Source of the DNA: Microbacterium oryzae
GTDB taxonomy: Bacteria > Actinomycetota > Actinomycetes > Actinomycetales > Microbacteriaceae
Direction: 5' to 3'
Length of the DNA: 64,000 bases
Assembly (NCBI RefSeq): GCF_009735645.1
Contig: NZ_CP032550.1
Location: 1,674,001-1,738,000, forward strand
Below, one piece after another: positions 1 through 64,000 of this stretch. Position numbers and translations under genes: made by a program. Position 1 is the stretch's first letter. The number at the start of each line of letters is the position of its first letter. The notes beneath the pieces are model-generated. The model searched no databases. It was not told the origin of the DNA and saw nothing but the letters and a program-made list of their open reading frames with translations.

Positions 1-745
1 CCACGATGCTGATCATCACCCCGCGCGGCACCGTGGCGTGCGGACGGCGAGACTCGGCTCCGAGCGCGGCACCGCTCTCGAAGCCGACGAATCCCAGCAC
101 CACAGACACGACCGCCGAGGCGGCCTCCGGCTCCCCTAGCCAGTGCGGCTGCACGACACCGGATGGCGACTGAGCGACGGCGATCGCGGTCACCGCGAGC
201 ACCGTGGCGACCGCGCCCACCTCGAAGACCAGCAGCATGCGCGTCGTCATGCGCAGGCCCCCGATGCTGAGCGCCGCGATGCCGCATCCGGTCAGCACGA
301 TGATCACGACCGCGGCGACATCCGGTCGATCGGATGCGACGAGGTCGGCCAGCCGCCGACCGCCGATGAGCAGCGTCGAGGAGCCGACCGCGAGGTAGCC
401 GATCGCGAGGAGCGCGCCCGCGGCGATCCCGGCGCGCGCGCCGAGGCCGCGCGCGACGAAGGTGTAGACCGCGCCGGTGCTCGCGAGCCGTCTGGTGAAG
501 ACGCCGAGCACCACCCCGACCGCGAGCATGAGGGGAACGGCGACGGCGAGCTCGACGAGGCCGTACGGCCCGTCTCCCATGGCGCCGGTGTGAAACGCGA
601 GCACCCCGGCGGGCGCCGCCGCTGCGACGGACTGCGCGACGACGTCGATCGTCCTCGCCCGCGTGCGCCGCAACGCGCGGAACGGCGAGTCCTCGAGTCC
701 GGCCAGAGGTTCTGCCTGCCGGATCGCCTTGCTGAGAGCTCTCAT
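1..745 (-). CDS. APC-family amino acid/polyamine permease, 5' part
   Basis: This gene runs off the left edge of the window, so only about 248 N-terminal residues are present. The reading frame is open from an ATG at 743-745. It begins MRALSKAIRQAEPLAG and then shows several hydrophobic segments rich in Gly and Ala, typical of the amino acid-polyamine-organocation (APC) superfamily, a set of inner-membrane secondary transporters. The early Q-S-V-A-A-A-A-P segment resembles the broken first helix of APC carriers. The substrate cannot be read from this fragment. The family call rests on topology and motif style. A divergent small gene follows at 944. Confidence 0.75.
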   Translation of the reverse strand, partial: MRALSKAIRQAEPLAGLEDSPFRALRRTRARTIDVVAQSVAAAAPAGVLAFHTGAMGDGPYGLVELAVAVPLMLAVGVVLGVFTRRLASTGAVYTFVARGLGARAGIAAGALLAIGYLAVGSSTLLIGGRRLADLVASDRPDVAAVVIIVLTGCGIAALSIGGLRMTTRMLLVFEVGAVATVLAVTAIAVAQSPSGVVQPHWLGEPEAASAVVSVVLGFVGFESGAALGAESRRPHATVPRGVMISIV

Positions 746-943
746 CGCGCCCCTCCTGCCCGAAACCTAGGCAACGCGCATTGCGCGAGGCGCTCCGGAT
801 TGTTTCCGGCACGTGACAGCAGCCGAGACAGCGTCGACCGACGCAAGACGCGGCCGTCTCATCGGATGGCACACGCTCCTCACACCGCTGTCACCCTGAG
901 GATCGGACCTGCTGCGACGATCGCATCGACCGCGAGGAGGACC

Positions 944-1108
944 ATGACCCGCATGATCGCCGCCGGCGGGGTTGTCGCATCAGTGCTGACCGCCGCCGCC
1001 TTCGTCGCCGTAGCCGCCGCAGCAGCCGTCAGCGGAGCTTCCTCGCCCGACACGCCGCCGTCGCGGGAGAGTCACCATCACACAGAGGCGCAGAGCGCCT
1101 CGCGCTGA
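944..1108 (+). CDS. Small membrane or exported peptide, hypothetical
   Basis: 54 residues. The ATG at 944 follows a strong purine-rich site (GAGGAGG, 934-940). The protein starts MTRMIAAGGVVAS and has one Ala/Val-rich hydrophobic stretch at about residues 5-33, then a short polar tail with a His triplet. It could be a signal-anchored peptide or a single-span membrane peptide. I do not recognise a family. The good ribosome binding site and clear signal-like N-terminus support coding, but the short length and Ala-rich composition leave doubt. Confidence 0.45.
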   Translation: MTRMIAAGGVVASVLTAAAFVAVAAAAAVSGASSPDTPPSRESHHHTEAQSASR

Positions 1109-1127
1109 ACCAGGGAGCGGTGCGGCG

Positions 1128-1346
1128 TCAGCGCTTCGGCAGCTTGCGAAGCGCCTTCCTGTGGTGTGCGGCCTCCGCGCCCGTCGACTCCGACTTCACG
1201 ACGAAGACCGGGTCGTCCTCCGATGCGCGGAAGGTCTGATCCGCGAAGGTGAAGTCCGACTCCTGCTTGCGCACCACCTCACCGCGCGTGCGACCCTGCG
1301 ACGTGTTCCAGCTCACCCGGTCGCCCGGCGACAGCTCCTGAGCCAC
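1128..1346 (-). CDS. DUF2945/HVA1-like TUDOR small protein
   Basis: 72 residues with a GTG start at 1344-1346, preceded by GGAGCTGA as a ribosome binding site. The N-terminal segment with GDRVSWNTSQGRTRGEVV matches the small SH3/Tudor-like fold called hypervirulence-associated protein TUDOR domain (DUF2945), followed by a basic C-terminal tail (KALRKLPKR). Proteins of this family are short and usually stand alone; their function is unknown. It lies 2 bp after the stop of a putative 54-residue gene and is probably the last gene of a three-gene minus-strand unit starting at 1859. Confidence 0.8.
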   Translation of the reverse strand: MAQELSPGDRVSWNTSQGRTRGEVVRKQESDFTFADQTFRASEDDPVFVVKSESTGAEAAHHRKALRKLPKR

Positions 1347-1348
1347 GC

Positions 1349-1513
1349 TCAGCTCCGACCGTGGAACCCCGCCGTCGGCGCTCCCGCAACTCGTGACATC
1401 CCGGCCGCGACGAGCGACTGCAGGGTCACGCGTGGGACGAGTGAGACGCCCGCCTCCCCCACGCCGATCGCGGCGGCCGCCGGCTTCGCGGCCACGGACA
1501 CTCCGGCGCTCAT
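1349..1513 (-). CDS. Possible 54-residue peptide between two small genes
   Basis: An ATG at 1511-1513 lies one base after the TGA of the upstream DUF7882-like gene, and the stop lies two bases before the GTG of the downstream DUF2945 gene. This tight packing suggests a translated spacer gene. The product is Ala/Gly/Val-rich (MSAGVSVAAKPAAAAIG) and not recognisable. There is no strong Shine-Dalgarno site, so translation would depend on coupling. It may instead be an open frame by chance in GC-rich DNA. Confidence 0.35.
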   Translation of the reverse strand: MSAGVSVAAKPAAAAIGVGEAGVSLVPRVTLQSLVAAGMSRVAGAPTAGFHGRS

Positions 1514-1514
1514 G

Positions 1515-1859
1515 TCAGGCCGCCTTCGCGAGGGAAGCCGTGCGCGGCGTGGCCTGCGCGTCGATGTCGGAGAGGGCGGCCGGCGACAGGTCGAGCCCGT
1601 GGTTCGAGTTCGCCGCCTCGACAAGACGCACGAGCACCTCGCGATTCAGCGGAACCTGGTCCACCTCGTCGAGAACGATGCGGAAGGGGATGGACGAGTG
1701 CACCCAGACGGTCTCACGCGCGCCGCCGGGGTGCTGCCACGAGAGGGAGAAGGACTCGCCGCGGCGCAGCTTGGTGAGAACCACCGATTGCACGTGGGCG
1801 AGGAGGCGATCCTCGATCTCGATCGCCTGGTCACTCATGCCGTAGAACATCTTGCCCAC
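1515..1859 (-). CDS. DUF7882-like actinobacterial protein
   Basis: 114 residues if translation begins at the GTG at 1857-1859, which has GAGGAGG 6 bases upstream. A longer ATG start at 1886 would absorb that site into the coding region and adds residues not typical of the family. The sequence VGKMFYGMSDQAIEIEDRLL, then SFSLSW, and an N-R-E-V...A-A-N-S motif near the C-terminus resemble the small Microbacteriaceae family labelled DUF7882, often found in several copies per genome. Function unknown. It is divergent from the MarR gene at 1972 and shares its upstream region. Confidence 0.75.
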   Translation of the reverse strand: MGKMFYGMSDQAIEIEDRLLAHVQSVVLTKLRRGESFSLSWQHPGGARETVWVHSSIPFRIVLDEVDQVPLNREVLVRLVEAANSNHGLDLSPAALSDIDAQATPRTASLAKAA

Positions 1860-1908
1860 GCGTTCCTCCTCGATTTTGGCCGACACCTGCCGACGTCTCG
1901 AACTTTAC

Positions 1909-1933
1909 TTGGCAAACTAATCATTTGGCAAGC
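1909..1933. promoter_or_regulatory. Direct repeat in divergent promoter region
   Basis: Two copies of TTGGCAA(A/G)C at 1909-1917 and 1925-1933, 16 bp apart, lie in the short AT-richer gap between the DUF7882-like gene and the MarR gene. The spacing of about 1.5 helical turns and the position between divergent genes fit an operator for the adjacent MarR protein, or part of a promoter (TTGGCA could be a -35). This is inference only. Confidence 0.35.
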
Positions 1934-1971
1934 GAGTAATCAGGGGTGCAGACTTTCGCTACCATGACGAC

Positions 1972-2505
1972 ATGAAACGTTCAGGCCCCGGCGAGGTGTC
2001 GTCGTACTGGTACGGCACCGGCGTCGACGAACAGGCCGCCGCATCCGTCCTCCAGGCACTGCGCACGTACCGCGCCGCGGAGATGGATCTGCGCCGCCGC
2101 ACCCGCACCTCGATGCGGATGACCGACAACGAGATGCTCGTCATCGGCCTGGCCACGCGTCGCGCCCGCTCCGGCCAGGAGCTCCAGCCTCGCGACGTCG
2201 CGCTGGCACTGGGACTCACCCCCGCCTCCGTCACCGGCCTGCTCGACAAGCTGGAGCGCTCGGGCCACATCGAGCGCCTTCCCCACCCCACGGATCGACG
2301 GCGCCAACGGATCCTGCCCACACGGCTCGCAGACGTGGATGTGCGCGCGACCCTCGGCAGCGTGCACGAGGGCATGATGAGCGTCGCGCGGTCGCTCAGC
2401 AGCAGCCAGGCGGCCGTCATCTCCACGTTCCTGCAGCAGATGACCGAGGCCGTCACCGCGCACGCGCAGGAGATCGACCCGCCGAGCGAGCCGTCAGCCG
2501 CGTGA
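1972..2505 (+). CDS. MarR family transcriptional regulator
   Basis: 177 residues. The winged-helix region spans about residues 50-125: a DNA-recognition part with LTPASVTGLLDKLERSGHI and the wing signature HPTDRRRQRI. Long flanking helices would form the dimer interface. The N-terminus carries a S-Y-W-Y motif also seen in the regulator at 3338, and both share Y-R-A-A-E, so the two are paralogues. MarR proteins usually repress their own and neighbouring genes and respond to small phenolic or oxidative ligands; the ligand here is unknown. Its 3' end overlaps the convergent regulator at 2494 by 12 bp. Confidence 0.9.
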   Translation: MKRSGPGEVSSYWYGTGVDEQAAASVLQALRTYRAAEMDLRRRTRTSMRMTDNEMLVIGLATRRARSGQELQPRDVALALGLTPASVTGLLDKLERSGHIERLPHPTDRRRQRILPTRLADVDVRATLGSVHEGMMSVARSLSSSQAAVISTFLQQMTEAVTAHAQEIDPPSEPSAA

Positions 2506-2970
2506 GAGCTCCGGCTGCAGAGCCGCGTCGATCTCCTCGGTGACCCGACGCAGGAACCGGGACACGACCATCCGCTCGCCTTCGGTGAGATCGACCGCTG
2601 CGCGCGTGACACTGTCCGCGACGGGGTCATTCAGCGACCGGCCCACGTCGGTGGCGACGACGAACTTCGAACGGCGATCGGCAGGGTTCGCGCGGAGCTC
2701 CGCGAAGCCTGCGTCTTCGAGGCGCCGCAGCACCGCCGTGATCGAGGCGCTGCTCACCTGCAGTGTCTCCGCGATCTCGGTCGGCGTCAGCTCACGGCCC
2801 TCGTTCGCGACATCGACGACGATGCGGACGGCCGAGAGGTCCAGTTCGCTGAGAGATCGGCTCGCCTGCCGCCGGCGCGCCAGCCGCGCCTCCGCCTGCC
2901 GGAGATCCGCGATGGCCCGGACGAGGCCATCCTTGCGCTCGTGATTCACGTGCTGACCGTCGCCCGTCAC
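2494..2970 (-). CDS. MarR family transcriptional regulator
   Basis: 158 residues from a GTG at 2968-2970, which has GAGAAGAG just upstream; a longer frame reaches an ATG at 3123 but adds a Ser/Arg-rich stretch unlike coding sequence. The wHTH core contains LTPTEIAETLQVSSASITAV and the wing A-N-P-A-D-R-R-S-K. It is convergent with the paralogue at 1972 and divergent from the gene at 3105. It is more distant from the other two regulators, with no W-Y motif, but has the same domain architecture. Confidence 0.85.
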   Translation of the reverse strand: MTGDGQHVNHERKDGLVRAIADLRQAEARLARRRQASRSLSELDLSAVRIVVDVANEGRELTPTEIAETLQVSSASITAVLRRLEDAGFAELRANPADRRSKFVVATDVGRSLNDPVADSVTRAAVDLTEGERMVVSRFLRRVTEEIDAALQPELSRG

Positions 2971-3104
2971 GCGCTCTTCTCGCTCACGAGAAGCAACCTT
3001 ACTAGACGACCTTGATACACGGGCGTCGAACCATATTCGGATCTGGACTTTTCTCGTCGCGGAAGGTGAGAAGCTGGATGGACGCCGACGCGAGAGGAAG
3101 GGCG

Positions 3105-3332
3105 ATGACGACGAGCTTTGCACCTGACGAAGCGGGATACGTCCTGTATCAGGAGATGGTCACGCGCCTCGCGAACCGCTTCCCCGCCGTGCCCCTGTGG
3201 CGCATCGAGGAGATCGCCTACTCCGAGAACGAGGCGATGACCGGCGGGCTCCTGCGCGTCGTCCCGTCCGGCGTCGAGGACGGCACCGCAGAACGACTTG
3301 CGCGTGAAGCGCTCGCCAAGGAGGCGAAGTAG
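3105..3332 (+). CDS. Small helical protein, possible three-helix dimerisation domain
   Basis: 75 residues from the ATG at 3105, which follows AGAGGAAGG at a suitable distance; a longer in-frame ATG at 3012 has no such site. The sequence is helical and amphipathic, with residues such as L-Y-Q-E-M-V-T-R-L and W-R-I-E-E-I. It resembles short actinobacterial proteins annotated as three-helix bundle dimerisation domain, but I am not certain. It ends 5 bp before the next MarR gene (3338), so the two are probably co-transcribed and it may be a partner or target of that regulator. Confidence 0.65.
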   Translation: MTTSFAPDEAGYVLYQEMVTRLANRFPAVPLWRIEEIAYSENEAMTGGLLRVVPSGVEDGTAERLAREALAKEAK

Positions 3333-3337
3333 AACGC

Positions 3338-3868
3338 ATGGCGATGTCCACCGAACCCACGGCATCCGGCTACTGGTACCCCGACACCGATGGCGGCGCG
3401 ACGACCGTCGACGTTCTGAACCTCCTGCGCCGCTACCGCGCGGCCGAGACCGCGATGCGCGCCCGCACCCGGGCCTCGATGCGGATGAACGAGACCGACC
3501 TCCTGGCGCTGCGCCACCTGCTGCGCGAGCAGCGCGCCGGACGCGTCGTGCGCGCCGTCGACCTCGCCCGCACGCTCGACATCTCCACCGCCTCGGTCAC
3601 CGCTCTCATCGACCGGCTCGAGCGCGACGGCCACGCCAAGCGCGAGGCGCACCCCACCGACCGCCGTGCAGGCATCGTCGTGCCGACCGCGAGCAGCGAC
3701 GCGGAGGTGCGCGAGACTCTCGGCCCCATGCACCAGCGCATGCTCGCGCTCGTGGACAGCATGGACGAGCAGGAGCGCGGCGTCGTCGCCCGCTTCCTCA
3801 GCGGGATGGCCGACGCCGTCGGGGAGGCGGCCGCTTCGGACGCGGACGCGGAGCCCGACGCCGACTGA
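3338..3868 (+). CDS. MarR family transcriptional regulator
   Basis: 176 residues. AAGGAGG lies about 13 bases upstream of the ATG at 3338; an in-frame ATG at 3344 is a less likely start. The winged-helix core contains ISTASVTALIDRLERDGHA and the wing HPTDRRAGIVV. The N-terminal S-G-Y-W-Y and central Y-R-A-A-E match the regulator at 1972, showing a local duplication. The C-terminus is an acidic Ala/Asp tail. It follows the small helical gene at 3105 by 5 bp, consistent with a two-gene unit. Confidence 0.9.
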   Translation: MAMSTEPTASGYWYPDTDGGATTVDVLNLLRRYRAAETAMRARTRASMRMNETDLLALRHLLREQRAGRVVRAVDLARTLDISTASVTALIDRLERDGHAKREAHPTDRRAGIVVPTASSDAEVRETLGPMHQRMLALVDSMDEQERGVVARFLSGMADAVGEAAASDADAEPDAD

Positions 3869-3902
3869 TCCAGTGCGCGGGGGTTTCGCCGGCGTGCGCT
3901 GA

Positions 3903-4571
3903 TCAGAAGGGCAGGCGCTCCGTGGGGGCGTCTCGCGGGTCCTGCCAGGTCGGGCGCTGCTCGAAGACGCGCGTGGCGGCATCCGGCTCGTGCCAGGTCT
4001 GCTGCTGCACCGGGCGACCGGGCTGCTGCACGCGCCCGGGCTGCTGAGGCAGCGGGTGCTCGCGTGCGCGGAGGATCTCCGCGTCGCGCTCCCAGATCGC
4101 TCGGGCGATGATGCGGCGGTCGCGCGCGTAGATCATCGCGCGCATGGTCATGGCGAGCAGGATGCCGATGTAGCCGCCGGCGGTGTTCGCGAACACGTCG
4201 AGCATGCTCGAGACGCGCGACTCCAGGCTCGTCGCCTGCGTCCACTCGATGAAGCCGGAGTATCCGGGCACGAGGAACAGCGCGAGCCACCAGGCGCGAC
4301 GCGGCAGGGCGAGGCCGAGGAAGAAGCCGAGGGGGATGAACATCCCGATGTTCGCGGTGAACTCAATCTCGTCGAAGCCGAACCACTCCGGCACGCCGAA
4401 TCGGTACAGCACCTTGAGCACGCGGTCGGAGATGCCGCCGAACTCCAGGTCGTTCGGGTTGGGCCACAGGGTCACGACGGCGACGAATCCGGCGTAGATG
4501 GCGAGCAGCAGGGTCGCGACCCAGAGGCGGGCGCGGCTGCGGGGCGGCTTGGGGCCGAGTGCGTCGGTCAT
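3903..4571 (-). CDS. VanZ-like family membrane protein
   Basis: 222 residues, ATG start with GAGGAGG upstream. About four transmembrane segments occupy residues 15-145. The family hallmark is visible: T-A-N-I-G-M-F-I-P-L-G-F-F-L-G, then S-G-F-I-E-W-T-Q and D-V-F-A-N-T-A-G-G-Y-I-G. The last 75 residues are a Gln/Pro-rich cytoplasmic tail with no recognisable domain. VanZ-like proteins are widespread in actinobacteria; VanZ itself gives low-level teicoplanin resistance, but most homologues have no known role. Convergent with the MarR gene at 3338. Confidence 0.9.
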   Translation of the reverse strand: MTDALGPKPPRSRARLWVATLLLAIYAGFVAVVTLWPNPNDLEFGGISDRVLKVLYRFGVPEWFGFDEIEFTANIGMFIPLGFFLGLALPRRAWWLALFLVPGYSGFIEWTQATSLESRVSSMLDVFANTAGGYIGILLAMTMRAMIYARDRRIIARAIWERDAEILRAREHPLPQQPGRVQQPGRPVQQQTWHEPDAATRVFEQRPTWQDPRDAPTERLPF

Positions 4572-4574
4572 CAG

Positions 4575-4880
4575 GACCTCCTCATGGCGCGGACGTTGAC
4601 CTCGACCCTAGACGCCCGTCCTGGCAACCACCCCGGACGTTGACGGGGCACGACCCGCCCCGTTCCGTCTCGGTCGCCGCGCTCCCTCGCTCACCGTCCG
4701 AGAGGGGGCCGCGACCACCCCCGACGTTGAGCGAGCGAAGCGAGACGAAACGCCGCAACCCAACCTCGACAACGATCCACCCCGTTTCGTCTCGGTCGCT
4801 GCGCTCCCTCGCTCAACGTCCGAGAGGGGGCCGCGACCATCCCGGACGTTGAGCGAGCGAAGCGAGACGAAACGCCGTGA
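4575..4880. repeat. Intergenic palindromic repeat (family A), two units
   Basis: Fills the 326-bp gap between the VanZ-like gene and the GIY-YIG gene. Two units each have an arm reading GTTTCGTCTCG ... GCTCAACGTCC and a complementary arm reading GACGTTGAGCGAGCGAAGC and GAGACGAAAC. The first left arm is degenerate (TTCCGTCTCGG at 4661). The arms could fold into long hairpins of about 30-35 bp. No open frame here looks like a gene. The same element recurs near 5.3, 6.3, 13.1-13.7, 15.0-15.2 and 44.4 kb. Confidence 0.85.
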
Positions 4881-4897
4881 GCCGGCCTCGGAAGCCC

Positions 4898-5236
4898 TCA
4901 CCCCGTTGCCTCTCCCTCGATGTCGGAGGCCGCGCCATCCGCTCGCTTCGCCGCGCGCTGACGCCTACTCCAGCCACGCACGGCCTCGAAGCCCTCCTCC
5001 ATCAGCAGCGTGCGCTTCGCGTGGCTCCAGCCCTGGATCTGCTTCTCCCAGAGGAACGCGTCGTCCATCCGCTCGAACTCGGCGTGCCAGCGCAGGGTGA
5101 CAGGGCGCCGGCCGGTGCGCCGGGTGTATGCGGCTCCCTGTCCGAGCTGGTGCTGCGCGAGCCGCAGGTCGAGGTCACGGGTGCTGCCGACGTAGTACGT
5201 GCCGTCGGCGCACTCGAGGATGTAGACGTACGGCAT
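4898..5236 (-). CDS. GIY-YIG nuclease family protein
   Basis: 112 residues from the ATG at 5234-5236, giving the family-typical beginning MPYVYILECADGTYYVGSTR; an upstream ATG at 5263 is possible. The GIY-YIG core is clear: Y-V-Y-I-L at the start, Y-Y-V-G-S-T with catalytic Arg, then a conserved E near residue 63 (W-E-K-Q-I-Q-G-W). Single-domain members (UPF0213/YhbQ type) are small; in vitro nuclease activity is known for some but their role is unclear. The C-terminus (E-G-E-A-T-G) abuts the repeat block at 4880. Confidence 0.88.
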   Translation of the reverse strand: MPYVYILECADGTYYVGSTRDLDLRLAQHQLGQGAAYTRRTGRRPVTLRWHAEFERMDDAFLWEKQIQGWSHAKRTLLMEEGFEAVRGWSRRQRAAKRADGAASDIEGEATG

Positions 5237-5305
5237 GCGGAGAATGTAGCCGAATGCGGACATCCGGCGCGTGAGTTCTCCACAGGGGGCGTCGTCGAGG
5301 GCGGG

Positions 5306-5400
5306 TTGCGGCGTTTCGACTCGCTTCGCTCGCTCAACGTCCGAGAAGAGACGTATCCACCGCGTTCCGGTTCGCTTCGCTCGCTCAACGTCCGAGACGT
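5306..5400. repeat. Intergenic palindromic repeat (family A), two half units
   Basis: Two direct copies of the half unit reading CGCTTCGCTCGCTCAACG followed by TCCGAGA, centred near 5330 and 5385, in the gap between the GIY-YIG gene and the aldo/keto reductase. Complementary arms are missing, so this is an incomplete or decayed copy. It ends 8 bp before the stop codon of the reductase gene. Confidence 0.8.
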
Positions 5401-5407
5401 GCGGGCC

Positions 5408-6244
5408 TTAGAACTCCTCGTACTCGGCGGGATCCTGATCCGCCAGACGGCCATCCGGACGACCCAGCGCGGTGATCGCGGCGATCTCCTCCTCGACCAG
5501 CTCCACCTCGAGCGCCCCGAGGTTCTCGAGCTGACGCTTGTCGCTCGCTGCCTTCGGGATGGGGATGGCGCCGCGCGCGATCGCCCACGCCAGCACCGTC
5601 TGCCCGGGCGTGACGTCGTGCTTGCGCGCGATGTCGACGATGACCTCGTCTTCGAGGATGCCGGTCTCGCGACCGAGCGGGCTCCACGCCTCGGTGAGGA
5701 TGCCGTGTTCGGCGTTGAAGCGGATGCACTCCTCCTGCGGGAAGTGCGGGTGCATCTCGATCTGGTTCACCTGCGGCAGCTCGCCGGTCTCGCGCACGAG
5801 GCGCTCGAGGTGCTCCGGCAGGAAGTTGCAGACGCCGATCGCCTTTACGATGCCGGCGTCGCGCGCCTCGATGAGCGCCTGCCACGCCTCCACGTACTTG
5901 TCGGTCTTCGGGTTCGGCCAGTGGATGAGCAGCAGATCGAGGTGGCCGAGGCCCGTCCGGTAGACGCTCTCCTCGATCGAGGGGATGGCCGCATCGCGCT
6001 CCTGATGACGTCCCTCGAGCTTCGACGTGACGATGAGCTCGTCGCGGTCGATGCCGGAGCGGCGCACGCCCTCCCCCACGGTCCCCTCGTTCTCGTAGTT
6101 GAACGCGGAGTCGATCAGCCGGTAGCCCTTGTCGACGGCGCGAGCGACGGCATCCGCGCCGTCCGCCCCCTTCAGTCCGTAGGTGCCGAAGCCGAGAACC
6201 GGCAGCTCGAGTCCGCCGTGTGCAGTCCAGGTGGGGATCGTCAT
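5408..6244 (-). CDS. Aldo/keto reductase
   Basis: 278 residues, ATG start with AAGGGAGC upstream. A full-length (beta/alpha)8 NADPH-dependent aldo/keto reductase. The catalytic tetrad is visible: Asp45 and Tyr50 in LIDSAFNYENEG, Lys75 in VTSKLEG and His108 in LLIHWPNP. A cofactor-binding segment lies at I-P-I-P-K-A-A-S near residue 230. It resembles the 2,5-diketo-gluconate reductase type of soluble enzymes that reduce aldehydes and ketones; the substrate is not predictable. It stands alone between repeat copies. Confidence 0.92.
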   Translation of the reverse strand: MTIPTWTAHGGLELPVLGFGTYGLKGADGADAVARAVDKGYRLIDSAFNYENEGTVGEGVRRSGIDRDELIVTSKLEGRHQERDAAIPSIEESVYRTGLGHLDLLLIHWPNPKTDKYVEAWQALIEARDAGIVKAIGVCNFLPEHLERLVRETGELPQVNQIEMHPHFPQEECIRFNAEHGILTEAWSPLGRETGILEDEVIVDIARKHDVTPGQTVLAWAIARGAIPIPKAASDKRQLENLGALEVELVEEEIAAITALGRPDGRLADQDPAEYEEF

Positions 6245-6302
6245 GCTCCCTTCCTAGAGGCGAGGGGCGGATGGCCTCAAAGGGTTGACAGCGGATGGTC
6301 CC

Positions 6303-6352
6303 TGCCGAACATTGAGCGACCGAGCGCCAGCGAGCGAGACGAAACGCCGCAC
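6303..6352. repeat. Intergenic palindromic repeat (family A), single half unit
   Basis: One arm only: ATTGAGCGACCGAGCGCCAG then GAGCGAGACGAAACG. This is the variant with GCGCCAGCGAG in the middle that dominates the 13 kb array. It lies between the reductase start and the stop of the sugar kinase gene at 6357. Confidence 0.8.
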
Positions 6353-6356
6353 CCGA

Positions 6357-7250
6357 TCAGCCGACCTGCATCTCCGCGAGCCGAGGCGGGTCCGCACCAT
6401 CCTTCGACACGGTCAGAGCCGCCGATCTCTGAGCGACCTCGAGGAGCGCGACCCACTCGTCGCGAGGCAGCGTGCTCTCCCGGATGGCGGCGGCGGCACC
6501 ACGCGCGGCTATCGCGTACAGAAGGCCGGACATGAACGCGTCGCCGGCCCCGATGGTGTCCACTACCTGCACCGGCTCGCCGAGCGAGCGGCTCCACCGC
6601 TCCGCACCGGCAGCCGCGGCGTAGCCCTCGCCGCCGCGAGTCACGACGACCAGCCGCGGCCCGAGTGCAGTCACACGCTCGAGCACCTGCTCGATCGTGG
6701 CGGACGGGTAGAGCCAGGCCGCGTCCTCGTCACTCAGCTTCACGACGTGACTCGCCGATATGAGCTCCTCGGTGCGCTGCACCGCTCGAAGGCGGTCCGT
6801 GAGCAGAGCGGGGCGGATGTTCGGATCGAAGCTCACGAGAGAGCCGAGCGCCGCTCGGCGCACGGCCTCTGCGACGCTCTCACTCCCGGGTTCGAGGTAC
6901 GCGCCCAGGGAGCCGGCGTGGACGAGGCCGTACCCGTCGACATCCACCGGCCCGAGATCCCACCGCAGGGAGAAGTCGTACTCCGCCGCGCCGGTCTCCG
7001 ACGAGATCGTCGCGATCGCCGACGACGTCGCCCCATCCGCACGGGTGCCATCCGCCAATGCGACGTTCGAGCCCTGCAGGTGCCGCGTGATGAGCGCGCC
7101 GTGTGCATCGCTGCCGATGCACGTCGCGAGCTCCACCTCGATGCCGAGCCGCCCCAGGCCCACGGCGACGTTCATAGGTGAGCCGCCCGGGAACGCCTCA
7201 CCCGAGACGACGTCGACCAGGGCCTCGCCGAGTACCAGCGCGCGCATCAT
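6357..7250 (-). CDS. PfkB-family sugar kinase, probable fructokinase
   Basis: 297 residues. Ribokinase/PfkB fold: N-terminal substrate signature with G-E-A-L-V-D and P-G-G-S-P-M-N-V-A, and the C-terminal motif D-T-I-G-A-G-D-A-F at residues 231-239 with catalytic Asp237. These enzymes phosphorylate sugars with ATP in the cytoplasm. The ATG overlaps the stop of the GH32 gene by 4 bp (ATGA), so it is translationally coupled. With a beta-fructosidase and sugar importer in the same operon, fructose to fructose-6-phosphate is the likely reaction. It is the last gene of the operon. Confidence 0.92.
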   Translation of the reverse strand: MMRALVLGEALVDVVSGEAFPGGSPMNVAVGLGRLGIEVELATCIGSDAHGALITRHLQGSNVALADGTRADGATSSAIATISSETGAAEYDFSLRWDLGPVDVDGYGLVHAGSLGAYLEPGSESVAEAVRRAALGSLVSFDPNIRPALLTDRLRAVQRTEELISASHVVKLSDEDAAWLYPSATIEQVLERVTALGPRLVVVTRGGEGYAAAAGAERWSRSLGEPVQVVDTIGAGDAFMSGLLYAIAARGAAAAIRESTLPRDEWVALLEVAQRSAALTVSKDGADPPRLAEMQVG

Positions 7251-8713
7251 CCCGCTGCTCCATCGGTCAAGTCGCTCACCTGCAGCAGAGTGACGTTCCC
7301 GCCCTCGACGTGCTTCAGTGTTATGTGCCGCTCCTCCCCGAGGAACACCACCTCGGTGAGAGTACGCAGCCCGTCGGCGGCGAAGACCTCGATGGACCCG
7401 TGGTCGAGAACGAAGGTGACGCGGGCAGCTGCGCCGTCAGGCAGCGTCAGTCGCTCGACGCTCGCGAACGAGCTGACGTCACCATCGAACCCGGCGTCGC
7501 GTCGGTCCAGATGAATGCTCCCCGCTGCGCCGTCGATCCGCACGGACACCGAGTTGTCGCCGTCGCCGAACTCGAGGTCGGCGACGGCCCCCTCGCTGAT
7601 CTCGACGTCCAGGCGCGCGAGCGCGGGCAGCGCGACGGCCGCCCCGCGGGCAAGATCGACATGATCCTCGACGGCCACGGCCGGCGGCAGCACAGGTGAG
7701 GACCGCAACTGCGGGCGGCCCTCGGCGGAGACGAGGGAGAGCTTGCGCGCCAGGGTCATCGCACCACGCCACGGTCGCGTCGGCATGTGATGGGCGTAGT
7801 CCCAGTTGCTCATCCACGCGATCAGCGTGCGGTCCGCCTCCGGCAGGCCGCTGAAGGTGACACCCGCATAGCAGTCCCTTCCCCAGTCCAGCCAGTCGAG
7901 ATCGGCGAGCCCGGGGTCGTCCGCGCCTCGAAGAGGCCAATCCCGGTCGGCCGTGAAGGTGTGTCCGTCGAAATCGCCGACCACATACTGCGTGCCGGAC
8001 CCGCCCGCGACCCCGCCCGGATTGAGCGAGACCAGCATGACCCACTTGCGCGACGACGCGTCGCCATCCACCGGCAGCGGGAAGAGATCCGGGCACTCCC
8101 ACACGCCGCCCATCGCACCCGCCGGCCCGTAGGACGACATGTATGTCCACCGCTTCAGGTCGTCTGACCGGTAGAGAAGCACGCGATGCTCGGCTGCCTC
8201 GACGGCCACCATGACCCAGTGCTCGCCATCCTCACCGCTGTAGCGGAACACCTTGGGGTCGCGGAAGTCCGCGGACCCGCGGTCGAGCACGGGATTGCCG
8301 GCGTACTTCTGCCAGGTCTGGCCCTCGTCGAGGCTGTACGCGAGGGCCTGCGCCTGCGTGCCGTCCCGGGTCGCCGAGGTGTAGATCGCCACCATGGCGA
8401 CGCTGCCGTCGTCTGCGAAGCCCGAGGAATTCGTGTGGTCGACGACGGCGGACCCGGAGAAGATCTGCTCGTTCTCGTCGTACGGGATCGCGAGCGGCTG
8501 CTCCTCCCACGAGACGAGGTCTGCGCTCGTCGCATGGCCCCAGCTGATGTCGCCGTGTCCGAGCCCGTTCGGGTTGTGCTGGAAGAACAGATGGTAAGTC
8601 CCCCGGTGGTAGACGAGCCCATTGGGGTCGTTCATCCAGTTCCGAGCCGGAGTGAAGTGAGCTCGCGGGCGCGCGTGGAGGCGCGCGGACGGCACGGTGC
8701 CCGCCGCGGTCAT
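7247..8713 (-). CDS. GH32 beta-fructosidase (sucrose/fructan hydrolase)
   Basis: 488 residues from the ATG at 8711-8713, which overlaps the permease stop (ATGA). The three glycoside hydrolase family 32 acidic motifs are intact: W-M-N-D-P-N-G with nucleophile Asp29, F-R-D-P with Asp152, and W-E-C-P-D with acid/base Glu206. The C-terminal beta-sandwich follows (about residues 340-488). No signal peptide, so it acts in the cytoplasm on imported fructosides such as sucrose or short fructans. Whether it prefers sucrose or inulin/levan oligomers cannot be read. Coupled to the downstream sugar kinase. Confidence 0.93.
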   Translation of the reverse strand: MTAAGTVPSARLHARPRAHFTPARNWMNDPNGLVYHRGTYHLFFQHNPNGLGHGDISWGHATSADLVSWEEQPLAIPYDENEQIFSGSAVVDHTNSSGFADDGSVAMVAIYTSATRDGTQAQALAYSLDEGQTWQKYAGNPVLDRGSADFRDPKVFRYSGEDGEHWVMVAVEAAEHRVLLYRSDDLKRWTYMSSYGPAGAMGGVWECPDLFPLPVDGDASSRKWVMLVSLNPGGVAGGSGTQYVVGDFDGHTFTADRDWPLRGADDPGLADLDWLDWGRDCYAGVTFSGLPEADRTLIAWMSNWDYAHHMPTRPWRGAMTLARKLSLVSAEGRPQLRSSPVLPPAVAVEDHVDLARGAAVALPALARLDVEISEGAVADLEFGDGDNSVSVRIDGAAGSIHLDRRDAGFDGDVSSFASVERLTLPDGAAARVTFVLDHGSIEVFAADGLRTLTEVVFLGEERHITLKHVEGGNVTLLQVSDLTDGAAG

Positions 8714-9639
8714 CCCTTCACTCCCGACGCGGCGATCGAGTTGACGAAAGAGCGCTGGAACGCGACGAACAGCGCCAGCACCGGCACTGTGATGATGCTG
8801 GCGTACGCCATGATCTGCCCCCACGACACGTTGAGCTGCTTGAAGTAGTCGATGCCGACCATCACCGGACGAACGGATTCGCTCTGAGTCACCATCAGCG
8901 GCCACAGGTACTGGTTCCACGCCGGCAAGAAGGTCAGGATGGCGGCGGTCGCCACTGCCGGGCCGGCGAGCGGCATCACGATGCTGCGGTAGATGCGGAA
9001 CCACCCCGCCCCATCGACGCGCGCCGCTTCGTCCAGCTCCCGCGGGATGGAATCGAAGTACTGATAGAAGAGGAAGATCGAGAAGGCGTTGGCGATGAAT
9101 GGCACGATCTGCACGGCGTACGTGTCAAGCCATCCCTGAAGGAACTCGGCCCCGTCGAAGTACGGCAGCTGGTTGACCCACCAGAGCATCGGCACGGCCA
9201 TCACCTCGAACGGCACAATGAGCGTCGCCAGAACGATGCCGAGCAGCACCTTGCGGCCCGGGAGGCGCATCCGCGCCAGCGCGAAGGCGGCCATCGAGTT
9301 GACGACGAGGCCGAGCAGCACCGTCAGAGCCGAGATCATGACCGAGTTCATCAGGAACTGCGCGAACGGCACGCGTTCGAACACGCCGACGTAGTTGTCG
9401 AGCGAGAGCTCTCCGACGGGCAGGAAGGCACGGAGCCCGCCGAGATCGGCGAAGATCTGGAGGTCGGGCTTGAAACTCGACACGATCATGAACACCAGCG
9501 GAAGCCCGAAGACGAGCGCCAGCAGGATCTTCGCGACGAGCAGCAGCGCAGCGCTCCAGCGGCCAGCGGGCGCCTTCCTTCCGGGGTTGGCGACGTCGCC
9601 GATGTCCTTCAGCAGTGGCCGGTTGGCGAGTGCGCTCAT
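8710..9639 (-). CDS. Carbohydrate ABC transporter permease (MalG type)
   Basis: 309 residues, start preceded by AAGGAGG. Six transmembrane segments and the cytoplasmic EAA loop are clear: E-L-D-E-A-A-R-V-D-G-A-G at about residue 205, which contacts the ATPase. A CUT1-family inner-membrane permease with the longer N-terminus typical of MalG-type subunits. The start overlaps the preceding permease by 4 bp and the stop overlaps GH32. No ATP-binding subunit is encoded in the operon, so it probably uses a shared MsiK/MalK-type ATPase encoded elsewhere. Confidence 0.93.
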   Translation of the reverse strand: MSALANRPLLKDIGDVANPGRKAPAGRWSAALLLVAKILLALVFGLPLVFMIVSSFKPDLQIFADLGGLRAFLPVGELSLDNYVGVFERVPFAQFLMNSVMISALTVLLGLVVNSMAAFALARMRLPGRKVLLGIVLATLIVPFEVMAVPMLWWVNQLPYFDGAEFLQGWLDTYAVQIVPFIANAFSIFLFYQYFDSIPRELDEAARVDGAGWFRIYRSIVMPLAGPAVATAAILTFLPAWNQYLWPLMVTQSESVRPVMVGIDYFKQLNVSWGQIMAYASIITVPVLALFVAFQRSFVNSIAASGVKG

Positions 9640-10577
9640 CGGCTTGCCTCCTTATCCCGGGTGAGGAAGTTCTGGATGAGCGTGACGACGAGCACGAGCA
9701 CGAAGAACACGAGCGAGATCGCCGCGGCGTAACCGGTCTGCTGCTGCTGGAAGCCGGAGCGGACCGTCATGTACACGAGCGTCGACGTGGAGTCGAGTGG
9801 GCCGCCCTGGGTCATGATGTTCACCTGCGAGAACAGGCCGAACGCGGCGATGGTGATGGTGATCAGGATGAACACCCGCGTTGCGCGCAGACCGGGCCAC
9901 GTGACATTGGTGAACTGCTGCCACTTGGAGGCACCATCGAGTGCGGCTGCCTCGTAGAGCTCCTCGGGAATCGTCTGCAGTCCGGACAGCCAGATGATCA
10001 TGTGGAAGCCCATCGCCTGCCAGATCGACATGACGATGATCGCGAAGAGCGACCAGCGCGGGTCGGCCAGCCAGTCCGGGCCCTCGATGCCGATGCGGGC
10101 GAGGAGCAGGTTGATCAGCCCGTCCTTCTGATACATGAACAACCAGAGCATCGACACGACGACGATGGAGGTGACCACCGGCAGGAAGTAGATCGTGCGG
10201 AAGAACGTGGTGCCGCGCGTCTTGCTGTTGACGAGAACGGCCATCACCAGCGCGACTGCCGACTGCACGGGCACGATGACGACCGTGAAGACGATGGTGT
10301 TGCGCAGCGATGCCCAGAAGGTCTCGTCCGTGAACAGGTTGCTGAAGTTCTGCAGCCCGATGAACTGGCCGGGTACGGGTGAGATGAGTCGCGTGTTGGT
10401 GAACGCCAGGATGAACGTCAGCGCGATCGGGATGATCAAGAACATGATGATCAGCACCGCCGCCGGCAGGAGCATCGCGAGAGCGGTGACCTGCTCCTTG
10501 CCCTGACCCTGGATGCGTCCCGCGCGGGGGCTGGTTGCGACCTCTGCCCGGGGAGGGCGGTGCAGCGTTGTGGACAT
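9636..10577 (-). CDS. Carbohydrate ABC transporter permease (MalF type)
   Basis: 313 residues, ATG preceded by GGAGGAG. Hydrophobic segments begin at about residue 32; the EAA loop reads E-E-L-Y-E-A-A-A-L-D-G-A-S near residue 215. It pairs with the downstream MalG-type subunit to form the membrane channel of a CUT1 sugar importer. The 55-bp gap to the upstream binding-protein gene contains a perfect 12-bp hairpin, which probably sets a lower expression level for the permeases. Confidence 0.93.
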   Translation of the reverse strand: MSTTLHRPPRAEVATSPRAGRIQGQGKEQVTALAMLLPAAVLIIMFLIIPIALTFILAFTNTRLISPVPGQFIGLQNFSNLFTDETFWASLRNTIVFTVVIVPVQSAVALVMAVLVNSKTRGTTFFRTIYFLPVVTSIVVVSMLWLFMYQKDGLINLLLARIGIEGPDWLADPRWSLFAIIVMSIWQAMGFHMIIWLSGLQTIPEELYEAAALDGASKWQQFTNVTWPGLRATRVFILITITIAAFGLFSQVNIMTQGGPLDSTSTLVYMTVRSGFQQQQTGYAAAISLVFFVLVLVVTLIQNFLTRDKEASR

Positions 10578-10595
10578 GGGGCTCCTCCGAGTCGA

Positions 10596-10625
10596 TCCGG
10601 GCGACCCTTCGTCGGGTCGCCCGGA
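10596..10625 (-). terminator. Intra-operon hairpin between binding protein and permease genes
   Basis: A perfect 12-bp inverted repeat (TCCGGGCGACCC at 10596-10607, complement at 10614-10625, loop of 6). It lies directly after the solute-binding protein stop and before the MalF-type gene. No T-run follows. This arrangement is common in sugar importer operons, where such a hairpin protects the abundant upstream mRNA or attenuates transcription into the permease genes. Confidence 0.7.
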
Positions 10626-10632
10626 TCACGCG

Positions 10633-11916
10633 CTACTGGTTGTAGTTGTTCTGCTTCTGGTTGGCGTCGATCTCCTTGACGGCCTTGTCGAGCGCCTGCT
10701 TCGGGTCCGCGCCGTTGAGGATGTCCTGCGTCGTCTTGGTGAACGTGGTGGCGATGAACGGGTACCCGGGCGTGACCGGGCGCACCTGCGCGTAGTCCTT
10801 CGCGAAATCGCGGAAGATCTCGTTCTCGCCGCCGTCTCCGTACCCGGGCACGATGGCCGCGGCTCCGTCGGTGGCGGGGATGGTCGCAGCGGCTTCGGCG
10901 ACCGCAGCGACATTCTCGTCCTGCGCCGCGAATTCGAGATAGGCCAGCGCCCCCTCGGGGTCGTCGCACGAAGCGGACATCCCCCACTGCCACGAGCCAC
11001 CGCCGATGGTCGGCCCGTTCCCGAAGTCGACCGCCGGGAGGAAGAGCGCGTCGTCGCCCAGCTGCTCCCGGACCGGCGCCGCCGCCCAGCTTCCGGCGTA
11101 GATCAGTCCGGTCTTGCCGTTGAGGAAGTCGGCAGTCTGGTCGGTCGCGGACTTCGCCGCGATCAGGCCATCCTGCACCAGGCCCTGGAACCACGTCGCC
11201 CACTCGATCGCGGCGTCTCCGTTGAGCACACCGTCGGCGCTCTCGTAGCCGTCGCGCTCGATGAGGTCGCCGCCGAAGCTCTGCAGCATCGGCGAGTACG
11301 CGTACGGGTACCACTCGCCCACATCGGCGGTGTTGAAGTTCGCCGCGTAGTCGAACTGTCCGCTCTCCTTCAGCTTGGCCAGGGCTGAGTCAAGCTCCTC
11401 CCGAGTCCACGGCTCGTCCGCGTTCGGGATGCGGATGCCGTTCGACTCGAGGATGGTCTTGCTCGAGATCATCGTGAGCGCGACGTCGTAGAAGCCGTAG
11501 GAGTAGATCTCGTCGTTATAGGTGCCGATCGTCGACGGCAGGAAGGGCTCGAGCGCGTCTTCCATTCCGCTCAGCGGGGCGAGGTATCCAGCCCACGCCC
11601 AGTTCGGAACGTTCGGACCATCGATGTCGAGAATGCAGGGCAGCTTCTTCGAAGAGGCTGCCGCCGTGACGGACTGGTTGTACGACTCCTGCGGGAACGC
11701 CTGCACCTCGACGGTGTAGTCGTCCTGGCTCGCGTTGAAATCGTCGACGATCCCCTGGATCGCGCCGAGCTCCGCCTCGTTCCCCGCGTTGTGGGTCCAG
11801 AGTGCGATGGTCCCCTCCTCGCCGGAGGAGGACCCGCCGCGAGCGCAGCCGGCGAAGCCGACCGTCATCCCGGCGACCAGCGTCACGCCGAGGATCTTGA
11901 TTGCTGTCTTCTTCAT
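10633..11916 (-). CDS. Extracellular sugar-binding lipoprotein (CUT1 family)
   Basis: 427 residues. The signal peptide has a lipobox V-G-F-A-G-C with lipidated Cys24, followed by a Gly/Ser linker. The mature part is a type I solute-binding protein (E-E-G-T-I-A-L-W-T-H-N-A-G-N near residue 34, then alternating lobes), anchored on the outer face of the membrane. First gene of the sugar operon; RBS is AGGGAGAAC. It would capture fructosides or related oligosaccharides for the permeases at 9636 and 8710, given the GH32 neighbour. Confidence 0.92.
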   Translation of the reverse strand: MKKTAIKILGVTLVAGMTVGFAGCARGGSSSGEEGTIALWTHNAGNEAELGAIQGIVDDFNASQDDYTVEVQAFPQESYNQSVTAAASSKKLPCILDIDGPNVPNWAWAGYLAPLSGMEDALEPFLPSTIGTYNDEIYSYGFYDVALTMISSKTILESNGIRIPNADEPWTREELDSALAKLKESGQFDYAANFNTADVGEWYPYAYSPMLQSFGGDLIERDGYESADGVLNGDAAIEWATWFQGLVQDGLIAAKSATDQTADFLNGKTGLIYAGSWAAAPVREQLGDDALFLPAVDFGNGPTIGGGSWQWGMSASCDDPEGALAYLEFAAQDENVAAVAEAAATIPATDGAAAIVPGYGDGGENEIFRDFAKDYAQVRPVTPGYPFIATTFTKTTQDILNGADPKQALDKAVKEIDANQKQNNYNQ

Positions 11917-11943
11917 CGAAGTTCTCCCTGTGAGGCAGAAGAG

Positions 11944-11961
11944 TGCTGAATGGATTTAGCG
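11944..11961. promoter_or_regulatory. Second LacI-type operator (imperfect)
   Basis: TGCTGAATGGATTTAGCG, matching 15 of 18 positions of the palindrome at 12000-12017. It lies just downstream of the predicted -10 of the binding-protein promoter, where a repressor would block transcription of the sugar operon. Confidence 0.65.
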
Positions 11962-11964
11962 GTA

Positions 11965-11993
11965 ACGGTAACAGCGCGTGAGAGGAGTTGCAA
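11965..11993 (-). promoter_or_regulatory. Predicted promoter of sugar-uptake operon
   Basis: Read on the minus strand: -35 TTGCAA (11988-11993), spacer 17, -10 TACCGT (11965-11970). Transcription would start near 11958, inside the second operator, and the binding-protein ATG follows about 40 bases later. The match is moderate, but its placement between two operators supports it. Confidence 0.45.
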
Positions 11994-11999
11994 GCCGCC

Positions 12000-12017
12000 T
12001 GCTGAATTGATTCAGCA
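12000..12017. promoter_or_regulatory. LacI-family operator palindrome
   Basis: TGCTGAATTGATTCAGCA, a perfect 8+2+8 palindrome in the gap between the divergent binding-protein and LacI genes. Size and symmetry fit a LacI/PurR-type dimer site. It lies 34 bp upstream of the lacI-type ATG, so the regulator is probably autoregulated as well as controlling the sugar operon. Confidence 0.75.
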
Positions 12018-12051
12018 CCGCATGGGCTAGCGTGTATCGCAGGAGGAGCGG

Positions 12052-13065
12052 ATGACTCAGAAGCGACCGACTCTCGCTGATGTGGCGAAGCTGTCCGGCA
12101 TGTCGAAGACGGCGGTCAGCCTGATTCTGAACGACCGCCCCGGATCGCGTCTCTCCCCGGAAGCAGCGGAGCGCATCCGGGCGGCCGCGGCTCAGCTCGG
12201 ATACAAGCCCAATCCCGCGGCTCAGAGTCTCCGTCTCGGGAAGACCCGCTCCGTCGGGTTCATCTCGGATGAGGTCACACTCACCCGCTACGCCTCGGGC
12301 ATGATCAAAGGCGTCCTCCATGCCGCGCGCGATCTCGACCACACCGTTCTCATCGCCGAGACGGAAGGCGACCTCGACAACGTGGGTCTCGCCATGGAGT
12401 CGATGCTCGACCGCCGCGTGGATGGCCTCATCGTCGGCCTGATGGGCGCGCGCGTCGTCGACCTGCCCCGGCCATCGCAGGACATCCCGCTCGTGATCGT
12501 CAACGGCCGCACCCCCACGGGCGTGCCGAGCATCTTGCCAGACGAGCGCGCAGCGGGGCGCGAGGTCGCGTCCGAGCTGATCGAGGCGGGGCACCGTCGC
12601 ATCGGGATCATCGGCGAACTCCCCGAGATCGCCGCGAACCCTCGCAAGAGCGTCTCGATCGGTGCTCGCTTCGTCGGCATTGACGAGGCGTTCGCTGCCG
12701 CCGGCATACGACCGGAGCGTATGCAACTCTCCGAGTGGAGCCCGGCGATCGGACACGACGCCGCGCTGGAGATGCTCGCGGCTTATCCCGACCTCACCGC
12801 CCTGTTAGCAGGCAACGACAACGTCGCCTTCGGCATCTTCCAGGCCCTGAGCTCTCTCGGCCTCCGCGTGCCGGAAGACGTCTCGGTGATCTCCTTCGAC
12901 GACGAGGAACTCGCCGGTTACCTGAGGCCGGGCCTGACCACCGCTCGGCTGCCCTACGAGGAGATGGCCCGCCTCGGCGTCGAGATGATCCTCGGACGCC
13001 GCGAACTCGCCGACGCCAGGATCACGATGCCTCTCATGCGCCGACAGTCGGTCGCCCGGATCTGA
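12052..13065 (+). CDS. LacI family transcriptional regulator of the sugar operon
   Basis: 337 residues, RBS AGGAGGAGCGG. The N-terminal helix-turn-helix reads TLADVAKLSGMSKTAVSLIL with hinge L-G-Y-K-P-N-P-A-A-Q-S-L-R at residues 43-57. A periplasmic-binding-protein-like effector domain fills the rest (V-G-F-I-S-D-E near 65; I-S-F-D-D-E near 280). Divergent from the sugar uptake operon with two palindromic operators between them, so it most likely represses that operon until a fructoside or a derived sugar binds. The effector identity is inferred from the neighbours only. Confidence 0.93.
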   Translation: MTQKRPTLADVAKLSGMSKTAVSLILNDRPGSRLSPEAAERIRAAAAQLGYKPNPAAQSLRLGKTRSVGFISDEVTLTRYASGMIKGVLHAARDLDHTVLIAETEGDLDNVGLAMESMLDRRVDGLIVGLMGARVVDLPRPSQDIPLVIVNGRTPTGVPSILPDERAAGREVASELIEAGHRRIGIIGELPEIAANPRKSVSIGARFVGIDEAFAAAGIRPERMQLSEWSPAIGHDAALEMLAAYPDLTALLAGNDNVAFGIFQALSSLGLRVPEDVSVISFDDEELAGYLRPGLTTARLPYEEMARLGVEMILGRRELADARITMPLMRRQSVARI

Positions 13066-13071
13066 TACTGC

Positions 13072-13669
13072 GGCTCCCTCCGCTCGCTCAGCGCACCGTA
13101 TGGGAGCTCTCCACCCCAGGACGTTGGTCGAACGGTCTCACGAACGGCTCACCCCGTCTCGTCTCGCTCCGCTCGCTGCCGGACGTTGAGCGACGGAGCG
13201 CCAGCGAGGGAGACGAAACGCCGTGACCCGGTCCCGACAACGGCCCGCCCCGTTTCGTCTCGCTCCGCTCGCTCAACGTCCGAGAGGGGAGGCACCCCAC
13301 CCCCCGGACGTTGAGCGACGGAGCGCCAGCGAGGGAGACGAAACGCGGCGACCCGGTCCTGAGAACACCTCGCCCCGTTTCGTCTCGCTCCGCTCGCCCA
13401 ACGTCCGAGAGAGGAGACACCCCAACCCCCCCCGGACGTTGAGCGACCGAGCGCCAGCGAGGGAGACGAAACGCGGCGACCCGGTCCCGAGAACACCTCG
13501 CCCCGTTTCGTCTCGCTCCGCTCGCCCAACGTCCGAGAGAGGAGACACCCCAACCTCCCCCCCCCCCCCCCCGGACGTTGAGCGACCGAGCGCCAGCGAG
13601 GGAGACGAAACGCGGCGACCCGGTCCTGAGAACACCTCGCCCCGTTTCGTCTCGCTCCGCTCGCTCAAC
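13072..13669. repeat. Tandem array of palindromic repeat family A
   Basis: About four imperfect tandem units spaced roughly 120-140 bp. Each has a left arm GACGTTGAGCGAC(C/G)GAGC then GCCAGCGAGGGAGACGAAAC, a spacer with CGGTCC(C/T)GA(G/C)AA, and a right arm CCCCGTTTCGTCTCGCTCC then GCTCG(C/T)(T/C)CAACGTCCGAGAG. A pure run of 16 C lies at 13557-13572 in a unit junction. No convincing gene is present. The array is broken at 13669/13670 by the IS110 element and resumes at about 14996. Confidence 0.9.
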
Positions 13670-13711
13670 TGTCACTGTGTATAGCGGCTGGCGGTGCTGG
13701 CTGGCAGGCTC

Positions 13712-13880
13712 GGTTCCGGTTGCTGGCTCGTGGTGTGACTCCTCGCTCAACTGGCCTCTCCCTCGGGGGAGTGCCTTGCACTCGATTCGTCCGCTGCGAG
13801 TTGGTGCCGGGACCGGCCTGGCCCATCGCGGTGACTTGATAGAAGCAAGCCTTCGTGGCTCCTGACAGTGTTGTCCCGCG
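13712..13880 (+). ncRNA. Putative IS110 bridge RNA in the 5' non-coding end
   Basis: Two stem-loops with guide-like internal loops can be read. The first (target-binding type) has outer stem GGTTCCGG (13712-13719) pairing with CCGGGACC (13807-13814) and contains CTCGCTCAACTG at 13742-13753, identical to the left insertion junction at 13660-13671. The second (donor-binding type) has outer stem CGCGGTGAC (13827-13835) with GTCCCGCG (13873-13880) and inner hairpin AGCC/GGCT. Its 5' side holds ATAGAAGC (13839-13846), identical to the right end (14986-14993), and its 3' side holds ACAGTG (13865-13870), complementary to CACTGT at 13673-13678. A right-target guide was not found. The fold is by eye. 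Confidence 0.55.
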
Positions 13881-13948
13881 GTGACTTCACCCCAGAACCG
13901 GTCCCGGCGTTCACGACCGTCCCGTTCGCTCGAAGTGGAGAGATCGCA

Positions 13949-14980
13949 ATGACAATCGTCGCAGAGCATTACCAGTTCGTCACGGGCGTGGACACCCACG
14001 CCCGCCGCCACCAGTTCGCGGTCCTCAACGCCGCCGGCCACGTCCTCGAGGAGCGCTCGTACCCGACCGATCCGGCCGGCATCGCCCGCAGCGTGGAATG
14101 GGCCCGGTCCCGAACTGCGGGAGGTGCCCTGCTGGTCTCGATCGACGGGGCCGGGTCGTACGGGCGGCTGCTGACGGACGCGTTCCTGCGCGCCGGGATC
14201 GATGTGACCCAGGCGCCCGTCATCCGGTACCGGCCCGACGGGAAAGACGACCGCATCGACGCCCGCCTGGCGGCATCGTCGGTGCTCCCGCTGGAGCAGG
14301 ACGCCCTCGCCCGCCCGCGCACCGGAGCGGAGCAGGAGGCGCTGCAGATCCTCCTCACCGCACGCACGAGCATGACCCGGGAACGCACCGCGACGATCAA
14401 CGCCCTCACCGGGCTGCTGCGCCGCCACGACCTCGGCATCGACGCGCGCCGGCCGCTGCGGACCGGGCAGATCGCGCAGATCGCCGCATGGCGATCCCAC
14501 CCCACTGACCCCCTCGACGCCGCCATCGCACGGCGAGAAGCGACCCGCCTGGCCCGCCGGATCCGGGAGCTCGCCGAGCAGCTCGTGGAGAACAACACCA
14601 CCCTGCGGGACCTCGTCACCGCCGTCGCCCCGCGACTGCTCGACGAGCCCGGCGTCGGCCCCGTCAGCGCCGCGACGGTCTACGTCGCCTGGTCCCACCC
14701 CGGCCGGGTCCGCTGCGAGGCCGCGTTCGCGCGCCTGGCGGGCGTCGCCCCGAAACCCGTCTCCACCGGCAACCATCACCGCCACCGCCTCGACCGCACC
14801 GGCGACAGACGCCTCAACGCCGCCCTCCACCGCGTCGTCATCACCCGCTGGCGCGCACACCCGCAAACCCTCGAATACACCGCCCGCCGCCGAGCCGAAG
14901 GACGCACCGACCGCGACATCCGACGCGCCCTCAAACGCATCGTCGCCCGTCAACTCTTCCGACTCCTCCAAGCCAGTTGA
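13949..14980 (+). CDS. IS110-family transposase/recombinase
   Basis: 343 residues from the ATG at 13949, which has GGAGAGA upstream; a longer frame from 13868 would overlap the non-coding end. The N-terminal RuvC-like DEDD domain has Asp15 (G-V-D-T-H-A-R), Asp101 and Asp104 (K-D-D-R-I-D-A-R). The second acidic position, usually Glu in E-G-T-G-S-Y-G, is Asp66 here (S-I-D-G-A-G-S-Y-G). The C-terminal domain has helix-hairpin-helix L-D-E-P-G-V-G-P-V-S and the catalytic serine block G-V-A-P-K-P-V-S-T-G with Ser272. Apart from Glu to Asp it looks intact and full length. Confidence 0.92.
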   Translation: MTIVAEHYQFVTGVDTHARRHQFAVLNAAGHVLEERSYPTDPAGIARSVEWARSRTAGGALLVSIDGAGSYGRLLTDAFLRAGIDVTQAPVIRYRPDGKDDRIDARLAASSVLPLEQDALARPRTGAEQEALQILLTARTSMTRERTATINALTGLLRRHDLGIDARRPLRTGQIAQIAAWRSHPTDPLDAAIARREATRLARRIRELAEQLVENNTTLRDLVTAVAPRLLDEPGVGPVSAATVYVAWSHPGRVRCEAAFARLAGVAPKPVSTGNHHRHRLDRTGDRRLNAALHRVVITRWRAHPQTLEYTARRRAEGRTDRDIRRALKRIVARQLFRLLQAS

Positions 14981-14995
14981 CACACATAGAAGCTT

Positions 14996-15192
14996 CGTCC
15001 GAGAGAGGAGACACCCCAACCCCCCCCGGACGTTGAGCGACCGAGCGCCAGCGAGGGAGACGAAACGCGGCGACCCGGTCCCGAGAACACCTCGCCCCGT
15101 TTCGTCTCGCTTCGCTCGCTCAACGTCCGAGAGGAAAGGACCCACCCCACCCCGTTTCGTCTCGCTTCGCTCGCTCCACGCCCGAGAAGGGA
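14996..15192. repeat. Palindromic repeat family A, right of the IS110 element
   Basis: Continuation of the interrupted array: CGTCCGAGAGAGGAGAC, a C-run, one complete left arm with GCGCCAGCGAG, then right arms with GCTTCGCTCG at 15110-15130 and 15157-15180. It ends before the tuf terminator. No gene is seen between the transposase stop and tuf. Confidence 0.88.
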
Positions 15193-15218
15193 CCACGGCC
15201 ATCCCCGGGGTACGCGAA

Positions 15219-15248
15219 AGCGGGGCCGCCCCGAAGGGCGACCCCGCT
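15219..15248 (-). terminator. tuf terminator hairpin
   Basis: AGCGGGG (15219-15225) and CGCCC (15227-15231) pair with GGGCG (15236-15240) and CCCCGCT (15242-15248) around a CGAA loop. On the minus strand it lies 21 bp after the tuf stop and is followed by TTTCGCG, a weak T-run as is usual for actinobacterial terminators. Confidence 0.8.
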
Positions 15249-15269
15249 GACGAAGCGAGTTCGAAGAAC

Positions 15270-16463
15270 TTACTTGATGATCTTGGTCACCGTGCCGGCG
15301 CCGACGGTGCGGCCACCCTCACGGATCGCGAAGCCGAGGCCCTCTTCCATGGCGATGGGCTGGATGAGCTCCACCGTCATGTCCGTGGTGTCGCCGGGCA
15401 TGACCATCTCGGTGCCCTCAGGCAGCGAGATGACGCCGGTGACGTCCGTGGTGCGGAAGTAGAACTGCGGGCGGTAGTTCGTGTAGAAGGGGTTGTGACG
15501 CCCACCCTCGTCCTTGGACAGGATGTACGCGGTGCCCTCGAAGTTGGTGTGAGGGGTAACCGAACCCGGCTTCACGACGACCTGGCCGCGCTCGACGTCC
15601 TCGCGCTTGAGGCCACGGAGCAGGAGACCGCAGTTCTCGCCGGCCCATGCCTCGTCGAGCTGCTTGTGGAACATCTCGATACCGGTGACCGTGGTCTTCT
15701 GCGTCGGGCGGATGCCGACGATCTCGACCTCGGAGTTGATCGCGAGGGTGCCACGCTCGGCGCGGCCCGTGACGACGGTTCCACGACCGGTGATCGTGAA
15801 GACGTCCTCGATGGGCATGAGGAACGGCTTGTCCTTGTCACGCACCGGGTCGGGGATCGACTCGTCGACGGCGTTCATGAGCTCGACGATGGACTCGGTC
15901 CACTGAGCGTCGCCCTCGAGAGCCTTGAGGCCCGAGACGCGGACGACAGGAGCGTTGTCGCCGTCGAAGTCCTGCGACGAGAGGAGCTCGCGAACCTCGA
16001 GCTCGACGAGCTCCAGGATCTCCTCGTCGTCGACCATGTCCGACTTGTTCAGCGCGACGAGCAGGTAGGGAACGCCGACCTGCTTGGCGAGCAGCACGTG
16101 CTCACGCGTCTGAGCCATGGGACCATCGGTCGCGGCGACCACGAGGATCGCGCCGTCCATCTGGGCGGCACCGGTGATCATGTTCTTGATGTAGTCAGCG
16201 TGACCAGGGGCGTCGACGTGAGCGTAGTGACGCTTGGGCGTCTCGTACTCGACGTGCGAGATGTTGATCGTGATGCCGCGCTGGCGCTCCTCGGGAGCGG
16301 AGTCGATCGACGAGAAGTCGCGCTGGACGTTGGTGGCCGACGGGAACTTGTCGGCGAGCACCTTCGAGATCGCCGCGGTGAGCGTCGTCTTGCCGTGGTC
16401 GACGTGACCGATCGTTCCGATGTTCACGTGCGGCTTGGTGCGCTCGAACTTGGCCTTAGCCAC
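15270..16463 (-). CDS. tuf: Translation elongation factor Tu
   Basis: 397 residues, GTG start with GAGGAGGACCCA upstream. Domain 1 GTPase motifs are all present: G1 GHVDHGKT near residue 19, G2 with R-G-I-T-I, G3 D-A-P-G-H, G4 N-K-S-D. Domains 2 and 3 follow, ending [11 protein letters not shown]. It delivers aminoacyl-tRNA to the ribosome. Last gene of the str cluster, 162 bp after fusA with a terminator-like hairpin in the gap, so it probably also has its own promoter. Confidence 0.99.
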
Positions 16464-16574
16464 TGGGTCCTCCTCAGGACGGTCATGTGAAGAGCACGGT
16501 CGCTGGATTGCGACCGGGGCTCTCCGGGGATGTTTTTCAGTCTAGTAGAGACTCGTTATGAAGTTTTGATCAGT

Positions 16575-16604
16575 GCCGGGGCCGACTTCGCAGCCGACCC
16601 CGGC
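16575..16604 (-). terminator. Hairpin between fusA and tuf
   Basis: GCCGGGG (16575-16581) pairs with CCCCGGC (16598-16604), extended inward by G-C and G-U pairs around a GCGA loop on the minus strand. It lies just after the fusA stop. It probably reduces read-through, leaving tuf partly under separate control. Confidence 0.65.
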
Positions 16605-16625
16605 GAGCCTAGACGACTCAGGCGA

Positions 16626-18740
16626 CTACTCGCCCTTGCCCTTCTGGACGATTTCCTCGGCCACAGCCTTCGGGACCTCGGCGTAGCTGTCGAACTCCAT
16701 GGAGTAGACGGCACGGCCGGAGGTCTTCGAACGCAGGTCGCCGATGTAGCCGAACATGCTCGAGAGCGGGACGAGGGCCTTGACGACCTTCACACCCTGA
16801 GCGTCCTCCATCGACTGCACCTGGCCACGACGCGAGTTCAGGTCGCCGATGACGTCGCCCATGTACTCCTCGGGAGTACGCACCTCGACGGCCATGAGCG
16901 GCTCGAGGATGACGGGGCTCGCCTTGCGGATGGCCTCCTTGAAGCCCATCGAGCCGGCGATCTTGAACGCCATCTCCGAGGAGTCGACGTCGTGCGACGC
17001 GCCATCGATGAGGATCGCCTTCACGCCGACCATCGGGTAGCCCGCGACGACGCCGACGTTCATGGCGTCCTGGAAGCCCTGGTTGGTGGGCTCGATGTAC
17101 TCGCGCGGGATACGGCCACCGGTGACCTTGTTCTCGAACTCGTACGTCTTGTCCGCCGTGACCTCGAGCGGCTCGATCGCGAACTGGATCTTCGCGAACT
17201 GACCCGAACCACCGGTCTGCTTCTTGTGCGTGTAGTCGTGACGCTCGACGGCCTTGCGGATCGTCTCGCGGTACGCCACCTGCGGCTTGCCCACGTTGGC
17301 CTCGACCTTGAACTCGCGCTTCATGCGGTCCACGAGGATGTCGAGGTGCAGCTCGCCCATGCCCTTGACGACCGTCTGGCCGGTCTCGGCGTTGTTCTCG
17401 ACGCGGAACGTCGGGTCCTCTTCGGCGAGCTTCTGGATGGCCAGGCCGAGCTTCTCCTGGTCGGCCTTCGTCTTCGGCTCGATCGCGACCTCGATGACCG
17501 GCTCCGGGAACGTCATCGACTCGAGGACGACCTGGTTCGCCGGGTCGGAGAGGGTGTCACCGGTGGTGGTGTCCTTCAGACCGATGACCGCGTAGATGTG
17601 GCCCGCGGTGACCGAGTCGACCGGGTTCTCCTTGTTGGCGTGCATCTGGAAGATCTTCCCGATGCGCTCCTTCTTGCCCTTGGTCGAGTTGACGACCTGC
17701 GCACCGGAGTCGAGGTGACCCGAGTAGACGCGGATGTAGGTCAGACGACCGAAGAAGGGGTGCGTGACGACCTTGAACGCGAGAGCAGCGAACGGCTCCT
17801 CGCGGTCGGCGTGACGCTCGATGATCGTCTCTTCGTTCTTCGGGTCGTGGGCCTCGATGGCCGGCACGTCGAGGGGCGAAGGGAGGTAGTCGACGACCGC
17901 GTCGAGCATCGGCTGCACGCCGCGGTTCTTGAAGGCCGAACCACAGAGAACCGGGTAGACCTCGGAGGCGATCGTCATCTTGCGGATGGCGCCCTTGACC
18001 TCTTCGATCGACAGCTCCTCGCCGCCGAAGTACTTCTCGAGGAGCACGTCGTCGGACTCGGCGACGGTCTCGAGGAGCTTCTCGCGGTACTCGGCAGCCT
18101 TGTCGGCGAGCTCGGCGGGGATGTCGCCGGTCTCGTACTTGGCGCCCATGGTCACGTCACCCTTGGCGTCGCCGGGCCACGTGAGGGCACGCATCTCGAC
18201 GAGGTCGATGACGCCGACGAAGTCGTTCTCCGCACCGATGGGAAGCTGCAGCACGAGCGGCTTCGCCTTCAGGCGGTTGATGATCGTGTCGACCGTGAAG
18301 TAGAAGTCCGCGCCGAGCTTGTCCATCTTGTTGACGAAGCAGATGCGGGGGACGTTGTACTTGTCAGCCTGACGCCACACGGTCTCGGACTGGGGCTCGA
18401 CGCCCTCCTTGCCGTCGAAGACGGCGACAGCGCCATCGAGGACGCGGAGCGAGCGCTCCACCTCGACGGTGAAGTCCACGTGACCGGGGGTGTCGATGAT
18501 GTTGATCTGGTTCTTGTCCCAGAAGCACGTCACGGCGGCGGAGGTGATGGTGATACCACGCTCCTGCTCCTGCTCCATCCAGTCGGTGGTCGCACCGCCG
18601 TCGTGGGTCTCGCCGATCTTGTGGTTGACGCCCGTGTAGAACAGGATGCGCTCGGTCGTCGTGGTCTTACCAGCATCGATGTGCGCCATGATGCCGATGT
18701 TGCGGACCTTCTTGAGGTCGGTGAGCACGTCTTGTGCCAC
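16626..18740 (-). CDS. fusA: Translation elongation factor G
   Basis: 704 residues, GTG start with AAGGAAG upstream. The GTPase signature [11 protein letters not shown] lies at about residue 19, followed by D-T-P-G-H and N-K-M-D, with all five EF-G domains over the full length. It catalyses ribosome translocation and, with RRF, recycling. It lies 88 bp after rpsG, with a very stable hairpin in the gap. Full length and canonical. Confidence 0.99.
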
Positions 18741-18780
18741 TAGCGTTCTTCCTTACGTGTGGAGAGAGAAAAGCAGGAGG

Positions 18781-18815
18781 CCGGTCCCGGATGGCCCGGG
18801 GCCATCCGGGACCGG
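18781..18815 (-). terminator. Very stable hairpin between rpsG and fusA
   Basis: A perfect 16-bp inverted repeat: CCGGTCCCGGATGGCC at 18781-18796 and its complement at 18800-18815, loop CGG. On the minus strand the sequence after it contains TTTT within 10-15 bases, so it looks like an intrinsic terminator or attenuator inside the str operon, between rpsG and fusA. Confidence 0.75.
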
Positions 18816-18828
18816 CTCGGGGCGCTTC

Positions 18829-19299
18829 CTACCAGCGGTAGTGCGCGAAGGCGCGGTTCGACTCGGCCATCTTGTGGGTGTCCTCGCGGCGCTTGACCGC
18901 TGCACCCAGACCGTTCGACGCGTCGAGGATCTCGTTCATGAGACGCTCGGTCATCGTCTTCTCACGACGGCCCTTCGCGTAGCTCACCAGCCAGCGGAGA
19001 GCGAGCGTGTTGGCACGGTGAGGCTTGACCTCGACCGGAACCTGGTAGGTCGAACCGCCGACGCGGCGGCTGCGGACCTCGAGCGTCGGGCGCACGTTGT
19101 CGAGCGCCTTCTTCAGCGTGGCGACAGCGTCCTGGCCATTCTTCGCGGCCACACCCTCGAGAGCGGTGTAGACGATGTTCTCGGCGATGGACTTCTTGCC
19201 ATCCACGAGGATCTTGTTGACCAGCTGCGTGACGATCGGAGCGCCGTAAACCGGATCGTTGACGACGGGGCGCTTGGGGGCCGGACCCTTACGAGGCAT
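18829..19299 (-). CDS. rpsG: 30S ribosomal protein S7
   Basis: 156 residues, the usual bacterial length. It starts [19 protein letters not shown] and contains the 16S rRNA-binding segment [14 protein letters not shown], ending F-A-H-Y-R-W. A primary 16S 3'-domain assembly protein. It begins 5 bp after rpsL. In other bacteria S7 can act as translational repressor of the str operon; that is family knowledge and no specific site was identified here. Confidence 0.99.
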
Positions 19300-19304
19300 C
19301 TAAC

Positions 19305-19673
19305 TCAACCCTTCTTCGCGCCGTAGCGGCTGCGAGCCTGCTTACGGTTCTTGACAGCCTGGGTGTCGAGCGCACCGCGGACGATCTTGTAGCGCACACC
19401 GGGGAGGTCCTTCACACGACCGCCGCGGACGAGCACGAGCGAGTGCTCCTGGAGGTTGTGGCCCTCACCGGGGATGTAGGCCGTGACCTCGGTGCCGTTG
19501 CGCAGCTTGACACGAGCGACCTTCCGCATAGCCGAGTTCGGCTTCTTGGGGGTGGTCGTGTAGACGCGGGTGCAGACACCCGCCTGCTGCGGGTTCGCCT
19601 TCAGGGCGGGCGCCTTGGTCTTCGAGACCTTCGGCGAACGGCCCTTGCGAACCAACTGCTGAATAGTTGGCAC
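19305..19673 (-). CDS. rpsL: 30S ribosomal protein S12
   Basis: 122 residues from the GTG at 19671-19673, preceded by AAGGAGA; longer in-frame starts add unrelated residues. It begins [11 protein letters not shown] and contains [12 protein letters not shown] and V-K-D-L-P-G-V-R-Y. The two lysines where streptomycin resistance mutations arise are wild type. First gene of the str operon, read from a promoter near 19842-19871. Confidence 0.99.
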
Positions 19674-19841
19674 GTTTCTCCTTGTTCGTTGCTGCACGGT
19701 GACAGCGCGTGATGTTTCACGAAACCCACCCCCGCGCCGAAAGGCGAGAGACTTCAGGTGGATATGCCGTGGGGGTGACCTGTTCGCAGGCCCGTCCCGT
19801 AAGTGCGCACGCACGCAGACGCGTGCACGCACACTGCTTCC

Positions 19842-19871
19842 ATGATAGGGCCTTCTACGACACCCGGTCAA
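19842..19871 (-). promoter_or_regulatory. Predicted str operon promoter
   Basis: On the minus strand: -35 TTGACC (19866-19871), spacer 18, -10 TATCAT (19842-19847). The leader to the rpsL GTG would be about 160 nt and contains GTTTCACGAAAC, a short inverted repeat. Confidence 0.6.
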
Positions 19872-19901
19872 ACGACGACCTGCACCTGCCGCGAGCGCAC
19901 A

Positions 19902-19929
19902 AAAGGGCGCCCCTTCCGGGACGCCCTTT
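19902..19929 (-). terminator. Terminator after the serine protease gene or bidirectional
   Basis: AAAGGGCG (19902-19909) pairs with CGCCCTTT (19922-19929), with CCC/GGG pairs inside. It lies in the gap between the protease and the str promoter. A run of A/T at both ends makes it a plausible terminator on either strand; the geometry is upstream of the rpsL promoter and downstream of the protease stop at 19959 on the minus strand. Confidence 0.6.
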
Positions 19930-19958
19930 CGATGCGAGCTCTCAGCTCAGGAGCGGGA

Positions 19959-22100
19959 TCAGCGCTCCGACTTCAGCTGACGGCGACGCGCGGCCACGAG
20001 CAGACCGCCGGCTGCAGCGACGAGGCCGAAGCCGATCGCGAGCGGTGCGGCCGGGTTGAACTCGGCACCGGTCGGCTCGAGCTGACCCTCACGCTGCGGC
20101 TGCTGCGGCTGGTCCTGCTCGTCCTGGGGCTGCTGGTCCTCGGGAGCCTCCTGCGGCTCCTCCGGCTGCGGGTCCTGCGGGCCCGCAGCGGCCGTGATCG
20201 TCACCGTGATCGCGGCGTCGGCGCTCGCGACGCCGTCGACGATCTGACGGATGGCGAGCGTGTGCTCGCCGACGGGCAGGGCGCCCACCTGGATGCTCCA
20301 AACGTTGGCCTCGACCGTGGCGGAGCCAGCGAGCTCGTCGTTCACGCGCAGCTCGACGGTGGCGCCGTTGACGCCCGCACCGGTGATGGTGGTCGGAGCC
20401 TGGCCTTCGACGTACGAGCCGCCGTCGACGGGGTTGATGAACTCAGGAGCCTCGGGCGCAGCGGGCTGCTCGGGCTCGGGTGCCGGGCTCGGAGCAGCGG
20501 CGCCGACCGTGAACTCGACGGTGGTCGCGTTGGAGGTCTTCCCGTTGATCGTCTGCTTGGCGCTGACGGAGTAGCTGCCCTCGCCGAGCTCGACCGGGTG
20601 AGACCAGTTGCCGTCGGCGTCGGAGGTGACCTTCCCGGTGACGTCGCCGGACAGCGTGACCTCGGTGTTCGGCGCCGCGCTGCCGGCGATCTCCGTGACG
20701 GCCTCCGTGAAGGCCTGGCCGTTCTCCGGCGAGGTGATGCCGGGCGCGCTCGGCACGACCTGCACGTCGAACTTGGTGACGTCGGAGACGTTGTAGCCGC
20801 TCTTCGCGCGCAGGGCGACGGTGTAGTCGCCGGGGGTCTCCGGGCCGTTGAAGGTCCAGTTGCCGTTCGCGTCGGCGGTGGTCTTCGCGCTGCTCTCGAA
20901 CGAGGCCTTGGCGCCCTTCGGCAGGAAGGCGTACTCGACCTCGGCGCCCGCGCCGGCGGTGCCGGTGATCGCCGCGTTCCACTCGATTGCGTCGCCGGAC
21001 TTCAGCGAGGTGACCTGGGCCTCGGGGATGTCGAGCATGACGCTGTAGCCGCCGGTGGCGGCGAGGTTCGTCTGCAGGTCCGCGCCCCACATGTGCTCGA
21101 CGCCGTCGAACTGGAACGTCGCCGAGACGATGCCGACAGCCGCGCTCCCCTGCAGGATGGTCCCGCCCGAGTCACCGGGGATGACCTTCGTCGCCGCGGA
21201 GAAGCCCTGCACGAGGCGACCGTCGACCTCGAGGTAGCCCTCGTAGTCGACGTAGGGGTTGATCTGATCGGTGTCCACCGGACCGGTGGAGTAGCCGGTC
21301 GTGCGACCGGACCGCTGAACCGTCGCGCCGATCTCCGCCGTGCCGACGCTCGTGATGTTCGACGCGAGCGACGCCGACAGGTCGTCGGTGTTCTTCCAGT
21401 CGGTCATCGCGGGGATCAGCGACAGGTCGTCGTTGGTGACGTCGACCGCCGTGATGTCGAGCGCGTCACCGGGGGTGCCGTCGGTGTCGCCGGCGCCGCC
21501 GAACTGGGTGAAGGCGACCGTGCCAAGCTCGTGTGCGAGGGCGATCGTGTCGTCGTTGCCGCCGCCGGCCTGGTCGCCCTTGGGGTCGGTCAGGAAGACG
21601 TCGGTCGCACCGCCGAGGGTGCAGTGACCGGCGGTCAGCACGGCCGGCTCACCCTGGGGGCTCCACGCGGGGAAGCCGACGGAGCAGGTTCCGCCCGAGC
21701 CCTCACCGTTGAGCAGCGCGATGCCGTAGCCGCCCACGACGTCGGTCGAGGCCGTGGGCTTCGCCAGCTCGTCCTCGGTGACCGTGACGATCTTCACGTT
21801 GCCGTAGGCGTTGGCGACCTCGGCAGCGCTCGCCGACGCCTGGATGCGCTTGGCCGCGGCACCCGCGCCCTCGCCGTCCAGCTGCTGAACGATGATCTGG
21901 CCGTTGCCGTCGTGCAGGACGCCCGTGACGGACTCATCCTGGAACAGCTCGAGTGCGAGCGTCTTGAACGCCTCGCCCTCGGTCGGCGCCACCGGCGCCT
22001 CTGCCGCGGATGCGGACGTAGCGGCCACACCGCCGAACGCCAGCGCCGACGCGACACCCAGCGCTCCCAGACGCGCTGCGCGCGTGATTGAAGGCTTCAA
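19959..22100 (-). CDS. Secreted trypsin-like serine protease with Ig-like repeats and C-terminal anchor
   Basis: 713 residues. Signal peptide to about residue 32 (A-T-S-A-S-A then A-E-A-P). A streptogrisin-like S1 domain follows: T-C-S...T-A-G-H-C with His159 and a likely Cys139-Cys160 disulfide, Asp215 in the D-I-T-A-V segment, and G-D-S-G-G with Ser311. Two or three Ig-like/Big repeats cover about 370-640, then a Pro/Gln/Glu-rich wall-spanning stretch. The C-terminus has LEPTG at 674-678, a hydrophobic helix and R-R-R-Q-L-K, a sortase-like sorting signal in variant form. It probably acts at the cell surface. The substrate is unknown. Confidence 0.85.
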   Translation of the reverse strand: MKPSITRAARLGALGVASALAFGGVAATSASAAEAPVAPTEGEAFKTLALELFQDESVTGVLHDGNGQIIVQQLDGEGAGAAAKRIQASASAAEVANAYGNVKIVTVTEDELAKPTASTDVVGGYGIALLNGEGSGGTCSVGFPAWSPQGEPAVLTAGHCTLGGATDVFLTDPKGDQAGGGNDDTIALAHELGTVAFTQFGGAGDTDGTPGDALDITAVDVTNDDLSLIPAMTDWKNTDDLSASLASNITSVGTAEIGATVQRSGRTTGYSTGPVDTDQINPYVDYEGYLEVDGRLVQGFSAATKVIPGDSGGTILQGSAAVGIVSATFQFDGVEHMWGADLQTNLAATGGYSVMLDIPEAQVTSLKSGDAIEWNAAITGTAGAGAEVEYAFLPKGAKASFESSAKTTADANGNWTFNGPETPGDYTVALRAKSGYNVSDVTKFDVQVVPSAPGITSPENGQAFTEAVTEIAGSAAPNTEVTLSGDVTGKVTSDADGNWSHPVELGEGSYSVSAKQTINGKTSNATTVEFTVGAAAPSPAPEPEQPAAPEAPEFINPVDGGSYVEGQAPTTITGAGVNGATVELRVNDELAGSATVEANVWSIQVGALPVGEHTLAIRQIVDGVASADAAITVTITAAAGPQDPQPEEPQEAPEDQQPQDEQDQPQQPQREGQLEPTGAEFNPAAPLAIGFGLVAAAGGLLVAARRRQLKSER

Positions 22101-22274
22101 ACTCGGTTCCCCCGGTTCTTCGTTGCGTGCACTTCTTCACACGGGGGCGAATCACTGCTGACCCAGGCCCCCGGAAGCTCTGATCTCTCTCGGGAGAGAC
22201 TCAGCGTTTACAGACTAGACGCACACCTACGATGGAAGGCAAGTCCGCATTCGCCGACATGAACGGGGGAAGAC

Positions 22275-22652
22275 ATGTCCAGGGAACGGATCTGGAGGGT
22301 CGGCGCGCTCATCGCTGCCGGTCTCGCGCTGGCAGGATGCGCATCGAACGCGGGAGGAGCGGACGTGGCATCGGTCGTCGGAAAGTGGCAGAGCAGCGAG
22401 GACAGCGAGCCGTACCTCACCTTCTCCGACGATGGGAAGTTCCGCGGGAACGACGGCTGCAACGGGATGTCGGGCCGCTATGAGCAGGACGGCGACACGG
22501 TGTCCGTGACCTTCGTCGCGGCGAACGTGCGCGGTTGCCCGGGCGTCGACACTTGGCTGTCGAAGCTGAAATCGATCACGGTCGGCGAGTCGACCCTCGA
22601 GGTCTACGACGCCTCGGGAGAGCTGCTCGGATCGCTCGCACGCGAGAGCTGA
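22275..22652 (+). CDS. META-domain lipoprotein
   Basis: 125 residues. Signal peptide with lipobox A-L-A-G-C, lipidated Cys22. The mature part is a META/HslJ-like domain: V-V-G-K-W-Q-S, then F-R-G-N-D-G-C-N-G-M-S-G-R-Y and V-T-F-V-A-A-N-V-R-G-C-P, the conserved cysteine pair near residues 67 and 92. META proteins sit in the envelope and are linked to stress or antibiotic tolerance in some bacteria, without a known activity. Divergent from the protease gene. Confidence 0.9.
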   Translation: MSRERIWRVGALIAAGLALAGCASNAGGADVASVVGKWQSSEDSEPYLTFSDDGKFRGNDGCNGMSGRYEQDGDTVSVTFVAANVRGCPGVDTWLSKLKSITVGESTLEVYDASGELLGSLARES

Positions 22653-22682
22653 TCTCGGATGGTCGCTGCGGCCATCCGCTCG

Positions 22683-22709
22683 CATCCCCGCCTCATCGAG
22701 GCGGGGATG
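22683..22709. terminator. Bidirectional terminator between convergent genes
   Basis: CATCCCCGCCT (22683-22693) and AGGCGGGGATG (22699-22709) form a perfect 11-bp stem with a 5-base loop, followed by TCTGGTTTCA. It lies between the META lipoprotein stop and the stop of the minus-strand gene at 22717. Confidence 0.8.
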
Positions 22710-22716
22710 TCTGGTT

Positions 22717-23388
22717 TCAGGGGGTCGCGCCCGGCCCCGACAGGAAGTCCCCGGGGCCGAAGGGAGTGTCGAGCGACTGCGTGAGCTCAGCGAGCATGGC
22801 CTCGACCTGCGGTTCCACGAACTCCACGATGGCGGCCTGGATGCGCAGGCGGTGCCCGAGGAGCACCGAGCAGATCTCGCGACCGACGAGGTTCGCGTAC
22901 TCGTCGGCGAGGGAGACCTCGCGGCGCAGGGCCGCCTTCGCCTCCGCGGACAGCGGCGGGAGGCTCGGCACGTCGGCCTCGGCCTCGTTCGCCAGCTGCT
23001 CGATCGTGAAGAGGAACGGGGCGCCGGGCACGGGATCGGGGTCGAGCGGCAGTCCCTCGTACTCCGGCGCGAGGTCCTCCCCCGGCCGGTAGGAGCGCGC
23101 GCGATTGCGGGCCGCCTGCTGGTCGAGCTCGGCCTGCAGCAACGGCAGGTTGCGTGCGGTGTACTCGGCGACCGCGTGGTCGACGATGGTCTTCATGCGC
23201 GTGGAGAGTCCGTGCTGCACGCCGTGCGGCACGTCCGCGCCGAGGCCGGCAGCCGAGAGCAGCGGTGACCCGAAGCAGCGGCGGCACGGAGCGGCACGAC
23301 CGCGATGCGTGGCGGGCTGCCAGCGCGGCAGCCAGCGCAGCCAGGCGTCCACCGCCTGAGCCACCTGCGCGTCGAGCGTCCGCTCCAT
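22717..23388 (-). CDS. Conserved hypothetical protein
   Basis: 223 residues. A Cys-x2-Cys pair (A-P-C-R-R-C-F-G) near residues 34-37 is followed by helical, acidic sequence with L-N-L-P-L-L-Q-A-E-type heptads and an acidic proline-rich stretch E-Y-E-G-L-P-L-D-P-D-P-V-P. There is no signal peptide and no known domain. I do not recognise a function. It is separated by about 50 bp from the downstream end of the membrane-protein pair 23438-25659, which is in the same orientation, so it may be the last gene of that unit. Confidence 0.75.
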   Translation of the reverse strand: MERTLDAQVAQAVDAWLRWLPRWQPATHRGRAAPCRRCFGSPLLSAAGLGADVPHGVQHGLSTRMKTIVDHAVAEYTARNLPLLQAELDQQAARNRARSYRPGEDLAPEYEGLPLDPDPVPGAPFLFTIEQLANEAEADVPSLPPLSAEAKAALRREVSLADEYANLVGREICSVLLGHRLRIQAAIVEFVEPQVEAMLAELTQSLDTPFGPGDFLSGPGATP

Positions 23389-23437
23389 GACTTACAGGGT
23401 AGGGGGCGCGGGCGCCTGCGGCAGGGTGCCGAGCGGA

Positions 23438-23923
23438 CTATCGCGCATCGGGGCGCTCCCACGGCCACAGCGGCCGCTGCGCGCGCGTGCGGCGGACGGC
23501 GATCGCGCACCACGACGCGATCGCGGCGGCTCCGGCGAGAACCGGCACCGGCCATCCGATCACCACCTCGACGACAGCGCCCGTCGCGGTACCGAGGCCC
23601 GCACCGAAGACGAGCGCGAGCAGCCACAGCGCCAGCGCGTAGATCGCGGCGGTGGCGAAGACCACGCCGATCACCGAGGTGAAGCGCGGGTGATCGGGGC
23701 GGATCGCCGGCCACAGCGCGAGCGCGAAGGCGCCCACGCTCACGACGACGGCGAGAGCGGCGGGCACGATGCCGACGCCCGGGGTCTCGATGACGTCGGA
23801 CTCGGTGAACAGGCTGCCGAAGCCGAGCCCGCATACGGCGAGGGCGCCGTACCCCGCGACGGCGAAGGCGAGGAGCATCCCTGCGGGAAGCCCCTCGCCT
23901 TCGCGTCGTGGTGCTGTGGTCAC
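23438..23923 (-). CDS. Small membrane protein, four predicted helices
   Basis: 161 residues from a GTG at 23921-23923, which overlaps the upstream stop (GTGA). Four hydrophobic segments lie at about 16-38, 50-70, 80-105 and 115-135, with a basic C-terminal tail ending W-P-W-E-R-P-D-A-R. No recognised domain. Translational coupling to the 579-residue membrane protein upstream suggests that the two work together. Confidence 0.8.
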   Translation of the reverse strand: MTTAPRREGEGLPAGMLLAFAVAGYGALAVCGLGFGSLFTESDVIETPGVGIVPAALAVVVSVGAFALALWPAIRPDHPRFTSVIGVVFATAAIYALALWLLALVFGAGLGTATGAVVEVVIGWPVPVLAGAAAIASWCAIAVRRTRAQRPLWPWERPDAR

Positions 23924-25659
23924 TGCGCCAGCTGCGGACCGGCCTCGAGCGTGCGCTCGTACTCGGCCTGGGCCTCTGCGTTGCGCTCGGAGACGCGTGC
24001 GCCGCGGCGAGCGGCCCAGGCTCCGAACCAGATGGTGATCTCGCGGCCGAGGATGAACGCCACGATCGCGAGCGGGTGCAGGAGGCTGTCGGCGACGAGG
24101 CCGCCGCCCTCGGAGGCGGTGAGCATCCAGAACGGGGCCTCGAAGAGCTGGCCGAGGATGTACCCGCCGTAGGAGATCACGCCGACGAGCAGGCCGAAGA
24201 CGACCCACTTGCCCCAGCGTGCGCGGTTGACGAACACGCCGAGCAGCCAGAAGCCGAGCCAGAAGACGACGACCGGCACCCAGAACGCGAAGCTCGTCGC
24301 GATCTGGAGGGCCTGGTCGGCGATGTTCGCGAAGTCCGCGTCGCCCGCGATCAGGCGCGAGCCGAGCGTCGCGGCGAAGAACAGCACGGCGAACAGCACC
24401 GCGGCGACGAGGCCGATGAGCCCCGCGGCGCCGCGGTTGCCGCGCATCTTCGGCCGCTCGGGAGCCCGCACGAAGATCGGCTGCGGCGCGGCGGTCGTCT
24501 CCGGCGCGGCGGTCGTGTGCGGGGCGGGCTCCGACGCCGTGACCGCCGCCGGGCGGTCCTGCTCGGGCTCGGGCTGGGGCTGCGGCTGCGGCTCGGACGA
24601 GGTGAACGTGTCGGTCTTCGCGGGCTCGAACCACGGGGAGGTGCGGTCGTCGTCATCACGCGTGTGCGCGGGAGCGGCGAGCGAGTCGCTCGGGTCGGCG
24701 GAGCGACGCTCGAACTCCTCGAGCTCGGCCGCCAGGGCGGCGAAGTCGGGCTCGCCGTCACGGTCGTTGTCGATCGGCGGCACGCGCCCGGCCGACGCGT
24801 CTGCCTCCTCCGACGCGCGCGTCAGCGACGGCGCATCCGGGTCGAACGCCACGGCCGCGGGGCGGGCGTGGGGGTCGGCGTTCGCGTCGTCGGCGTCGCC
24901 GGCGTCGGCGTTCGCGGCGTCGGTCGCGGATGCGTCGGCGTTGTTCGCGTCGTGGGCCGCGTTCACGTCGTCGGCGTCGCGGCGGTCCTCCGCGTCCGCA
25001 TCTGCCGGAGCGAAGGAGGGCATGTCGGCAACGGGCTCGTCGTCTGCGCCCGCCGTGGCACGCTCTGCCGCGTCGGCGCCGGGCGCGAAGGCGACGGCAG
25101 CAGGGCGCTCGTCGTGCTGCGAGTCGGACGCATCAGCGGATTCGCCGTCGACGTCGTCGCTGCGGCCGAACGGCTCGAAGGCCACCGCGGCCGGGCGCTC
25201 CTCCGCGACCTCGGGCATGGCGCGCGTGGCGGTGTCGTCGTCGGCCGTCGTCGCGCTGTCGAAGCCGGCGGCGTCGCGCTCGTCGGCATCGGCGAAGAGG
25301 CTGCGGCTGCCCGACGTGAAGATCTCGGGCTCGCCGTGCGTGAAGGGGTCGCGGTCGTCGTCGTGGAAGACCTCGCGGTCGGCCGTGGCGAAGGGGTCGC
25401 GGTCGCCGGCGGCGAAGCCGTCTCCCCCGGTCGCGGGAGATCCGTCGTGCTCGTCGGTGCCGAGACCGTCGTGACCATCCGTCGATGCCGGGCTCTGGCC
25501 ATCCGTCGCGTTCTCGTCGCCGGCGGCGTAGCCGTTCTGGCCATCCCGGTCGGCGTCATCGCGGGCGTCGGTCACGCGTCCGCCCTGTGCGTCAGCGGCG
25601 GCCGAGTCGTCGGGGTCGCCGTTCAGCGGTCCGCCGGTCGAACTGCGGGGGTCGCTCAT
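23920..25659 (-). CDS. Membrane protein with long acidic N-terminal region and RPAAVAF repeats
   Basis: 579 residues, start preceded by GAGGAGC. Residues 1-395 are low-complexity and Asp/Ala-rich, predicted disordered. This part holds four spaced copies of the motif R-P-A-A-V-A-F-x-P (the last degenerate, R-P-A-A-V-T-A-S). Residues 396-579 form a membrane domain of four or five helices with W-V-P-V-V-V-F-W-L-G-F-W, ending in a basic charged tail. The long acidic region is presumably cytoplasmic. No known family. Overlaps the downstream membrane gene by 4 bp. Confidence 0.8.
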   Translation of the reverse strand: MSDPRSSTGGPLNGDPDDSAAADAQGGRVTDARDDADRDGQNGYAAGDENATDGQSPASTDGHDGLGTDEHDGSPATGGDGFAAGDRDPFATADREVFHDDDRDPFTHGEPEIFTSGSRSLFADADERDAAGFDSATTADDDTATRAMPEVAEERPAAVAFEPFGRSDDVDGESADASDSQHDERPAAVAFAPGADAAERATAGADDEPVADMPSFAPADADAEDRRDADDVNAAHDANNADASATDAANADAGDADDANADPHARPAAVAFDPDAPSLTRASEEADASAGRVPPIDNDRDGEPDFAALAAELEEFERRSADPSDSLAAPAHTRDDDDRTSPWFEPAKTDTFTSSEPQPQPQPEPEQDRPAAVTASEPAPHTTAAPETTAAPQPIFVRAPERPKMRGNRGAAGLIGLVAAVLFAVLFFAATLGSRLIAGDADFANIADQALQIATSFAFWVPVVVFWLGFWLLGVFVNRARWGKWVVFGLLVGVISYGGYILGQLFEAPFWMLTASEGGGLVADSLLHPLAIVAFILGREITIWFGAWAARRGARVSERNAEAQAEYERTLEAGPQLAQ

Positions 25660-25752
25660 CAGAAGTGCTCCTCACGACGGGGACTCTCCCCTGCCGCGAG
25701 AATACCTGCGGCAGAAGGCGCGCGGCCGGAGCCTCGCCGCGGAATGTCGCGG

Positions 25753-25932
25753 CTACGCGCGTGTCGGCGTGATGGAGCGGAGCCAGTCGAAGAAGAAGTT
25801 CACGACGCCGACGACCCAGTCGCCGACGACCGGCAGGAACGGGAGCGCGGCCCATCCGATGCCCGCGACGACGGCGAGGATGACGACGCCGCCGATCCAC
25901 GTCGCCGCGAGGTTGCGTCCGCCGATCGCCAT
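25753..25932 (-). CDS. Small single- or two-span membrane protein
   Basis: 59 residues from the ATG at 25930-25932, with TGGAG just upstream. It begins MAIGGRNLAATWIGGVVIL, has a hydrophobic segment at about 10-33 and a second, weaker one with V-V-N-F-F-F-D-W-L at the end. The composition suggests a small integral membrane peptide conserved in related actinobacteria; no function is known. A large imperfect palindrome lies 40 bp upstream. Confidence 0.65.
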   Translation of the reverse strand: MAIGGRNLAATWIGGVVILAVVAGIGWAALPFLPVVGDWVVGVVNFFFDWLRSITPTRA

Positions 25933-25971
25933 GTCTCCAGGGTACGTGGGCGCGCTCGGGTTCCCCTGGCC

Positions 25972-26051
25972 GCCAGACGATGTCGTCTCACCGAGGCGAC
26001 ACCGTATTCGGCGTCTTTCCGTGTCGCGTCGGCGAGGCGACATCGTCTGGC
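25972..26051. repeat. 80-bp imperfect palindrome with 31-bp arms
   Basis: Left arm 25972-26002 and right arm 26021-26051 are complementary at 28 of 31 positions, separated by an 18-base loop. The arm begins GCCAGACGATGTCG. It lies between rpoC and a small membrane gene; the adjacent stretch 26060-26165 is C-rich low complexity (CCGCC and CACCC words). No gene is seen in 25933-26220. Confidence 0.85.
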
Positions 26052-26167
26052 GGAGGTGGACGCCGGCGCTGCCACCGCGGCACCCCGCGCCACCCCGCGC
26101 CCGGCACCGCCCGCCGCCACCCGCGCCCGGCGCCGCCCGCGGGCTGCGCCGCCCGCCGCCGGGGACG

Positions 26168-26203
26168 GAGAGAGGCCCCGGGGCGAACCCCGAGGCCTCT
26201 CTC
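26168..26203 (-). terminator. rpoBC terminator hairpin
   Basis: GAGAGAGGCC and CGGGG pair with CCCCG and GGCCTCTCTC around a CGAA loop (one mismatch pair). It lies 17 bp after the rpoC stop on the minus strand. No clear T-run follows, as is frequent in actinobacteria. Confidence 0.75.
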
Positions 26204-26220
26204 ACTTCTTCACAGCCGGA

Positions 26221-30096
<3,876 letters not shown>

Positions 30097-30138
30097 TAGT
30101 TCTCCTGTATTCGGAAATCTCTAAATCGGCTGGCCGGA

Positions 30139-33639
<3,501 letters not shown>

Positions 33640-33808
33640 GGGGAAAACCTCCATGAGCCCCGCGTGCGGGGCCGCTAGATTCCTTGTCGACAGGTGAGGT
33701 GCGCTTCGGGTCTATCCTGTGATTCACACGCCGCTATCTGCGGGGAGTCACGGGAGCCAGCCGACCACCATATGAAGGCATGGATGACCCATAAGAGCGC
33801 AAATGTCA

Positions 33809-33837
33809 ACTATACGCGCTCTGACGCGCCAAGGCAA
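33809..33837 (-). promoter_or_regulatory. Predicted rpoBC promoter
   Basis: On the minus strand: -35 TTGCCT (33832-33837), spacer 17, -10 TATAGT (33809-33814). The leader to the rpoB start is about 160 nt. TTGACA also occurs immediately after the -10 but has no matching -10 at proper spacing. Confidence 0.65.
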
Positions 33838-33902
33838 GCGGAATCCTTGACCTCTTTCGGCCTCTCGGGTATAAACCCGCGGGCGCGCTCCTCAGCTCGG
33901 TC

Positions 33903-34313
33903 ATGAACGAGCGCTGCGTCTTCTGCGGCGCGCTCGAGTTCGAGCGAGCGGATGGCCGTCGCCGCTGCGCCGTGTGCGGCTGGTTCGTCGGCGATGCGCC
34001 GGATCCCGACCTGCCGCCGCCCTTCGTGGAGGTGGTCTACTACCTGCGCTATGCGGACCGGATCAAGATCGGGACATCCGCCCACCCTCGTCGCCGACTC
34101 GCGGCCATCCGCCATGAGGAGCTGCTCGCGTTCGAGCGCGGCGGCCGCGCGCTCGAGCAGGCCCGCCATGCGGAGTTCGCCGACGTGCGCGAGGGCGGCG
34201 AGTGGTTCACGGCCGTGCCGGCGCTGGTCGCGCACGCGGCTGCGCTCGCGGGCGGCGCCGACCCCTGGCGGACGTACACGCGCTGGCTCGCGGAGGCCCG
34301 CCGCCCGTCCTGA
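33903..34313 (+). CDS. GIY-YIG (T5orf172/MUG113-type) protein with N-terminal zinc ribbon
   Basis: 136 residues. N-terminal zinc ribbon Cys-x2-Cys (C-V-F-C-G) and Cys-x2-Cys (C-A-V-C-G-W). Then the truncated GIY-YIG-like core V-V-Y-Y-L-R-Y-A-D-R-I-K-I-G-T-S with R-R-R-L-A-A-I and a conserved E (L-E-Q-A-R-H-A-E-F). This is the MUG113/T5orf172 pattern, small nuclease-like proteins found in phages and bacteria. The function is unknown. The stop lies inside an 18-bp tandem duplication. Confidence 0.8.
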   Translation: MNERCVFCGALEFERADGRRRCAVCGWFVGDAPDPDLPPPFVEVVYYLRYADRIKIGTSAHPRRRLAAIRHEELLAFERGGRALEQARHAEFADVREGGEWFTAVPALVAHAAALAGGADPWRTYTRWLAEARRPS

Positions 34314-34338
34314 CTCGACAGCCCGTCCTGACTCGCCA
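34303..34338. repeat. 18-bp tandem duplication spanning a stop codon
   Basis: GCCCGTCCTGACTCGACA (34303-34320) is followed by a copy with one change (34321-34338). The period of 18 keeps frame, so a second in-frame TGA follows the real stop of the gene at 33903. Confidence 0.85.
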
Positions 34339-34388
34339 GTGCGGGCGACACGCTTTCGACGCCGAGAATGCGTCGCCCGCACTGGCGA
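34333..34388. repeat. Intergenic inverted repeat with TCGCCAGTGCGGGCGAC arms
   Basis: Left arm at 34333-34353 and right arm at 34370-34388 share 17 perfectly complementary bases plus GC end pairs, with a loop of about 16. It sits between the GIY-YIG-like gene and the spermidine synthase-like gene and could act as a terminator. Confidence 0.85.
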
Positions 34389-34425
34389 ACCGGAAGATGT
34401 CGGACATCCGCGAGAGGATGGCCCC

Positions 34426-35286
34426 ATGGGACGCCAGCGGAACCACGAGCGCGAGGACCCGCAGGCCCGCCTCTCGGACGGATCGATCGCGCGCATCGCG
34501 CCGGGCGAGTTCGGCGGCGGCTGGGAGGTCGTCGTCGACGGCACCCCGCAGTCCCACGTCGACCTCGACGACCCCACGCACCTGCACTTCGAGTACGTCA
34601 CGCGGATGGGCGCCGTCATCGACCAGCTCCCGGCGGGGCCGCTCACGGCCATCCATCTCGGCGCCGGCGGCCTCACCATCCCCCGCTACGTCGAGGCCAC
34701 GCGCCCCGGGTCGCGCCAGCAGGTCGTCGAACTCGAGCAGGCGCTCGTCGACCTCGTGCGCGAGCACCTCCCGCTCCCCCGCGGCGCGGCCATCCGCATC
34801 CGCATCGGCGACGCGCGCGAAGGGCTCGGGCGCCTCCCCGACTCGATGACGGGCAAGGTCGACCTCCTCGTCTCCGACGTCTACTCCGGGGCGCAGACGC
34901 CCGCGCACCTCACGACCGTCGAGTTCTACCGCGAGGCGGCGAAGCTCCTCGCGCCGGGCGGGGTGCTGCTCGTCAACGTGGCGGATGGCGCGGGTCTCGC
35001 CTTCGCGCGGCGTCAGGTCGCGACGATCCGGGAAGTGCTGCCGCACGTCGTCGTCCTCGCCGAGGTGCAGGTGCTGAAGGGGCGCCGGTTCGGCAACCTC
35101 GTCGTCGCCGCCTCGGCCGCGCCCCTGCCGACCGAGTGGCTGCCGCGCCTCATGGCCGCGGGCCCCCACCCCGCGAAGGTCGCCGAGGGCGCCGAGATCG
35201 ATGCGTTCATCCGCGATGCCCTCCCCGCGACCGACGGCGATGCGACCGCTTCGCCCCGGCCATCCGCGGCCATGTTCGAGCGCTGA
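34426..35286 (+). CDS. Spermidine synthase-like methyltransferase-fold protein
   Basis: 286 residues, ATG at 34426 with GAGAGGA upstream. The Rossmann-type motif I reads I-H-L-G-A-G-G-L-T-I-P-R, followed by an acidic residue (V-E-L-E) and D-L-L-V-S-D-V-Y-S-G, which resembles the D-x-x-D region of spermidine synthases. Members of this stand-alone actinobacterial group are usually annotated 'spermidine synthase' or 'fused MFS/spermidine synthase', but the amine substrate is unproven. Soluble. Followed by a TPR-like gene in the same direction. Confidence 0.8.
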   Translation: MGRQRNHEREDPQARLSDGSIARIAPGEFGGGWEVVVDGTPQSHVDLDDPTHLHFEYVTRMGAVIDQLPAGPLTAIHLGAGGLTIPRYVEATRPGSRQQVVELEQALVDLVREHLPLPRGAAIRIRIGDAREGLGRLPDSMTGKVDLLVSDVYSGAQTPAHLTTVEFYREAAKLLAPGGVLLVNVADGAGLAFARRQVATIREVLPHVVVLAEVQVLKGRRFGNLVVAASAAPLPTEWLPRLMAAGPHPAKVAEGAEIDAFIRDALPATDGDATASPRPSAAMFER

Positions 35287-35380
35287 ATCGCCGCCGATCC
35301 GTCGGCGTGCGGTGTGCCTGGACGTGGGACACAGCCGGAGGTCGCAGAATAGAGAAGCGACTGCGCGGAAGGGATCGGGA

Positions 35381-35917
35381 ATGAGCTACATCCACGGATA
35401 CGACCCAGAGACCCTTCGTGAGGTTGTCGATCCCGCCGAATGCCGTTATCGGCTCGCGGAGATCGGACCGCAGCGGAGCCTGCCCGCGCTTCTCGAGCGC
35501 GTGTGGCTGCTGAAGGTCCTGGGCGAACTCGACGAGGCTCTGACCATCTCGGAGCAGGCCGTGCGCGTGGCGCGCATGGCCGGCACCCGCAAGGACCTGC
35601 TGCGTGCGCGCGTGCTCCACGCCACCGTGCAGCAGTACCGGGGCGCCTTCGCGGCGGCCGATCAGGAGCTCTCGACGTGCATCGAGGAGTCCGACGGCCA
35701 GGAGTGGACGAGCATCACCGCGTTCGCCCTGCAGCACCGCGGCAAGACCCGGTACGACGCGGGCGACTACGAGGGCGCCCGGCGCGACTTCAAGCGCCTG
35801 CTGTCGCTGCGCCAGGAGATGAACGCGCCCGACGACCAGATCGAGGCCGCCATGGCGGCCGTCGAGGCGGTCGAGCGGCGTCGTCCTCGCTCGTCCGCGG
35901 CGGTCGTCGCGGGCTGA
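35381..35917 (+). CDS. TPR-like repeat protein
   Basis: 178 residues, ATG preceded by GGAAGGGATC. Alpha-helical pairs with TPR-type spacing: L-E-R-V-W-L-L-K-V-L-G-E-L-D-E-A near 33-48, A-T-V-Q-Q-Y-R-G-A-F-A-A-A-D near 81-94 and R-G-K-T-R-Y-D-A-G-D-Y-E-G-A near 118-131. Such proteins usually mediate protein contacts. No partner is suggested by the neighbourhood. No signal peptide. Confidence 0.8.
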   Translation: MSYIHGYDPETLREVVDPAECRYRLAEIGPQRSLPALLERVWLLKVLGELDEALTISEQAVRVARMAGTRKDLLRARVLHATVQQYRGAFAAADQELSTCIEESDGQEWTSITAFALQHRGKTRYDAGDYEGARRDFKRLLSLRQEMNAPDDQIEAAMAAVEAVERRRPRSSAAVVAG

Positions 35918-35952
35918 GCCCGGATGTCCGTGGTCGCCCGTAGCGTCGAAGC

Positions 35953-36441
35953 GTGTCGGATCTGCAGCAGGTGACCCAGTGGGCTGAGGCGCTCATCGCC
36001 CAGCACCTAGACGACGGGTGGACCTTCGCCTACGACCACGCCAAGCGTCGCGCCGGGCAGTGCGATTACTCGCGCAAGCGCATCTCGATGTCGCGGTACC
36101 TCACCGCGCGCTACGACGACGAGACGAATCGGCAGACGCTGCTGCATGAGGTCGCGCACGCGCTGGCGGGGCGTCGCGCAGCGCATGGCGCGGCCTGGCT
36201 GCGCACGGCGCGCGGGCTCGGGTACACCGGCGGCCGCACGCACGACGGCGAGACCGCCGTGGAGCTCGCGCCGTGGGTCGGGACGTGCCCGTCGGGGCAC
36301 GTGGTGTATCGGCATCGGCGGCCGTCGCGTCCGTCGTCGTGCGTGAACTGCTCCCGGACGTTCGACGCGCGGTTCCTCTTCACGTGGCAGCGGCGCGAGA
36401 TCACGCCCGCGGACCGTGCCGCCGCGATGACGCCCCGCTGA
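35953..36441 (+). CDS. SprT-like zinc metalloprotease domain protein
   Basis: 162 residues, GTG start. The metal motif H-E-V-A-H places His65, Glu66 and His69; a third ligand His is probable in A-H-G-A-A-W (about residue 76). A C-terminal zinc ribbon follows: C-P-S-G-H near 112 and C-V-N-C near 130. The order SprT domain then ribbon matches the bacterial SprT family; the activity of these is poorly known (eukaryotic SPRTN cleaves DNA-protein crosslinks). It ends 8 bp before a duplicated segment. Confidence 0.88.
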   Translation: MSDLQQVTQWAEALIAQHLDDGWTFAYDHAKRRAGQCDYSRKRISMSRYLTARYDDETNRQTLLHEVAHALAGRRAAHGAAWLRTARGLGYTGGRTHDGETAVELAPWVGTCPSGHVVYRHRRPSRPSSCVNCSRTFDARFLFTWQRREITPADRAAAMTPR

Positions 36442-36448
36442 GTCCCCG

Positions 36449-36481
36449 GAGGGTCAGGAGGCGCAAGAGGGTCAGGAGGCG
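36449..36481. repeat. 18-bp-period tandem duplication at a gene end
   Basis: GAGGGTCAGGAGGCG occurs at 36449-36463 and 36467-36481. The second copy holds the stop codon (TGA on the minus strand) of the gene at 36472, and the first copy supplies a second in-frame TGA 18 bases later. Confidence 0.8.
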
Positions 36482-37092
36482 GTGAAGACCCCGTCCTGCA
36501 GCACCGGCACCGCGTCGAGGTCGTCGATCACGGCAGCGGCCTTCACCTCGGCGAGGCGCGGATGACCGTCGAGCTGACGACCGGATCCGCTCGCGGTGAG
36601 GAGGTGCTTCACCGCACGACGCAGGGCGCGGAACGACTCCGCCGTCGCGACGGCCTCCGGTGAGGAGTGGTCGATGCCGAGGTCCGACAGCGCGGCGATG
36701 ACGGCGCCCGCGCCGAGCAGATCCTCGACGGCGAAGCGCAGCCCGGGGCCGTCCGGCTCCCCCGCGGCGATGACGGCGATGCTCGTCCGCACGCCGCGCC
36801 GCCCCTGCTCGGCCATGACCGCCTGCGCGACGGCCGCGGCATTCCGGAACCCGCCGGCGTAGACGACCGGACCATGCTCGGCAGCGGCAGCCGCTCGCGC
36901 GACCGCGGCACCGCCATCCGCCGCGTCACCCAGCGCGAGGGACTCGCCCCGCTCCCCTGCTGCGAGCGCCTCGAAGCCGAAGCCGATCACATCGACGACG
37001 ATGACGACGTCGCTGTCGGCGAGGCGTCGGAGACCGTCGACGCCCCAATCGAAGCGCACCTGGAAGAAGGACTGGTCGAGCGGAGAGGCCAT
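36472..37092 (-). CDS. ComB-like 2-phosphosulfolactate phosphatase family protein
   Basis: 206 residues from an ATG at 37090-37092. The pattern S-D-V-V-I-V-V-D-V-I near residue 27, then Y-A-G-G-F-R-N-A-A-A-V-A and I-A-V-I-A-A-G-E near 105-110, fits the ComB phosphatase fold (Pfam ComB). In archaea ComB makes sulfolactate in coenzyme M synthesis; most bacterial copies, including this one, have no pathway around them, so the substrate is unknown. Divergent from the acetyltransferase at 37288 with an inverted repeat in the gap. Confidence 0.82.
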   Translation of the reverse strand: MASPLDQSFFQVRFDWGVDGLRRLADSDVVIVVDVIGFGFEALAAGERGESLALGDAADGGAAVARAAAAAEHGPVVYAGGFRNAAAVAQAVMAEQGRRGVRTSIAVIAAGEPDGPGLRFAVEDLLGAGAVIAALSDLGIDHSSPEAVATAESFRALRRAVKHLLTASGSGRQLDGHPRLAEVKAAAVIDDLDAVPVLQDGVFTAS

Positions 37093-37111
37093 CCCTCGAT
37101 TCTCGCCGATG

Positions 37112-37202
37112 CCGGGCACAGCGCAGGAGATCCGCTCCCGGGAAAGCCGAGAAACCCCGTCCGGAGCTCGTTGCGCGTCGGATCTCCTGCGGAGTGTCCC
37201 GG
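37112..37202. repeat. Inverted repeat with GCAGGAGATCCG arms, copy 1
   Basis: Left arm 37112-37134 and right arm 37179-37202 share CCGGG and GCAGGAGATCCG in inverted orientation around a 44-base loop. It lies between the divergent ComB-like and GNAT genes. A second copy of the same family is at 38496-38594. Confidence 0.8.
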
Positions 37203-37287
37203 CCTCGATCCCCGCCGGCCCGCGGCCCGCCCCGGTGTCCGCCCCCGCGCGTATCGTGCTGAGAGGACGACGACGCGAGGAGACGGC

Positions 37288-37833
37288 ATGGTGGAGATCC
37301 GGCGAGCGACCCCCGCCGATGCGCGAGGGCTCGCGGAGGTGCACATCCGCACATGGCGCATCTCGTACGCGGGGCTCCTGCCCGAGGCCACCCTCGCGCG
37401 GCTCTCGGTGTCGGCCCGCGCGCGGCGCTGGGCGCAGCTCCTGCACGAGGGCACCGAGCCCACGTGGGCGGCGTTCGACGGAGCGCGCGCCATCGGCTTC
37501 ACCTCCTCCGGACCCGCCCGCGACCGCGACGCGCCCGCCGGGCTCGAGCTCTACTCGCTCTACGTCGACCCCGACAAGCACGGCACCGGCGTCGGCGTCA
37601 GCCTGCTCGAGCACTCGGTCGAGAACGCTGCGGCCTACCTGTGGGTCCTCAAGGGCAACGCCCGGGCCATCCGCTTCTACGAGAAGAACGGCTTCGCCCT
37701 CGACGGCGTCGAGAAGGTCCAGCAGGCGGCCGACGGCACGCCGATGAACGAGCTGCGCATGAGCCGCCCCGTGCAGACTCCGGCGACCGCGACGGATGGC
37801 TCCGCTCGCGCACTCGGGAACGCCGCCGGATAG
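37288..37833 (+). CDS. GNAT family N-acetyltransferase
   Basis: 181 residues, ATG at 37288 with GCGAGGAGAC upstream. GNAT fold: E-I-R-R-A-T-P-A-D-A at the start, motif A with L-Y-V-D-P-D-K-H-G-T-G-V-G near residue 94 (acetyl-CoA pyrophosphate loop), and motif B with N-A-R-A-I-R-F-Y-E-K-N-G-F near 127. A soluble acyltransferase; the substrate is not predictable. The last 25 residues are an Ala/Thr tail. Confidence 0.9.
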   Translation: MVEIRRATPADARGLAEVHIRTWRISYAGLLPEATLARLSVSARARRWAQLLHEGTEPTWAAFDGARAIGFTSSGPARDRDAPAGLELYSLYVDPDKHGTGVGVSLLEHSVENAAAYLWVLKGNARAIRFYEKNGFALDGVEKVQQAADGTPMNELRMSRPVQTPATATDGSARALGNAAG

Positions 37834-37876
37834 TCAAGGGCTGGGTCAGCTCCCGCGGGCAGGGCACGATAGGCCC

Positions 37877-38449
37877 ATGCGGATCCTGCAGAAACTCGTC
37901 CTCGACTGCGACGTCGACGCCGCCTGGCGCGCGCTGCACTCGCCCGCCGTCCTCGCCGAGCTCTACGGACCGCTCGTGCGGATGCGCCCGCTCGGCGCCG
38001 ACCCGCTCCCGCTCGAGTGGGAGTCCGGCGCGGACGCCGCGGTGCAACTCGACACCGGTTCGATCTCGCTCGGCACGCAGCTGATCGCCACCGTCGACCG
38101 CGAGAAGAACGGCGGCTCGGTCCGCATCCTGCGCGACGTCGGAATGCCGCTGACCGGCCCGCTCGCCTCGCTCGACGTCTGGGACCACCAGATGGCGGTC
38201 TCGGCGACAGCGGATGGCCGCACGCTGTGGCGAGAGCGCCTCACGATCGGCGGGCGGACGGCTCCCCTGCTCTGGCTCCCGCTCTGGGCGATGTGGCAGG
38301 CGCGCGCCGTGCGCCTGCGCCGCCTCGCGCGCTCGTGGGCCTTCGACCCCGAGCTGCGAAAGCCCGCGGATGAGACGGCCGAGGGGGCCGACGGGCACGA
38401 CGCGGTGGAGCCGACGGAGCCGACCGCGCAGCCTCGCGAAGCGGACTGA
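37877..38449 (+). CDS. SRPBCC-like fold protein
   Basis: 190 residues, ATG at 37877. The N-terminus R-I-L-Q-K-L-V-L-D-C-D-V-D-A-A-W-R-A-L-H-S-P is typical of START/SRPBCC (polyketide cyclase-like) proteins, where W-R-x-L-x-x-P marks the first helix after strand 1. A C-terminal acidic tail is unstructured. Such proteins bind hydrophobic ligands. The role is unknown. It lies 43 bp after the acetyltransferase. Confidence 0.7.
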   Translation: MRILQKLVLDCDVDAAWRALHSPAVLAELYGPLVRMRPLGADPLPLEWESGADAAVQLDTGSISLGTQLIATVDREKNGGSVRILRDVGMPLTGPLASLDVWDHQMAVSATADGRTLWRERLTIGGRTAPLLWLPLWAMWQARAVRLRRLARSWAFDPELRKPADETAEGADGHDAVEPTEPTAQPREAD

Positions 38450-38495
38450 CGCCATTCCCTCACGCGGCATCCGGTCGCCGTGACGACGCACCGGC

Positions 38496-38594
38496 GGACA
38501 CACCGCAGGTGATCCGAGGTACGCCGTCCGGTCGCGCCGCGGAATCGCGCGGCCGGCCGCACCCGGAGGCCGCGGATCTCCTGCGGTGTGGTCC
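38496..38594. repeat. Inverted repeat with GCAGG(A/T)GATCCG arms, copy 2
   Basis: Left arm 38496-38516 (GGACACACCGCAGG) and right arm 38573-38594 are complementary apart from one or two changes, with a GC-rich loop of about 56. It lies between convergent genes. The arms match copy 1 at 37112-37202, so this is a dispersed family. Confidence 0.8.
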
Positions 38595-38637
38595 GTGTCG
38601 CCCGCGCCCCGCCCCGGGCCCGCCCCCGCCCGCGCTC

Positions 38638-40128
38638 TCAGTCCGCGGCGAGCGCCTCGACCGGGGCGATGCTCGTCGCGAGGCGTGTCGGGGTGACGGC
38701 CGCGACGACCGTCAGCACCGCCATCGCCAGGGCGAGGAGCAGCACCGGCACCCACGGCACGGCGGGGAGGACGAAGGATCCCGCGCTCCCGCCCGGCTCG
38801 GTCGGCACGGATCCGAGGAGCGACTGCGCGCCCGCCCACCCGTATGCGATGCCGAGCACGAGTCCGGTGACGAGCGACGCCACGGTGATGTGCGCGGCTT
38901 CGAGCAGCACCATCCGCCGCACCTGACCGCTGGACAGTCCGAGCGCACGCAGCAGCCCGAGCTCGCGGCGCCGCTGCACCACGCCGATCGTGAGCAGGTT
39001 CACGAGCCCGACGGCGGCGATCACGGCCGAGACCGCCACGAGCGCCACCATGATCTGCGCGAAGGTGTCGAGGATCATCGCGAAGTCGTCGTTCAGCTCG
39101 CCGCCGGCGTTCGCGGTGAACACGGCCTTCGCCGTCTCGGTCGCGACGGCGAACATCGTCACGAGCGTCACGCCCATCACCACGCCGATCGACATGCGGC
39201 TCGAGCGCTCCGGGTGGCGCAGGGCGTTCTCCGCCGCGAGGCGGGCGGTCGCCGAGCGTCCGAACCAGCGCCCGACCATCCGCAGAACGGGCGGCATGAA
39301 CGCGGTCGCACCGAGCACGAGTCCCGTGAACGAGACCAGGCCGCCGGCGAACGCGGGCAGGATCGCGCCCGGCGTGATGACACCGGCGACCACCCCGAGC
39401 CCCAGCAGCGCGGCGCCCACGAGGAACAGCACGAGCGCGAGGATGTTCCGCGCCGGTCGCCGTGCGACCTCGCCGTGCCCGCGCTCGACGGACCCGCCCA
39501 GCGCCTGCAGCGGCGTCACGTCCAGCACCGGGCGCGCGCCGATCCACGCGGCGGCCCACGTCGTGAGCACGACGATCGCCGCCGGCAGAAGCAGCACGGG
39601 CTGCGCCACGACGTAGCCATGCCCGCTCACGCCCAGCAGCTCATCGCCGATAGCCGTCCCGGCATATGACAGCCCCAGCCCGACGATCAGCCCGATGACC
39701 GCGCCGATCGCGCCAACCACGAGCCCCTGCCGTGCGACCTCGACCCGCTGCGAGCGGGCGGACGCGCCGATCAGCCGCAGCAGCGCGATCTGGCGCACGC
39801 GCCCGGCGACGATCGTCGAGAACGTGTTGGCGGTGACGATCGCCGCGACGTACATCGCGACGGCGGTGAGCAGCACGCTGAGGATGCTCACGACGAACGC
39901 GAGCGTCGCGGAGTCGCCGAGGTACGGATCCGCCTGCAGCACCGCCGCGATGTACCTGGTCGTCGACACGAGCGTCACCCCGAACGCGGCCGACAGCGCG
40001 GCGACGAGCACGCTCGCGCCCATCCCGCGCTCACGCAGAAACGCGAGCCGAGCGGATGGCCGGGGTGCGGGTCGAGCGGATGGCCTGCTGGCGGATGGCC
40101 GGGACGGCGCGGTCTCGAGGGCGGTCAT
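38638..40128 (-). CDS. FtsX-like ABC transporter permease
   Basis: 496 residues. Eight hydrophobic segments in two FtsX/MacB-like blocks, each with the family loop R-x-R-E-L/I-A-L-L-R-x-I/L-G (R-Q-I-A-L-L-R-L-I-G-A near 114 and R-R-E-L-G-L-L-R-A-L-G-L near 384). The start overlaps the stop of the ATPase gene by 4 bp. Together they form a MacB-type exporter or envelope mechanotransmission complex, probably for lipids or peptides; a large extracellular domain is missing. A short Ser/Arg/Pro repeat lies at the N-terminus. Confidence 0.9.
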   Translation of the reverse strand: MTALETAPSRPSASRPSARPAPRPSARLAFLRERGMGASVLVAALSAAFGVTLVSTTRYIAAVLQADPYLGDSATLAFVVSILSVLLTAVAMYVAAIVTANTFSTIVAGRVRQIALLRLIGASARSQRVEVARQGLVVGAIGAVIGLIVGLGLSYAGTAIGDELLGVSGHGYVVAQPVLLLPAAIVVLTTWAAAWIGARPVLDVTPLQALGGSVERGHGEVARRPARNILALVLFLVGAALLGLGVVAGVITPGAILPAFAGGLVSFTGLVLGATAFMPPVLRMVGRWFGRSATARLAAENALRHPERSSRMSIGVVMGVTLVTMFAVATETAKAVFTANAGGELNDDFAMILDTFAQIMVALVAVSAVIAAVGLVNLLTIGVVQRRRELGLLRALGLSSGQVRRMVLLEAAHITVASLVTGLVLGIAYGWAGAQSLLGSVPTEPGGSAGSFVLPAVPWVPVLLLALAMAVLTVVAAVTPTRLATSIAPVEALAAD

Positions 40129-40997
40129 CGCCCGACCTCCTCGACGAGGCCGCGGCCGGCGGGGTGGGTGCCGGTGTCGACCGGACCGCGGGCGGGATCG
40201 ACCCGACCCGCGCCATCCGCGCGCGCGGCACCACGGCCATCCGCCCCCTCGGCCGTCAGCATGTGCGCGGAGATCTGCTCGGGCGTCTGGCGCGGCTTGT
40301 CGGCGACGAGGCGCCCGTCGCCGAGGAAGAGCACGCGGTCGGCGTAGCTCGCGGCGAACGGGTCGTGCGTGACCATGGCGATGCTCTGGCCGTGCTCGCG
40401 GCTGGCCGCCGCGAGGAGGGCGAGCACCTCGCGTCCGGTGCGCGAGTCGAGGTTGCCGGTCGGCTCGTCGGCGAAGAGGAGGTCGGGCGCGGTGGCGAGC
40501 GCGCGGGCGATGGCGACGCGCTGCTGCTGCCCGCCGCTCAGCTGGTGGGGCCGGTGCCGCAGGCGCGCGGTGAGCCCGAGGGTCTCGATGAGGCCGTCGA
40601 TGCGCGAGCGCTCCGCGGGCGTCGGCGTGCGGCCATCCAGGTCGAAGGGCAGCAGGATGTTCGCCTGCACGTCGAGGGTCGGCACGAGGTTGAACGCCTG
40701 GAACACGAAGCCCACGCGCCGGCGGCGCAGCAGGGTGAGCTGCTCGTCGCGCATGCCGGTGACCTCGCTGTCGCCGATCCAGACGCGTCCGCTCGTGGGC
40801 GCGTCGAGCCCGGCCATGATGTGCATGAGCGTCGACTTGCCCGAGCCCGACGGGCCCATGATCGCGGTGAACTGCCCGCGCCGGATGCCGACGCTCACGC
40901 CGTCGAGCGCGCGGACGGTGTTCTCCCCGCCCCCGTACTGCTTGGTGAGCTGCTGCACGCGGGCGGCGAGGCCCAGATCGGTGGTCGTGATGTCCAT
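40125..40997 (-). CDS. ABC transporter ATP-binding protein (LolD/MacB type)
   Basis: 290 residues. Walker [10 protein letters not shown] near 48, signature L-S-G-G-Q-Q-Q-R near 148, Walker B L-L-F-A-D-E-P near 168 and the H-loop T-H-D-P. It is the MacB/LolD/FtsE type that pairs with FtsX-like permeases. The last 50 residues are extra and low-complexity (Gly/Arg/Ala). The gene comes first in the pair and overlaps the permease by 4 bp. Confidence 0.93.
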
Positions 40998-41054
40998 GCT
41001 TCCGACGGTATGGATCCGGGGTGGGTGCGCGCGTCGCCCGCCGGGCTCATCCGC

Positions 41055-41834
41055 CTACATCGCAAGGATGATCTCGGGCGCCCCGCTCGTCTCGGTCACC
41101 TCGTTCATCGCCGCCGTGACGCCGCCTCCGGATGGCGGCGGGTTGCCGTCCATCTGCACGGACTGCGTCTCGGCATCCCACGTGAACCGCGCAACCGCCT
41201 GCCCCTGCGGGTCCGCGTTGGCGTCGCCGTCGAGCAGGTACGGGTACGTCACGCGGATGCTGTCGTCGGAGAGCCGCTCCACCGCCGGCCGGAAGCCGTA
41301 CTGCTCCTCGGTGGCCGGGCCGACGTACTCGCCCTCGTGGAACAGGGCGATGGCGTTCGGCGACGAGCCGGTGCCGCCCGCGAGCGGGAAGACGATCCAC
41401 GACAGCGCCGCACACGGGTCGTAGCCGGGGTCGGCGGCCGTGGCGGTCGTGTCCCACGTGAAGTAGTCGTCGCCGAGCGGCGGGGGCAGGCGCTGCGCGG
41501 CGACCGCGGCGGCCTCGTCACGGGTCAGCGTGCCGCAGGCGCCGGGGTCGGATGGCGGGGGCGGGGTGGAGGGAGCGGACGGCGCGGTCTCGGGGGTGGA
41601 CGGGTCGGGCGCGACCGGGGCGGTGGACGGGTCCGGCGCGGGCGGCTCGGTGGCGGGCGCGGCCGGGTCGGTGGTCGGAGTCGGGACCGCCGTCGGCGTC
41701 GCGCTCGGGGCGGCGGACGGGGGCGCGCTGCTCGCACTCGCCTCGGGTCGCGTCTCCGCGGCACAGCCGGTGACGACCGAGAGCACCGCGGCGAGCGCCA
41801 CGACCCCTCGGAGGACCTTCGAGCGTTCGGGCAT
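41055..41834 (-). CDS. LppP/LprE-like lipoprotein
   Basis: 259 residues, RBS GGAGGTGGAG. Signal peptide with lipobox S-V-V-T-G-C, lipidated Cys24. A Pro/Ala/Thr/Ser-rich linker covers about 28-98, then the LppP/LprE domain: C-G-T-L-T-R-D-E-A near 99, [11 protein letters not shown] near 138 and [12 protein letters not shown] near 160. The family is known from mycobacterial envelope lipoproteins; its function is unclear. It lies between the ABC exporter and the two-component genes. Confidence 0.88.
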
Positions 41835-41915
41835 CGCTCCACCTCCGTCGTGCGGATGAAGATACTCCGCGGCTCACGGCCTCGGAAGGGTCGTCACGCG
41901 AACGTGATGCGCGCC

Positions 41916-42551
41916 TCAGGCCAGCCCGTGCTCGAACGCGAAGACGACGAGCTGCACGCGGTCGCGCAGCGCGAGCTTCGACAGGATGCGGCTGATGTGC
42001 GTCTTCACGGTCGCCTCGCTGAGAAACTCGCGCTGCGCGATCTCGGCATTGCTGAGCCCCCGAGCGGCGAGCGCGAAGATCTCCTTCTCGCGCTCGGTGA
42101 GGTCGGCGAAGGCGGGGGGCGCGGGCTGCGGCGCCTCGGCGAAGTGCGCGAAGAGCTCGCGTGTGGCCGACGCCGCGATCACCGACGACCCCGCGTGCAC
42201 GGTGCGGATGGCCGCGAGCAGGAACTCCGGATCGGCGTCCTTCAGCAGGAATCCGCTCGCCCCCTCCCGGATGGCCCGCGCTGCGGCCTCGTCGAGGTCG
42301 AAGGTGGTGAGCATGACCACCTTCGGCGGATTCGGCTCCGTGAGGATGCGCGAGGTCGCGGCGAGGCCATCCATGACCGGCATGCGGATGTCCATGAGCA
42401 CGACGTCCGGACGCGTCGCGCGCACGACGGCGATGGCCTCCTGCCCGTCGCCCGCCTCGCCCACGACCTCGAGGTCGGGCTGCGAGGCCACGACCATCCG
42501 GATGCCCGCGCGGAACAGCGCCTGATCATCCACGAGCACGACCCTGATCAT
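41916..42551 (-). CDS. NarL/LuxR-type response regulator
   Basis: 211 residues, RBS AGGAGACC. Receiver domain 1-120 with acidic Asp8/Asp9, phosphoacceptor Asp54 (V-V-L-M-D-I-R-M-P) and Lys near 104. C-terminal LuxR HTH with L-T-E-R-E-K-E-I-F-A-L-A-A-R-G-L-S-N-A-E and T-V-K-T-H-I-S-R-I-L-S-K-L. It lies 48 bp after the kinase gene at 42600 and surely forms a two-component pair with it. The target promoter is unknown; the LppP-type lipoprotein and ABC exporter downstream are candidates by position. Confidence 0.95.
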   Translation of the reverse strand: MIRVVLVDDQALFRAGIRMVVASQPDLEVVGEAGDGQEAIAVVRATRPDVVLMDIRMPVMDGLAATSRILTEPNPPKVVMLTTFDLDEAAARAIREGASGFLLKDADPEFLLAAIRTVHAGSSVIAASATRELFAHFAEAPQPAPPAFADLTEREKEIFALAARGLSNAEIAQREFLSEATVKTHISRILSKLALRDRVQLVVFAFEHGLA

Positions 42552-42599
42552 CCGGTCTCCTCTTCCCTCACGCTTCGCCTTCCACCCTGCCAGCCCGCC

Positions 42600-43862
42600 T
42601 CACACCGGGAGAGTCGCGCGCACGAGCCAGCCCTCGCCATCCGGACCCGCCTCGAGGCGACCGCCGACGAGATCGGCCCGCTCGCGCATGCCGATGAGCC
42701 CGTGCCCCGTCGTCGCGGGCGGCGCGTGCAGCACCCCCGTGCGAGCGCCGACGAGGGGCCGGGGCTCGGCGGCGGCGCGGCCGTTCCGCACCTGCAGCGC
42801 GACGTGATCGGGCAGCCACGCGAGGTTCACGTCGACGGGACCGCCGTCGCCGTGACGGAGGGCGTTCGTGGTGGCCTCCTGCAGGATCCGGTACACCGCG
42901 AGCTGCACCGACGCCGGCGGCTCCGCCGGCGGCACGGGGTCCACCGTCACGCGCAGGTCGACGCCGGCCGCCCGCACCTGCGCGTACAGCTCCTCGAGGT
43001 CGGCGATGGTCGGCTGCGGACCCTCCGCCTGACTGTGACGCATCTGCGTGAGCAGCATCCGGACATCCGACAGCGCCGAGCGCGCGGTCTGGCTGATCGT
43101 CTTCAACGCCGCGGCAGCCGCATCCGGATCGGCCGCCGCGGCATACCGCGCGCCGTCGGCCTGCGCGATGACGACCGCGAGCGAGTGCGCGACGACGTCG
43201 TGCATGTCGCGCGCGATGCGGCCGCGCTCCTCCTCCGCGGTCGCCCGCTCCTCGGCCACGAGCTGCGCGCGGCGCGTCTCGCGGTTGCGGATGACGACGC
43301 GGAACAGCGCGCCGAACGTCCACGCCAGCAGCAGGCTGAACACCGAGAACCCGAAGACGAGCGCGATCGAGAACAGGAACGCGAAGGTCGAGTCCTGCGT
43401 CCAGACATCGGGGGTGACGATGCCGACGCCCGACAGCCCCGGTGCCAGCAGGAACAGATACAGCGCGATGAGGAGCGCCCCGAGGAACGCCGACGCGAAG
43501 CCGGCCCAGAACACGAACCGGGACCCGTACGCCGCGGTCGCGAAGAGCACCACGAAGATCGCGAGATTCGCCGCCATCGGCTGCTGGCCGGTCGCCATCT
43601 GCGCGACCGCCCCGAACCATGCGACCGTGAGCGCGAGAGGCGGGGAGCAGCGGCTGAGCATGAGCGCCACGGTCATGAACGTCAACGTCATGACCCCGGT
43701 GGCGATCAGGAAGCCCTCGTAGTAGGTCGGCAGAAGGACGGCCGATCCGAGCAGGAAGAACGCCCCCACGAATCCGTCGACGATCCACTGCGCCGTCGAC
43801 ACGCGGCGGAAGAGTCCGCGGAAGCGGGCTCGCGGGGTGTCCGTCTGCAGCTCGTCCATCAT
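42600..43862 (-). CDS. HisKA_3-type sensor histidine kinase
   Basis: 420 residues from the ATG at 43860-43862; an in-frame ATG at 43895 is the alternative and neither has a strong ribosome site. Six hydrophobic segments fill residues 28-190, a membrane sensor without a large extracellular domain. The phosphoacceptor is His221 in R-I-A-R-D-M-H-D-V-V-A-H-S-L. The ATPase domain has the N-box E-A-T-T-N-A-L-R-H and G-box G-H-G-L-I-G-M-R-E-R. DesK/NarX-like organisation. Pairs with the regulator at 41916. Confidence 0.92.
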   Translation of the reverse strand: MMDELQTDTPRARFRGLFRRVSTAQWIVDGFVGAFFLLGSAVLLPTYYEGFLIATGVMTLTFMTVALMLSRCSPPLALTVAWFGAVAQMATGQQPMAANLAIFVVLFATAAYGSRFVFWAGFASAFLGALLIALYLFLLAPGLSGVGIVTPDVWTQDSTFAFLFSIALVFGFSVFSLLLAWTFGALFRVVIRNRETRRAQLVAEERATAEEERGRIARDMHDVVAHSLAVVIAQADGARYAAAADPDAAAAALKTISQTARSALSDVRMLLTQMRHSQAEGPQPTIADLEELYAQVRAAGVDLRVTVDPVPPAEPPASVQLAVYRILQEATTNALRHGDGGPVDVNLAWLPDHVALQVRNGRAAAEPRPLVGARTGVLHAPPATTGHGLIGMRERADLVGGRLEAGPDGEGWLVRATLPV

Positions 43863-43932
43863 GTCCACGTTACGAGGAGCAGCGGCGCCGGACATCCGTC
43901 TGCGGATGTATCCCGCCCGATACGCTCGCGGT

Positions 43933-44433
43933 ATGCCGTCGCCGCGCACGCCCGAGCACCCCGCCGCCTTCACCCGCGGCGAGCTGCTGTTCGGAGCCCT
44001 GCGCGCGGTCCTCTGGTTCCTCGGCTCCTCGACCCTCTTCTACGCACTGACCATGCAGGCCGCCGCGGTGTTCGCGCTGATCTACTCCGTGCCGTTCTCC
44101 CTCGGCGCCGCCGTCGTCGGCACGCCGCTCGCGGCCCTCATCGGCTTCGCCCTCCGCGGGGTCCGCGCGCGCTGGATCCACCTCGCCGTCTTCGCCCTCT
44201 ACGGCCTCGCGGTCGGCTTCGCCGCCGTTCGCCTGTTCGATGCTCTGAACCACGGCTTCGGTCTCACGTTCACGACGCTGGGTCTGGTGACGATCGCCCT
44301 CGCCGGCGGCTCCGTCGCCCTCGGGCGTCAGCACGCCTTCGCGCGGGCCGACCGACTCGATGCGCCTCCCACCTGGCCGGTCCGAGTCGCGCCCGGTCCG
44401 GATGGACGGGGCCACGACCACCCCGGACGTTGA
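43933..44433 (+). CDS. Small membrane protein, 3' end inside a repeat
   Basis: 166 residues from ATG 43933. Four hydrophobic segments at about 20-45, 48-70, 78-100 and 110-130. No domain recognised. The last residues (G-H-D-H-P-G-R) and the TGA come from the family A palindrome (C-C-G-G-A-C-G-T-T-G-A), so the repeat has entered the 3' end of the gene and supplies its stop codon. Divergent from the histidine kinase gene, sharing a short promoter gap of about 70 bp. Confidence 0.7.
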   Translation: MPSPRTPEHPAAFTRGELLFGALRAVLWFLGSSTLFYALTMQAAAVFALIYSVPFSLGAAVVGTPLAALIGFALRGVRARWIHLAVFALYGLAVGFAAVRLFDALNHGFGLTFTTLGLVTIALAGGSVALGRQHAFARADRLDAPPTWPVRVAPGPDGRGHDHPGR

Positions 44434-44530
44434 GCGAGCGAAGCGAGACGAAACGCCGCAACCGGTTCTCGACAACGGCCCACCCCGTTTCGTCTCCCTC
44501 GCTGGCGCTCGGTCGCTCAACGTCCGGACG
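44420..44530. repeat. Palindromic repeat family A
   Basis: One full unit: GACGTTGAGCGAGCGAAGC with GAGACGAAACGCCG, a spacer, then CCCCGTTTCGTCTCCCTCGC and GGTCGCTCAACGTCC. The left arm overlaps the 3' end of the gene at 43933. Confidence 0.88.
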
Positions 44531-44559
44531 GGGGCGAGAGCACCCCTAGATGTACTTCC

Positions 44560-44614
44560 GTGACGGCGTGTGACGGCATGTGTCGGAACGTGTGACGGGG
44601 TGTTGCGACACCCC
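44560..44614. promoter_or_regulatory. Direct repeats and hairpin upstream of sulfate assimilation operon
   Basis: About four imperfect copies of TGTGACGG spaced roughly 10-12 bp (44561, 44569, 44579 as TGTGTCGG, 44591), followed by a 7-bp hairpin GGGGTGT/ACACCCC at 44597-44614. Repeats phased on one side of the helix 60-110 bp upstream of the first gene suggest a multi-site regulator, for example a sulfur or cysteine regulator. No such regulator gene is in the window. Confidence 0.5.
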
Positions 44615-44672
44615 TCGGCCGCTCCGGACGCGCTCCCTAGGCTCGATCCACATTCAGCGAGCGGAGACGAGC

Positions 44673-46409
44673 ATGACCCTGAGCGAGACCGAGACGCGGG
44701 CCCCGGCCGCGGCACCGGCGCGCGGTGCGCGCATCCGCCCGCCCCGGCCATCCGACAAGCCGAACGGCCAGTGGAAGGTCGACGGCACCGAGCCGCTCAA
44801 CGCGAACGAGCAGTTCAAGCAGGACGACAACGGCCTGAACGTGCGCGAGCGCATCGAGAACGTGTACGCGCAGGGCGGGTTCGCCTCCATCGACCCGACG
44901 GACCTGCACGGGCGCTTCCGCTGGTGGGGCCTCTACACCCAGCGGAAGCCCGGCATCGACGGCGGGAAGACCGCCACCCTCGAGCCGCACGAGCTCGAGG
45001 ACGAGTACTTCATGCTGCGGGTCCGGATCGACGGCGGGCAGCTGACGACCGAGCAGCTGCGCACGATCGGCGGCATCTCGACGGACTTCGCCCGCGACAC
45101 CGCGGATCTCACCGATCGGCAGAACATCCAGCTGCACTGGGTGCGCGTCGAGGACGTGCCGGAGATCTGGCGCCGCCTCGAGGCCGTCGGGCTCTCGACC
45201 ACCGAGGCCTGCGGCGACGTGCCGCGCGTCGTGCTCGGCTCCCCCGTGGCGGGCATCGCCGCCGACGAGCTCATCGACCCGACGCCGCAGATCGACGAGA
45301 TCACCAGCCGCTTCATCGGCGACCCCGAGCTGGCCAACCTCCCCCGCAAGTTCAAGACCGCGATCACGGGGCACCCGAGCCAGGACGTCGTCCACGAGAT
45401 CAACGACGTCGCCTTCGTCGGCGTCACGCACCCCGAGCTCGGCATCGGCTACGACGTGTGGGTGGGCGGTGCGCTCGCGGCCGTCCCGCGCCTGGGCGAG
45501 CGCCTCGGCGCGTGGGCCGCTCCCGATCAGGTCGCCGAGGTCTGGCACGGCGTCGCCAGCATCTTCCGCGACTACGGCTACCGGCGCCTGCGCAATAAGG
45601 CGCGGCTGAAGTTCCTGATCGCGGACTGGGGCATCGAGAAGTTCCGCGACGTGCTCGAGACCGAGTACCTCGGGTACCGCCTCGCCGACGGCCCCGCCGC
45701 TCCGAAGCCGCTCACAATCGGCGACCACGTCGGCGTGCATCGGCAGAAGGATGGCCGGAGGTACGTCGGCGCGACGCCGATCGTCGGGCGCACCTCGGGT
45801 GAGCAGCTGACCGCGCTCGCCGATCTGCTCGAGGCGCACGGGTCGACGCGCCTGCGCACGACCCCGCACCAGAAGTTCGTCTTCCTCGACATCGAGGAGG
45901 ACCGTGTGGAGCCGCTCATCGCGGGGCTCGACGCCCTCGGGCTGAGCGTGCGACCGAGCCTCATCCGCCGCGGCACCATCGCCTGCACCGGCATCGAGTT
46001 CTGCAAGCTCGCGATCGTCGAGACCAAGGAGAACGCGCGGAAGGCCGTGCTCGAACTCGAGGAGCGCCTCGCGGACCTCGACCTCGACGCGCCGCTCAGC
46101 CTGCACGTCAACGGCTGCCCGAACTCCTGCGCGCGCATCCAGACGGCCGACATCGGGCTGAAGGGTCAGATCATCACCGACGACGAGGGCAACAAGGTGC
46201 CCGGCTACCAGGTGCACCTCGGCGGCGGGCTGGCTTCGAACGAGCGCGACGAGGCCGGCCTCGGCCGCACCGTGCGCGGCCTGAAGGTCTCGGCCACCGG
46301 CATCGCGGACTACGTCGAGCGCGTCGCGAGCCGGTTCGCCGCCGACCGCGTCGGCGAGGAGAGCTTCGCGCAGTGGGCGCACCGGGTGGACGAGGAGGTG
46401 CTGCGATGA
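44673..46409 (+). CDS. sir: Ferredoxin-dependent sulfite reductase
   Basis: 578 residues. Two ferredoxin-reductase-like halves with siroheme and [4Fe-4S] ligands Cys438, Cys444 (C-T-G-I-E-F-C), Cys482 and Cys486 (C-P-N-S-C). It reduces sulfite to sulfide with six electrons. The first cluster of conserved residues (W-W-G-L-Y-T-Q-R-K-P-G) is typical of actinobacterial SirA, where a Tyr-Cys link occurs near the active site. First gene of a seven-gene operon with CysH, CysDN, CobA, Fpr and ferredoxin. Nitrite reductase is the alternative, but the neighbours argue for sulfite. Confidence 0.93.
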   Translation: MTLSETETRAPAAAPARGARIRPPRPSDKPNGQWKVDGTEPLNANEQFKQDDNGLNVRERIENVYAQGGFASIDPTDLHGRFRWWGLYTQRKPGIDGGKTATLEPHELEDEYFMLRVRIDGGQLTTEQLRTIGGISTDFARDTADLTDRQNIQLHWVRVEDVPEIWRRLEAVGLSTTEACGDVPRVVLGSPVAGIAADELIDPTPQIDEITSRFIGDPELANLPRKFKTAITGHPSQDVVHEINDVAFVGVTHPELGIGYDVWVGGALAAVPRLGERLGAWAAPDQVAEVWHGVASIFRDYGYRRLRNKARLKFLIADWGIEKFRDVLETEYLGYRLADGPAAPKPLTIGDHVGVHRQKDGRRYVGATPIVGRTSGEQLTALADLLEAHGSTRLRTTPHQKFVFLDIEEDRVEPLIAGLDALGLSVRPSLIRRGTIACTGIEFCKLAIVETKENARKAVLELEERLADLDLDAPLSLHVNGCPNSCARIQTADIGLKGQIITDDEGNKVPGYQVHLGGGLASNERDEAGLGRTVRGLKVSATGIADYVERVASRFAADRVGEESFAQWAHRVDEEVLR

Positions 46410-47149
46410 CCGTCAGCCTCGCCCCGCGCGTGCAGACGCGCCGCTCGGCCGCCGAGCTGCAGGCCATCGCGGAGGCCGGCGCCGCCGAGCTCGGCAGCCT
46501 CACCGAGCGCGAGGCCACGCCCGCCGCCGTCGTGGAGTGGGTCGCGCGCACCTTCGACACCGGGGCCGCTGCGGTCGCCTGCTCGATGGCGGATGCGGCC
46601 CTGCCGCATCTCGTCGCCGAGCATCTCCCCGGTGTCGACGTGCTGTTCCTCGACACCGGCTACCACTTCGTCGAGACCGTCGCCACGCGCGACGAGGTGG
46701 CCCGCCGCCTCGACGTGCGCATCGTAGACGTGCTGCCCGAGCAGACCATCGCGGAGCAGGAGGCGACGCTGGGCGCCGACCTCTTCGCGCGCGACGCCGC
46801 CCGCTGCTGCGCGCTGCGGAAGGTCGCCCCACTCCACGACGCCCTGCAGGGATACGAGGTGTGGTTCACGGGCGTCCGCCGCGACGAGGCCCCCACGCGC
46901 ACGGGCACCCCGCTCGTCACGTGGGACGCGAAGAACGGTCTCGTCAAGGTGAACCCGGTGGCGGCCTGGTCGTGGGAGGACCTGCGCGCGTATGCGTCGC
47001 TGCACGACGTGCCCATGAACCTGCTGCTCGACTTCGGCTACCCGTCCATCGGATGCCGCCCCTGCACGAAGCCCGTCGCCCCGGGCGAAGATCCCCGCTC
47101 CGGCCGCTGGGCCGGACTCGACAAGACCGAATGCGGACTCCACACATGA
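46406..47149 (+). CDS. cysH: Phosphoadenylyl/adenylyl-sulfate reductase
   Basis: 247 residues, ATGA overlap with sir. PAPS reductase fold with A-C-S-M-A-D-A near 58 and L-F-L-D-T-G-Y-H-F near 80. Two Cys pairs for a [4Fe-4S] cluster are present (Cys134, Cys135; Cys217, Cys220) together with the catalytic Cys243 in E-C-G-L-H. This marks an APS-reducing enzyme, so the pathway bypasses PAPS; no cysC is present here. Product: sulfite for Sir. Confidence 0.95.
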   Translation: MTVSLAPRVQTRRSAAELQAIAEAGAAELGSLTEREATPAAVVEWVARTFDTGAAAVACSMADAALPHLVAEHLPGVDVLFLDTGYHFVETVATRDEVARRLDVRIVDVLPEQTIAEQEATLGADLFARDAARCCALRKVAPLHDALQGYEVWFTGVRRDEAPTRTGTPLVTWDAKNGLVKVNPVAAWSWEDLRAYASLHDVPMNLLLDFGYPSIGCRPCTKPVAPGEDPRSGRWAGLDKTECGLHT

Positions 47150-48072
47150 GCGACATCCTGACGGCACCCCAGCCATCCGCCCGCCTGTCGACCCTCGACC
47201 TGCTCGAGGCCGAGGCCATCCACGTCATCCGCGAGGTCGTCGCGGAGTTCGAGCGCCCCGTGCTGCTCTTCTCCGGCGGCAAGGACTCGGTCGTCGTGCT
47301 GCACCTCGCGGCCAAGGCGTTCCTGCCCGGCCGCGTGCCGTTCTCGGTGCTGCACGTCGACACGGGGCACAACTTCCCCGAGGTCATCCGCTTCCGCGAC
47401 GAGACCGTCGCGCGCCTCGGCCTCCACCTCGAGGTCGCGCGCGTGCAGGACTACCTCGACGACGGGCGGCTCCTCGAGCGGGCGGATGGCACGCGCAACC
47501 CGCTGCAGACGCAGCCGCTCCTCGACGCGATCGCCGCGGGCCGCCACGACGCGGTCTTCGGCGGCGCACGCCGCGACGAGGACAAGGCCCGGGCGAAGGA
47601 GCGCATCTTCTCCCTGCGCGACGAGTTCGGCCAGTGGGACCCGCGCAACCAGCGCCCCGAGCTCTGGAGCCTCTACAACGGCCGCCACACCCCAGGCCAG
47701 CACGTGCGGGTCTTCCCGATCTCGAACTGGACCGAGCTCGACATCTGGCGCTACATCGAGCGCGAGGGCATCGCCCTCCCGCCCCTCTACTTCGCGCACG
47801 AGCGCGAGGTGTATCGCCGCGACGGCATGTGGATGGCCGTGGGCCCGTTCTCGGAGCCGCGTCCCGACGAGACCGTGGAGCGTCGAACCGTCCGCTACCG
47901 CACGGTGGGCGACATGAGCTGCACGGGCGCCGTCGAATCCGCCTCCGCCGGCATCTCCGACATCGTCGCCGAGGTCGCCGTGTCCACCCTCACCGAGCGC
48001 GGCGCCACGCGCGCCGACGACCGGATCAGCGAAGCGGCCATGGAAGACCGCAAGAAGAACGGATACTTCTGA
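47146..48072 (+). CDS. cysD: Sulfate adenylyltransferase subunit 2
   Basis: 308 residues, ATGA overlap with cysH. ATP pyrophosphatase PP-loop S-G-G-K-D-S at about 44-49, then H-V-D-T-G-H-N-F-P-E and G-G-A-R-R-D-E-D-K-A-R-A-K-E-R near 138-152, and C-terminal S-T-L-T-E-R-G with K-K-N-G-Y-F. Makes APS from ATP and sulfate together with CysN. Full length. Confidence 0.97.
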   Translation: MSDILTAPQPSARLSTLDLLEAEAIHVIREVVAEFERPVLLFSGGKDSVVVLHLAAKAFLPGRVPFSVLHVDTGHNFPEVIRFRDETVARLGLHLEVARVQDYLDDGRLLERADGTRNPLQTQPLLDAIAAGRHDAVFGGARRDEDKARAKERIFSLRDEFGQWDPRNQRPELWSLYNGRHTPGQHVRVFPISNWTELDIWRYIEREGIALPPLYFAHEREVYRRDGMWMAVGPFSEPRPDETVERRTVRYRTVGDMSCTGAVESASAGISDIVAEVAVSTLTERGATRADDRISEAAMEDRKKNGYF

Positions 48073-49439
48073 TGAGCACAGCGCTCGACCCCACAGAGCT
48101 CGACACGAAAGAGCTCGCCGCGCGCACCGCGCTCGCCCCCTCGACCCTGTTCCGGTTCGCCACCGCGGGATCCGTGGATGACGGGAAGTCCACCCTCGTG
48201 GGCCGACTTCTCCACGATTCCAAGGCCATCCTCGCGGACCAGCTCGAGCAGGTCGCGCGCACCTCCCGCGAGCGCGGCTTCGCGGGCGCCGAGGGCATCG
48301 ACTTCGCGCTGCTGACCGACGGCCTGCGCGCCGAGCGCGAGCAGGGCATCACGATCGACGTCGCGTACCGCTACTTCGCGACGGCCGAGCGCAGCTTCAT
48401 CCTCGCGGACTGCCCCGGGCACGTGCAGTACACGCGCAACATGGTCACCGGCGCGACGACCGCCGACGCCGTCGTCGTGCTCATCGACGGCCGCAAGGGC
48501 GTGCTCGAGCAGACGCGGCGCCACCTCGCGGTGACGGCGCTCCTGCGGGTGCCGCACGTCATCGTCGCGGTGAACAAGATCGACCTCCTCGACTACGCGG
48601 AGGAGTCGTTCGCGCCCGTCGAGCGGCAGGTGCGCGAGGTGACCGCCGAGCTCGGCATCGTCGACGTGCACGTGCTGCCGGTGTCGGCGCTCGAGGGCGA
48701 CAACATCGTCGAGCGCTCGCCGCGCACGCCCTGGTACACCGGTCCGTCGCTGCTGCAGCTCCTCGAGGAGCTCCCGGGAGCCGACGCGGAGGAGCGCGAG
48801 CTCGAGCCGTTCCGCCTCCCCGTGCAGCTCGTGCTGCGTCCGCAGGGCGGCCTGTCGCCCGACGTCGTCGCGGCCGACCCCGACGCGGTGGAGCGCCTGC
48901 GCGACTACCGTGCGTCGGCCGGACGGATCGCGTCCGGCGTCGTCCGTCCGGGCGACCGGGTGCGCGTGCTGCCGGCGGACATCTCGACGACCGTCACGGC
49001 CGTGGAGATCGCCGGCACCGAGGTCTTCGAGGCGTCGGCCGGACAGTCCGTGGCCATCCGCCTCGCCGACGACGTCGACGCCGCCCGCGGCAGCGTGCTC
49101 GTCGCGGAGGATGCAGCACCCGAGCTCGCCCGCGAGATCGACGCGCAGCTGTTCCTCCTCGACGAGCGCCCGCTCGTCCAGGGCGCCCGCGTGCTCGTCA
49201 AGCACGGCACGAAGACGGTTCAGGCGATCGTCGACGAGATCCTCGAGCGCCGCGACCTCGACTCGCTCGCGCACGTGCCCGCCGACCGGCTGAACGCCAA
49301 CGAGATCGGCCGCGCGCGCATCCGTCTCGCCGAGGCGCTGCCGCTCGAGCCGTACCGCGTCTCGCGGCAGTCCGGCTCTTTCCTCGTCATCCGGCCGACG
49401 GATGGCCACACCATCGCCGCCGGGACCGTCGATGAGTGA
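48072..49439 (+). CDS. cysN: Sulfate adenylyltransferase subunit 1 (GTPase)
   Basis: 455 residues, start overlaps the cysD stop by one base (TGATG). EF-Tu-like GTPase: Walker A G-S-V-D-D-G-K-S-T at 33-41, switch II D-C-P-G-H-V-Q-Y-T-R-N-M near 115, N-K-I-D near 174, then two beta-barrel domains to the end. GTP hydrolysis drives APS formation. It lacks a fused CysC kinase domain, consistent with an APS-reducing CysH. Overlaps cobA by 8 bp. Confidence 0.97.
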   Translation: MSTALDPTELDTKELAARTALAPSTLFRFATAGSVDDGKSTLVGRLLHDSKAILADQLEQVARTSRERGFAGAEGIDFALLTDGLRAEREQGITIDVAYRYFATAERSFILADCPGHVQYTRNMVTGATTADAVVVLIDGRKGVLEQTRRHLAVTALLRVPHVIVAVNKIDLLDYAEESFAPVERQVREVTAELGIVDVHVLPVSALEGDNIVERSPRTPWYTGPSLLQLLEELPGADAEERELEPFRLPVQLVLRPQGGLSPDVVAADPDAVERLRDYRASAGRIASGVVRPGDRVRVLPADISTTVTAVEIAGTEVFEASAGQSVAIRLADDVDAARGSVLVAEDAAPELAREIDAQLFLLDERPLVQGARVLVKHGTKTVQAIVDEILERRDLDSLAHVPADRLNANEIGRARIRLAEALPLEPYRVSRQSGSFLVIRPTDGHTIAAGTVDE

Positions 49440-50226
49440 GGCGGATGGCCGCGAGGGCATCGTCACCCTCGTCGGCGCCGGCCCCGGTGATGCGGGCCTG
49501 CTCACGCTGCGCGGCCTCCGTGCGATCGAGAGCGCCGACGTCATCGTCGCCGACCGGCTGGGCGCGCGCGGCGTGCTCGACGGCCTCGTCGCCGACGGCG
49601 TGACCATCCGCGCGGAGATCATCGACGTCGGAAAGACCCCCGGTCACCACCCGGTCCCGCAGGACGCGATCTCGGAGCTGCTCGTGGAGCTCGCCCTCGC
49701 CGGGCGCGACGTCGTGCGGCTGAAGGGCGGCGACCCGTTCATCTTCGGGCGCGGCGGCGAGGAGCTCCTCCGCTGCCGAGCCGCCGGTCTGCAGGTGGAG
49801 GTCGTCCCCGGGGTGACGAGCGCGACATCCGTGCCCGCCATCGCGAGCATCCCGCTCACACAGCGCGGGCTCGCCGCGTCGTTCACGGTCGTCTCCGGAC
49901 ACGACCAGATCGCCGACGTCGGCGGCGGCCGCGACCACACCGTCGTGCTGCTCATGGGCGTGGGCACCCTCGCGCATTCCGCGCATGTCCTGGGAGCCGG
50001 CCGCCGCGGCGGCGACTGCCCCGTGGCGATCGTGGAGGATGGTTATGGGCCCCGTCAGCGCGTCACCTTCGGCACCCTGCAGACCATCGCGTACCAGGCG
50101 GCGGAGCGCAAGGTGCGCAACCCGGCCGTCGTCGTGATCGGCGACGTGGTGACCGTGAGCCCCTATGCACCAGCCGAGCTCGTCGACGCCCTGCACGACG
50201 ACTCCGAACGAAAGGCAGCCCTGTGA
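49432..50226 (+). CDS. cobA: Uroporphyrinogen-III C-methyltransferase
   Basis: 264 residues. SAM-binding motif V-G-A-G-P-G-D-A-G-L-L-T near 14-25, L-K-G-G-D-P-F-I-F-G-R-G-G-E near 98-111 and the P-G-V-T-S-A region near 126. It makes precorrin-2, the precursor of siroheme used by Sir. The N-terminal oxidase/ferrochelatase part of CysG is absent and would need to be encoded elsewhere. Overlaps cysN by 8 bp and fpr by 4 bp. Confidence 0.95.
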   Translation: MSEADGREGIVTLVGAGPGDAGLLTLRGLRAIESADVIVADRLGARGVLDGLVADGVTIRAEIIDVGKTPGHHPVPQDAISELLVELALAGRDVVRLKGGDPFIFGRGGEELLRCRAAGLQVEVVPGVTSATSVPAIASIPLTQRGLAASFTVVSGHDQIADVGGGRDHTVVLLMGVGTLAHSAHVLGAGRRGGDCPVAIVEDGYGPRQRVTFGTLQTIAYQAAERKVRNPAVVVIGDVVTVSPYAPAELVDALHDDSERKAAL

Positions 50227-51569
50227 GCCTCGACAACCTGCGCGTCGCGATCGTCGGCGCCGGCCCCGCCGGGATCTACGCCGGCAACCTCCTCGCGAAC
50301 GCCGTGGAGGAGGCCGGAGGATCGGTCTCGATCGACCTGCTCGAGTCGCTCCCCGCGCCCTACGGGCTCATCCGCTACGGAGTCGCCCCCGACCATCCGC
50401 GCATCAAGGGCATCGTCAACTCGCTGCACGAGATGCTCGACTCGGGCCGCATCCGCTTCATCGGCAACGTCGAGGTCGGCCGCGACGTGTCGCTCGACGA
50501 GCTGCAGGAGCGGTACCACGCCGTCATCCTGGCGACCGGGGCCATCCGGGACGCGGCCCTGGCCATCCCGGGGATCGAGAAGGCGGGCTCGTACGGCGCG
50601 GCCGACTTCGTGGCCTGGTTCGACGGGCACCCCGACGTGCCGCGCACGTGGCCGCTCGATGCGCAGCAGGTCGCCGTGATCGGCAACGGCAACGTCGCGC
50701 TCGACGTCGCCCGCGTGCTCGCGAAGCTACCCGAGGACCTCCGCTCGACCGAGGTGCCCGACAACGTGCTCGAGGGCCTCGAGGGCTCGGCCGTCACCGA
50801 CGTGCACGTCTTCGGACGCCGCGGCCCCGCCGACATCAAGTTCACGCCCATCGAGCTGCGCGAGCTCGGCGAGGTGCGCGGCGTCGACATCGTGCTCGAC
50901 GAGGCCGACTTCGAGGGCGTCGACCCCGCGGCCGCGCCGAACAACCAGATGAAGATCATGCTGCGGACCATGACGTCGTGGCTCGGCCGCGAGTCGACCG
51001 GAGCCTTCCGCCGGCTGCACCTGCACTTCTGGCACGCGCCGGTGGAGGTGCTCGGCGACGAGCACGTCGAGGGGATGCGCTTCGAGCGCACGCGCCTCGA
51101 AGACGGCCGCGTCGTGGGCACCGGGGAGTTCGCGGACTACCCGCTGCAGGCGGTCTACCGCGCGGTCGGGTACTACGGCACGCGCGTCGAGGGCGCGCCG
51201 TTCGACGCCGCCCGCGGCGTGATCCCGAACGTGGAGGGACGCGTGCAGCCGGGCCTCTACGCGACCGGGTGGATCAAGCGCGGACCCGTCGGGCTCATCG
51301 GGCACACCAAGTCCGACGCGATGGAGACCGTGCAGCACCTCGTCGAGGACGCTGCCGCCGGCGCGCTGCCGACCCCTGCGACCGCGGACGTCGTCGCGCT
51401 GCTCGATGAGCGCGATGTGGCGTACACGACCTGGGATGGCTGGCTCGCTCTCGACGCGCACGAGCGCGGCCTCGGCGAGACGCACCGGCACCAGCGCGAG
51501 CGCGTGAAGGTCGTGCCGCGCGAGGACCAGGTCGAGATCTCGCGCGCCGACGCGCTCGCCCGCTCGTGA
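50223..51569 (+). CDS. Ferredoxin-NADP reductase (FprA/adrenodoxin reductase type)
   Basis: 448 residues from a GTG overlapping the cobA stop (GTGA). FAD motif [10 protein letters not shown] near 11-20, [20 protein letters not shown] near 41-60, and NADPH motif G-N-G-N-V-A-L-D near 159-166; the C-terminal [12 protein letters not shown] closes the FAD site. It supplies electrons from NADPH to the ferredoxin coded next to it, and so to Sir, by context. In Corynebacterium a related fpr belongs to the cys operon. Confidence 0.94.
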
Positions 51570-51886
51570 CGTACGTCATCGCGCTCCCGTGCGTGGACGT
51601 CAAGGACCGCGCCTGCATCGATGAGTGCCCGGTGGACTGCATCTACGAGGGCGAGCGGTCGCTGTACATCCACCCCGACGAGTGCGTGGACTGCGGCGCC
51701 TGCGAGCCGGTGTGCCCGGTCGAGGCGATCTACTACGAAGACGACCTGCCCGACGAGTGGCAGGACTACTACAAGGCGAACGTGGAGTTCTTCGACGACA
51801 TCGGATCCCCCGGCGGCGCGTCGAAGGTCGGCGTGATCGCTAAGGACCACCCGGTGGTGGCGTCGCTGCCCCCGCAGGGCGAGTAG
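51566..51886 (+). CDS. 7Fe ferredoxin (FdxA type)
   Basis: 106 residues from a GTG overlapping the reductase stop. Cluster ligands are clear: Cys9, Cys17, Cys21 and Cys25 in the first half and Cys40, Cys43, Cys46, Cys50 in [12 protein letters not shown]. The spacing is that of [3Fe-4S]/[4Fe-4S] actinobacterial ferredoxins. Likely electron donor for sulfite reductase. Last gene of the operon; two strong hairpins follow. Confidence 0.95.
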
Positions 51887-51915
51887 GCGCGGGGGTCTTT
51901 CCTTCGCCCGCTTCC

Positions 51916-51986
51916 CGCGAGACCTCATCCCCGGCGCGAGACCTCGGGGTGTGGCCGAGGTCTCGCGCACGGGGTGAGGTCTCGCG
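51916..51986. repeat. Near-perfect 32-bp inverted repeat with GAGACCTC words
   Basis: Left arm 51916-51947 and right arm 51955-51986 match at 29 of 32 positions around a 7-base loop. Each arm itself contains two copies of CGCGAGACCTC. It begins 30 bp after the ferredoxin stop. A related, less perfect copy is at 52516-52586, on the other side of the CTAG-rich block. Confidence 0.88.
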
Positions 51987-51988
51987 AA

Positions 51989-52034
51989 GCACGACGTAGG
52001 CCCCGGGCTCTCCAGCCCGGGGCCTTCGTCGTGC
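51989..52034 (+). terminator. Terminator of sulfate assimilation operon
   Basis: Arms 51989-52009 and 52014-52034 pair at 20 of 21 positions around a CTCC loop, the core being AGGCCCCGGGCT. A very stable hairpin about 100 bp after the ferredoxin stop, without a T-run. Confidence 0.8.
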
Positions 52035-52169
52035 CCGGGGGTGCCGGGCGCGGCGCGGGGGGCACGGCGCGGGGCGTGCCCGGGGCGGGGGCACGAGCGC
52101 CGGGCGGAGGCACGAGGGCCGGGCGGGGGCGGGGGTTCGGTTTCCTCCGCCCTCTCGCAGCCGGAACCC

Positions 52170-52500
52170 CACGGAGCGGCGTGCTCCGGCCATCCGGACT
52201 AGCGCTCGGAGCGCTAGCCCTAGCGCTCGGCGTCGAGACTAGCGCTCCCCGCACTAGCCTCGACGACGAGCACTAGCCTCACGCGGAACGAGCGCTCCGA
52301 ACGCTAGCCTCACCGCGCTCCACCACCTACGGCAGGGGTGTCCGTCCGCTGCCGCGAGACCGGAGCGAACGGGAGCGGCGTGCTCCGGCCATCCGGACCA
52401 GCGCTCGGAGCACTAGCCCTAGCGTTCCGAGCACTAGCCCTAGCGCCGGTCGGCGAGACTAGCGCTCCCGGCACTAGCGTCGACGACGAACGCTAGCCCC
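52170..52500. repeat. CTAG-rich duplicated repeat block
   Basis: Two direct copies (about 52171-52310 and 52370-52500) each start with GGAGCGGCGTGCTCCGGCC then ATCCGGAC and continue with short palindromic words such as CTAGCGCTCGGAGCGCTAG and ACTAGCGCTC. I count 14 CTAG tetramers in about 300 bp (seven per copy), a word that is usually rare in bacteria. No open frame looks coding. Between 52035 and 52170 the sequence is G/C low complexity. The block separates the sulfur operon from the TauE/SafE gene. Confidence 0.85.
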
Positions 52501-52515
52501 GCGCCGCCCCCGCAC

Positions 52516-52586
52516 CGCGAGACCTCATCCCCGCCGCGACACCGCGTCCGACGACGGAGGTCTCGCACCCGGCGCGAGGTCTCGCG
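52516..52586. repeat. Inverted repeat with CGCGAGACCTC arms, second copy
   Basis: CGCGAGACCTC at 52516-52526 and its complement at 52576-52586 are perfect; the inner parts (CGCCGCGA and GGAGGTCTCGC) match only partly. Same family as 51916-51986. Nothing else is seen up to the gene at 52643. Confidence 0.7.
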
Positions 52587-52642
52587 GGATGCGGCGGGCG
52601 CACTCGACGGGCCCGCACCCCGCGGCCGGGGCCCGGCCCGCC

Positions 52643-53548
52643 CTACTCCCCCACGAGCGCGGGCTGCACGGCCGGCGCCGCGGACGCGCGACGCTCCGCG
52701 CGGTGCGCCCGCAGCGACCATCCGACCGCGGCGATCCACACCAGGGCGATCGCGACGAGCGACCAGCCGACGACCACGGCGTCGACATCCGTCGCGCGCA
52801 GCAGCGTCCGCGTGTTGGTGAGCACGATGAGGCCGCCCACCAGCGAGCCGAGGATGCGGGCGGGGAGCTTCCGCACGAGCCAGGCCGCGAGCGGCGCCGC
52901 CGCCACCCCGCCGATCAGCAGCGTCAGCACCCAGCCGAGGTCGAAGCCGCCCGTGCCGAGCCCCACGAGGAACCCGGCCGACGCCGCGATCGCGACGAGG
53001 AACTCGCTCGTGTCGATCGTCCCGATGACCTTCCGTGGCTCCAGGCGCCCGCTCGAGAGGAGCGCCGGCGTGCCGACCGGGCCCCATCCGCCGCCGCCCG
53101 ACGCATCGAGGAAGCCGCCGACCAGGCCCAGCGGCGCGAGGAACGCCAGCGGCAGCGGCTTGTCCCCGCGCCGACGCGGCAGTCCGCGCACCGTGAACCG
53201 CACGAGGATGTACGACCCCAGCGCGAGGAGGATCCCCGACGTGATCGGCGCCGCCGCCTCCGTCGACAGCCCCGACAGGAACGTCGCGCCGGCGAACGCC
53301 CCGACTGCCCCGGGCACCCCGATCTTCAGCACCGTGCGCCAGTCGACATTGCCGAATCGCCAGTGCGCGATGCCCGACGCGAGCGTGGTCCCGATCTCCG
53401 CGAGATGCACGGACGCGCTGGCCGCCGCGGGCGCGGCGCCCACCGTCAGCAGCAGCGTCGTCGACGTCACGCCGTACGCCATCCCCAGCGCCCCGTCGAC
53501 GAGCTGCGCTGCGAAGCCGATCAGGGCGAGGAGGACGAGTGTCTGCAT
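52643..53548 (-). CDS. TauE/SafE family sulfite or anion exporter
   Basis: 301 residues, about eight hydrophobic segments. The beginning M-Q-T-L-V-L-L-A-L-I-G-F-A-A-Q-L-V-D-G-A-L-G-M-A-Y-G and a second half-repeat with G-L-V-G-G-F-L-D-A-S-G-G-G-G-W-G-P are the two family motifs. It is a membrane permease of the DUF81 type; in Corynebacterium a relative (CysZ) lies at the end of the cys operon and is linked to sulfate uptake. Here it is convergent with the sulfur operon, across the repeat block. Confidence 0.9.
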   Translation of the reverse strand: MQTLVLLALIGFAAQLVDGALGMAYGVTSTTLLLTVGAAPAAASASVHLAEIGTTLASGIAHWRFGNVDWRTVLKIGVPGAVGAFAGATFLSGLSTEAAAPITSGILLALGSYILVRFTVRGLPRRRGDKPLPLAFLAPLGLVGGFLDASGGGGWGPVGTPALLSSGRLEPRKVIGTIDTSEFLVAIAASAGFLVGLGTGGFDLGWVLTLLIGGVAAAPLAAWLVRKLPARILGSLVGGLIVLTNTRTLLRATDVDAVVVGWSLVAIALVWIAAVGWSLRAHRAERRASAAPAVQPALVGE

Positions 53549-53722
53549 GCCGACGACGCTAGGGGCGGATGGCCCCGCCGCGGTAAGACGTTACGTCCTG
53601 TCCGTCATCGCGCGACACGCGACGAAACACCTTGTCACGCGAGGAAACACTCGCCGCGTGCAACCGCCCCGAAACCGCCCCGCGGACGCCCGAAGCCGAC
53701 CGCGAAGCCCGCGCGGCCCCCG

Positions 53723-54346
53723 CTACCGCAGCGCGCCGACCGAGGCCAGCGCCATCCGGATGAGGGAGCCACGGCCGCCCTCCATCTCGGCGGCGAGCGT
53801 GTCGGATGCGGCCTCCTCGGGCGGCATCCACGTCACCTCGAGCGCGTCCTGACGCGGCTCGCACGTGCCGGTCACCGGCACGACGAACGCGAGTGACACC
53901 GCGTGCTGCCGGTCGTCGTGGAACGCCGTCACACCCGGGATCGGGAAGTACTCCGCGACCGTGAACGGCGTGGGCTGCGGCGGCAGCAGCGGGAACGCCA
54001 TCGGCCCGAGGTCGTTCTCGAGGTGGCGGAAGAGCGCATCTCGCACGGTCTCGCCGTACCGCACCCGGCCGGAGACGATCGTGCGCTTGAGGTCGCCCAT
54101 GCTCGTCGAGCGCAGCAGGATGCCGACGTCGGTCACCTGACCCACGCCATCCGTGCGCACCGGAACCGCCTCGACGTACAGCATCGGCAGCCGGCGGCGG
54201 ACGGACTCGAGCTCGAACTCGCTGAGCCATCCGGGGTTCGACGACCCGCCGGGCACCGCTCCGATGCCGCTGGCACCCAGGTCGGATGGCAGCCGCGGCT
54301 CGTCGGGGAGCTCTTCGGGATCGGGGTCAGGCGTGCGGACCGGCAT
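53723..54346 (-). CDS. NUDIX hydrolase family protein (DUF4916-like)
   Basis: 207 residues, RBS AAAGGACG. After a Pro/Glu-rich N-terminus come W-L-S-E-F-E-L-E-S-V, P-M-L-Y-V-E-A-V-P-V-R, the segment S-G-R-V-R-Y-G-E-T-V-R-D-A-L-F-R-H-L-E-N-D-L-G-P (a degenerate NUDIX-like helix with E-T...H-L-E) and F-T-V-A-E-Y-F-P. These match the actinobacterial DUF4916 NUDIX-type family. The canonical GX5EX7REUXEEXGU box is not complete, so catalytic activity is doubtful. Confidence 0.85.
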   Translation of the reverse strand: MPVRTPDPDPEELPDEPRLPSDLGASGIGAVPGGSSNPGWLSEFELESVRRRLPMLYVEAVPVRTDGVGQVTDVGILLRSTSMGDLKRTIVSGRVRYGETVRDALFRHLENDLGPMAFPLLPPQPTPFTVAEYFPIPGVTAFHDDRQHAVSLAFVVPVTGTCEPRQDALEVTWMPPEEAASDTLAAEMEGGRGSLIRMALASVGALR

Positions 54347-54433
54347 GCGTCCTTTCTACCCCCTCCCCCGCGGAATCCCCGCACGGCGGGGCTGGCCGAG
54401 GCGGATGTCCGTGGTGTGCGCCACGATGGAGGC

Positions 54434-55141
54434 ATGGAAGCGACGCCTCCCCTGGACGATGCCGCCGTGCGCTGGACCGGCCCCCGCGACGGGCGCCCGG
54501 TCGTCGTGCTGCTGCACGGATACGGCTCCGACGAGCGCGACCTCTTCGCCCTCGCGCGGCAGCTGCCCGACGCCTTCCTCTACGCCGCGGTGCGCGCGCC
54601 GCTCGGCATGCCATGGCCGCAGCCGGGGTACGCCTGGTATCCCATCGAGGGGCTCGAGAGCCGCGATGCCGCGAGAACGACGGATGGCGCGCGCCGGTTC
54701 CTGGAGTGGCTCGCGCAGGCGGTCGGCGAGGACCAGACCGTGGGCCTCATCGGATTCTCGCAGGGCGGGGCCGTCGCGCTGCAGGCCATGCGGCTCGAAC
54801 CCGAGCGGTTCGCGTTCTGCGCCAACCTCTCCGGGTACGCGACGCCGGGCGAGCTCGAGGGCGACGCGTCGCTCGCCGAGCGGCGCCCGTCCGTGTTCTG
54901 GGGGCGCGGCACGGTCGACACCGTGATCCCCGAGGCGCTCGTCGTGCACACGACCGACTGGCTGCCCCGCCATGCCGACCTCGTGGGGCGGATCTACCCG
55001 GGGCTCGGGCACGCCGTGTCGCCCGGCGAGCTCGACGACCTGTCGATGTTCCTGACGAAGCAGGCGGAGGAGAAGAGCGCGCCAGGTGCTCTCCAGGACG
55101 CGCCTCGATCGGCGCCCCGGATCGGTAGCGTGGAGTCATGA
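54434..55141 (+). CDS. Phospholipase/carboxylesterase-type alpha/beta hydrolase
   Basis: 235 residues, RBS GGAGGC. Carboxylesterase family 2 fold: V-V-L-L-H-G-Y-G-S-D-E near 24-34 (oxyanion hole), nucleophile Ser in G-F-S-Q-G-G near 108, Asp in R-G-T-V-D-T-V near 159 and His in G-L-G-H-A-V near 195. Cytosolic; it acts on short esters or lysophospholipids in characterised relatives. Stop overlaps the next gene by 4 bp (ATGA). Confidence 0.9.
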   Translation: MEATPPLDDAAVRWTGPRDGRPVVVLLHGYGSDERDLFALARQLPDAFLYAAVRAPLGMPWPQPGYAWYPIEGLESRDAARTTDGARRFLEWLAQAVGEDQTVGLIGFSQGGAVALQAMRLEPERFAFCANLSGYATPGELEGDASLAERRPSVFWGRGTVDTVIPEALVVHTTDWLPRHADLVGRIYPGLGHAVSPGELDDLSMFLTKQAEEKSAPGALQDAPRSAPRIGSVES

Positions 55142-55569
55142 GGATTCGCGGAGTGCTGGCACAGCTGAACGACGTGAACAGCGTCGCGAACGGACTCGTG
55201 TCGACGGCGGCGACCGCAGGACTCACGCTCATCGACCCGCGAAAGCTCACGGCGGGGCGGCGTGCCGCCTACCGGGGTGCGATCGCCGCTCTGACGGCAT
55301 GGGTCGCCTGGACCGCGCTTCGTGAGGACGATGTCGCTGTCTCGCCCGGCGCACGCGTGGGGATCACCACCGGTGCGGCGGGCGCCGTGCTCGGGTTCGC
55401 AGAACTCGGCGAGGCGCTGGACGCCCGCATGCACGACGGCCTCGTCCGGGCGGGGGCGGCTCGCCCTCGTCTCTGGCTCGCTGCCGCCGCCGCCGTGCTG
55501 TCGCTCGTGTCGTGGTGGGGCGGCCGCACCGCGGGGCGGCGGCAGGCAGGCACTCGCGACGAGGCCTGA
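55138..55569 (+). CDS. Small membrane protein coupled to esterase
   Basis: 143 residues, ATGA overlap with the esterase gene. A weak hydrophobic stretch near 40-60, a second near 74-95, and a strong one at 112-130 (L-W-L-A-A-A-A-A-V-L-S-L-V-S-W-W), ending in a basic tail. No domain known. Probably an inner-membrane protein of unknown role. A 16-bp palindrome (TTCCCGGATCCGGGAA, 55580-55595) follows as a likely terminator. Confidence 0.7.
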   Translation: MRIRGVLAQLNDVNSVANGLVSTAATAGLTLIDPRKLTAGRRAAYRGAIAALTAWVAWTALREDDVAVSPGARVGITTGAAGAVLGFAELGEALDARMHDGLVRAGAARPRLWLAAAAAVLSLVSWWGGRTAGRRQAGTRDEA

Positions 55570-55579
55570 CAGCCACCCC

Positions 55580-55595
55580 TTCCCGGATCCGGGAA
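55580..55595. terminator. Perfect 16-bp palindrome after the small membrane gene
   Basis: TTCCCGGATCCGGGAA, 11 bp after the stop of the gene at 55138. Could be a terminator core. Upstream of the leader of the ABC-F gene. Confidence 0.45.
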
Positions 55596-55689
55596 TCGGC
55601 CATCCGGCCGTGCCGGCCATCCCCCTTCCCCGGCCACGGCCATCCGGGTACAGTGGTCGACGTCCTGTTCCCGAGGTCTGGAGAAGCCG

Positions 55690-55725
55690 TTGAAGCTGAT
55701 CGACGCTCACGCGCTCACGCGCTGA
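55690..55725 (+). CDS. Putative leader peptide of the ABC-F gene
   Basis: A TTG-started frame of 11 codons (M-K-L-I-D-A-H-A-L-T-R) with GGAGAAG at 55680-55686. It ends just before the inverted repeat that starts at 55732. Ribosome stalling on short leaders upstream of ABC-F genes is an established way of antibiotic-induced control. No test is possible from sequence alone and the start codon is weak. Confidence 0.4.
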   Translation: MKLIDAHALTR

Positions 55726-55731
55726 ACCGTC

Positions 55732-55815
55732 GACGCTCGCCGCTTCCCCTCGGAGCAGTCCGGCCGGTCTGATCGCAGACCCGCCACGAGCCGCCCGCCG
55801 TAACCGGCGAGCGTC
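55732..55815 (+). promoter_or_regulatory. Attenuator-like inverted repeats upstream of ABC-F gene
   Basis: An 11-bp perfect inverted repeat, GACGCTCGCCG (55732-55742) and CGGCGAGCGTC (55805-55815), encloses a second perfect hairpin GGTCTG-ATCG-CAGACC (55766-55781). The outer stem begins 7 bases after the leader-peptide stop and ends 38 bases before the ABC-F start, so a ribosome stalled on the leader would change which stem forms. Confidence 0.5.
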
Positions 55816-55853
55816 CGGTGTCAGTGCATCCCCACTCGCACACCGGAGGCACC

Positions 55854-57470
55854 ATGCCCGCGCTCACTTTCGATCACCTCTCCTTCACCTGGCCGGATGG
55901 CTCCGCCGCGCTGTCCGGCGTCAGCGGCACGTTCGGCGCCGGTCGCACCGGGCTCGTCGGCCGCAACGGATCGGGCAAGTCCACGCTGATGCGCCTGGCG
56001 GCCGGCGAACTCGCGCCGACCGCCGGGCACATCGCGCGCGACGGCGATGTCGCGTACCTGCCGCAGCGGCTCACGCTGGACGTCGACCGTCCCGTCGCCG
56101 ATCTGCTCGGCGTCGGCCGCGCGCTCACGGCGCTGCGGGCCATCGAATCCGGCGACGTCGACCCCGCGCACTTCGACGCCGTCGGCGACGGCTGGGACGT
56201 CGAGGCCCGGGCGCACGTCGCCCTCGCCGAGGCCGGCCTTCCGCCCGACGCGCTCGACCGCACCGTCGGCACGCTCTCCGGCGGCGAGGCGGTGCTCGTG
56301 GCGGTCGCGGGCATCCGGCTGCGCGCGGCGGCGATCACCCTGCTCGACGAGCCGACGAACAACCTCGACCGCGACGCCCGGCTGAGCCTGCACGAGATGG
56401 TGCGGGCGTGGCGCGGTGCGCTCGTCGTCGTCTCGCACGACCTCGCGCTGCTGGAGCTCATGGACGACACCGCCGAGCTCTACGGCAGCGAGCTCACGGT
56501 GTTCGGCGGGCCGTACTCGCAGTGGCGGGCATGGCTCGACGGCGAGCAGGAGGCCGCCGCGCAGGCCGAGCGCGACGCGGACAGGGCGCTGAAGAAGGAG
56601 AAGCGCCAGCGCGTGGAGGCCGAGGTGAAGCTCGCTCGGCGCGCCCGCACGGCACGCAAGGCCGAGGCCGAGAAACGCGTGCCGAAGATCGTCGCGCACG
56701 GCCGGCGGATGGCCGCGGAGGTGTCCGCGGGCCGCCTCAGCACCGAGATGCGCGAGAAGGAGGCTGCGGCCCGTGAGGCTCGGGAGACTGCCGGGAGCCG
56801 CCTCCGCGACGACGACGCGGTGCGGATTGATCTGCCGGACCCGGGCGTCTCGTCCGGGCGGCGGATCGCGACGCTCCGCAGCGGCGAGCGCGCGTGGGTG
56901 ATCCAGGGCGCGGAGCGCGTGGCCCTCACCGGCCCGAACGGAGCCGGCAAGTCGACGCTGCTGCGCGCGCTGCTCGGGATGGGGGACGGACGCGGGCATG
57001 GGCCGGGGGACGTGCCCGGGCAGGAGCCCGCCGCGGAGCTGCACGTCGAGCACGTCGGCTACCTGCCGCAGCGGGTGGACGGACTCGACGAGGACGCCAC
57101 CGTGCTCGAGGTCGTGCGGGCCGCCGCGCCGCACACGCCGGATCGCGAGCTCCGCAACCGGCTCGCGCGGTTCCTGCTGCGCGGCGCGACGGTCGACCGA
57201 CCGGTGCGCACGCTCTCCGGAGGTGAGCGCTTCCGCGTCGCCCTGGCCCGCCTGCTGCTCGCCGACCCGCCGCCGCAGCTGCTCATCCTCGACGAGCCGA
57301 CGAACAACCTCGACATCGACACCGCCGAGCAGCTGCTCGAGGCACTGCGGGCCTACCGCGGTGCCGTGCTCGTCGTGAGTCACGACGAGGCGTTCCTCGC
57401 TCGGCTCGCGCCGGACCTCGAGCTCGAGCTGCGCGACGGCGCCCTGTCGGAGCGCGTGCCCGCGCACTGA
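55854..57470 (+). CDS. ABC-F family ATPase (ribosome protection type)
   Basis: 538 residues, RBS CGGAGGCACC. Two ABC domains: Walker A G-R-N-G-S-G-K-S-T near 37 and G-P-N-G-A-G-K-S-T near 361, two signatures L-S-G-G-E, two Walker B L-L-D-E-P-T-N-N-L-D and L-I-L-D-E-P-T-N-N-L-D, and the interdomain linker with R-A-L-K-K-E-K-R-Q-R and a long charged coiled coil (about 235-325). Not a membrane protein. The compact size and long linker fit antibiotic-resistance ABC-F proteins that displace ribosome-bound drugs, but the drug class cannot be read. Preceded by an attenuator-like leader. Confidence 0.92.
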   Translation: MPALTFDHLSFTWPDGSAALSGVSGTFGAGRTGLVGRNGSGKSTLMRLAAGELAPTAGHIARDGDVAYLPQRLTLDVDRPVADLLGVGRALTALRAIESGDVDPAHFDAVGDGWDVEARAHVALAEAGLPPDALDRTVGTLSGGEAVLVAVAGIRLRAAAITLLDEPTNNLDRDARLSLHEMVRAWRGALVVVSHDLALLELMDDTAELYGSELTVFGGPYSQWRAWLDGEQEAAAQAERDADRALKKEKRQRVEAEVKLARRARTARKAEAEKRVPKIVAHGRRMAAEVSAGRLSTEMREKEAAAREARETAGSRLRDDDAVRIDLPDPGVSSGRRIATLRSGERAWVIQGAERVALTGPNGAGKSTLLRALLGMGDGRGHGPGDVPGQEPAAELHVEHVGYLPQRVDGLDEDATVLEVVRAAAPHTPDRELRNRLARFLLRGATVDRPVRTLSGGERFRVALARLLLADPPPQLLILDEPTNNLDIDTAEQLLEALRAYRGAVLVVSHDEAFLARLAPDLELELRDGALSERVPAH

Positions 57471-57507
57471 GCTGGGCACCCGCCCTGCCCGGCTGTGCGT
57501 CCGTGCG

Positions 57508-57650
57508 CTCGGGAGGAGATGTGCCCTCGGGAGGGAGGAATCTCCGTGCCTCTCCTCCCGAATGCACATCTCCTCCCCCCTGTCGGCCGATGCCGGCCGA
57601 ACCCAGCCGCGAACCCGCCCGCAGCCGAGCCGGGTGTCGGCGGTGCGGAT
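57508..57650. repeat. Dispersed direct repeat R, left copy
   Basis: Starts with a hairpin: GGGAGGAGATGTGC (57511-57524) and complement (57564-57577), with A/G-rich inner part. It continues with GAACCCAGCCGCGAACCCGC and C-C-x-C-A-G-C-C-G-A-G-C-C-G-G. The other copy is at 60402-60548, so the repeat flanks the gene at 57691 on both sides in the same orientation. Confidence 0.85.
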
Positions 57651-57690
57651 GGCGCGCCCCCTCCCCGAGGGGGCGGCCGTCACCGAGTGC

Positions 57691-60321
57691 TCACCACCAG
57701 AACCCGCCGTCGGTGATCGTCACCTCGTCGCCGTCGATCGTGATTCCTCCCGAGAACGAGATGTTCTGCTCGTCCGTCACCTCCTCGTCATCCGAGAAGA
57801 AGCCGGTGTCGACATAGGTCGCCTCGGCGGTGCCGCCGTCGGCTTGGAAGTACTGCCCATCGTCGGCGATCTCCACTTTCGGGTACGCCGTGACCTTCCA
57901 TGCGACCGAGGTGTCGTCGGGGTAGACGTACACGCCGAACGGGCAGTCCTCGGGCTGTCCGACCGTCTGCTCCGCGCAGCCGTCGATGAGCGTCTTCACC
58001 TGCTCCTCGACCTCCGCCTGGAGCGCATCGGTGGGGCGGTACTCGAGCTGCGCCATCCCGCTGTCGACCGACGGTGAAGTGGACGCCACGAGGCGCGCAG
58101 GGTCAGCCTCGAAGAACTCCGACTCCGCTCCCTCGACCTCGTACACCGCCGGATAGAGGTGCACGTACGCCTGCCCGCCCTGCTCGAACGGCAGCTCGGT
58201 CTCTCCGATGCGGGCGCCACGGTTATCCGGGGCGAACACCGCAGCCTCGGCGACCAGCGGCGTGGCGACGCGCCACCGCTCGAGGAACAGCCACTCGTTG
58301 TCGAGGCGCTCGACCTCGAGCGACGCGGTCTGCGTGACCCCATCGAGACGGTACTCGACGTTCACGAGCCGGGTGTCGCCATCCCCCGTGCCCTCGGAGA
58401 CGCGCACGTCTTCGATTCGCTCCGTCGCCGCGCCCAGCACGTCGTCCGTGAGGAGTCCGCGCTCGGCGTTCGCGACGTTCGGGTCGACGAGCTCGCTCGC
58501 GGCCTCGGCACGACCATCCGCGATGAGCGCGACATACTCCTCCGCCGCGGCCACCGGGCCTCGCGCCCCGTTCAGCGCCGACAGCACGATCGCGCCGCCG
58601 ATCCCGAGGATCGCCAGGACTCCCACTCCGGCGCCCGTCCACAGGAGGGTGCGCTTGGCGCGCGGGCTGAGCGGGCGAGCCGGAGCCGCAGCGTACGCCG
58701 CGGTGTCGCCGTCGACCGGTGCGGCCCTTCCCGGTCCGGTCGCGCCAGGTCCGCCCCAGCCGGGAGCACCCGCGACCGACCCACCCGCCGGCACCGAGCC
58801 ATCCGCCGCCAACGGCGCCGCCGGACGCGGTCCCGCGACCCACTCCGTCGCAGCGTCGCGCCCCGCGAGGCGCTCCAGCGCCCTCGGCGAGACGCCGTAC
58901 ACGAGGGCGGGCAGGGTCTGCGCGCCCAGCTCGATCACGGCGGCCCAGAGCAGCAGCACGAGCGGCGACCACAGCGCCATCGAGATGCTCGCGTGGACGT
59001 CGCCGGAGAACAGCACGACGTTGCCGGACGCCGCCGTGGACGCGCCGAAGAGGAGCAGCGCGAACAGAATCCATCCCACCAGCACCGCGAGCGGCAGCCG
59101 CCAGGCGCGGGTCAGGTCGAGGCCCGTGCGTCGGGGTCGACGCGTTCCGATCCAGACCGCCGCGAACGCCGCCGTCAGGAGCGCGACGAGAACGGCCAGC
59201 CACAGCCACCACTGTCCGGCCGAGAAGACGGTGGTCAGCTCGTCGACGCCGCTGAAGCCGGTCGTGCCGGCGCTCACCTGCACGCCCCCGAACTGCGCGA
59301 GCACGACGACCAGGGCGACGATGTTGAGCGAGAGCAGGATGAGCAGAGGGCTGGCCGAGGCCGCGTCCTCGCGGATGAGCGCGACGGTGCCGCCCACGAT
59401 CACGAGCGGTGCGAAGACCGCCGTGAAGATCGCGGCGAGCGCGAGCAGCTCCCGGATGAAGGACGGGAGGGCGCGGCGGCTCCGGCGGAACCCGATGCGC
59501 AGACCCTCGCCCGGGGCGGTGCGCCGCGCGATCTCACGGCCGGCGAGACTCGCCGCCGCGATGAGCAGCGTGCCGACCGCCGCGAGCCGGAAGCCCGCAC
59601 TCGTCACGGCGAAACCGCCGGTCTCCTCCTCCGTGCGCGGAGCGAGCAGGACGATGAGCAGGAGCAGCACGAGCGACGCGACGAGGCCCGCTGCGACGCT
59701 CGCGATGAGTCGATGCCACACCGACGCCTGCGGCGCGCGCCGCTCGCTGCGCCACGACCACCACGCGGTCAGCGCGAGGACGATCGCAACCGGCAGCAGC
59801 GGAAGGAGCCACAGCGCGCCGCTGCCCGCGATGGAGAAGAATCCCGACGACCCGCTCGCGGCAACGGAGACCTCCCCGCCCAGCACCATCCCCGCGAAGA
59901 CGAGCACGATGCCGAGGAGGGCGCCGACGTCTGCGCCTTCGGACGGGAGGCCCGAGCCGGCACCGTACTCCGAGCCCAGCGACTCCATCGCCTGCGCGAG
60001 CGGCGCTGCCGCCGCGAGCGCGAGGATCAGGCCCATGACGACGGTCGCCGCGAGCGCGACGCCGGCGGTCGTAAGCGCGCCGAGGATGAGCGCGCGCGGC
60101 AGCTGCACCGGGCGCGGGGCAGGCGGCATGGGCGCGCCCGCTGCGAACGCGGGTGCGTCGGGCAGCGGCATGGTCGCACCGGGCAGCGGCACCGTGGCGC
60201 CGGGCGCGGCTCCCTGGCCGGGCGGCGGCGGCACCGTGTACTCCCTCGCAGCATCAGGGGTTGGGGCGGGCGGACGCTGTCCGGCGGTGTCGCCGCGCGT
60301 TCCGTCGTCTTCGGTGGTCAT
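57691..60321 (-). CDS. Large hypothetical membrane protein between direct repeats
   Basis: 876 residues from the ATG at 60319-60321. Pro/Gly-rich cytoplasmic start (P-P-P-P-G-Q-G near 38), about ten to eleven hydrophobic segments between residues 80 and 505, a Gly/Pro-rich linker, one more membrane helix near 575 (R-T-L-L-W-T-G-A-G-V-G-V-L-A-I-L), then an extracellular C-terminal domain of about 270 residues rich in acidic and aromatic residues. The order cytoplasmic-membrane-extracellular resembles other actinobacterial 'DUF-like' membrane proteins with a C-terminal beta domain, but I do not recognise the family. Confidence 0.82.
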   Translation of the reverse strand: MTTEDDGTRGDTAGQRPPAPTPDAAREYTVPPPPGQGAAPGATVPLPGATMPLPDAPAFAAGAPMPPAPRPVQLPRALILGALTTAGVALAATVVMGLILALAAAAPLAQAMESLGSEYGAGSGLPSEGADVGALLGIVLVFAGMVLGGEVSVAASGSSGFFSIAGSGALWLLPLLPVAIVLALTAWWSWRSERRAPQASVWHRLIASVAAGLVASLVLLLLIVLLAPRTEEETGGFAVTSAGFRLAAVGTLLIAAASLAGREIARRTAPGEGLRIGFRRSRRALPSFIRELLALAAIFTAVFAPLVIVGGTVALIREDAASASPLLILLSLNIVALVVVLAQFGGVQVSAGTTGFSGVDELTTVFSAGQWWLWLAVLVALLTAAFAAVWIGTRRPRRTGLDLTRAWRLPLAVLVGWILFALLLFGASTAASGNVVLFSGDVHASISMALWSPLVLLLWAAVIELGAQTLPALVYGVSPRALERLAGRDAATEWVAGPRPAAPLAADGSVPAGGSVAGAPGWGGPGATGPGRAAPVDGDTAAYAAAPARPLSPRAKRTLLWTGAGVGVLAILGIGGAIVLSALNGARGPVAAAEEYVALIADGRAEAASELVDPNVANAERGLLTDDVLGAATERIEDVRVSEGTGDGDTRLVNVEYRLDGVTQTASLEVERLDNEWLFLERWRVATPLVAEAAVFAPDNRGARIGETELPFEQGGQAYVHLYPAVYEVEGAESEFFEADPARLVASTSPSVDSGMAQLEYRPTDALQAEVEEQVKTLIDGCAEQTVGQPEDCPFGVYVYPDDTSVAWKVTAYPKVEIADDGQYFQADGGTAEATYVDTGFFSDDEEVTDEQNISFSGGITIDGDEVTITDGGFWW

Positions 60322-60401
60322 GCTGGCCTCTTCTCGTGCATGGGTGCTCTTCACTCATAGCCGTCACCACCGACAGCCGCAATTCCGGTTGCACCGGTTA
60401 T

Positions 60402-60548
60402 TCGGGAGGAGATGTGCCCTCAGGAGGGAGGAATCTCCGACCCTCTCCTCCCGAATGCACATCTCCTCCCCCCTGCCGGCCGGCCGACACCACCCTCGAA
60501 CCCAGCCGCGAACCCGCCCACAGCCGAGCCGGATGTCGGTGGTGCGGG
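60402..60548. repeat. Dispersed direct repeat R, right copy
   Basis: Same hairpin (60404-60417 with 60457-60470) and same downstream sequence as 57508-57650, with a few changes and small insertions. It lies between the start of the membrane protein gene and the helicase gene. The gap 60322-60561 otherwise holds the divergent promoters, without a clear consensus. Confidence 0.85.
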
Positions 60549-60561
60549 AGAGGATGGTCAC

Positions 60562-63500
60562 GTGGATGTCCTGGACCGATTCGGAGAGGCGACGCGGGAG
60601 TGGTTCCGCGGCGCGTTCGCCGCACCCACCGACGCGCAGCGCGGCGCGTGGGACGCGATCTCGAAGGGGCGGCACGCGCTCGTCGTGGCGCCCACCGGAT
60701 CCGGCAAGACCCTGTCGGCGTTCCTCTGGGCCATCGACCAGGTGTTCCGCGAGAAGGCGCAGGAGGAGGGCGAGCGCACGCGCATCCTCTACATCTCGCC
60801 GCTCAAGGCTCTCGGCGTCGACGTCGAGCGCAACCTCCGCTCGCCCCTCGTCGGCATCAACCAGGCCGCGCGCCGCCTCGGCGTCGCCGCACCGGATGTC
60901 AGCGTCGGGGTCCGCTCGGGCGACACCCCCTCGTCCGACCGGCAGCGCCTCGTCCGCCATCCGCCGGACGTGCTCATCACGACGCCCGAGTCGCTCTACC
61001 TCATGCTCACGAGCCAGGCCCGCGAGACGCTGCGCGGCGTGCGCACCGTCATCGTCGACGAGGTGCACGCGGTGGCCGCCACCAAACGCGGCGCGCACCT
61101 CGCCGTCAGTCTCGAGCGTCTCGACGACCTCCTCGACGAGCCCGCGCAGCGCATCGGGCTCTCCGCGACCGTCCGCCCCATCGACGAGGTCGCGCGTTTC
61201 CTCGGCGGCTCCGCGCCCGTCGAGATCGTGGCGCCCAAGGCCTCGAAGACGTTCGAGCTCACCGTCACGGTGCCGATCGACGACATGCAGAACCCGCCTC
61301 CCGTCGGCCCCGCGGCTCCCCCGCCGCCCGGAGACGACGAGGATGGCGAGGGCTGGTTCCTTCCCGAGACGACCGAGATCACGGGATCGATCTGGCCGCA
61401 CGTCGAAGAGGCCATCGTCGACCGCGTCCTCGAGCGCCGCTCCACGATCGTCTTCGCGAACTCGCGTCGCCTCGCCGAGCGCCTCACCGGCCGCCTCAAC
61501 GAGATCTACGCCGAGCGACTGGGGATGGCCCCTCCTGAGCCGTCCATCCCCGCCGCGATGATGGCGCAGGCCGGGCAGACGTCGGGCACGGAGCCCGTGC
61601 TCGCCAAGGCGCACCACGGCTCGGTCTCGAAGGACCAGCGCGCCATCGTCGAGGAGGAGCTGAAGTCCGGCGTCCTCCGCTGCGTGGTCGCGACGAGCAG
61701 CCTCGAGCTCGGCATCGACATGGGCGCGGTCGACCTGGTCATCCAGGTCGAGGCGCCGCCGAGCGCCGCCAGCGGCCTGCAGCGCGTAGGCCGCGCGGGG
61801 CACCAGGTCGGCGAGATCAGCCGCGCCGCGCTCTTCCCCAAGCACCGCGGCGACGTGCTGCACACCGCCATCGTCACCGAGCGGATGCTGCACGGCCAGA
61901 TCGAGGCAATCGCCGTGCCGCAGAACCCGCTCGACATCCTCGCCCAGCAGACGGTCGCGGCGTCCGCACTCGGCGAGATCGAGGTCGAGCGCTGGTACGA
62001 GACGGTGCGCCGCAGCGCGCCCTTCCGCACCCTCCCCCGCAGCGCGTTCGAGGCCACACTCGACCTGCTCGCCGGCCGCTACCCCTCGGACGAGTTCGCC
62101 GAGCTCCGCCCGCGCCTCGTGTGGGACCGCGACGCCGGCACCCTCACCGGCCGCCCCGGCTCGCAGCGCCTCGCCGTGACGAGCGGAGGGACCATCCCCG
62201 ACCGCGGCCTCTTCGGCGTCTTCGTGGCCGGCGAGACCTCCAACGCGCGCGTCGGCGAGCTCGACGAGGAGATGGTCTACGAGTCGCGCGTCAACGACGT
62301 CTTCACCCTCGGCACGACGAGCTGGCGCATCGTCGAGATCACCCACGACCGCGTCAACGTGCTGCCCGCCTTCGGGCAGCCCGGCAAGGTGCCGTTCTGG
62401 CACGGGGATGGCCTGGGTCGCCCCGCCGAGCTCGGCGAGGCGCTGGGCAGGTTCTCGCGCGAGCTCACGAGCGGCGCCCCTGAGAAGGCCGAGCAGCGGC
62501 TGATCGACGCCGGCCTCGACGACAAGGCCCGCGCGAACCTCGTCGCGTACCTCTCCGAGCAGCGCGAGTCCACCGGCACGCTGCCGACCGACCGGACCCT
62601 CACCGTCGAGCGCGGGCGCGACGAGGTCGGCGACTGGCGCATCATCCTGCATTCCCCCTACGGCATGCACGTGCACTCGCCGTGGGCGCTGGCGGTCAAC
62701 GCGCGCATCCGCGAGCGTCTGGGCGTCGAGGGGTCGGCGGTCGCTAGCGACGACGGCATCATCGCGCGCATCCCCGACACCGAGGCCGAGCCGCCGGGCG
62801 CCGAGCTGTTCGTCTTCGACCCCGACGAGCTCGAGCAGATCGTCACCGACGAGGTCGGCGGGTCGGCCCTGTTCGCCTCGCGCTTCCGCGAGTGCGCCGC
62901 GCGGGCCCTCCTCATGCCGCGCCTCAACCCCGGCAAGCGCATGCCCCTGTGGCAGCAGCGCCAGCGATCGGCAGCCCTCCTCGAGGTGGCCAAGCGCCAT
63001 CCGACCTTCCCGATCATCCTCGAGACGCTGCGCGAGGTCCTCCAGGACGTCTACGACCTCCCCGCCCTCCTCCGCGTCGCGCGCGGCATCGGCGAGCGCC
63101 GCATCCGCCTCATCGAGACCGAGCCGTCGCAGCCGTCGCCCTTCGCCCGCGAGCTGCTCTTCGGCTACGTCGGCGCGTTCATGTACGAGGGCGACTCGCC
63201 CCTCGCCGAGCGTCGCGCGGCCGCGCTCTCCGTCGACCCCGCGCTCCTCAGCGAGCTGCTGGGCAAGGTCGAGATGCGCGAGCTCCTCGATCCGGATGTC
63301 CTCGCCCAGTACGAGCGCGAGGTCCAGCGACTCGATCCCGAGCGCCACGCACGCGGGCTCGAGGGCGTCGCCGACCTCCTCCGCGTCCTCGGACCGCTCA
63401 GCGTCGCCGAGGTCGCCGAGCGCCTCGAGGCACCGGATGGCGCGAGCGACGATGCCGTTCGAGACTCCGCGGCTCTGGAGGCGGCCGCCTCCGGTCACCT

Positions 63501-64000
63501 GGCGGCCCTCGTCGACGCGCGCCGCGCCATCCGCGTCTCGTTCGCGGGAGCCGATCGGTTCGCCGCGATCGAGGATGCCGGACGCCTGCGCGATGCGCTC
63601 GGCACGGCGCTTCCCGTCGGCGTGCCGGTGGCGTTCCTCGAGCCGCTCGCCGACCCGCTCGCCGACCTCGTCTCGCGCTACGCCCGCACGCACGGCCCCT
63701 TCACCACCGACGCCGTCGCGACACGGCTCGGCATCGGCGCGGCCGTCGCCCGGCACACGCTGCAGCGGCTCGAGGCGCAGGGGCGGCTCTCGAGCGGCTT
63801 CTTCCTCCCCGAGCGCGACGGCGTGCCGCTGTCCGACGAGGTGGAGTGGTGCGACGCGGAGGCGCTGCGCCGCATCCGCATGCGCTCGCTCGCCGCGCTC
63901 CGCGGCAGCGTCGAGCCGGTGCCACCCGACGCGTTCGCGCGCTTCCTGCCCGATTGGCAGCACGTGACGCGTCCGCTCGAGGGCATCGACGGCGTCGCCG
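60562..64000 (+). CDS. lhr: Lhr-type ATP-dependent helicase, 5' part
   Basis: Open to the right edge; about 1146 residues are present of a usual length near 1500. Start is a GTG at 60562 with GAGAGGA upstream. Superfamily 2 motifs: A-P-T-G-S-G-K-T near 41 (Walker A), T-T-P-E-S near 142, D-E-V-H near 165 (motif II), S-A-T near 202 and the second RecA domain with A-T-S-S-L-E-L-G-I-D and Q-R-V-G-R-A-G-H near 395-415. The Lhr-specific winged-helix and beta domains begin after 500. Bacterial Lhr is a single-strand-DNA translocase linked to DNA damage repair. Confidence 0.95.
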   Translation, partial: MDVLDRFGEATREWFRGAFAAPTDAQRGAWDAISKGRHALVVAPTGSGKTLSAFLWAIDQVFREKAQEEGERTRILYISPLKALGVDVERNLRSPLVGINQAARRLGVAAPDVSVGVRSGDTPSSDRQRLVRHPPDVLITTPESLYLMLTSQARETLRGVRTVIVDEVHAVAATKRGAHLAVSLERLDDLLDEPAQRIGLSATVRPIDEVARFLGGSAPVEIVAPKASKTFELTVTVPIDDMQNPPPVGPAAPPPPGDDEDGEGWFLPETTEITGSIWPHVEEAIVDRVLERRSTIVFANSRRLAERLTGRLNEIYAERLGMAPPEPSIPAAMMAQAGQTSGTEPVLAKAHHGSVSKDQRAIVEEELKSGVLRCVVATSSLELGIDMGAVDLVIQVEAPPSAASGLQRVGRAGHQVGEISRAALFPKHRGDVLHTAIVTERMLHGQIEAIAVPQNPLDILAQQTVAASALGEIEVERWYETVRRSAPFRTLPRSAFEATLDLLAGRYPSDEFAELRPRLVWDRDAGTLTGRPGSQRLAVTSGGTIPDRGLFGVFVAGETSNARVGELDEEMVYESRVNDVFTLGTTSWRIVEITHDRVNVLPAFGQPGKVPFWHGDGLGRPAELGEALGRFSRELTSGAPEKAEQRLIDAGLDDKARANLVAYLSEQRESTGTLPTDRTLTVERGRDEVGDWRIILHSPYGMHVHSPWALAVNARIRERLGVEGSAVASDDGIIARIPDTEAEPPGAELFVFDPDELEQIVTDEVGGSALFASRFRECAARALLMPRLNPGKRMPLWQQRQRSAALLEVAKRHPTFPIILETLREVLQDVYDLPALLRVARGIGERRIRLIETEPSQPSPFARELLFGYVGAFMYEGDSPLAERRAAALSVDPALLSELLGKVEMRELLDPDVLAQYEREVQRLDPERHARGLEGVADLLRVLGPLSVAEVAERLEAPDGASDDAVRDSAALEAAASGHLAALVDARRAIRVSFAGADRFAAIEDAGRLRDALGTALPVGVPVAFLEPLADPLADLVSRYARTHGPFTTDAVATRLGIGAAVARHTLQRLEAQGRLSSGFFLPERDGVPLSDEVEWCDAEALRRIRMRSLAALRGSVEPVPPDAFARFLPDWQHVTRPLEGIDGVA

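Follow-up and report, generated by a model that had tools for sequence, protein, structure and literature searches.

An IS110-group insertion in a REP-like repeat of Microbacterium oryzae and the predicted bridge RNA of its left end

The element, its insertion site and its recombinase

Analysis of the window (the whole stretch of 64,000 nucleotides under study) uncovered an IS110-group element inserted in a REP-like intergenic repeat (Table 1). The unit is 13669-14995 or 13670-14996, the core C being present at both ends. It is flanked by a gene for what we take, from its translation, to be a LacI-type regulator (12052-13065) and by a gene on the minus strand that is presumably tuf (15270-16463), and it sits within arrayed inverted REP-like repeats in the region 13201-15200 (GTTTCGTCTCGCT...GCTCAACGTCCGAG and the inverse). 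The 3.04 Mb genome contains CTCGCTCAACGTCCGAG 11 times and has 58 places with at most two mismatches to CTCGCTCAACNTCCGAG, the 17-base REP core, versus one for the reversed control. Long overlapping open frames run through these GC-rich repeats and the RNA region (for example 704 codons at 13088-15202, minus strand) and are unlikely to be genes.

Table 1 Features of the element and its flanks (all on the forward strand; positions of the window)
Feature	Position	Strand	Remarks
Left flank, REP-like repeat	13641..13668	+	13661-13668 = left target (TCGCTCAA), ending in target positions 6-7 (AA)
IS110-group element	13669..14996	+	core C (position 8) at both ends, 13669 and 14996
Putative -10 of circle promoter, CACTGT	13673..13678	+	poor
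5' stem-loop of bridge RNA	13685..13703	+	consensus helices 1-2
Target-binding stem-loop	13707..13819	+	helices 3-6; changes on both sides in 20/29 pairs
Left target guide, CTCGCTCAAC	13742..13751	+	13743-13750 = left target, 8/8; 13751 = core C
Right target guide, CACTC+G	13779..13784	+	position by homology; G pairs with core C
Target-loop handshake bases, AT	13785..13786	+	expected partners: donor positions 7-6 (TT, 14995-14994)
Donor-binding stem-loop	13824..13883	+	helices 7-8
Left donor guide, ATAGAAGC	13839..13846	+	= element right end 14986-14993, 8/8
Right donor guide, TGACAG	13863..13868	+	reverse complement of CTGTCA 13669-13674, 6/6
Donor-loop handshake bases, TG	13869..13870	+	expected partners: target positions 7-6 (AA)
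DEDD recombinase, 343 aa	13949..14980	+	Pfam PF01548 (3.1e-18), PF02371 (3.6e-16), both above cut-off
Putative -35 of circle promoter, TTGACA	14977..14982	+	overlaps stop codon
Right end	14986..14995	+	left donor ATAGAAGC, then N6 T7 = TT
Right flank, rest of REP-like repeat	14997..15040	+	GTCCGAGAGAGG...

The recombinase carries residues D15, D66, D101 and D104, with Asp at the Glu column of the DEDD signature in the window copy (D66) and in the homologs L005 and L006, versus Glu in the 25 others. Its nucleophile column is occupied by Thr273, where all 27 other aligned recombinases have Ser; the catalytic serine of the C-terminal SG motif, a trait of the IS110 group, is therefore missing from this copy. 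Searched alone with phmmer, the recombinase sequence has no match in the PDB up to E 1, and a related-locus search with the same single sequence returned no relatives, so a protein search of genomes was used instead. A profile built from 28 recombinases matches IS621 (E 8.8e-25) and ISCro4 (E 7.9e-24) in the PDB, and its SG motif aligns on S241 of IS621, with a chain-numbering offset of two inferred from D11.

The element has a non-coding left end of about 280 bases upstream of the recombinase gene and about 15 bases downstream of it, as is characteristic of the IS110 group. The longest exact inverted match between its first and last 70 bases is 6 bases; IS1111 elements, unlike the IS110 group, possess long (7-17 bp) subterminal inverted repeats. 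On its domains, those of a DEDD recombinase with Transposase_20, and on its relatives, we assign the element to the IS110 group of the IS110 family. It is the only full DNA copy found in its genome, where no other PF01548 gene was found either.

A two-loop RNA in the left end

The protein search (E <= 1e-30) recovered matches in 47 of 295 genomes of the genus and 25 of 299 genomes of the family, the own genome being in both counts. The genome of L013 has five full-length matches and that of L014 has three. Including further copies, 80 loci have a recombinase match, 55 of them at 44% identity or above. From the 80 we chose 46 insertions for guide analysis, using a left-end pattern that demanded CT at positions 8-9; the right end was found in 39 of these. 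Nine of the 55 were excluded: L001 (the window copy again), L064, L065 and L070 (left end missed by the pattern), L044 and L061 (fragments), L022 (masked), L023 (interrupted), and L072 (without a left end).

The preliminary description had proposed that the 5' non-coding end encodes a bridge RNA folded into two stem-loops, target before donor. Alignment of the 34 distinct left-end RNAs among the 46 insertions bears this out: the consensus shows a 5' stem-loop followed by two long hairpins that both contain a large internal loop, target and then donor, which is the conserved arrangement that marks a bridge RNA. The structure covaries strongly, with changes on both sides in 36 of 54 pairs. Paired cells amount to 92.8%, compared with 80.5% in shuffles, a control that ignores the relatedness of the RNAs, and with 34-47% (maximum 47.1%) when the structure is slid along the alignment, a control that takes relatedness in, yet favours a structure derived from these same sequences. 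Cells changed on both sides number 225, against 74.0 in the shuffle control. The window RNA itself (13683-13885) folds at -106.3 kcal/mol (z = -3.65), and none of 200 shuffles reached so low a value.

A covariance model was made from 29 of the 34 aligned RNAs, leaving out the window copy. It nevertheless matches 13727-13885 with 109.5 bits (E 6.5e-28), the sole match in the 64 kb and in the genome. When given 22 of the 25 more distant loci, whose recombinases are 33-41% identical, the model finds the RNA in 21 (E <= 0.001); the one miss is L055, where the left end is incomplete upstream. The bridge RNA is therefore a feature of a wide clade. A search of 13400-15300 against Rfam gave no match to a bridge RNA family, and its eight hits all lie under the gathering score.

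Guides, handshake bases and junctions

Chance was evaluated for the window copy with 20000 dinucleotide shuffles of 13681-13948. The 12-mer CTCGCTCAACTG (13742-13753), previously reported as identical to the sequence across the left junction (13660-13671), is contained in 2 shuffles, the 10-mer CTCGCTCAAC in 14, TCGCTCAA in 71, and the left donor guide ATAGAAGC, whose identity to the right end had also been reported, in 2. These sequences are so rare in the shuffles that the left-target and left-donor matches are beyond chance. As a target match, the 12-mer is too long at its 3' side: the identity holds, but its final TG lies within the element and the preceding C is the core, which leaves TCGCTCAA plus the core C, with one further C in front, as the target match proper. 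For the right donor guide, ACAGTG (13865-13870) had been suggested as complementary to the left end; it is the reverse complement of 13673-13678, but its register is not that of a guide, which homologs place two bases earlier. ACAGTG/CACTGT was thus dropped in favour of TGACAG/CTGTCA; in 44 of 46 insertions the counterpart of the latter matches 6/6. Both are weak alone, ACAGTG being contained in 832 shuffles (about 4%) and TGACAG in 1132.

A right target guide, earlier described as not visible, is present by homology, followed by its handshake bases, and is a poor match: it predicts GAGTG where the flank has GTCCG, 2/5 plus the core. The target-loop handshake fits at position 7 and not at position 6, the sole misfit among 39 insertions, and the donor-loop handshake likewise fits at position 7 and not at position 6. 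An alternative same-sense guide, TTCGTCCG (13786-13793, identical to the right flank at 14994-15001), was rejected, as 224 of 20000 shuffles contain it and a N-TGTCC box 3' of the right target guide occupies its place in most homologs.

Insertions of the nearest homologs (L005-L007; recombinases 59-62% identical) allow the guide to be compared with other sites. Two of them have the same RNA, all three keep the loop TCGCTCAAC as left target guide, and, as in the window copy, all are inserted in TCGCTCAAC-G sites. For the window copy, L005, L006, and L007, the right target guides predict GAGTG, GAGTG, GAGCG, and GAGCG, and the flanks read GTCCG, GACCG, GAGCG, and GGGCG. The predictions thus match the REP flanks at 2, 3, 5, and 4 of 5 positions, the window copy being the worst of the four, and the right target guide is therefore probably real. 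No insertion was found that keeps this loop at an unrelated site, and homologs with other loops mostly lie in their own matching sites.

In order to compare own with foreign sites, the 46 insertions were grouped into 23 guide combinations (classes), of which 19 entered the tests of the right target guide and target-loop handshake. Positions are numbered as in IS621, and each test used 20000 permutations, which ignore the relatedness of the classes. The left target guide matches its own target at 5.91 of 8 positions on average and those of other classes at 2.14 (own best or tied in 18/23 classes), the right target guide at 4.13 versus 1.33 of 5 (16/19), and the right donor guide at 5.91 versus 4.96 of 6 (22/23). 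The handshake follows the same pattern, with 0.91 versus 0.38 at position 6 of the target loop (17/19 classes) and 1.55 versus 0.58 of 2 in the donor loop (15/23), although the latter test depends on the left target guide, since both follow X6 X7. None of the 20000 permutations equalled the observed value in any of the five tests.

By insertion, the left target guide, allowed a one-base register freedom, fits 8/8 in 15, 7/8 in 17, 6/8 in 11, 5/8 in 2, and 4/8 in 1 of the 46; the best of three registers thus gives at least 6/8 in 43/46, where foreign pairs average 3.00/8. Nine guides (L017, L018, L020, L024, L034, L035, L037, L039, and L058) score 1-3/8 and fit only after the one-base shift. 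Poor fits are the left target guides of L011 (2/8) and L028 (1/8), and the right target guides of L015 (1/5) and L016 (2/5). The right target guide fits 5/5 in 22/39 and 4/5 in 10/39, with 37, 36, 32, 32, and 30 of 39 fitting at positions x9 to x13, and the last five bases of the left donor guide equal the right end in 36/39, two of the three misses (L035 and L039) being parse faults. The target-loop handshake fits at position 7 in 39/39, a constant position that shows nothing alone, and at position 6 in 38/39; the donor-loop handshake fits in 33/46 and 40/46, respectively. Distant relatives with one common right target guide differ at N6 (L046 G, L047 A, L074 T). Guides are mostly framed, at about 10 bases, by TGNCT-like and TGNCC-like boxes.

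Left junctions read as the left target (ending in X6 X7), C8, T9, and then GT or CT, while right junctions read ATAGAAG-x-N6-T7-C8-x9 (also with GGAG). The REP repeat without the element is CTCGCTCAACGTCCGAG, and the insertion is CTCGCTCAA-CTGTCA...GAAGC-TT-CGTCCGAG, in which TT is extra. The flanks of L017, joined without NT, match uninterrupted transposase genes, which we take from a motif to be of the ISL3 type; 29 of 30 loci are contiguous, (A/C)TC-AA(C/T)G with no NT, and the remaining one is the interrupted copy itself. L018, L020, L034, L058, and L070 have flanks similar by eye to those of L017. The site of L014 without an element aligns in one piece to a record annotated as istB (184 query to 184 record bases, 90.2% identical), and L014, L068, and L069 form the istB-aimed class. 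The joined flanks of L047 align to IS3-family transposase genes with no difference in length (219 to 219 in H3), with L046, L074, and L075 in a site that looks alike by eye. As the uninterrupted REP, transposase, and istB sites lack NT, the dinucleotide belongs to the element. A two-base core NT common to target and donor was dropped on the same grounds, and the two target bases ahead of the insertion are, judging by eye, not duplicated, since they read AA, GA, CT, or AT and differ from the NT. One insertion outside the 46 (L022) has GA, with A7, in place of NT.

At the right junctions C8 and T7 are each present in 39/39, and target position 9 is A in 14, G in 12, C in 12, and T in 1; the REP-like target of the window copy has C8 G9. 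The CT core dinucleotide that target and donor share in IS621 is thus absent here, with T at x9 in 1/39. Left ends carry the donor's T9 and right ends the target's x9, which argues that the crossover, or the inherited strand, lies 5' of position 9. The left junctions of L064 and L070 have TT instead of CT at positions 8-9, with T9 still present. This TT could be a trace of a crossover between 8 and 9 or, with equal likelihood, a mutation, because uninterrupted ISL3-like sites have no T8 (among 45 matches, a few places being counted twice, C8 in 43 and G8 in two).

Interpretation and relation to known systems

With a probability of about 0.93, we read the locus as an IS110-group insertion in a REP-like repeat that encodes a bridge RNA in its left end, with guides and a crossed handshake, in a copy that is perhaps immobile. 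Comparison shows that the target loop matches the left target on its left side and the right target on its right side, and that one side of the donor loop matches the right end of the element and the other side its left end. The two bases after the right target guide fit donor positions 7-6, and those after the right donor guide fit target positions 7-6, a crossed handshake as for IS621. Transcription of the bridge RNA would depend on a promoter restored where the circle closes; the RNA would load the recombinase with target and circle, and strands would then be swapped beside the single shared base C8.

In the circle of the window copy, the putative -10 would stand 17 bases from TTGACA with NT and 15 without. 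Spacing between TTGAC(A) and the -10 is 17-18 with NT in 23 of 23 distinct junctions and 15-16 without, for -10 hexamers that we chose on these very sequences. The junctions fall into two classes, and the offset of three bases that separates them in -10 position also separates them in right-end length. One end class, other than that of the window copy, was scanned for head-to-tail junctions; this returned 38 matches, none with an actinobacterial title, which were judged to be chance from organism titles alone.

Could the loop matches be captured copies of the surrounding repeat, or chance in a GC-rich, repeat-laden region, with no guide function? The left guide is identical to a repeat that occurs at dozens of places in the genome, and TCGCTCAA alone recurs in the shuffles at the frequency given above; however, homologs inserted elsewhere than in REPs differ in their loops, which at this position of the RNA match the different sites of those homologs (23 classes, 0/20000), and the structure covaries, leaving this the least credible reading. 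Scarcely more credible is a leader that regulates translation of the recombinase while the protein chooses the target. Such a role would suit a very stable RNA located immediately before the start codon, and PMC8450116 reports small RNAs that act on the expression of ISPpu9, but in each element the sides of the loops track its target and donor sequences and the stems still pair, which targets read by the protein would not need.

Improbable, if less so than either of these, is that the target DNA itself contains NT, so that the core would comprise two bases in the usual manner of IS621, with no addition. The target loop covaries with N6 as if it were a target base, and T7 is constant. Against this, an exact search for TCGCTCAATTCG found no occurrence in the four genomes that carry this type of element, the transposase and istB sites free of an element run on without NT, the IS621 donor also has A6 T7 before the core in the passages of PMC11208158, and the promoter spacing needs NT in the circle. 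A bridge RNA with NT supplied by the element remains our preferred reading.

A further proposal concerns the clade: that donor and target share only C8, that the crossed guides set the joining of strands, and that strands cross over 5' of position 9, at a place upstream of the top-strand cut of IS621. We put this forward tentatively, at somewhat less than even odds. The target loop would be the complement of donor positions 6-7 and the donor loop that of target positions 6-7, such that pairing would be poorer before the exchange and fuller after it. If true, handshake pairing would rank among the chief determinants of specificity in natural bridge RNAs and would be more than a fine adjustment. 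Bridge RNAs are under development as programmable recombinases, for which the limits set by core and handshake are practical questions, and in this clade 23 guide combinations are available from nature together with their targets, in which pairing is crossed at two positions in both loops and the second base of the target core is free. The relatives also show natural re-aiming of bridge-RNA guides. This clade-level pattern of core and handshake is the part worth a specialist's time; the window copy is in the main one more bridge-RNA member, probably a stranded one.

Mobility of this copy is the less certain component of our explanation. It is probably immobile or weak, because it has Thr at the nucleophile, its right target guide is partly mismatched, as is its handshake, and its genome was not found to contain another IS110 recombinase. 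Full activity, with Thr273 tolerated, is unlikely, although the reading frame and ends are intact and the left target guide and both donor guides match in full. Weighing against it are the Ser of all 27 other aligned recombinases, the single genomic copy, the weak right target guide, and the report that mutation of S241 abolished IS621 recombination (PMC11208158, in a passage that does not state the substitution).

Comparisons with known systems drew on passages of the IS110-family literature (PMC11208160, PMC11208158, PMC11187229, PMC12500396, and PMC1525189). IS621 of E. coli (Durrant et al. and Hiraizumi et al. 2024) is the right model for this layout, as had been proposed, except that target and donor share one core C here and not a CT dinucleotide. 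Like the present element, it belongs to the IS110 group, has its RNA in a long left end with the target loop before the donor loop, four guides of the same strand polarity, handshake bases 3' of the right target and right donor guides, C8 T9 as the donor core, T at donor position 7, and a REP target. In some orthologues the right target guides are reported to be longer than that of IS621, as in the present clade. According to passages of PMC11208158, the core of IS621 is C8 T9, its T hardly ever varies, and cleavage of the top strand follows this base, whereas at 38/39 right junctions of our clade the target has A, G, or C in position 9, leaving only C8 in common. The IS621 recombinase is only distantly related to that of the window copy, and the boxes framing the present guides were compared within our clade.

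The seekRNA of IS110/IS1111 elements (Siddiquee et al. 2024, with ISEc21 as the IS110 example) is the same phenomenon under another name, including natural re-targeting by a change of loop. The passages of that work describe a seekRNA carrying target matches, with donor guides and handshake unmentioned in them, and make the case that the family is not characterised by duplication of the target. ISKrh6 of Kocuria is likewise an actinobacterial IS110 element, for which passages of PMC12500396 note a seekRNA-determining region, give no guide, and say that the ends need experiment. A search of titles in the open literature found none on bridge RNAs of this genus or clade, which we do not take as absence from print.

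ISAar29 is, by its name, presumably also actinobacterial. It and other IS110-group elements have predicted bridge RNAs (Extended Data Fig. 10 of Durrant et al.), and the pattern of our clade may already be visible in that figure.

Several guide classes are aimed at other insertion sequences (ISL3-type transposase, istB of IS21, and IS3-family transposase), which suggests that these relatives have a habit of landing in competitors' genes. In L009 and L010, from two genomes, 695 bases separate the recombinase stop from the right end, and in L012 518 bases do so; the stretch in L009/L010 contains an opposite-strand open frame of 169 codons with a lipoprotein-like stretch (SALALSACVPP), and these extended right ends are possibly cargo in IS110 elements.
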